Part shown: positions 1 to 32,140 of the stretch, one piece after another
Position numbering within the stretch: position 1 is the first letter of the stretch
Layout: every line of letters begins with the position of its first letter
Origin: Clostridia bacterium
Lineage (GTDB): Bacteria > Bacillota > Clostridia > Lachnospirales > Anaerotignaceae
Length of the DNA: 32,140 nucleotides
Direction: 5' to 3'
NCBI GenBank assembly: GCA_029098265.1
Contig: JAQXNZ010000191.1
Coordinates: 1-32,140, forward strand
Position numbers and translations under genes: made by a program
Notes under the pieces: model-generated
Told to the model about the DNA's origin: nothing
Databases searched by the model: none
What the model saw: the letters and a program-made list of their open reading frames with translations, nothing else

Positions 1-35
1 TATTATCCCTCCGGTAATATATATGTGTCAACATC

Positions 36-534
36 GGCTTATTTACATAATAAGCCATTATGATTAAACTTATCTTATTATTTTACATTTCATTACCGAT
101 TGTGTCAACATTGCCCCGTTTTTTTAAGAGAAAAGTAATAATCGAGCAAAGCTCGATCAGTTGAAGCCGCTTATTCTTTGTAAAAAATAAGCGGCTTCAA
201 CTGGTTTATTTTAAGGTATGAACAGCTAGTTTAAATAAATTTCAATGAAATTTTTTAAACTAGCTGTTCTCCAAGGGCGGGCAAAGCTCGCCCTTGGGTT
301 CCACTCAGAAAAACCTTCCCGGTTTTTCTGAAACTTTTCCCGGTGCTGTCAGCTAAATTTGAATTGTGTACAACAGCGAACTTTGTAATTTTGTTTTAAA
401 AAAGTCAACCCTGTCGTAATTCATTTACAACAGGGTCAATAAACTTATATTTAACGAATCTTAACGGAAAAGTTTTGCAGGAACTTTTCCGTTAAGTGCC
501 AATAACAAGTTGAAATCCCAAAGGATTTCAACTT
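36..534. repeat. Intergenic array of at least 8 hairpins/palindromes
   Basis: GGCTTATT..AATAAGCC (36-56); ATCGAGC-AAA-GCTCGAT (141-157); CAGTTGAAGCCGCTTATT..AATAAGCGGCTTCAACTG (158-203); GAACAGCTAGTTTAAA..TTTAAACTAGCTGTTC (220-269); CCAAGGGCGGGC-AAA-GCTCGCCCTTGG (271-297); CAGAAAAACC..GGTTTTTCTG (306-330); ACCCTGT..ACAGGGT (about 409-436); CTTAACGGAAAAGTT..AACTTTTCCGTTAAG (460-496); AAGTTGAAATCC..GGATTTCAACTT (507-534). Confidence 0.85.
80..108 (-). promoter_or_regulatory. Sigma-A-type promoter candidate pointing out of the window (TTGACA-17-TAAAAT)
   Basis: Reverse complement of TGTCAA (103-108) and ATTTTA (80-85), 17-bp spacer. A second TTGACA with a weaker -10 lies at 3-31. Confidence 0.45.
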
Positions 535-2300
535 AAGCAGCTCTGCTGCACAAACCTCTGTGTCATACCGTCTATCATTCCCCTGTCCGTCAGCGTAAGC
601 CCCGGGAGTACCGGCAGAGAAAATACAACCAGCATAAGCAGTGTAAATTCCTCGCCGCAGAGGGATTTTATTGTGTTTTCAATATTCTCAATTTCATCGC
701 TGACCTCTTTGCAGGCATGGGTGCTCATAAGTCCAGCCACAGGAAGCTCAATTGCGCTTATGACCTTTCCGTCCTTTGCGGCACACATGCCGCCTCCTGT
801 TTCCTTAAGTCTTTCGGCACATGCCCATGCGCTGTCTATATCCTTATAAAACACCGTAAAGTTATGGCTGTCATGGGAAACCGTCGTAGCCATAGCGCCC
901 TCTTTCATATCAAAGCAGTCCATTACGGCAATGTTTTTGTCTCCCGAGCCGTATCTGTTTGCAACACAGACGAACTGCAGTTCATCGTGACCATCTATGG
1001 AAACATAACCGTTTTTAACAGGAAGCTCCATCCATCTGCCTGTTTTTACGGCTGCGTTTCCGCCGTTTCTTGTAAGCACAAGTATTTTGGCGCTGTCGCC
1101 GCAGCCCTCCGGTGCTTTCATCAGAAAGTCCTCGGGTGAAGCAATCTGCGGCATGTTTACCGTATTTGGCATATCGGCTATGGGAGATTTATCGTCATCG
1201 GCTGTATATACGCCGTTTTCAGCCACAAGTCTGCCGTCGACAAATACCTCTGAGGGCATATTTCCGTCAAGCCTTTTCACCAGCTGAAAGTCTGCCGCAT
1301 ATCCCGGTGCTATTGCCCCCAAATCCTCAAAGTTGTATTCCCTTGCGGCATTATAGGACGCCAGCTTTATCGCCTCTATGGGTTCCATACCCATTTCAAT
1401 AAGCTTTCTTACAACTGCGTTAATGTGTCCTTTTTCAAGCAAATCCTTGGCATGAACGTCGTCGGTGCATATAGATACATTGTCATGCCAGAGCTGTCCG
1501 TCTATACCCTTTTTCTGCTCAGTCAAAGCATCGATTATGGAGCTTGCTCTGAGATTGATATGCATGCCGTTTCTCAGCTTTTCCCTGACCTCGTCGGCAA
1601 TACTGCTTTCGTGGTCGGACTTGGGCCCGCCGAGTATATAGGCCGCCAGTTCCTTTCCCCTTGCCATAGGAGAATGGCCCTGGAGAAACATATTTCTCTT
1701 TATGCCCTCGTCTATTATGCCGTGCATACGCTCGCAGTCATTGTACACGCCCACATAGTCCATTATCTCCGCTATGCCGACAACTCCGTCCATATCCAAT
1801 ATTTCTCCGACTTCCTCCGCACCGAAGTAAGCGCCGTTGCCCTCCAAAGCAGGAACTGCGGGAACACTGGATGGTGCCAGAACATAATGGCGAATTGCCT
1901 GTTTCTTACCGTTTTCGAGCATAAACCTGACTCCGTCTATGCCCATTACATTTGCTATTTCATGAGGGTCGGTGCATACCGTTGTCGTACCCCATACAGC
2001 CGCTGCTCTGCCCAGGTTTTCGGGCAGCATCATGGAGGACTCCACATGCATGTGGGTATCAATAAAGCCGGGTATCATATATTTTCCGCCGCCGTCATAT
2101 ATCTCTTTGCTTTTGACGGAGGTTTCCTCGCCCTTTTCCCTCACTCTGACAATCATTCCGTCAAGTATATCCACCGAAGCGGGATATATTTCTCCTGTCA
2201 GCACATTGACAAGCTGAACGTTTTCCACAGTCATATCACATTGTATTTTCTGCATAGCCGCGGCAATAAGCCTTGATCTGTCTTTTTTCTGTGTACGCAT
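528..2300 (-). CDS. ade: Adenine deaminase
   Basis: 590-aa ORF; amidohydrolase motif PGFIDTHMHVESSMM, VWGTTTVCTDPHEIANVMG, and the C-terminal adenine deaminase domain pattern. Confidence 0.9.
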   Translation of the reverse strand: MRTQKKDRSRLIAAAMQKIQCDMTVENVQLVNVLTGEIYPASVDILDGMIVRVREKGEETSVKSKEIYDGGGKYMIPGFIDTHMHVESSMMLPENLGRAAAVWGTTTVCTDPHEIANVMGIDGVRFMLENGKKQAIRHYVLAPSSVPAVPALEGNGAYFGAEEVGEILDMDGVVGIAEIMDYVGVYNDCERMHGIIDEGIKRNMFLQGHSPMARGKELAAYILGGPKSDHESSIADEVREKLRNGMHINLRASSIIDALTEQKKGIDGQLWHDNVSICTDDVHAKDLLEKGHINAVVRKLIEMGMEPIEAIKLASYNAAREYNFEDLGAIAPGYAADFQLVKRLDGNMPSEVFVDGRLVAENGVYTADDDKSPIADMPNTVNMPQIASPEDFLMKAPEGCGDSAKILVLTRNGGNAAVKTGRWMELPVKNGYVSIDGHDELQFVCVANRYGSGDKNIAVMDCFDMKEGAMATTVSHDSHNFTVFYKDIDSAWACAERLKETGGGMCAAKDGKVISAIELPVAGLMSTHACKEVSDEIENIENTIKSLCGEEFTLLMLVVFSLPVLPGLTLTDRGMIDGMTQRFVQQSCLS

Positions 2301-2325
2301 CGGAATGATCGTCTCCTTTCAAAAT

Positions 2326-3783
2326 TTATCCAAGCTTTTCTTCGAGCATCTCAATGCCCTTGTTTATTCTCTTTATTGTCTCATCCTTGCCGAGAATAAC
2401 AGCAAGCTCAGTTGCTCCTCCGGGTGATGAAGGCTTGCCTGAAAGGGCTGTTCTTACGGGCCAGAGTATCTGGCCGTTTTTAAGTCCGTTATCCTTGGCA
2501 AGAGCCATAAGTCTCTCATAAAGGGCATCGTTTGTCCATTCCGTCTGTTCTTCAAGCACGGGAACAGTAAGCTTCAGTGAGCTTAACGCTATCTCTTCCG
2601 TAGTTTTCATCTTTTTGTGGATATAAAGCTCTGTTGAATATTCGGGAAGCTCGTCTATGAAATCTATCATTGAAGGTATGTCGTTGAGTGTTTCAAGTCT
2701 TGTTTTAAGAAGCTCGCCGACAAATTTCAGATCAACTCCGGGTGTCTTTACAGCCTCTTTAAGCTTGGGCTCCGCAAGATCCCAATACTTGTCGAAATCC
2801 ATCATCTTGAAGTATTCGCCGTTCATCCATGTGAGCTTTTTGATGTCGAATATGGAGGGTGACTTGCTTATGCCTGCAATGTCAAACTTCTCAATGAGCT
2901 CGTCCATTGTAAATATCTCCTGATTGTCGGAGGGGCTCCAGCCCAAAAGCGCTATATAGTTTACTATAGCGTCCACAAGGTAACCCTCGTTTATAAGATC
3001 CTCAAAGGACTTGTCGCCATGACGCTTAGAAAGCTTATGCTGTGCATCTCTCATAACGGGAGGAAGATGTATATATTCCGGTGCTGTCCAGCCGAAAGCG
3101 TCATAAAGCAGGTTGTACTTAGGTGTTGATGAAAGATATTCACTTCCCCTTACCACATGGGTTATGTTCATTGTATGGTCATCAACTACGTTGGCAAAGT
3201 TATATGTGGGGAAGCCGTCGGACTTGATAAGTATCTGGTCGTCAAGCTCGCTGTTATCTACGGTTATTGTGCCGTATACAGCATCGTCAAAGGATGTTGT
3301 TCCCTCTCTGGGCATAAGCTGACGGATAACAAAGGGCTTGCCCGCCGCAAGGTTTGCCTCTATCTCCTCCTTGGAAAGACCGAGACAGTGTCTGTCATAG
3401 CGTGCAAAGGCATCGCCGTGCTCATTGTTTTCCTTAAGGGAGTCAAGTCTTTCCTTTGTGCAGAAGCAGTAATATGCCTTGCCCTTTTCCACAAGCTCCA
3501 AAGCGTACTTCATATACATACCCATACGCTCGCTCTGTACATAGGGGCCGTACTCTCCGCCCACATCGGGGCCCTCGTCATGCTTAAGGCCTGTCATTTT
3601 CAGTGTGTTGTATATTACGTCAACGGAGCCCTCAACCTTACGCTCCTGATCGGTATCCTCTATACGGAGAATGAATTTTCCGCCCTTGGATTTGGCGATA
3701 AGATATTCATATAAAGCCGTTCTAAGGTTTCCTATGTGCATATAGCCGGTGGGGCTGGGCGCAAATCTTGTTCTAACTTCCAT
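2326..3783 (-). CDS. gltX: Glutamyl-tRNA synthetase
   Basis: 485 aa; class I aaRS HIGH-like motif ([23 protein letters not shown]) and KLSKRHGD (KMSKS-like) motif. Confidence 0.95.
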
Positions 3784-3906
3784 TTCTATACCTCCAAAAT
3801 AATTATCATCTGTTCTTTAAATATATTAAACGCTGAAAGGCAAAAAGTAAAGGGACTTTTGCACTCTGTCCATACAACTGCTGTGCCGTTCCCATTTTAA
3901 AAGCCG

Positions 3907-3935
3907 TTGACAATATCAACAGCTGACCTTATAAT
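3907..3935 (+). promoter_or_regulatory. Perfect-consensus sigma-A promoter for a predicted antisense (antitoxin) RNA
   Basis: TTGACA (3907-3912), 17-bp spacer, TATAAT (3930-3935). No sensible plus-strand CDS follows; the transcript would run antisense into the 3' end of the small toxin ORF. Confidence 0.75.
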
Positions 3936-3941
3936 ATATAT

Positions 3942-4120
3942 AAGAAAAGGATTGCCGCTTTTAGCAGGGCGGCCAGTCCTAAAAATTGTTTTTTGGGAAA
4001 CAACCGTCTAGCTTATGTTAGACGGTTGTTGTTATTTATTCCTGATATTATGTAGCAGGTTAATAACACTAATAATTAATGTCGCAATTTGGATCAGATC
4101 CTGAAATGTAACATAATTCA
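3942..4120 (+). ncRNA. Predicted cis-antisense RNA antitoxin (3' end unknown)
   Basis: Starts about 7 nt after the TATAAT. Contains stem GGATTGCCGC...GCGGCCAGTCC and the perfect stem AACAACCGTCTA-GCTTATGT-TAGACGGTTGTT, and is complementary to the 3' portion of the toxin transcript. Confidence 0.55.
4003..4035. terminator. 12-bp perfect inverted repeat between toxin ORF and antisense RNA; possible shared or bidirectional terminator
   Basis: AACAACCGTCTA/TAGACGGTTGTT immediately downstream of the toxin stop codon; only short U-tracts on either side. Confidence 0.5.
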
Positions 4121-4121
4121 T
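4032..4121 (-). CDS. Small hydrophobic holin-like peptide, predicted type I toxin (Hol_Tox/TxpA-like), 29 aa
   Basis: MNYVTFQDLIQIATLIISVINLLHNIRNK: one hydrophobic helix with basic tail. Strong SD GGGAGGTGA at 4126-4134. The 63-aa ORF in the track uses an upstream start without supported SD. Confidence 0.7.
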   Translation of the reverse strand: MNYVTFQDLIQIATLIISVINLLHNIRNK

Positions 4122-4302
4122 AGTATCACCTCCCTTGCGGAAAGTGACCTGTTTTTTGCACAAGTGCAAAACCGCTCGGCAAAATATCATTCCTCGACTC
4201 ACACAGAAGCAAAGCATCTGCACGTTCGCTCGTCATAAACGATATTTTGTCTCACTAACTAACCGCCAAACGGCAATCCTGTGTGGATTTCTCCACAATC
4301 AG

Positions 4303-4331
4303 AGAATATCATATTTATACATATTCTTCAA
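4303..4331 (-). promoter_or_regulatory. Candidate toxin promoter (TTGAAG-17-TATTCT)
   Basis: Reverse complement of CTTCAA (4326-4331) and AGAATA (4303-4308), 17-bp spacer; implies a structured 5' UTR of about 170 nt. Confidence 0.45.
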
Positions 4332-4379
4332 TTATTTTACAAAACAAATTATATATCATATATTCCGAAGCTTGAAACA

Positions 4380-4410
4380 AGGGCGGCCCAACTTTAGGCC
4401 GCCCATATTT
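4380..4410 (-). terminator. GC-rich hairpin downstream of the 55-aa ORF
   Basis: GGGCGGCC-caactttag-GGCCGCCC in the intergenic region after the stop at 4418. Confidence 0.6.
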
Positions 4411-4417
4411 CATTTAT

Positions 4418-4585
4418 TTACATCATTTTCTGCTCTGCTGCGTCAAGGCAGTCCTCGGCCTTATTCAGCACGTCCTTACCCTGCTGTACCATTCGGCGCC
4501 CCTTGTCCTTATTTTTTGAAAGATAGTAAGCGCCTGCCGCAGCTGCCGCACCTCCGGCAATCATGCCGTTTACAAATCTGCCCAT
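4418..4585 (-). CDS. Small YtxH-like/Gly-Ala-rich membrane-anchored protein (55 aa)
   Basis: MGRFVNGMIAGGAAAAAGAYYLSKNKDKGRRMVQQGKDVLNKAEDCLDAAEQKMM; SD AGGAGGGAC just upstream. Confidence 0.55.
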   Translation of the reverse strand: MGRFVNGMIAGGAAAAAGAYYLSKNKDKGRRMVQQGKDVLNKAEDCLDAAEQKMM

Positions 4586-4607
4586 TTCAGTCCCTCCTGA
4601 ATTAAAA

Positions 4608-4640
4608 AAGTGATGTACCCGTATTTTCGGATACATCACT
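4608..4640 (-). terminator. Rho-independent terminator of the DUF1015/ser operon
   Basis: Minus strand GTGATGTATCCG-AAAA-TACGGGTACATCAC followed by TTTTTT. Confidence 0.85.
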
Positions 4641-4663
4641 ATTATTTGTTTATACTTTTATTT

Positions 4664-5902
4664 TTAATCGAGGGAATGTATGAACAGTCCGCTTCTGAGT
4701 TTAGGCTCAAACCATGTGGATTTGGGCGGCATAATCTTGTTTTCATCGGCAATAGCCATAAGCTGGTCTATGGAAGTGGGATACATTGCAAAGGCAACCT
4801 TCATTTCTCCGCTGTCCACACGCTTTTCAAGCTCTCCCAGTCCTCTTATTCCGCCGACAAAGTCAATACGCTTATCGGTTCTGATGTCGCCGATACCAAG
4901 TATTGGTATAAGCACATTGTCCTGAAGTATTGATACATCAAGTCCCTTAACGGCATCCTTTGACCTTATATTTTCCTTTGCGGTAAGCATATACCATTTT
5001 TTATTAAGATACATGCCGAAATCATACTGCTTTTCGGGCTTTGCTCTGCCGGATACTTCCTTTATATCGAAATTCTCGGAAAGCTTTTTAATAAACTCGT
5101 CCTCCGTCATTCCGTTGAGGTCCTTTACTACACGGTTGTAATCCAGTATTTTAAGCTGGTCCGAAGGGAATATTACAGCCAGATAGTAGTTGAATTCCTC
5201 ATCGCCCGTATAGTCGGGCTTTTCTGCTCTGCGCTTAAGGCCGACCTTTGCCGCCGAAGCGTTTCTGTGATGTCCGTCGGCAATATAGAGATTGGGAACG
5301 TCTTTAAACAGCTCCACAAGTTTATTTATGTCCTCATCGCTGTCTATTATCCATGCTCTGTGCTTTATGCCGTCCTCGGCGGTAAAGTCATAGACAGGAG
5401 CATTTTTCTTTATTCTTTCGATAATCTCCGAAATGGCATCTACCGTTCTGTAGGCAAGGAAAATGGGGCCTGTATTGGCATTGCATATATCAACGTGGCA
5501 TATTCTGTCCTGCTCCTTGTCCTCTCTTGTCAGCTCATGCTTCTTTATTATGCCCTGCATATATTCATCTATGGAGGTGCAGGCAACAAGTCCTGTCTGG
5601 CTTCTGCCGTCCATAGTCAGCTCATATATGTAAAGCATGGACTTTTCGTCCTGAACAAGTATGCCCTTATCTATCATGCCGTAAAGATTTTCCTTTGCTT
5701 TTGCATATACCTCGGGCGAATATATGTCTATACCCTCGGGCAGGTCTATCTCGGCCTTGTCCACATGCAGGAAGGAATAGGGCTTATCAGCCGTCATTGC
5801 TCTGGCTTCCTCGCTGTTTACTACGTCGTATGGCAGTGCGGCAACCTTTTCGGCCATTTCCGCTGTGGGTCTTATAGCTTTGAACTGTCTTATTACAGCC
5901 AT
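4664..5902 (-). CDS. DUF1015 family protein
   Basis: 412 aa; contains LYIADGHHRNASA and the overall DUF1015 pattern; adjacent to serA/serC. Confidence 0.85.
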   Translation of the reverse strand: MAVIRQFKAIRPTAEMAEKVAALPYDVVNSEEARAMTADKPYSFLHVDKAEIDLPEGIDIYSPEVYAKAKENLYGMIDKGILVQDEKSMLYIYELTMDGRSQTGLVACTSIDEYMQGIIKKHELTREDKEQDRICHVDICNANTGPIFLAYRTVDAISEIIERIKKNAPVYDFTAEDGIKHRAWIIDSDEDINKLVELFKDVPNLYIADGHHRNASAAKVGLKRRAEKPDYTGDEEFNYYLAVIFPSDQLKILDYNRVVKDLNGMTEDEFIKKLSENFDIKEVSGRAKPEKQYDFGMYLNKKWYMLTAKENIRSKDAVKGLDVSILQDNVLIPILGIGDIRTDKRIDFVGGIRGLGELEKRVDSGEMKVAFAMYPTSIDQLMAIADENKIMPPKSTWFEPKLRSGLFIHSLD

Positions 5903-5917
5903 TTTATCCGCCCTCTC

Positions 5918-7093
5918 TTATGCTTCCTTGACAATTCTTGCCTTGCAGATGCCGTCTACAGCTTCAAGCTTTGCGGCTATCTCACGGCACTTGCCGTCAA
6001 AGGTATCAAGGTCGATAAGTGTATAAGCCCATTCGCCCTTGCTCTTGTTTACCATGTTGTCGATGTTGAGTCCGAATTCCGAAATGATACTTGATATAGC
6101 GCCGACCATACCGGAAATGTTTTTATGAAGTACGGCAATTCTTGCTTTTCCTGTGTAGGGAATGCTGCATGCCGGGAAGTTTACCGAGTTTTTGATGTTG
6201 CCGTATTCAAGATACTGTTTAAGCTCAACGGCTGCCATTTCCGCACAGTTTTCCTCGCTCTCGGGAGTTGAAGCGCCAAGATGAGGTATGCAGATTACAT
6301 TGTCAAGGGCAATAACGTCGGCATCGGGGAAGTCTGTGATATATTCTGTAATTGTTCCGTTTTCAATGGCTTCCTTAAGGTCTGCAGTCTTTACAAGACC
6401 GCCCCTTGCAAAGTTGAGAAGTCTTGCACCCTTCTTTGTTACGTCGAAAAGCTCTTTGTTGTACATGCCCCTTGTGCTGTCATTGAGGGGTACATGGATA
6501 GTAATATAATCACATGCGGCAACAAGCTCCTCCTTAGTTGCGGCTCTCTTTACCTCGCTTGAAAGGCTCCATGCGGCATCAACGGAAAGGAAGGGGTCAT
6601 AGCCGTATACTTCCATGCCAAGGCTGATAGCTGCGTTGGCAACGAGTACGCCGATAGCACCGAGACCGATAACGCCGAGCTTTTTGCCCATTATTTCAGG
6701 GCCTGTGAACTGTCCCTTGCCTTTTTCAACAAGCTTGTCCACGTTGTCCTTGCCTTTAAGCTCCTTAGCCCATTCGATACCTTCAACAATCTTTCTTGAT
6801 GAAAGGAAGATACCTGTAAGAACAAGCTCCTTAACGGCATTGGCATTGGCACCGGGAGTATTGAATACAACGATACCCTTTTCAGAGCACTTATCAATGG
6901 GAATGTTATTTGTGCCGGCGCCTGCTCTTGCTACTGCGGCAAGGCTTGCGGGAAGCTCCATTTCGTGCATATCAAAGCTTCTGAGTATGATACCGTCGGG
7001 ATCTGCCATTTCGTTTCCGATAATATATTTTTTAGGATTAAGTTTATTTAAACCAACCTCTGAAATTGAATTAAGAGTCAGTACGTTATACAT
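5918..7093 (-). CDS. serA: D-3-phosphoglycerate dehydrogenase (ACT-domain form)
   Basis: 391 aa; LGVIGLGAIGVLVANAA Rossmann motif, ARGGLVKTADL, HLGASTPESEENCA, C-terminal ACT-like region. Confidence 0.9.
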   Translation of the reverse strand: MYNVLTLNSISEVGLNKLNPKKYIIGNEMADPDGIILRSFDMHEMELPASLAAVARAGAGTNNIPIDKCSEKGIVVFNTPGANANAVKELVLTGIFLSSRKIVEGIEWAKELKGKDNVDKLVEKGKGQFTGPEIMGKKLGVIGLGAIGVLVANAAISLGMEVYGYDPFLSVDAAWSLSSEVKRAATKEELVAACDYITIHVPLNDSTRGMYNKELFDVTKKGARLLNFARGGLVKTADLKEAIENGTITEYITDFPDADVIALDNVICIPHLGASTPESEENCAEMAAVELKQYLEYGNIKNSVNFPACSIPYTGKARIAVLHKNISGMVGAISSIISEFGLNIDNMVNKSKGEWAYTLIDLDTFDGKCREIAAKLEAVDGICKARIVKEA

Positions 7094-7108
7094 TTTAGTG
7101 GCCTCCGA

Positions 7109-8191
7109 TTATTTATTTTCCATTTCAAATTTCTTCATAAATTCAACGAGTTTTTCAACGCCTTCAACGGGCATAGCATTGTACATGCTTGCTCTCATGC
7201 CGCCTACTGTTCTGTGTCCCTTAAGGTTTACAAAGCCTGCTGATGTTGCTTCCTTAATGAACTTGGCATTGAGGTCCTCTGTGGGAAGTATAAAGGGTGC
7301 ATTCATAAGTGAACGGTCCTTGGGTACTACAGTACCTTTGAACAGACTGCTCTCGTCAAGGAAGTTGTAGAGTATTCCCGCCTTCTTCTCATTGACAGCC
7401 TGTACAGCCTTTACGCCGCCCTGTTCTTTTACCCACTCAAATACAAGTCCTGCTACATAGATAGCAAAGCAGGGAGGTGTGTTGTAGAGTGAATCGTTGT
7501 CGGCATGTGTCTTGTAGTCAAGCATTGTAGGTGTGAAGTCCATAGCGTTGCCGATAAGGTCATCACGAACGATAACTACTGTTACACCTGCGGGGCCTAC
7601 GTTCTTCTGAGCGCCGGCAAAGAGCAGACCGAACTTGCTTACATCGATTTCTTCCGAAAGTATGATTGAAGAAATATCTGTTACAAGGGGTACGTTTCCT
7701 GTGTCGGGAAGCTCTGTATATCTTGTTCCGTAAATAGTGTTGTTGTATGTAATATAGAAATAGTCTGCTTCGGGATCGAATTTGCTCTTGTCAAGCTCGG
7801 GAATATAGCTGAACACTTTATCCTCCGATGAAGCAACTACGTTTACTTTGCCGTATTTTGAAGCCTCGGATTTTGCTTTCTTTGACCACTGACCTGTGAG
7901 AACGATGTCGCACTTCTTGTTCTTGTTCATAAGGTTGAGGGGAATCATGGCAAACTGTGTTGAGCCGCCGCCCTGTAAGAAAAGTACTTTATAATTATCG
8001 GGAATGTGCATAAGCTCTCTGAGTGTTGCCTCTGCACCCTGGATTATCTTCTCGAAAGGCTTAGATCGATGACTCATCTCCATTACCGACATTCCGGAAT
8101 CACCGTAACAGACAAGTTCCTTCTGTACTTTTTCCAGCACTTCAAGGGGTAACATAGACGGTCCTGCAGAAAAATTATAAACTCTTTCCAT
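7109..8191 (-). CDS. serC: Phosphoserine aminotransferase
   Basis: 360 aa; VYNFSAGPSMLPLEVLEK, MSHRSKPFEKI, FAGAQKNVGPAGVTVVIVRDDL. Confidence 0.95.
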   Translation of the reverse strand: MERVYNFSAGPSMLPLEVLEKVQKELVCYGDSGMSVMEMSHRSKPFEKIIQGAEATLRELMHIPDNYKVLFLQGGGSTQFAMIPLNLMNKNKKCDIVLTGQWSKKAKSEASKYGKVNVVASSEDKVFSYIPELDKSKFDPEADYFYITYNNTIYGTRYTELPDTGNVPLVTDISSIILSEEIDVSKFGLLFAGAQKNVGPAGVTVVIVRDDLIGNAMDFTPTMLDYKTHADNDSLYNTPPCFAIYVAGLVFEWVKEQGGVKAVQAVNEKKAGILYNFLDESSLFKGTVVPKDRSLMNAPFILPTEDLNAKFIKEATSAGFVNLKGHRTVGGMRASMYNAMPVEGVEKLVEFMKKFEMENK

Positions 8192-8324
8192 TGAAAAAAG
8201 CCTCCTTAAAATAATTAGATAATATTAAAAAATAACATGACCTTTAAAGCCATGCAAATAACTGAAATAATGATATTCTGCACAGATGCGCCAAACACGC
8301 TCTGTATTGCTTTAGCTTTTTGTA

Positions 8325-8354
8325 ATTATAGCAACGGCAAAGCGCATTCGTCAA
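8325..8354 (-). promoter_or_regulatory. Promoter of serC-serA-DUF1015 operon (TTGACG-18-TATAAT)
   Basis: Reverse complement of CGTCAA (8349-8354) and ATTATA (8325-8330). Confidence 0.65.
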
Positions 8355-8636
8355 GTAAAACGCTTTATCTGCATACAGTATATAGCGCCGACAATTTTGA
8401 TAGGAATTCGACGAAATATAAACAAACATTATCAAACAAAATTTGTAAAACAAGAAAAATATTTATATATTTCAAAAAATAATTAAAAAAAGTATCCTCG
8501 ATAACACTAATATATAAATATTAACCAAAAAATCAAATTTCAAAAGACATTTGTCCGTGAGTGAAAAATAGAGACTTTTACGCCATTTCAGGCAGTCTAT
8601 CCTTGCCGTAGGATATATTTCTCACATCGGCATAAA

Positions 8637-8667
8637 AAAATCGGAAGGTGAATACACCCTCCGATTA
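8637..8667 (-). terminator. Rho-independent terminator downstream of rplL
   Basis: Minus strand AATCGGAGGGTG-tatt-CACCTTCCGATTTTTTT. Confidence 0.9.
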
Positions 8668-8679
8668 ATACAGTCACAA

Positions 8680-9054
8680 TTACTTAAGTGTGATCTTAGC
8701 GCCAACTTCTTCAAGTTTAGCCTTGATAGCCTCTGCGTCTTCCTTAGAAGCACCCTCTTTAACAACCTTGGGAGCGCCGTCAACGAGCTCTTTAGCTTCT
8801 TTAAGACCAAGACCTGTTACTTCTCTAACTACCTTGATAACTTTGATCTTCTCTGAGCCAACTTCTGTAAGTTCTACGTTGAACTCTGTCTTTTCTTCTG
8901 CTGCGCCTGCTGCGGGGCCTGCTGCTACAACTGCAACACCGGCTGCTGCTGATACGCCGTATTTTTCTTCTGCTGCCTTAACGAGGTCGTTAAGTTCAAT
9001 AACTGTAAGTTCATCAATAGCTGCAAGGATTTCTTCGATTGTTAATTTTGCCAT
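8680..9054 (-). CDS. rplL: 50S ribosomal protein L7/L12
   Basis: 124 aa; [31 protein letters not shown]... [21 protein letters not shown]. Confidence 0.98.
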
Positions 9055-9098
9055 TTTATAGCACCTCCAAATTATTTATAAACGATTTACTAAATTTC

Positions 9099-9608
9099 TT
9101 ATTCAGCTGCTGCTTCTGCGCCTTCGCCCTTCTTCTCTGCAACCTGAGAAATAACTCTTGCGAAAGAAGAAATGGGGCTCTTGAAGCTGCCAAGTAACTT
9201 TGAGAGAAGAACCTCTCTTGAAGGAATATCAGCGATGGCCTTCATGCCCTCTGCGTCATAAACGATTCCTTCGATAACGCCTGCTTTGAACTCAAGCTTT
9301 TTAGCTGTCTCGGATACCTTCTTAACGATGCTTGCACCCTTTGTAGCCTCTTCGTATGAGAATACAACTGCTGTGGGGCCTTCAAGGAACTGTGCAAGTC
9401 CTTCATACTGTGTACCCTGGATAGCGAAGTTGATCATTGTGTTTTTGTATACTTTATAATCAACGCCTGCTTCTCTAAGCTGCTTTCTTAAGCCTGTGTC
9501 CTCTGCTACTGTAAGACCTCTGCCGTCTACAAGTACAACTGATACAGCCTTGTCAAGCTTTTCTTTGATTTCGTTAACAACGGCCTGTTTTGCTTCAATC
9601 TTTGCCAT
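9099..9608 (-). CDS. rplJ: 50S ribosomal protein L10
   Basis: 169 aa; L10 pattern (GLTVAEDTGLRKQLREAGVDYKVYKNT). Confidence 0.97.
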   Translation of the reverse strand: MAKIEAKQAVVNEIKEKLDKAVSVVLVDGRGLTVAEDTGLRKQLREAGVDYKVYKNTMINFAIQGTQYEGLAQFLEGPTAVVFSYEEATKGASIVKKVSETAKKLEFKAGVIEGIVYDAEGMKAIADIPSREVLLSKLLGSFKSPISSFARVISQVAEKKGEGAEAAAE

Positions 9609-9619
9609 TTTAACACCTC

Positions 9620-9832
9620 CTTGAATAGGAAAATTATTTGGCGTAAAACCGCCTTACTGCTGCTAATAACTCCGAAACGCCTTCGAAGTTATATTGCCTG
9701 CGGTCAGTCTCATATAAAAAGCCCCTTATCCGTGCAGACAAGGGGCTCAAGTGCTCTTTATATAAGTCTCCTCGGCGGGCAGGACTGATGTCCTTTATGC
9801 TTTCGCACCTGCTGTCTGCGGCAATATTCAAC
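9620..9832 (-). ncRNA. Ribosomal protein L10 leader
   Basis: Minus strand GCCGCAGACAGCAGGTGCG...CCTGCCCGCCGAGGAGAC...GAGACTGACCGCAGGCAATATAACTTCG in the rplJ 5' UTR; matches the known L10 leader layout. Confidence 0.8.
9716..9747 (-). terminator. Terminator-like hairpin inside L10 leader (possible attenuator)
   Basis: Minus strand GAGCCCCTT-gtctgcacggat-AAGGGGCTTTTTA. Confidence 0.6.
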
Positions 9833-9838
9833 TATTCG

Positions 9839-9867
9839 ATTATATATCAAATATCAATTCCTGTCAA
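9839..9867 (-). promoter_or_regulatory. Perfect-consensus promoter for rplJ-rplL (TTGACA-17-TATAAT)
   Basis: Reverse complement of TGTCAA (9862-9867) and ATTATA (9839-9844), in the rplA-rplJ gap. Confidence 0.85.
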
Positions 9868-9870
9868 CAA

Positions 9871-10566
9871 TTACTCAGTAATTTTTGCGGGATTAATTTT
9901 GATGCCGGGGCCCATTGTTGATGAGATAACAACGCTCTTGAGATACTGGCCCTTTGCTGTTGCCGGTTTTGCTTTAATAATAGCACTCATAAGAGTCTGG
10001 AAGTTTTCGAGTAACTTATCTGTACCGAAAGAAACCTTACCTACCGGAACGTGGATGATGTTTGTTTTGTCAAGACGGTATTCAATCTTACCTGCTTTGA
10101 TATCCTTGATTGCCTTTGCAACGTCCATTGTAACTGTGCCGGCCTTAGGGTTGGGCATTAAGCCTTTGGGACCGAGTACACGACCGAGACGACCAACAAC
10201 GCCCATCATATCGGGTGTTGCTACAGCAACGTCGAAACCAAACCAGTTCTCACCCTGGATTTTAGGGATAAGATCTTCTGCGCCTACAAAGTCAGCTCCG
10301 GCTGCTAAAGCTTCCTCAGCTTTATCACCTTTAGCAAATACTAAAACACGAACTGTTTTACCTGTACCGTGGGGAAGAACAACTGCTCCACGAACCTGCT
10401 GATCAGCATGTCTGCTGTCAACGCCCAAACGAATGTGAGCTTCAACTGTCTCATCAAACTTAGCAACGGATGTATCCTGTACAAGCTTGATGGCATCCTC
10501 TGTATCATAAAGCGTAGCTCTCTCTACGAGTTTCGCTTTTTCTGTATATTTCTTTCCTCTTTTCAT
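9871..10566 (-). CDS. rplA: 50S ribosomal protein L1
   Basis: 231 aa; [20 protein letters not shown] signature. Confidence 0.98.
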
Positions 10567-10579
10567 TATCGTACCCTCC

Positions 10580-11005
10580 TTATTCCTCTACAACAATACC
10601 CATGCTTCTTGCTGTACCGCAGATCATGCTGTATGCGGAATCAAGGTTAGCAGCGTTAAGATCGGGCATTTTCATTTCCGCGATTTTCATAACTTCATCT
10701 TTGGAAATCTTAGCTACTTTTGTCTTGTTAGGTACGCCTGAACCGGACTCGATCTTGCAAGCCTTCTTAAGAAGAACTGCTGCGGGGGGAGTCTTTGTTA
10801 TAAATGTAAAGCTTCTGTCCTGATATACTGTGATAACTACAGGGATGATAAGACCTGCCTGTGAAGCTGTTCTCTCGTTGAACTCCTTGCAGAAGCCCAT
10901 GATATTAACACCGTGCTGGCCGAGAGCGGGACCAACCGGGGGAGCCGGCGTTGCTTTAGCTGCCGGGATCTGTAATTTAATATAACCTGTTACTTTCTTT
11001 GCCAT
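10580..11005 (-). CDS. rplK: 50S ribosomal protein L11
   Basis: 141 aa; [34 protein letters not shown]. Confidence 0.98.
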
Positions 11006-11024
11006 TTCGGCACCTCCTATAAAT

Positions 11025-11077
11025 GTGGTAATTAACGGGGTAGTTCACCCTCCCACGCACACGGACGATCCATGTGC
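11025..11077 (-). ncRNA. Structured leader upstream of rplK (candidate L1/L11 autoregulatory site)
   Basis: Minus strand GCACATGGATCGTCCGTGTGC hairpin, then GTGGGAGGGTGAACTACCCCGTTAATTACCAC. Confidence 0.5.
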
Positions 11078-11094
11078 ATCAAAAACGAACAATT

Positions 11095-11637
11095 CTACAT
11101 CTTAATAATCTGGTTAAACTCGAATTCAACCGGTGTTTCACGGCCGAATATAGAAAGAATGACTGTCGCAGTCTTTTTCTGATCGTTGATTTCCTTAATC
11201 TTTCCTACGGAATCGGCAAAGGCGCCGAAGGCAACCTTAACGGTATCGCCAACCTCCATATCAAAGTTTTCGGCAACATTTTCTATTCCCATCATTCTTA
11301 CCTCCTCGGGGGTAAGGGGAACGGGTTTGCTTTCCGGTCCTACGAAGCTTGTAACACCTCTGGTATTTCTTACGACATACCATGTGTCCTCATTCATAAA
11401 CATTTTGATAAGGACATAGCCGGGGAATATTTTCCTCTGAACGGTCTTTTTCTGTCCGTTCTTAATTTCGACTACCTCCTGCACCGGAACGCTGACCTCA
11501 TGTATCTGATCCTGCATGCCGCGGTTTTCAACTGTCTTTTCGATATTTGCTTTTACCTTGTTTTCATATCCCGAATAGGTGTGTACAACGTACCATCTGC
11601 TTTCGGGTTCCTGAGGCTTGCTGATTTCTTCTGACAT
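11095..11637 (-). CDS. nusG: Transcription termination/antitermination protein NusG
   Basis: WYVVHTYSGYENKVKANIEK... IFPGYVLIKMFMNEDTWYVVRNTRGVTSFVG; KOW motif region. ATG at 11637 preferred over the track's upstream start. Confidence 0.97.
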   Translation of the reverse strand: MSEEISKPQEPESRWYVVHTYSGYENKVKANIEKTVENRGMQDQIHEVSVPVQEVVEIKNGQKKTVQRKIFPGYVLIKMFMNEDTWYVVRNTRGVTSFVGPESKPVPLTPEEVRMMGIENVAENFDMEVGDTVKVAFGAFADSVGKIKEINDQKKTATVILSIFGRETPVEFEFNQIIKM

Positions 11638-11657
11638 AACGATCAATCCTTCTTAAA

Positions 11658-11930
11658 TCAGGCCAAAAGGCCGATGAACAGGTTTAAAACTGTTGTGTAA
11701 ACAGTATCCATTCCAAATATAATTGCTCCGACTAATAAAGATGTAATGATAACCGTAATCGTGTTCTTCTTAACAGTTTCACGATTGGGCCATATAATTT
11801 TTTTAGCTTCAGCCTTGCAGTCAGCCAGTTTCTTTGAAAGGCCTTCCTTTTCATTTTTGGGGCTTTTTTTAGAAGAAGCTTTCTTTACTTCGTTTTTTTC
11901 ATTTGGGTTTGCGGTTTTAAGTTCTTCCAT
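11658..11930 (-). CDS. secE: Preprotein translocase subunit SecE
   Basis: CKAEAKKIIWPNRETVKKNTITVIITSLLVGAIIFGMDTVYT; position between rpmG and nusG. Confidence 0.9.
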   Translation of the reverse strand: MEELKTANPNEKNEVKKASSKKSPKNEKEGLSKKLADCKAEAKKIIWPNRETVKKNTITVIITSLLVGAIIFGMDTVYTTVLNLFIGLLA

Positions 11931-11950
11931 CAGTTTCACTCCCTACGGTT

Positions 11951-12100
11951 TTATTTTGTTTCTTTATGGAGTGTGTGTGTTTTGCAGAATTTGCAGTACT
12001 TTTTCATTTCCATTCTGTCAGGCATGGTTTTCTTATCCTTTGTAGTACTGTAATTTCTCTGTTTGCACTCTGTACAAGCTAAGGTAATTCTTGTTCTCAC
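11951..12100 (-). CDS. rpmG: 50S ribosomal protein L33 (zinc-binding form; GTG start)
   Basis: 49 aa: [60 protein letters not shown]; absent from the ORF track (short). Confidence 0.95.
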
Positions 12101-12176
12101 AACTTCCACCTCCTGTTATTAAATTAAGGCGGCAAAAAGGCGTGCTTAAGTAAGCATACCCATGCCAATCATAACG

Positions 12177-12205
12177 ATATTAGCACGGGTACGGGCTTTT
12201 GTCAA
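12177..12205 (-). promoter_or_regulatory. Promoter for rpmG-secE-nusG-rplKA (TTGACA-17-TAATAT)
   Basis: Reverse complement of TGTCAA (12200-12205) and ATATTA (12177-12182). Confidence 0.75.
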
Positions 12206-12272
12206 TATTTAATATTTTAAAAACGCTGTAATTTTCAGCCTTTTTGCCATAGCTTAAAGTACTTATTCCAGC

Positions 12273-13565
<1,293 letters not shown>

Positions 13566-13645
13566 TCAACAGCCTGTTGTTATCATGCCTTAAACTCACC
13601 AAAAATAATCCCTCTCTTTGGTCAGCCTGAGGCATTAAGACAAAA

Positions 13646-13677
13646 GAAGGTTTCAAATGACACCATTTGAAACCTTC
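13646..13677 (-). terminator. Hairpin/terminator between rpmA and obgE
   Basis: GAAGGTTTCAAATG-acac-CATTTGAAACCTTC followed by TTTT on the minus strand. Confidence 0.75.
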
Positions 13678-13684
13678 AAATTAA

Positions 13685-13984
13685 TTATTCTGCGATTTCC
13701 ACTACTTCTACGGGATAAACAGAAACCTGTTTTTTGTCTCTGCCCTTTCTCTCGTATTTAACACGTCCGTCAATAAGCGCAAAGAGTGAATCGTTTCCGC
13801 CGATGCCTACGTTGTTGCCGGGATGGATCTTTGTTCCTCTCTGTGTATATAAGATATTGCCGGCTCTTACTACCTGACCGTCCGCACGTTTAGCACCGAG
13901 TCTTTTTGACTTGGAGTCACGGCCGTTCTTTGTAGAACCCATACCTTTTTTATGAGCGAAAAGCTGAAGGTTTAATCTTAACAT
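13685..13984 (-). CDS. rpmA: 50S ribosomal protein L27 with cleavable N-terminal extension
   Basis: [24 protein letters not shown]; the [11 protein letters not shown] site is typical of Firmicute L27 processed by Prp. Confidence 0.97.
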
Positions 13985-14335
13985 TTAGCGCACCTCCTCG
14001 TTTATCGATATATATGAACCATATTCTTTTTGAATATCGTTTAGGCCGTTCAGCATAGCCTTCAAAAGAAGCTGAACGTCCCTGTCCGCCCTGCCGTCCC
14101 TTGTATCGGGAAGGAGCAGACTTAGATAGCCACCTTTTTTCTCATCGGTCTCGCATTCAAATTCTTCCGAAGTGAAAAGCTCGATAGAGTTTATCGTGTT
14201 TATCGTAAGCACGGAAACTGCCGCACATACAATATCGCTTCCCTCCTCGGCGAAGTCTGCGTGACCCTTGAGGCGGAATCCGAAAATATCGCCTGAACCG
14301 TTACGAAATATATTTACTCGTATCATAGTTATCAA
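13985..14335 (-). CDS. prp: Ribosomal-processing cysteine protease Prp (YsxB family)
   Basis: 116 aa; [29 protein letters not shown]; located between rplU and rpmA. Confidence 0.9.
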
Positions 14336-14643
14336 AGAGCGATAGAATTGATCTTGAGCATTGTGTAAGGCTGTCTGTGGCCTTTTTTCTTGTGGAAGCC
14401 TTTTTTGGATTTGTACTTGTAGATTACAACCTTCTTCTCTTTACCGTCTCCGATAACAGTAGCTGCAACCTTAGCACCCTCAACATAAGGAGCTCCTACA
14501 GAAACACCGTTGTCACCTGAAACAACAAGTACTTTGTCGAATGCGTAGTCAGCGCCTGCCTCAACTGCAAGCTTCTCAACTCTGATAACGTCACCCTCGG
14601 ATACCTTGTACTGTTTTCCACCTGTTTCGATAATTGCGTACAT
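14332..14643 (-). CDS. rplU: 50S ribosomal protein L21
   Basis: [25 protein letters not shown]...; SD AGGAGGTGT upstream of the 14643 start; the track ORF extends too far upstream. Confidence 0.96.
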
Positions 14644-14649
14644 ATATAC

Positions 14650-14730
14650 ACCTCCTCGCAATTTACTCGCCGAATACGGTATCGGAACCCTTGTCCCGAT
14701 TTCAAACCTCTTCGAGCGGCTGAACACACT
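14650..14730 (-). ncRNA. Ribosomal protein L21 leader (candidate)
   Basis: Minus strand CAGCCGCTCGAAGAGGTTTGAAATCGGGACAAGGGTTCCGATACCG between promoter and rplU; resembles the L21 leader family. Confidence 0.6.
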
Positions 14731-14735
14731 CAATT

Positions 14736-14764
14736 ATGATAACACAGTTAAATTACCCTGTCAA
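14736..14764 (-). promoter_or_regulatory. Promoter for rplU-prp-rpmA (TTGACA-17-TATCAT)
   Basis: Reverse complement of TGTCAA (14759-14764) and ATGATA (14736-14741). Confidence 0.75.
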
Positions 14765-14785
14765 CATAGCTTTTTGTGATTTTTA

Positions 14786-17506
14786 TTAATTTTTTCCGGG
14801 CTGACCTTTTAATTTCAGCTTCATCAGCTTTCCGACGGCTCCTGTTGACCTGTAAGCCTCGGCAAGCAATGCCGAAAAGTCTTTTTCCCTGTCACCGAAG
14901 CAGTCCGTATTTTCGATTTTTTCTGCCAGCTCCTTATATTTTCCTGCGGCTTTAAGCGCTTCGCAGGACTTGAGAACGGTATCCGTTTTCTCCTTTGAGT
15001 TCTTTCCGCAGAACTCGCCGTATATCTCGGCGGCCTTATCGTACATTGTAACGGCATCGTCACAGCGTTTCTGAACCATATACAGCTCGGCAGTCTTTAT
15101 CAGCATATCGGCAAACTCAATGGTTTCTCCCCTTTCACGTCTTATTAAAAGGGCATTTTCGCTCATATACTCTATAGCCTTGCCGTATTCCTGATTTTTA
15201 GTCTCCATATCCGCCGCCAGCATAAGATACTGCATATATTCTTCTATGGGCAGATTTTCCTTGGCCTTGGCCTCCGCCAGTCCCTTTTCAAGGCTTTCCG
15301 AACCCTTTTTTGCATCTCCGCCCATGGCGTAGGTCTCGCCTGTCATACAGAATATTTTTGACGCATACTGATTATACAGCTCGGTATCCTTTGAGAGCAT
15401 ATCCGCCGCCTTATTCAGTTCCTCCGCCGCCGAAGCATATTTGCCGAGCTTTAACAGTGCCTTTGCCGAAGCAACCGAGGCTTCACAGCCCTCTTTGGGT
15501 TCTGCGGAATAGTCGGCGGCCTTATCTGCTCTCGCCGCCGCTTTGGCATATTCACCGCACTCGTTCAGCGCCGAAGCCGAATTTATATATATGTTATACA
15601 GCACCTTTTTGTCATCGGTTTTTATCTTTTCAATGACTTCATCAAGTATATCCGCCGCCTGTCTGTAATCGCCGCATCTCTTGGCAACGGCGGCATAGTC
15701 GGCCTTTTCATTCATCAGAAGCTGTTCTGTATCCTTTTCGCTTCTGGACACCATGCCCTCGGCTCTGAACACCAGCTCGTCGGCCTTTTTCGGGAAGCCG
15801 AGTATATACTGGCACTTAGCCTGCATGAATGTTATTTTAATCAGTTCTTCCTCGCCGCCGTCATACTTTTTGTACACAGATGCGGCTTTTTTCAGCTTTT
15901 CCGAGGCCTTGGAGTACTGTCCGTCCGAATAAAGCGCCTGACAGTGGGCATACAGACATTTCATGCCGAAGGGCGTATCGTTTCCCAGCAGTGTTTCGGC
16001 TAAGTCCGAAGCACTGTCCAGATACTTTTCTGCCTTATTATAATCGCCCAGCCTCATCATCAGGTCCGCACTGTCATAGAGCGCCCTGACGTATTTGGGG
16101 TGTCTGTCGCCCTTTTCACTTTTTCTGTAGGCTATCAGGCTGTCGCACAGGCTCACCGTATTTTCCTTATCTCCCTTGAGACAGCTTGTTTCCGCAATCA
16201 GTCTTATATTCTCGCCATAGCCCCTTACGGGTATGCCGCTTACCGTTATTATTTCCTTGCTCATTATAAGCGCCTGCATAAAAAATCCCTGAGCCTTCTC
16301 ATAGTCGCCAGATTTCATACATATCCTGCCCAGCGCCACCAGAGATTCGGCAACCTGCTCATTTACCTCGCCGAAGCATTCTCTTTTGAGCTCAAGGGCT
16401 TTATTTTGTATTTCCGAGGCTCTTTCGTATTTTTCCATTTTTTCATATACTTCCGCCAGACTTATGAGCGTCCATATATAATGTATATGCTTTTCCCCTA
16501 CTATACCCTTTTTAAGCTCAAGGGCTTCATTGTGATACTCTATCGCCTTGTCAAAATCCCCTGCGGCACAGTAGTCAACGCCTATATTTGTTATTACATC
16601 GCCGTAGAAAACATGATCCTTTCCCAGTATGCTTTCCACCAGCTTCAGCACTCTCTCATGCACCTTCATGGCGTCCTGATGCCGTCCGTCCTTGTTGTAT
16701 ATGACAGCCAGATTATTGAGCACCGATATGAAATCCAGATGCTTTGTATCCATGAGTTCTTCCCTCATGGCAACGGCCTTTTCGTATATTTCCGCCGCAT
16801 CCTTATAAAGCTCGCACCTTTGATAAACCACAGCCGCATTGAGATAGTATGCCATTCTGAAATAGCTGTTGTCGGCCTTTTCTCTTTCCGCCATTCTGAA
16901 GGCCTTCTGATATTCGTCCCTGGCACGTCTGAGATTGCCCTGTCTCCTGCAGGCGTCGGCAATGCTCACATGAATATCCTCAAACTCGCCGACGGGAATA
17001 TCCCTGACTCTTTTGGCACAGTCCAGACAGTCCGAAAGGGTGCGTATAGCCTCGTCATATTTTCCGCCGTCGGCAAGGGCATTGCCCAGATTATACAGAC
17101 TTCTCTCGTAGGTCAGGCTGTTTATGCCGTCCTTGTCCTTGTAGTAGTTTCTGACTGTTTTGAGCATTTCCACAGCCTCGGCGGTTTCGCCGTTCGAGCC
17201 CAGCAGTATGCCCAGATTTTCAAGGGTCTGTATATAGCTGAGGTCGTCCTCTCCCAGCAGTTTTTTCCTAAGCCTGGCACAGTCACGATACAGCTCCTTT
17301 GCCCTGTCGTTCAGGTTCACCTCGTCATACAGCACCGCAAGGTTATACATATCCCCTGCGCAGCCCTCGGTCTCCTTTGCGTTATTGTCGGCATACAGGT
17401 CAAGTATTTTATTGCCAGTCTCAATGGCCTCGGCATACTTTTTAGCCGAATAGGCCTCGGCAAAGCTTTTTCTCAGTTCAATTATTTCACTAAGATAATA
17501 TCCCAT
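14786..17506 (-). CDS. Large tetratricopeptide-repeat protein (kinesin-light-chain-like TPRs)
   Basis: About 906 aa from MGYYLSEIIELRKSF (SD GGAGG); many TPR units such as GDFDKAIEYHNEALELKKGIVGEKHIHYIWTLISLAEVYEKM. No signal peptide or catalytic domain recognised. Confidence 0.9.
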   Translation of the reverse strand: MGYYLSEIIELRKSFAEAYSAKKYAEAIETGNKILDLYADNNAKETEGCAGDMYNLAVLYDEVNLNDRAKELYRDCARLRKKLLGEDDLSYIQTLENLGILLGSNGETAEAVEMLKTVRNYYKDKDGINSLTYERSLYNLGNALADGGKYDEAIRTLSDCLDCAKRVRDIPVGEFEDIHVSIADACRRQGNLRRARDEYQKAFRMAEREKADNSYFRMAYYLNAAVVYQRCELYKDAAEIYEKAVAMREELMDTKHLDFISVLNNLAVIYNKDGRHQDAMKVHERVLKLVESILGKDHVFYGDVITNIGVDYCAAGDFDKAIEYHNEALELKKGIVGEKHIHYIWTLISLAEVYEKMEKYERASEIQNKALELKRECFGEVNEQVAESLVALGRICMKSGDYEKAQGFFMQALIMSKEIITVSGIPVRGYGENIRLIAETSCLKGDKENTVSLCDSLIAYRKSEKGDRHPKYVRALYDSADLMMRLGDYNKAEKYLDSASDLAETLLGNDTPFGMKCLYAHCQALYSDGQYSKASEKLKKAASVYKKYDGGEEELIKITFMQAKCQYILGFPKKADELVFRAEGMVSRSEKDTEQLLMNEKADYAAVAKRCGDYRQAADILDEVIEKIKTDDKKVLYNIYINSASALNECGEYAKAAARADKAADYSAEPKEGCEASVASAKALLKLGKYASAAEELNKAADMLSKDTELYNQYASKIFCMTGETYAMGGDAKKGSESLEKGLAEAKAKENLPIEEYMQYLMLAADMETKNQEYGKAIEYMSENALLIRRERGETIEFADMLIKTAELYMVQKRCDDAVTMYDKAAEIYGEFCGKNSKEKTDTVLKSCEALKAAGKYKELAEKIENTDCFGDREKDFSALLAEAYRSTGAVGKLMKLKLKGQPGKN

Positions 17507-17550
17507 TTTTTCCTCCATAAAGCCGGTGCGCACCGATCAGAAATATCAAA

Positions 17551-17828
17551 AAGCGTACAGTTCTTACAATCTGTACGCTTCAGAGTGTCGACAAAGTCGA
17601 CACTAAGTCGAAAACGGGTTTTCGACTTGTTTAAATTAATGTATGAATGGCTATTCCATCGGCTTTTCAAAAAAGCGAGAAAAGCCTTGAAACACACCAT
17701 TCTCCTCGGTCGGGCAAAGCTCGACCTGCGGATTAAACTTGGAAAACTCTTCGTTTTCCAAACCTTTCCGCACAAAAAATCAGTTTTGTCTATAATCTGA
17801 GCATACAGTTCTTACAATCTGTACGCTT
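17551..17828. repeat. Second hairpin array, bounded by a 29-bp near-identical direct repeat
   Basis: AGCGTACAGTTCTTACAATCTGTACGCTT (17552-17580) and AGCATACAGTTCTTACAATCTGTACGCTT (17800-17828); inner hairpins AGTGTCGAC-AAA-GTCGACACT (17584-17604), AAGTCGAAAAC..GTTTTCGACTT (17605-17628), GGCTTTTC..GAAAAGCC (17661-17686), GGTCGGGC-AAA-GCTCGACC (17708-17726), TTGGAAAAC..GTTTTCCAA (17739-17761). Confidence 0.9.
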
Positions 17829-17837
17829 ATTATAATA

Positions 17838-18464
17838 TCATATTCCTTTTTCCGCAAGGGAAGCGACAGCCGCCTTTATCACTCCGTAGCCGTAACCCTT
17901 TCTCTGCAGAAAGCCGTATACTCTTGCCAGCTCCCTATTGTCCATTTCCGCAAAGCCCTCATATTTTTTCATAAGCAGTTTTTCAGCCTCCGCCTGCTCG
18001 TCTATGCAGGCATTCTCAATCTCCTCATCGATTATACTTTCGTCAATTCCTCTTGCCTTAAGCTCCTGCTTTATAAGGAACTTACCCTTGGGACGAAGCT
18101 TTGCCGTTTCCGCTAAGTACTTTCGGCAGTATTCCCTGTCATTGACATACTCATACTTTTTGAGAAATTCCAGCACCCTGTTGATAATGTATTCGGGATA
18201 CTTATACTCCGACAGCTTCTGCCTTATTTCCTTTTCTGTGCGCATTTTGTAGCCCAGATATCTGACTGCTGTATCCTGCGCCTTTATGTATACGGTTGTA
18301 TCCATGATATAGCGGTATTTGTCCTCGGGTATTTCTTCGCCCTCCCTGAGCTTAAAATACAGTATATCCTCCATAATAAGGCCGAAGGCAAATTCTCCGT
18401 CGATATATACCGAATACCTTGACTTATCCTTTTTCTGCTGTTCTATCCTTGTTACGGTCATCAT
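17838..18464 (-). CDS. recX: Regulatory protein RecX
   Basis: 208 aa; ALRYL-like [24 protein letters not shown] and [15 protein letters not shown]; 4-bp overlap with recA. Confidence 0.9.
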
Positions 18465-19654
18465 TCATCGTCTTCCACTGTATAGGCGTCGGAGGGAATG
18501 ATAAGTATATCTTCATCGTCCTCATTGATTATCTCGGCCTTTTTGCTCTTTCTGCCTCTGGGTGCGGCTGTCTCTGCCGCAGGTTTTGCAGCGCCTTCCT
18601 GCTCACCGCCGTTCTTATCCTCGGTAAAGCCGTAATGCTCCCTAACCTGTGCTTCTATTTCAGCCATAACATCAGGGTGCTCCTTAAGATATATCTTGGC
18701 ATTTTCTCTGCCCTGACCGATTTTTTCATTTTTATAGGCATACCATGCGCCGCTCTTGTTTACGATGTCAAGGTCTGCGGCCATATCAAGGGTGTCGCCC
18801 TCTCTGGATATGCCCTGACCGTACATTATATCGAACTCGGTTGTCTTAAAGGGAGGAGCCACCTTGTTTTTGGCAACCTTTACCTTCGTTCTGTTTCCGA
18901 CTATTTCATTGTTTACCTTTATTCCGTCTATTCTTCTGATATCAAGACGCACGGAAGCATAGAACTTAAGCGCACGTCCGCCTGTGGTCGTTTCGGGATT
19001 GCCGAAGGTAACACCTATCTTTTCACGCAGCTGGTTGATGAACACAACCGTACAGTTGCTCTTATTAGCAAAGGCCGTCAGCTTTCTTAAGGCCTGGGAC
19101 ATAAGTCTTGCCTGAAGACCCATATGAGACTCTCCCATTTCACCCTGTATTTCCGCACGGGGAACAAGGGCAGCAACGGAGTCAACTATAACTATATCTA
19201 TGGCACCGGAGCGCACCATTGTCTCGGCTATTTCCAGCGCCTGCTCACCGTCGTCGGGCTGTGAAAGATATATGTTGTTCGTATCAACACCGAGATTTTT
19301 TGCGTATGTAGGGTCAAGGGCATGCTCTGCATCTATGTATCCGGCTATGCCGCCCCTTTTCTGTACCTCTGCCACCAGGTGGAGAGCCACTGTAGTTTTA
19401 CCCGATGATTCGGGTCCGAATATCTCGATTATTCTTCCTCTGGGTATTCCGCCGACGCCCAGTGCAACGTCAAGGCTCAGACAGCCTGTGGGTATAACGT
19501 CCACGTCGGACAGTTCAGGCCCGTCGCCGAGCTTCATAACGGCTCCCTTTCCGTACTGTTTCTCTATATAGGCAAGGGCGGCCTCAAGGGCTTTTTCCTT
19601 ATCGTCAAACTTTGTAAAATCTTTGGGATTAGACTTTTTTTCAGCCACAGCCAT
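18461..19654 (-). CDS. recA: Recombinase RecA
   Basis: [20 protein letters not shown] Walker [38 protein letters not shown]; start MAVAEKK with SD AAAGGAG. Confidence 0.99.
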
Positions 19655-19700
19655 CTGACTCCTTTCAATCTCAAACAAATAAATGCGAATTTACGTTCTC

Positions 19701-19729
19701 ATTATAGAACAAACATTTCCATTAGTCAA
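19701..19729 (-). promoter_or_regulatory. recA promoter (TTGACT-17-TATAAT) with LexA/DinR-type operator in the spacer
   Basis: AGTCAA (19724-19729) and ATTATA (19701-19706) on plus; AGAACAAACATTTC at 19706-19719 matches 12/14 positions of the Gram-positive SOS box CGAACRNRYGTTYC. Confidence 0.75.
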
Positions 19730-20957
19730 GTATAAGTTTACGCCTCAGAAAATCCAACGCACTGTATGCGGCTCTCTCTCGTATAAGGCTTCTGCCTCCT
19801 GCAAGATGCAGTTCCTTTACACAGGTTTTGCCGTTTATATACACACCCACATATACAAGTCCCTCGGGCTTTCCCGCGGAAGGACCCGGGCCTGCAACGC
19901 CTGTGGTTGACAGCCCTATATCGCTTCCTGCTGTCTTGGCGATGCCCTCCGCCATTTCCGCCGCAGTCTCGGCACTGACGGCACCGAATTTTTCAAGGGT
20001 CTCGGCCCTTACGCCCAGACGGCGCATTTTAGCATCATTGCTGTAGGTCACTGCACCCTCGATAAGCACCTTGGACACACCGGGATATTCTATAAGCTGC
20101 GAGGCCACAAGGCCGCCCGTACAGCTTTCCGCCACGGCTATGGTCTTATTTCGGTCAATAAGCATTTTGGCCACGGTCTCCTGCATGGTGGTCTCGCCCT
20201 CGGCATATACGCTTATACCGAAGCGTGAGCGTATTTCATCGGCCACAGGCTCGATTATTTTCTCGGCCTCCTCCTCATTCTTTCCCTTTGCAGTTATCCT
20301 CAGAACCGCATCGACAACTTTGGCATACGGTGCAACGGTGGGATTTGTCTGGCTGTCTATAAGGTCTTTGACCTTTGTTTCCATGGCGCTTTCGCCGACG
20401 CCTGCTATCCTCAATATTTTTGACACAAGGGTGTACTCCTGCTTTGACACAAGGTAAGGCTTTACCTGCTCTGTGAACATGGGCTTCATCTCTCGGGGAG
20501 GGCCCGGCATCATTATAAGTATTTTGTTTTCGTTCTCTATTATTATTCCCGGAGCTGTACCGTTATCATTGTAAAGCGGTATTGCGCCCTCGGGTATCAT
20601 GGCCTGTTTTTTGTTGTTCTCGGTCATGGGTCTTTTCATTTTTTCAAAATAGGTCTCTATCCTGTCCAGCGCCTTTTGGTCAAGCACAAGCTTTCTTCCG
20701 AAGTATTCGGCACCTATTTCCTTTGTCAGGTCATCCTCGGTGGGGCCCAGACCGCCCGTGGTAATTATGACATCGGCTCTGTCAAAGGCTATGTGCATGG
20801 CCTTTTTCATGCGCTCGGGATTGTCGCCCACAACGGACTGATAGTATACGCCGATACCCAGTTCCGCCAGTCCCTGTGCTATAAACTGAGCATTGGTATT
20901 TACGATGTCTCCCAGAAGTATTTCCGTTCCTACCGCAAGTATTTCCGCATTCATCAA
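19722..20957 (-). CDS. cinA: CinA family competence/damage-inducible protein
   Basis: 411 aa; N-terminal MoaB-like domain (TTGGLGPTEDDLTKE), C-terminal CinA domain (AVAESCTGGLVASQL). Confidence 0.95.
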   Translation of the reverse strand: MMNAEILAVGTEILLGDIVNTNAQFIAQGLAELGIGVYYQSVVGDNPERMKKAMHIAFDRADVIITTGGLGPTEDDLTKEIGAEYFGRKLVLDQKALDRIETYFEKMKRPMTENNKKQAMIPEGAIPLYNDNGTAPGIIIENENKILIMMPGPPREMKPMFTEQVKPYLVSKQEYTLVSKILRIAGVGESAMETKVKDLIDSQTNPTVAPYAKVVDAVLRITAKGKNEEEAEKIIEPVADEIRSRFGISVYAEGETTMQETVAKMLIDRNKTIAVAESCTGGLVASQLIEYPGVSKVLIEGAVTYSNDAKMRRLGVRAETLEKFGAVSAETAAEMAEGIAKTAGSDIGLSTTGVAGPGPSAGKPEGLVYVGVYINGKTCVKELHLAGGRSLIRERAAYSALDFLRRKLILD

Positions 20958-20970
20958 AACCGCCTCCGAC

Positions 20971-21504
20971 TCAGCCCTTAATCACACTGAAATTCTTCAC
21001 GATGTAGTCCACACCGGATATTACCGTAAAAACAGTTGCAAGTATTATAAGTATGCTTCCGATAATTCCGCCGACGCCCAGAAGCACAAGTATTATCATT
21101 GCCATCTGTGTGACGGTCTTTATCTTTCCCCACCAGCTGGCGGCGATAACGAGTCCGCCCTCTGCGGCAAGCAGACGGAAGCCTGTTATTATGAACTCAC
21201 GGCTGATTATTATAATTACTATCCATGCGGGAAGCAGACCCAGCTCTATCATACATATAAGTGCCGATGAAACAAGCAGCTTGTCCGCAAGGGGATCCAT
21301 AAATTTTCCGAAGTTGGTTACAAGGTTGTACTTTCTTGCAATATGTCCGTCCAGATAATCCGTAAAGGACGCTATACAGAATATAGCCACGGCAATATAT
21401 CTGTTTGCGGGCGCAGGCACAAGCCCCGTCATAAGCACAACAATAAATACGGGTATAAGTATAACTCTGAACATTGTAAGTTTATTTGGCAGATTCATAG
21501 ACAT
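20971..21504 (-). CDS. pgsA: CDP-diacylglycerol-glycerol-3-phosphate 3-phosphatidyltransferase
   Basis: 177 aa; CDP-alcohol phosphatidyltransferase motif (D..DG..AR...FG...D..AD). Confidence 0.93.
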   Translation of the reverse strand: MSMNLPNKLTMFRVILIPVFIVVLMTGLVPAPANRYIAVAIFCIASFTDYLDGHIARKYNLVTNFGKFMDPLADKLLVSSALICMIELGLLPAWIVIIIISREFIITGFRLLAAEGGLVIAASWWGKIKTVTQMAMIILVLLGVGGIIGSILIILATVFTVISGVDYIVKNFSVIKG

Positions 21505-22844
21505 CAGTAAACAGCCTCCCCTATGAGGTCATAGTCGCTGGCCTCGTTTATTTTTACGTCGGCAAAATCGCCCGACATTATTTCATAGTCGCTTTTGAAG
21601 AACACTATACCGTCAATATCGGGTGCGTCGGCGGCGCTTCTTCCGCAGTATATATCGTCCTCGGGTATCTTTCCGTCAACTATTACCCTGACGGTCTTTC
21701 CTATCTTTTCCATGCACTTTTCGGCCGAAATGTTTTTCTGGAGCTCCATAATATAGTTCTTTCTCTGCTCCTTGACGTCCTCGTCTATCTGTCCGTCCAT
21801 CTCTGCCGCCACGGTGCCCTCCTCCTGAGAGTAGGTAAATACGCCGAGCTTTTCAAATTTCAGCTCGCTTATGAAATCAGCCAGCTCCTCAAACTCTTTC
21901 TCGGTCTCTCCGGGGAAGCCTGTTATTATCGTTGTCCTTACGGTTATATCAGGCATAGCCGCCCTGAGTGCTCCTATTCTTTCGGTTATAAGTGCTCTGG
22001 ACGTTCTGCGTCCCATTCTCTTTAATACGCTGTCGCTTCCGTGCTGTATGGGGATATCGATATACTTGCATATTTTGTCCTCCTCGGCCATTGCCTTTAT
22101 GGTCTCGTCGGTCAGTGTTTCGGCATAGCAGTACAGAAGTCTTATCCATTCTATGCCCTCAACCTGACACAGCCTTCTTAACAGCTCATGGAGCATAGGC
22201 TTTCCGTAAAGGTCCCTGCCGTAAATCGACGTATCCTGAGCAACAATTATAAGCTCCTTTACGCCTGCCTCTGCCAGCTGTTTTGTTTCCTCCACAAGGC
22301 TTTCCATAGTCCTGGAACGGTGTCTGCCTCTCATTTTAGGTATAACACAGTAGGTACAGTGGTTGTCACAGCCCTCCGATATTTTAAGATAGGCATAATA
22401 GCCCGCTGTGGAAATCACCCTCTTGGGGGCATTTTTTTCGTCCATCTGCATATCTATGTCATTTACTATCCTAATGCCCGTCTCACCGGCAAGTATCCTG
22501 TCGGCGGCATCGGCAACGCTCTCGTAGGCTGTTGTGCCGATAACGGCGTCAACCTCTGGCATTTCCTCAAATATTTCCTTTTCATATCTCTGGGCAAGAC
22601 AGCCTGCGGCAATAACGCCCTTGCATCTGCCCTTTTTCTTAAGCTTTGCCGTCTCGATTATTGTCTCAATGCTTTCCTCAAGGGCGTCCTTTATGAAACA
22701 GCATGTATTTATAACCACTATGTCGGCTTCATTTTCGTCCGATACGGGCGTATAGCCCCTTTCGGCAAGTATGCCGAGCATTACCTCGCTGTCCACCCTG
22801 TTTTTATCACAGCCCAGCGAAATAAAAGCAATGTTTTTATTCAA
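21504..22844 (-). CDS. rimO: Ribosomal protein S12 methylthiotransferase RimO
   Basis: 446 aa; ISLGCDKNRVDSE, radical-SAM motif CDNHCTYCVIP, C-terminal TRAM. Confidence 0.95.
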   Translation of the reverse strand: MNKNIAFISLGCDKNRVDSEVMLGILAERGYTPVSDENEADIVVINTCCFIKDALEESIETIIETAKLKKKGRCKGVIAAGCLAQRYEKEIFEEMPEVDAVIGTTAYESVADAADRILAGETGIRIVNDIDMQMDEKNAPKRVISTAGYYAYLKISEGCDNHCTYCVIPKMRGRHRSRTMESLVEETKQLAEAGVKELIIVAQDTSIYGRDLYGKPMLHELLRRLCQVEGIEWIRLLYCYAETLTDETIKAMAEEDKICKYIDIPIQHGSDSVLKRMGRRTSRALITERIGALRAAMPDITVRTTIITGFPGETEKEFEELADFISELKFEKLGVFTYSQEEGTVAAEMDGQIDEDVKEQRKNYIMELQKNISAEKCMEKIGKTVRVIVDGKIPEDDIYCGRSAADAPDIDGIVFFKSDYEIMSGDFADVKINEASDYDLIGEAVY

Positions 22845-22856
22845 TAAAATTACCTC

Positions 22857-23513
22857 CTATTTATGTGCCGGTATCATTACATGCACCGTATCAAGTATAT
22901 TCTGATGCACCACATTTCTCGGTTCAAAGTGAAGAATTCCGAAAACAATCTGCATGGCAATACCGCTTCCGAATACGGAAACTACAGTGCCAACGCCGAC
23001 CTTTCCTCCCGACAGCCACCCTGCCAGCAGTACCGCCGACAGTATGCCTATCTGCACCGCACCTATGGGTGTCTTTCTCATTCTTTTGCCTATGCCCACA
23101 AACAGCGAATCCCTCGGCCCGCAGCCCATTCCGGCCGAAATGTTGAAGTACTGTCCCAGCGCCTGAATAAAAAGACCGCATATCATAATCACAAGACCGT
23201 ACCCAAGGGAATGTCCTAACGGCAGAAGGTCCAGCCATGTAAAGAAATCCACAAAGACACCGCCGAACAGTGCCACCGCCAACGTGCCTATGCCTATCTT
23301 TTCCCTCATGGCAATATCCGCCGCCAATGTAAGCACACTTATTATCGTATATATTTCTCCGTAGGTCATTCCCGTCCTTTGAGATATGCCTATATTCAGG
23401 CATTCCCACGGGGCAAGACCTATATTGGCCCGTATCGTAAAATACGCACCCAGGGCAAATACAAATACTCCGAACGTTGTCCTAACCGTTCTCCTTATTG
23501 TATCACCAAACAT
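22857..23513 (-). CDS. YczE/YitT-like integral membrane protein
   Basis: 218 aa; multiple hydrophobic segments with GLAPWECLNIGISQRTGMTYGEIY and GMGCGPRDSLFVGIGKRM. Confidence 0.75.
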   Translation of the reverse strand: MFGDTIRRTVRTTFGVFVFALGAYFTIRANIGLAPWECLNIGISQRTGMTYGEIYTIISVLTLAADIAMREKIGIGTLAVALFGGVFVDFFTWLDLLPLGHSLGYGLVIMICGLFIQALGQYFNISAGMGCGPRDSLFVGIGKRMRKTPIGAVQIGILSAVLLAGWLSGGKVGVGTVVSVFGSGIAMQIVFGILHFEPRNVVHQNILDTVHVMIPAHK

Positions 23514-23534
23514 TATTATTTCCTCCGAATGACA

Positions 23535-26423
23535 TTACTCAAGCTCAGACCTGCTCACAAGCACCTTTCTCGGTTTGCTTCCGTCCTCCGGGCCTACTAT
23601 TCCCGCTTCTTCCAGCTCGTCCATGAGCCTTGCGGCTCTGTTATAGCCTATTCTGAACTGCCTCTGCAGCATGGATACCGAAGCCTTTTCCTTGCTGACC
23701 ACCAACTCAACGGCGCTGTCAAAGAACTCGTCATGCTCTCCGTTTTCGCCGCCTGTCTTAACGGCAGAGGATATTTCTTCCATAACGGTTTCGTTGTAGT
23801 CGGCTCCGTTGCCCTGCTCTTTCAGAAAGTCAACTATGTTTTCAACCTCTTTATCCGTAACAAATGCGCCCTGTATTCTTACGGGCTTGCTCATTCCCGT
23901 AGGATAGAAAAGCATATCGCCCTTGCCCAGTAGTTTTTCGGCACCGTTCATGTCAAGTATTGTTCTGGAGTCTATGCCGCTTGATACTGCAAAGGCCAGC
24001 CTTGAGGGTATGTTTGCCTTTATAACTCCAGTTATTACGTCAACCGACGGTCTCTGGGTTGCTATTATAAGATGTATGCCTGCGGCTCTCGCCATCTGCG
24101 CCAGACGGCATATACTGTCCTCTACCTCCTTGGGTGAGGCCATCATAAGGTCCGCCAACTCGTCTATTATTATGACTATCTGGGGCATGGGTTCTCCCTC
24201 GCCCTTTTCGGCTATCATCGCATTATAGCCCTTTATATCCCTTACGGAATGCTCCGCAAAGGAGTTGTATCTGGCAAGCATCTCCCTGACAGCCCAGTTC
24301 AGTGCGCCTGCAGCCTTTTTGGGGTCTGTCACAACGGGTATCATAAGATGCGGTATGCCGTTATATACGCTAAGCTCAACAACCTTGGGGTCAACCAGTA
24401 TAAGCTTTACCTCGTTGGGCTTTGCCTTATACAAAATGCTCGTTATAAGTGTATTTATGCATACGCTTTTGCCCGAGCCCGTTGCGCCTGCAATAAGCAG
24501 ATGGGGCATTTTCGCTATATCCGTAACCACTGCATTGCCGGCTATATCCTGTCCTAAGGCAAAGGCCAGCTTTGACGGGAAGCTTTTAAACTGCTCCGAC
24601 TCCAGCACCGTCCTCAGATATACGGACTGCTGTTCCTTATTGGGTACCTCTATGCCGACAGCCGCCTTGCCCGGAATGGGCGCCTCTATCCTTATACCGC
24701 TGGCAGCCAGATTAAGGGCTATGTCATCGGCAAGATTTACTATTTTGCTGACCTTTACGCCGTGGCTTGGCGAAACCTCATATCTTGTTACCGTCGGGCC
24801 CTGATTTATCTGCATTACCCTTGCGTCAACGCCGAAGCTTTTGAGTGTGTCCTCCAGCTTCTGCGCCGTAGCAAGCATCTGCGCCTTGGACTGTCCTGCG
24901 CCCACTCTGGGGTCTTTGCCCAAAAGCGATATGGGCGGGAACCTATAGTCCGTCATAACAGGTCTGCTTTCCTTTACATCCGCCTTTGTTCCGTCCAGAC
25001 CCGTGACTGCCTTTTTCTCCGCATCGGTCAGTATTTCACCGCCAATAATACTGCTGTCCATGTGCGTAGGCTCCTCCATAGGCTTGTCCGGCATATAGCC
25101 CTCCTTCGACGCTCCCGCAGTCACAACCTCATTCTCCGGTGTGATATTTTCCTCGGACACATCTCTATCGGCACTTATATTTATGTTTTCCTCCGACACA
25201 ATCTCATCTTCGGTAACGCCCGTGTCCAAACCTTCCCTCTCTATCTCCTCATCGGAAACCTCCTCAAGGGTGAAGGCAGCTTTCTTTTCCTCCGGGTTTA
25301 TTTCAAGCACACCGGGAACAATATCTTCATCTTCATAATCATCTTCAAATGAACCGTTGCTTATTACACACTGTATTCCTCTTTCTTTATTGAAATCGAT
25401 TCTTGCTTCCGCACTGTCGTCCTTTATATCCATTTCGGGCTTAGCGGTTCCCATGTGGCGTGCTATATTCCTTACCATATAGTCCGAGGGCAGTACATCT
25501 CCGTTAAATGCGTCGGGTGTGCCGCTCGTCTCAGCCGAAACATCCGGCTTTTCTGGTGCATCCGCAAAGCCGCCGCTTTCCTCGCTGTCGAACTCGCCCT
25601 TATCCATAAGTATATTGAAAACCTTGCTTCGTTTCTGTGTTCTTGCGCTGTCATTCGCCGGATATGCCGCTTTTTCCTCGGCCTTTATTCTTGCTCTTTC
25701 GGCTTTGACCTGCTTTCTTTCGTTCATTCGCTGTTTGCCGTTGTCTCCCACATACCTGGCGGCGCTTTCAACTCCGCCGAAGAATGAAAGTCCCGTGCCC
25801 ATTACTACGGAAACGATTAAGAGCACCGTAAGTATTATGTATGTTCCGAGTTTATCAAAGTATTTCAGCAGTATGCCGCCTATTACGCCGCCTATGGCTC
25901 CGCCGTTGGAGGCCGAACCCGCCGCATAGAGCTTTCCGAAGGAAAGGCTTTCAGTGCCCGATGCGGTTATGGCATGGGCAAAGGCCGCCAGGCATACGAT
26001 AAAAAGCACCGCCGCCCCCAGCTTAAGCTCTGCATTGCCTCTGCCGTCGGAAAAAAGCATCCACAGGCAGTATACAATCGCTATAAACGGCAGGAAATAG
26101 CCGCCCAGACCGAACAGTCCCTTAAGAAATCCCGATATGAAGCTTCCGAATACGCCTATTTTGCTCGTAAAAAGGCTGATAACAGCCACTATGCATATCA
26201 TCACTATTATCAGGCAGATTATCTCGTCAAGCATGCTGTCATCGCCGCTGTTTTTTGCCGTGTTTTTACTCGAAGTTTTGCGGGAGGAAGCTTTGGCTCC
26301 GCTTTTTTTGCCTGCAGAGGCATTTTTTCTTCCGCTGTTTTTGGCAGTACTCTGCTTTTTGGCGGTTGATTTGGAACCGCTCTTTTTAGCCGTCGTCTTT
26401 GACGCCGTCTTTTTTTGTGCCAT
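23535..26423 (-). CDS. FtsK/SpoIIIE family DNA translocase
   Basis: 962 aa; N-terminal TM segments, [20 protein letters not shown] Walker [12 protein letters not shown]-terminal winged-helix gamma domain ([28 protein letters not shown]). Confidence 0.95.
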
Positions 26424-26463
26424 TGTATCACCTCATAAAATCTGAAAGATGTTTATCTCATAA

Positions 26464-26747
26464 TACCTTCAATATACAATGGTCAACATGGTCTAAACAG
26501 CTGAATTTATGTATCTGCTTCGTTACTTCAGCTTAGCGTACATTAATCCTGTACGCCTTCGCCGAAAAGCCTTGCATATACAAAAATTCATCATGTTTAG
26601 ACTCGCAGACTTTACAAACTGAAATTTACGGCAGTTTTGAGGCATACGACCGCAGGCGTACCCATAGAGGTACGTCAAGGAAGTATAACAATAAAAATGA
26701 CTAAATTTCAGCTTGTAAAGCATTTTGTCCTTTGTGTATTGAAGGTA
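26464..26747. mobile_element. MITE-like intergenic element with imperfect terminal inverted repeats
   Basis: TACCTTCAATATACAATGGTCAACATG (26464-26490) against reverse complement of 26721-26747 (TACCTTCAATACACAAAGGACAAAATG), 23/27 identical; a further AGCTGAA-TTTA similarity extends inward. Inner hairpins GCGTACA..TGTACGC (26536-26556) and GCGTACC..GGTACG (about 26656-26675). Confidence 0.6.
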
Positions 26748-26843
26748 AGCCTATCATAGCATTATACCATAATAATCTCAGAAAATCATTTAATTTATTA
26801 TATTTATGTGATAGACTTTATATAAAAAACAGGAAGTACAGAT

Positions 26844-28286
26844 ATGAATACAAATCAGAACAGAATACCCATAGCGGATATGCTGAAGGCCTTCAAAGAC
26901 CTTGACCCGGGCTACTTCTGCGTTCCCTCCCACCACATGGGCAGAGGCGCCTCGGAGGTATTTGCGTCCCTTATGGGCAGTAATATACTCAAATACGATG
27001 TAACGGAAACGCCGCTGACCGACGACCTGCACGAAGCCGAGGGCGCAATTATGGAAGCCCAAGAGCTTGCCGCAGACCTTTTCGGCGCCGACAGGACATT
27101 TTTCCTTGTAAACGGCACCACCTGCGGCAACGAAGCCATGATAATATCCTCCGTCAGCGAGGGTGAAAAAATACTTGTGGCAAGGAACTGTCATAAATCC
27201 GTGCTCATGGGGCTTATAATAAGCGGAGCGGTTCCCGTATATATCGAGCCCGAAAACAGCCCCGAATTCTTTACCTTCGGAAGCATATCCCCCGAAAAGG
27301 TGGAAAAGGCTTTTGAAGCCAATCCCGATATAAAGGCCTTTATAATGACCAATCCCACCTACTACGGTATATGCAGTGATATGAAGTCCATAGCGGATAT
27401 ATGCCACGCCCACGAAGCAATGCTGCTGGTTGACGAAGCCCACGGGGCTCATCTTGGCTTTTCTGACATTTTGCCAAAGTCGGCTATAGGCTTAGGTGCG
27501 GATATGTCGGCACAGAGCACCCACAAAACACTGGGCTCCATGACCCAGACCTCAATGCTTCATGTTAAAAGCAGTATTGCAGACGTAACAAAGGTTGACT
27601 CCGCCCTCAGGATTGTACAGTCCACAAGCCCCTCATATATACTGATGGCGTCTTTGGACTGCGCAAGGCATGACATGGCCGTAAACGGCGATAAAATAAT
27701 TTCAAACCTTATTGCCTGCTCACAGTATCTGCGTGAAGGGCTTAATTCTATTTCGGGTGTACACTCGCCCTGCGGCCCCTCCGAGGGAGTGTTTGACACA
27801 GACCCGACCCGTGTTGTTTTCAGCCTCGATGGCATGGGCGGCTTTGAGCTGGCAGACATGCTCCTTGAAAAATACCGCATAGCCACGGAAATGGCCGACA
27901 GCCGAAACGTCATAGCCGTTATAGGCGGAGGAGACAGCACCGCCGATATGGACAGACTTATAAATGCAGTCCGTGAAATATCCACAGGCTGTGCAAAAAA
28001 ACATAATTCCGAAAGCTTTATTTTTCCCCCCGTACCTCCCATGGCAATGACACCGAGGCAGGCATATTTCGCAAAAACCGGGGCTGTCCCCTTGGAAAAT
28101 GCAGTAGGAATGATAAGTGCGGAGATGATAGCACCCTATCCGCCCGGCATACCCGTCATATATCCCGGAGAGATAATTACACAGGATATCCACAGTTTCC
28201 TTGTTGAAGCTGTGGAAAAAGGCCGCCACATACACAGCTTTTCAGATAAAACTATGAAAACCATAAAAACAGTCATGGAAAAATAA
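26844..28286 (+). CDS. PLP-dependent aminotransferase-fold protein, Orn/Lys/Arg decarboxylase family
   Basis: 480 aa; FLVNGTTCGNEAMI, LLVDEAHGAHLGF, SAQSTHKTLGSMTQTSMLH (PLP lysine), C-terminal PYPPGIPVIYPGE. Confidence 0.9.
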   Translation: MNTNQNRIPIADMLKAFKDLDPGYFCVPSHHMGRGASEVFASLMGSNILKYDVTETPLTDDLHEAEGAIMEAQELAADLFGADRTFFLVNGTTCGNEAMIISSVSEGEKILVARNCHKSVLMGLIISGAVPVYIEPENSPEFFTFGSISPEKVEKAFEANPDIKAFIMTNPTYYGICSDMKSIADICHAHEAMLLVDEAHGAHLGFSDILPKSAIGLGADMSAQSTHKTLGSMTQTSMLHVKSSIADVTKVDSALRIVQSTSPSYILMASLDCARHDMAVNGDKIISNLIACSQYLREGLNSISGVHSPCGPSEGVFDTDPTRVVFSLDGMGGFELADMLLEKYRIATEMADSRNVIAVIGGGDSTADMDRLINAVREISTGCAKKHNSESFIFPPVPPMAMTPRQAYFAKTGAVPLENAVGMISAEMIAPYPPGIPVIYPGEIITQDIHSFLVEAVEKGRHIHSFSDKTMKTIKTVMEK

Positions 28287-28354
28287 ATATATGTTGCAGA
28301 TACAACCGAAATTATTTTTAAAACTCTGTACACTGACATCAGGAGGTGTTTTTA

Positions 28355-28687
28355 ATGGAAGGAAAAATGAAAAACATAAAGAAAGCCGAGATACTTCAGC
28401 TTAAGGAGCAGATAGGCTACCTTGACGGACAGATAGCCAGCAAGACCCTTGTGCAGAATGACCATGTAAGTCTTACTCTTTTCGCCTTTGAAAAGGACGA
28501 GGAAATAAGCACCCATGAGTCAGGCGGCGACGCAATGGTCACGGTACTGGACGGTACAGGCAGAATAACCATAGACGGTACTGTACACATACTTAACACA
28601 GGAGACAGCATAGTCATGCCCGCCAAAACTCCCCATGCGGTATATGGGCAGGAGCGCTTCAAAATGCTTCTGACAGTCGTATTCTGA
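28355..28687 (+). CDS. Small cupin-domain protein
   Basis: 110 aa from MEGKMKNIKKAEI (SD AGGAGGTG); cupin pattern HESGGDAMVTVLDGTGRITIDGTVHILNTGDSIVMPAKTPHAVYG. Confidence 0.88.
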   Translation: MEGKMKNIKKAEILQLKEQIGYLDGQIASKTLVQNDHVSLTLFAFEKDEEISTHESGGDAMVTVLDGTGRITIDGTVHILNTGDSIVMPAKTPHAVYGQERFKMLLTVVF

Positions 28688-28720
28688 TTCTAGCATTCAT
28701 AAGCTTTAAAACATAACAAA

Positions 28721-28766
28721 AGAGGGTATCCGAAAGTCATTGCGGCTTTTGAACACCCTCTGTTTT
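28721..28766. terminator. Bidirectional terminator between convergent genes
   Basis: AGAGGGTAtccGAAAG..CTTTTgaacACCCTCT, T-run on plus side, A-run upstream. Confidence 0.8.
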
Positions 28767-30373
28767 TATTTGATTATATCCGTTACGGTACAGCTTCCGC
28801 CGGCTTTTTCAACATATTCTATCTCTATGCTGTCGCCAACGTTCTTTCTTATTATATCCACATGGTCTGCGGCCTTTAAGGAGTAGATATTGTCGTCCCC
28901 CTCAAGCATAATATAGTAATAGGTATTTCCGTCTGTAACTATATCCTTAAGCACCGATATGGTTCCCGAAGCATTCAGCCTCTCTCCTGCCTCGCTTATG
29001 CTGACGCCGCTGTTTTCCATAAGGTTCTCGTATGCCTTGACACATTCATTTACCGTGTCTCCGACTGCGACTATCTGGTATTTCTGTATATTTACCATGG
29101 CATATTTCTTAACCAGTCCCGCCGCATCCTTAAGGGACATGAAGTATGTGGGTTCTCCGCCGACATTCAGCAGAAGCGGGAATGTGGCACTGTAGCCCAA
29201 ATGCTGAACCTGACCCTCCGCCGAGGACATGGCTGAAAATTCCTCCGCACCTGCTATCTGGTAGTAGTTGGTTTCCTTCGTTCTCTGGTTCATCAGCACG
29301 AAGCCCACGTTGGACTCATCGCCGCTTACCGAAGTAACACCGGTATATACCCAAACGTCGTCATTCAGAGCGATATAGTTATATCCGTCGGTTGTTTTTA
29401 AACAGTTTTTCTGAGCAAATACACTGTTTATATATCCGCCCGACAGCGTTCCGTAGTAGTCATACTGTTCCATGAGCAATTCCGCATCATATACCTTATC
29501 TATCCACTGAGGAACATCTTCTATATCATAATACTGATGCTCACCCGTCACGGCATTAAGCACAACTGCGCCCTTAATATCCGTTCCGCCGAAAAGGCCG
29601 ATAGTATGGTCCATTACGGGACATATCCAGTAGGGTGTACCGCTGTCGTCTATCTCGAAATATGTTCCTCTGAACATGGCTGTGGGATATCTGAAACGCA
29701 GGCATCTCATCAGGTCACGGCTGAGATATTCCGACGGGGATATCTTTATGCCTTCGTTAAGCTTTATAAGCTCCGCATTCTGGGTTGACATATCTATAAG
29801 TATATATGCGGGTATGCCTCCGCTGCGGTTGGCAAACCATTTTATCACACTGCCGTATCTGAGCGGCGTTACCCTGTAGGGTCTGCCGTTGTAGTTTATC
29901 TGCGAGAAATAGCTGCTGACCTCAAACTGAGATACCATATCGGACATGGTACCCATTTTTCTTTCGGCTATTATTGCCGCAGAATTGCTGTCCAGTATGG
30001 GTATCTGGGTAAAATCGGCTTCCTCAACGTCCTCCTCAAAGTTGCCGTTTGTGACGTTGATAAGGCTGCTGTAGTCCTTTGCCCTGAACACAGGCAGTGA
30101 TATAGCCTGACCCACAAGATAAACGGCAACGAAAACTACGGCGGCTTTTACGATAATCTTTACACCCCGTGTTCCGTTTGAAACGCTCTGACGAAAGTTG
30201 CGGGGGTCTATCTGCACAAGCAGTCTGTAGGCATTGATAAACAGTCCCGTTACCGCCATAAACACAAGAAAGCTCCACAGCTCTGTAGATTTCAGGTTAA
30301 GCGGCGGAAGATAAACATAGTATCCCACCGCCCATACAATCAGCGTGAGTATATAGGAAAAATATTTTTTCAT
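28766..30373 (-). CDS. Conserved membrane-anchored protein of unknown function
   Basis: From MKKYFSYILTLIVWAVGYYVY (SD GGAGGTG); about 3 TM segments at the N-terminus followed by a large extracytoplasmic region. Confidence 0.75.
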   Translation of the reverse strand: MKKYFSYILTLIVWAVGYYVYLPPLNLKSTELWSFLVFMAVTGLFINAYRLLVQIDPRNFRQSVSNGTRGVKIIVKAAVVFVAVYLVGQAISLPVFRAKDYSSLINVTNGNFEEDVEEADFTQIPILDSNSAAIIAERKMGTMSDMVSQFEVSSYFSQINYNGRPYRVTPLRYGSVIKWFANRSGGIPAYILIDMSTQNAELIKLNEGIKISPSEYLSRDLMRCLRFRYPTAMFRGTYFEIDDSGTPYWICPVMDHTIGLFGGTDIKGAVVLNAVTGEHQYYDIEDVPQWIDKVYDAELLMEQYDYYGTLSGGYINSVFAQKNCLKTTDGYNYIALNDDVWVYTGVTSVSGDESNVGFVLMNQRTKETNYYQIAGAEEFSAMSSAEGQVQHLGYSATFPLLLNVGGEPTYFMSLKDAAGLVKKYAMVNIQKYQIVAVGDTVNECVKAYENLMENSGVSISEAGERLNASGTISVLKDIVTDGNTYYYIMLEGDDNIYSLKAADHVDIIRKNVGDSIEIEYVEKAGGSCTVTDIIK

Positions 30374-30439
30374 AGTACACCTCCGAATATTATTATAATA
30401 ATGCCATAAATTTTTAATCATAAAAAACTGATTATTTAA

Positions 30440-30468
30440 TTGACAATTTCAAAGCTATACAGTAATAT
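30440..30468 (+). promoter_or_regulatory. mecA promoter candidate (TTGACA-17-TAATAT)
   Basis: TTGACA 30440-30445, TAATAT 30463-30468. Confidence 0.65.
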
Positions 30469-30634
30469 CCTATTTACATATAACTTAATAATATTTATAC
30501 TGAATATTATAAGAAAGCCTTATTTAAGGCCGGGCACACCGTCTGAGTGCGGCTGTGCGCTACGGTTTCCGCCTTGGCGGAATACCAATTTTATTTACCG
30601 TGTTTAATGACACGGTCATTGGGGAGGGACAGCA

Positions 30635-31279
30635 ATGAAAATCGAAAAAATCAGCGATACCCAAGTTAAATTCATACTCAGTCAGGATGACCTCGCAGGC
30701 AAGGATATTAAGCTTGAAGACCTTACCGTATCCAGCGATAAGACCAAAGAACTGTTTCAGGATATACTTTCCCAGGCCCTTGACGAATGCGGCTTTGCCA
30801 TTGATGACGCTCCGCTTATGGTAGAGGCTCTTCCCGTTGCTCTGGACAGCATAATGATAATTGTGACAAAGCTGAGCGGCGAGCAGGAGATTAAAAGCTC
30901 CTTACAGGACACTCCCTCACAGCCTATTATATCCAAGGACCTGCACAGGTACAAGAGAAATCCGGTAAAAATACATAATCCCGGTGATTCGGATAATTCC
31001 AATATACTTATATATTCCTTTGAAGCCCTCGACGATGTCATTGATACATGCATAAGGCTTTCTCAGGCAGAGCTTATTTCAAGCTCCCTGTACAAAAACA
31101 ACCGCAGATATCATCTTGTGCTTCAGACAAAGCAGGAAATAGACAGTCAGAGTTTATTTATACTGAATGAGTACGGCATAAAGGAGCCGTCAAACATACT
31201 TGCCAAGTATCATCTTGTGGAGCACGGCGAAACGCTTATAGCCGAGAATGCAGTAGAAATACTGGCGGAGAATTTTTAA
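30635..31279 (+). CDS. mecA: Adaptor protein MecA-like
   Basis: 214 aa; MKIEKISDTQVKFILSQDDLAGKDIKLEDL N-terminal domain, C-terminal MecA fold; SD GGGGAGGG. Confidence 0.85.
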   Translation: MKIEKISDTQVKFILSQDDLAGKDIKLEDLTVSSDKTKELFQDILSQALDECGFAIDDAPLMVEALPVALDSIMIIVTKLSGEQEIKSSLQDTPSQPIISKDLHRYKRNPVKIHNPGDSDNSNILIYSFEALDDVIDTCIRLSQAELISSSLYKNNRRYHLVLQTKQEIDSQSLFILNEYGIKEPSNILAKYHLVEHGETLIAENAVEILAENF

Positions 31280-31301
31280 AGACGAAAGACGCTTTACCGA
31301 A

Positions 31302-31345
31302 TACAGCCCCAAAAGTTACATATAGCTTTTGGGGCTGTTTTTAGT
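31302..31345 (+). terminator. Rho-independent terminator after mecA
   Basis: CAGCCCCAAAAG-ttacatatag-CTTTTGGGGCTG-TTTTTAG. Confidence 0.95.
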
Positions 31346-31348
31346 TTA

Positions 31349-32035
31349 TAGGCTTACAGAAGCCTAGGCTTTATATCGATTGTTATACACACTCCGATGC
31401 ATTCCTTTTGCGCTCTGACGAGCGCCAATACCTTGGGGAGAGGCAACAGCTTAAATTGCGAAGTCCGCAGTTTCCTGTCCTCTGTTCGCTTGCCTTGCCT
31501 TGCTCACTACTGTTCGCAATTCTGCGCAGCTCACAGAAAGTCGCTCTCCCTGCATCTGCCACCGGCAGCGGTCGAGCTTATTTCCCCAATCCCCCTCTCC
31601 TTTCTTGGACACGCTTCAAACCCAAACAAACCTGTCTTTTGGTCGGCTGATTAACAGTTATACATTCGCGAACTTCGCCCGCGGCACTGTTTTACAAAAT
31701 ATGTCGTAATGCAATCCACGAGGATAAGGGCTATAGCTTCAGACTGCTGTGCACAACAGTTACCCGGACGCTAGGTCGGGAATGTATTGCCATGAATTGG
31801 CTAAATAAATATCCGACTTGTTTGGGTTTAAAGCGTCGCCCAAAAGGGATTGGGGGACGTTGGGGGAAAGGGAATTCGGGCTTCGCAACTCCGAGATTTC
31901 CCTTTCCCCCGACATAACCCCACTCGGAGAGTGGAGAAACATAAATTTGAAGCCGAGGCTTCAGACAGCTAAAAGTTACTGCAATGGAGTGTGCAGAAAC
32001 TCATCTTTACGCCTCGGCATCGTGATGCCTCTTTA
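31349..32035. other. Long non-coding, highly self-complementary intergenic region (structured RNA or repeat element)
   Basis: GCGCTC-TGAC-GAGCGC (31410-31425); GGGAGAG...AATTGCGAA / TTCGCAATT...CTCTCCC (about 31436-31550); ACGCTTCAAACCCAAACAA (31611-31629) / TTGTTTGGGTTTAAAGCGT (31818-31836); CCCCAATCCC (31584-31593) / GGGATTGGGG (31846-31855); GGGGGAAAGGGAA / TTTCCCTTTCCCCC (about 31862-31910); TGAAGCC-GA-GGCTTCA (about 31949-31964). Confidence 0.7.
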
Positions 32036-32140
32036 CTAAATATTTTTAAAATACATGAAAAACGGCTTCAAAAACTCAAATCCCCGTTCTACCTCGTCCA
32101 GTATGGAGCGGTCAAACAGGCTGTCCGTAATTCTGTATTC
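32036..32140 (-). CDS. 3' end of a minus-strand CDS truncated by the window edge
   Basis: Open frame ...EYRITDSLFDRSILDEVERGFEFLKPFFMYFKNI* ending in TAG at 32036-32038. Confidence 0.6.
   Translation of the reverse strand, partial: EYRITDSLFDRSILDEVERGFEFLKPFFMYFKNI

Follow-up and report, generated by a model that had tools for sequence, protein, structure and literature searches.

We found that the approximately 690 bp of non-coding DNA between the mecA terminator and a truncated convergent gene, near the end of the window (the whole stretch of DNA that was analyzed, 32,140 nucleotides long), very probably represents one copy of a dispersed, structured, non-autonomous, and non-coding repeat. 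This copy, a mosaic palindrome at 31339 to 32035, is recognized by its recurrence in approximately 40 places of the genome, by the much shorter spacers (approximately 50 to 200 bp) of congeners, and by an end motif, TTTAGTTTATCGGCATC, that occurs 12 times in the same genome. A preliminary description had proposed a large ornate non-coding RNA or a complex repeat. Its structured and non-coding character and the second of these readings held up, but a single large RNA did not: the region is a multicopy mosaic palindromic repeat, and it is not a single-copy RNA because approximately 40 genome places carry pieces of it. The copy number check suggested there, a search of the own genome, returned 117 matching pieces that group into these places, 29 of which are no more than 150 bp away from a contig end. 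Since the repeat breaks the assembly, its true copy number is uncertain, and it accounts for many of the contig breaks in this draft genome.

The nested complementary arms named in the preliminary description were all located in the sequence: outer arms CCCCAATCCC (31584-31593) and GGGATTGGGG (31847-31856), inner arms ACGCTTCAAACCCAAACAA (31611-31629) and TTGTTTGGGTTTAAAGCGT (31818-31836), innermost arms TACATTC (31661-31667) and GAATGTA (31780-31786), and a hairpin formed by GGGGGAAAGGGAA and TTCCCTTTCCCCC at about 31862-31910. The reported lack of a credible open reading frame was borne out as well, with frames of at most 85 amino acids that overlap one another on both strands. The strong structure claimed for the region is far beyond chance, with folding z scores of -9.1 on the forward strand and -9.8 on the reverse strand against 20 dinucleotide shuffles. 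The two strands of 31339-32035 thus fold about equally well, and similar folding of both strands is the expectation for a DNA palindrome. For the 115-nt domain said to be closed by GGGAGAG/CTCTCCC, the pairing is real but the independence is not, as this domain is a composite of half of an interrupted arm hairpin and part of a 102-bp repeat that other copies lack.

An Rfam scan (cmscan) of the window, the region, and related loci agreed with the earlier failure to match the region to tmRNA, RNase P, or 6S RNA, in that the repeat had no match at the gathering score; relaxed thresholds gave nothing but chance or long-hairpin matches. The repeat resembles ROOL, GOLLD, OLE, and HEARO in being large, structured, and non-coding, but differs from them in its lack of an Rfam match at the gathering score, and these and other Rfam RNAs are ruled out because no covariance model matched. 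The sole Rfam match in the window at the gathering score is a ribosomal protein L10 leader (RF00557) at 9706-9839 on the reverse strand. Along with MecA, this leader would point to Bacillota.

The gene on the 5' side of the repeat copy, near the window end, is mecA, as identified by a Pfam MecA match, and its terminator lies at 31303-31338. On the 3' side of the spacer stand the last 34 codons of a gene convergent with mecA and truncated by the contig end, which from its sequence we take to be DUF2461-like. In three congeners in which the two genes are also convergent neighbors, the spacer between them is about 50, 90, and 200 bp long, compared to 756 bp in the own genome. Because mecA is separated from the next gene by only about 50 to 200 bp in these congeners, this comparison identifies the window copy as an insertion between the two genes. 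The DUF2461-like gene has a single full copy in the own genome, whole in contig C169, and the final 107 bases or so of the window (32034-32140) match the end of that contig (L046, G000) without mismatch through the gene. A duplicated downstream gene is ruled out by this single full copy and by the overlap of the two contigs. The element arm beside the gene in C169 is a different version from that in the window, a difference that is either a strain variant or an assembly artifact.

Across the own genome, match starts and ends recur at set positions, and the copies are mosaics in which a core of approximately 210 bp is joined on either side to arms of three types (alpha, beta, and gamma) in many combinations. 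The outer ends differ between copies, and a target-site duplication could not be cleanly delimited. Hairpins that are hybrid or split occur frequently, and the hybrids point to recombination between arms. In the hybrid hairpins at L022, L026, and L043, the 5' side is of the gamma type and the 3' side of the beta type, and the two no longer pair.

Aligned with other copies, the window copy begins with an outer left arm (31339-31434) that recurs elsewhere and contains short hairpins, for example at 31349-31366 and 31410-31425. An alpha-type module follows on the reverse strand, its hairpin intact in L021, L023, L026, L027, and others but split here into the loop and 3' stem side (31435-31475, with loop bases GGAC at 31463-31466) and the 5' remainder (31583-31616, with box GTCC at 31607-31610), the latter recognized by alignment with other copies. 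The two parts are separated by the 102-bp repeat at 31481-31582, which has TCC at both sides and is missing in L021, L023, L031, and L032. Since it is TCC-flanked, is missing in some copies (L023, for example), stands alone at L048 and L054, and is also found in a congener locus (L060), the alignments mark 31481-31582 as a different repeat that splits the alpha hairpin. Outside the window this roughly 100-bp repeat is stand-alone or tandem (L048, 1958-2183; L054, 1991-2090; L060 of congener G002, 278-689), and a CATCTGCCACCGGCAG-like motif, its tail of approximately 29 bp, has matches in other genera of the family as well. With its left hairpin split, the window copy is probably no longer mobile.

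The inner palindromic core (31617-31830) has a variable center and is confined to the own species, as judged by core alignment and by a comparison with 57 other genomes of the family, which gave no match beyond the core's right edge. A 20-mer scan of other taxa gave three unrelated single matches, about the number expected by chance, and core 20-mers had no match in viral contigs; nor did the window sequence match plasmid and phage collections. To the right of the core lies an intact beta-type pseudoknot module on the forward strand (31831-31913), supported by a model R1 score of 74.8 bits and by box-loop covariation, with box GCCC at 31838-31841, a stem at about 31862-31876/31896-31910, and loop bases GGGC at 31878-31881. 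The outer right arm (31914-32035), with short hairpins at, for example, 31948-31963 and 32016-32029, recurs in other copies and is the part that has a different version beside the same gene in C169.

Each of the three arm types carries a module of approximately 75 nt, which was reached through weak matches of the beta hairpin in other genera. It consists, in order, of RGCGT followed by a 4-nt box (GCCC, GGCC, or GTCC), a G-rich spacer, a long variable stem, a 17-nt loop (GGGCTTCGYAACTCCGA, with GGCC and GGAC variants), and the complementary stem. The stems are about 10 to 16 bp long, and their sequence diverges widely while pairing is kept. Model R1 detected the module 26 times in the own genome, 21 times in G066, 16 in G289, 11 in G003, 10 in G006, 9 in G214, 7 in G328, and 4 in G181, and once each in G001, G072, and G371; the remaining 15 genomes of this search had no copy. 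Of 392 genomes of the order that were screened with a pattern, 10 had a match, and the reversed control gave 5 matches in all. By the combined evidence of pattern and model, the module occurs in six genera (g1, g4, g13, g15, g80, and g105) of three families. A phylum-wide search, which was insensitive since it scored just 12 candidates per genome, found the module in the own genome alone.

A head-to-head arrangement was seen in 22 of 25 instances of neighboring modules. For most of the doublets examined, the intervening core is a long palindrome, of different sequence in different genera. Elements of the congener G003 are approximately 350 bp long and carry one module each, together with a series of covarying hairpins whose loops are conserved. 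Among these (L209-L219), the terminal stems covary and the conserved hairpin loops are CCTTTAAAAAGG and GCGACTTGTAAAGCCGC; none of the seven scanned matched Rfam. Literature searches with the loop sequence found nothing relevant, and as far as we could find, the module and the repeat family are undescribed.

The box of the module covaries with the four bases at the start of its loop, as GCCC-GGGC, GGCC-GGCC, and GTCC-GGAC. Of 78 distinct model R1 matches in which both parts can be read, 75 are complementary; four of these rely on G-U-type wobbles and none on A-C. With a pattern that leaves both variable bases free, all 42 distinct sequences are complementary (18 expected; none of 10,000 shuffles did as well), a figure that is not a strict probability since copies are related, yet pair types differ within single genomes and between separate genera. 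In viral contigs, where this pattern matches by chance, box and loop are not associated, which provides a negative control. On this covariation evidence, the box and the loop form a pseudoknot.

The types of mismatch bear on whether the module is maintained as DNA or as RNA. At module stem positions there are 572 Watson-Crick pairs, 8 G-T, 6 A-C, and 18 others, and the near-equal numbers of G-T and A-C suggest maintenance at the DNA level. In the G003 helices the corresponding numbers are 9 and 2, and in the pseudoknot 4 and 0, so that the overall count of 21 to 8 over stems, pseudoknot, and G003 helices, in which the contributions are not independent, leans toward RNA. We therefore considered that the module might be a functional structured RNA, either a small RNA or a guide-RNA-like scaffold, that is carried on dispersed elements and whose pseudoknot acts as RNA with a protein encoded elsewhere. 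The asymmetric conserved loop, box-loop covariation with wobbles of the G-U type and none of the A-C type, the G003 chains of covarying, conserved-loop hairpins with their excess of G-T, and syntenic placements that are in some cases common to different species all fit such an RNA. It is at odds with the balance of G-T and A-C in the module stems, with a window copy in which no promoter-like site was found, and with an own genome rich in hybrid and split hairpins, one hairpin of the window copy itself being broken. We regard this reading as possible but improbable.

Gene neighbors are shared across species by elements L021 and L218, by L189 and L225, and by L196 and L228, and some element placements may be old or preferred. 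At every locus examined, the element is intergenic. This location, the five terminator-like sites in the region compared to 1.2 expected, and the position of three of four G006 loci between convergent genes would also suit a large transcription terminator or an mRNA-stabilizing 3' element serving the flanking genes. We consider this very unlikely, since own-genome copies located at contig ends adjoin gene starts no less often than gene ends (16 versus 13), which leaves a strong 3'-end preference unsupported, mecA already has its own terminator, and the size of the element is far above what this function needs.

Many repetitive extragenic palindromic (REP)-like repeats are regarded as miniature elements that Y1 transposases mobilize. 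Y1 genes were not found in G066 (71% complete) or G328, both of which contain the module; the one Y1 match in the own genome is broken by a stop, several module-free genomes have Y1 transposases, and no module adjoined the Y1 genes at 20 loci examined. A RAYT or Y1 partner is thus ruled out, as its distribution does not track the module and no module adjoins it. No open reading frame recurs next to the copies, so that mobilization, if any, would be in trans.

One copy was found outside chromosomes. In L328, a tailed-phage contig, a G003-type element that is nearly identical through the module lies at 8323-8398 on the reverse strand, with a virion structural gene on one side and a tail-fiber-like gene on the other. 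This similarity is strong evidence for movement between chromosome and phage. Other viral matches to the pattern were dismissed, as only that in L328 scores as a real module. The failure to find a mobilizer, the extensive mosaicism and hybrid hairpins, and several G003 stems that covary without intermediates could instead indicate a selfish palindromic repeat that is passive, having no dedicated enzyme and spreading through homologous recombination and slippage in replication alone, its palindromes kept perfect by template-switch correction. This leaves unexplained the phage copy, the conservation of the loop in three families, and the covariation of box and loop outside the long stem, and we think it rather unlikely.

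In organization, the closest known elements are the CGTC-tagged REPs of Proteobacteria, Chlorobi, Bacteroidetes, Spirochaetes, and Thermotogae, dispersed palindromic hairpins with 8- to 9-bp stems, 4- to 5-nt loops, and an unpaired CGT-type head that occur mainly as head-to-head dimers and have no known transposase (PMC3733652). Dispersed hairpins, a CGT-type head, and head-to-head doublets are common to both, but the module has stems of about 10 to 16 bp, a conserved 17-nt loop, and a head-loop pseudoknot. Compared to a CGTC (or TGTC/CCTC) head, some module heads read GCGTC and others GCGTG. Because of these stem and loop lengths, and because the CGTC-tagged REPs are reported from other phyla, we do not count the module among them. 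Like GTAG REPs and REPINs with RAYT (PMC3116915, PMC2817692), the elements are intergenic, multicopy, and non-autonomous and form inverted hairpin doublets (22 of 25), but the module head is RGCGT plus GCCC, GGCC, or GTCC rather than GTAG, and Y1 presence does not track the module. Palindromic motifs combined in varying orders recall BIMEs, whose units are far smaller than the 300- to 800-bp repeats with a species-specific core seen here. As in MITEs, the elements are non-coding, multicopy, arranged as inverted repeats, and located between genes; no autonomous partner was established among Y1 transposases and the reading frames beside copies, nor were clean terminal repeats or a target duplication, and while the end motif recurs 12 times, the ends vary between copies.

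The account that we favor, and to which we give an even chance, is a non-autonomous structured repeat whose folded single-stranded doublet is mobilized in trans. Modules usually stand head to head around a palindromic core, and this doublet would fold as a single strand, most likely as single-stranded DNA exposed in replication. A host enzyme acting in trans would recognize the pseudoknotted hairpins and move or copy the element, and arm-to-arm recombination or template switching would create the mosaics. The multiplicity of copies, the insertion beside mecA, the mixing of arms, the occurrence in six genera, the covariation, the doublets, the almost purely Watson-Crick module stems, and the similar phage copy favor mobilization in trans, whereas the failure to find a mobilizer, the variable ends with no clean target-site duplication, and the 21-to-8 count that leans toward RNA speak against it. 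It is doubtful, although conceivable, that the family represents a new class of mobile element, in which a pseudoknotted end of RNA or single-stranded DNA is read by an enzyme and which spreads among chromosomes and phages while encoding no protein.

This case shows that a spacer resembling a new large RNA can turn out to be a repeat. The family offers a testable recognition structure in the box-loop pseudoknot, several genomes rich in modules alongside relatives that have none, and a copy in a phage, and with these in hand, the partner enzyme can be sought.
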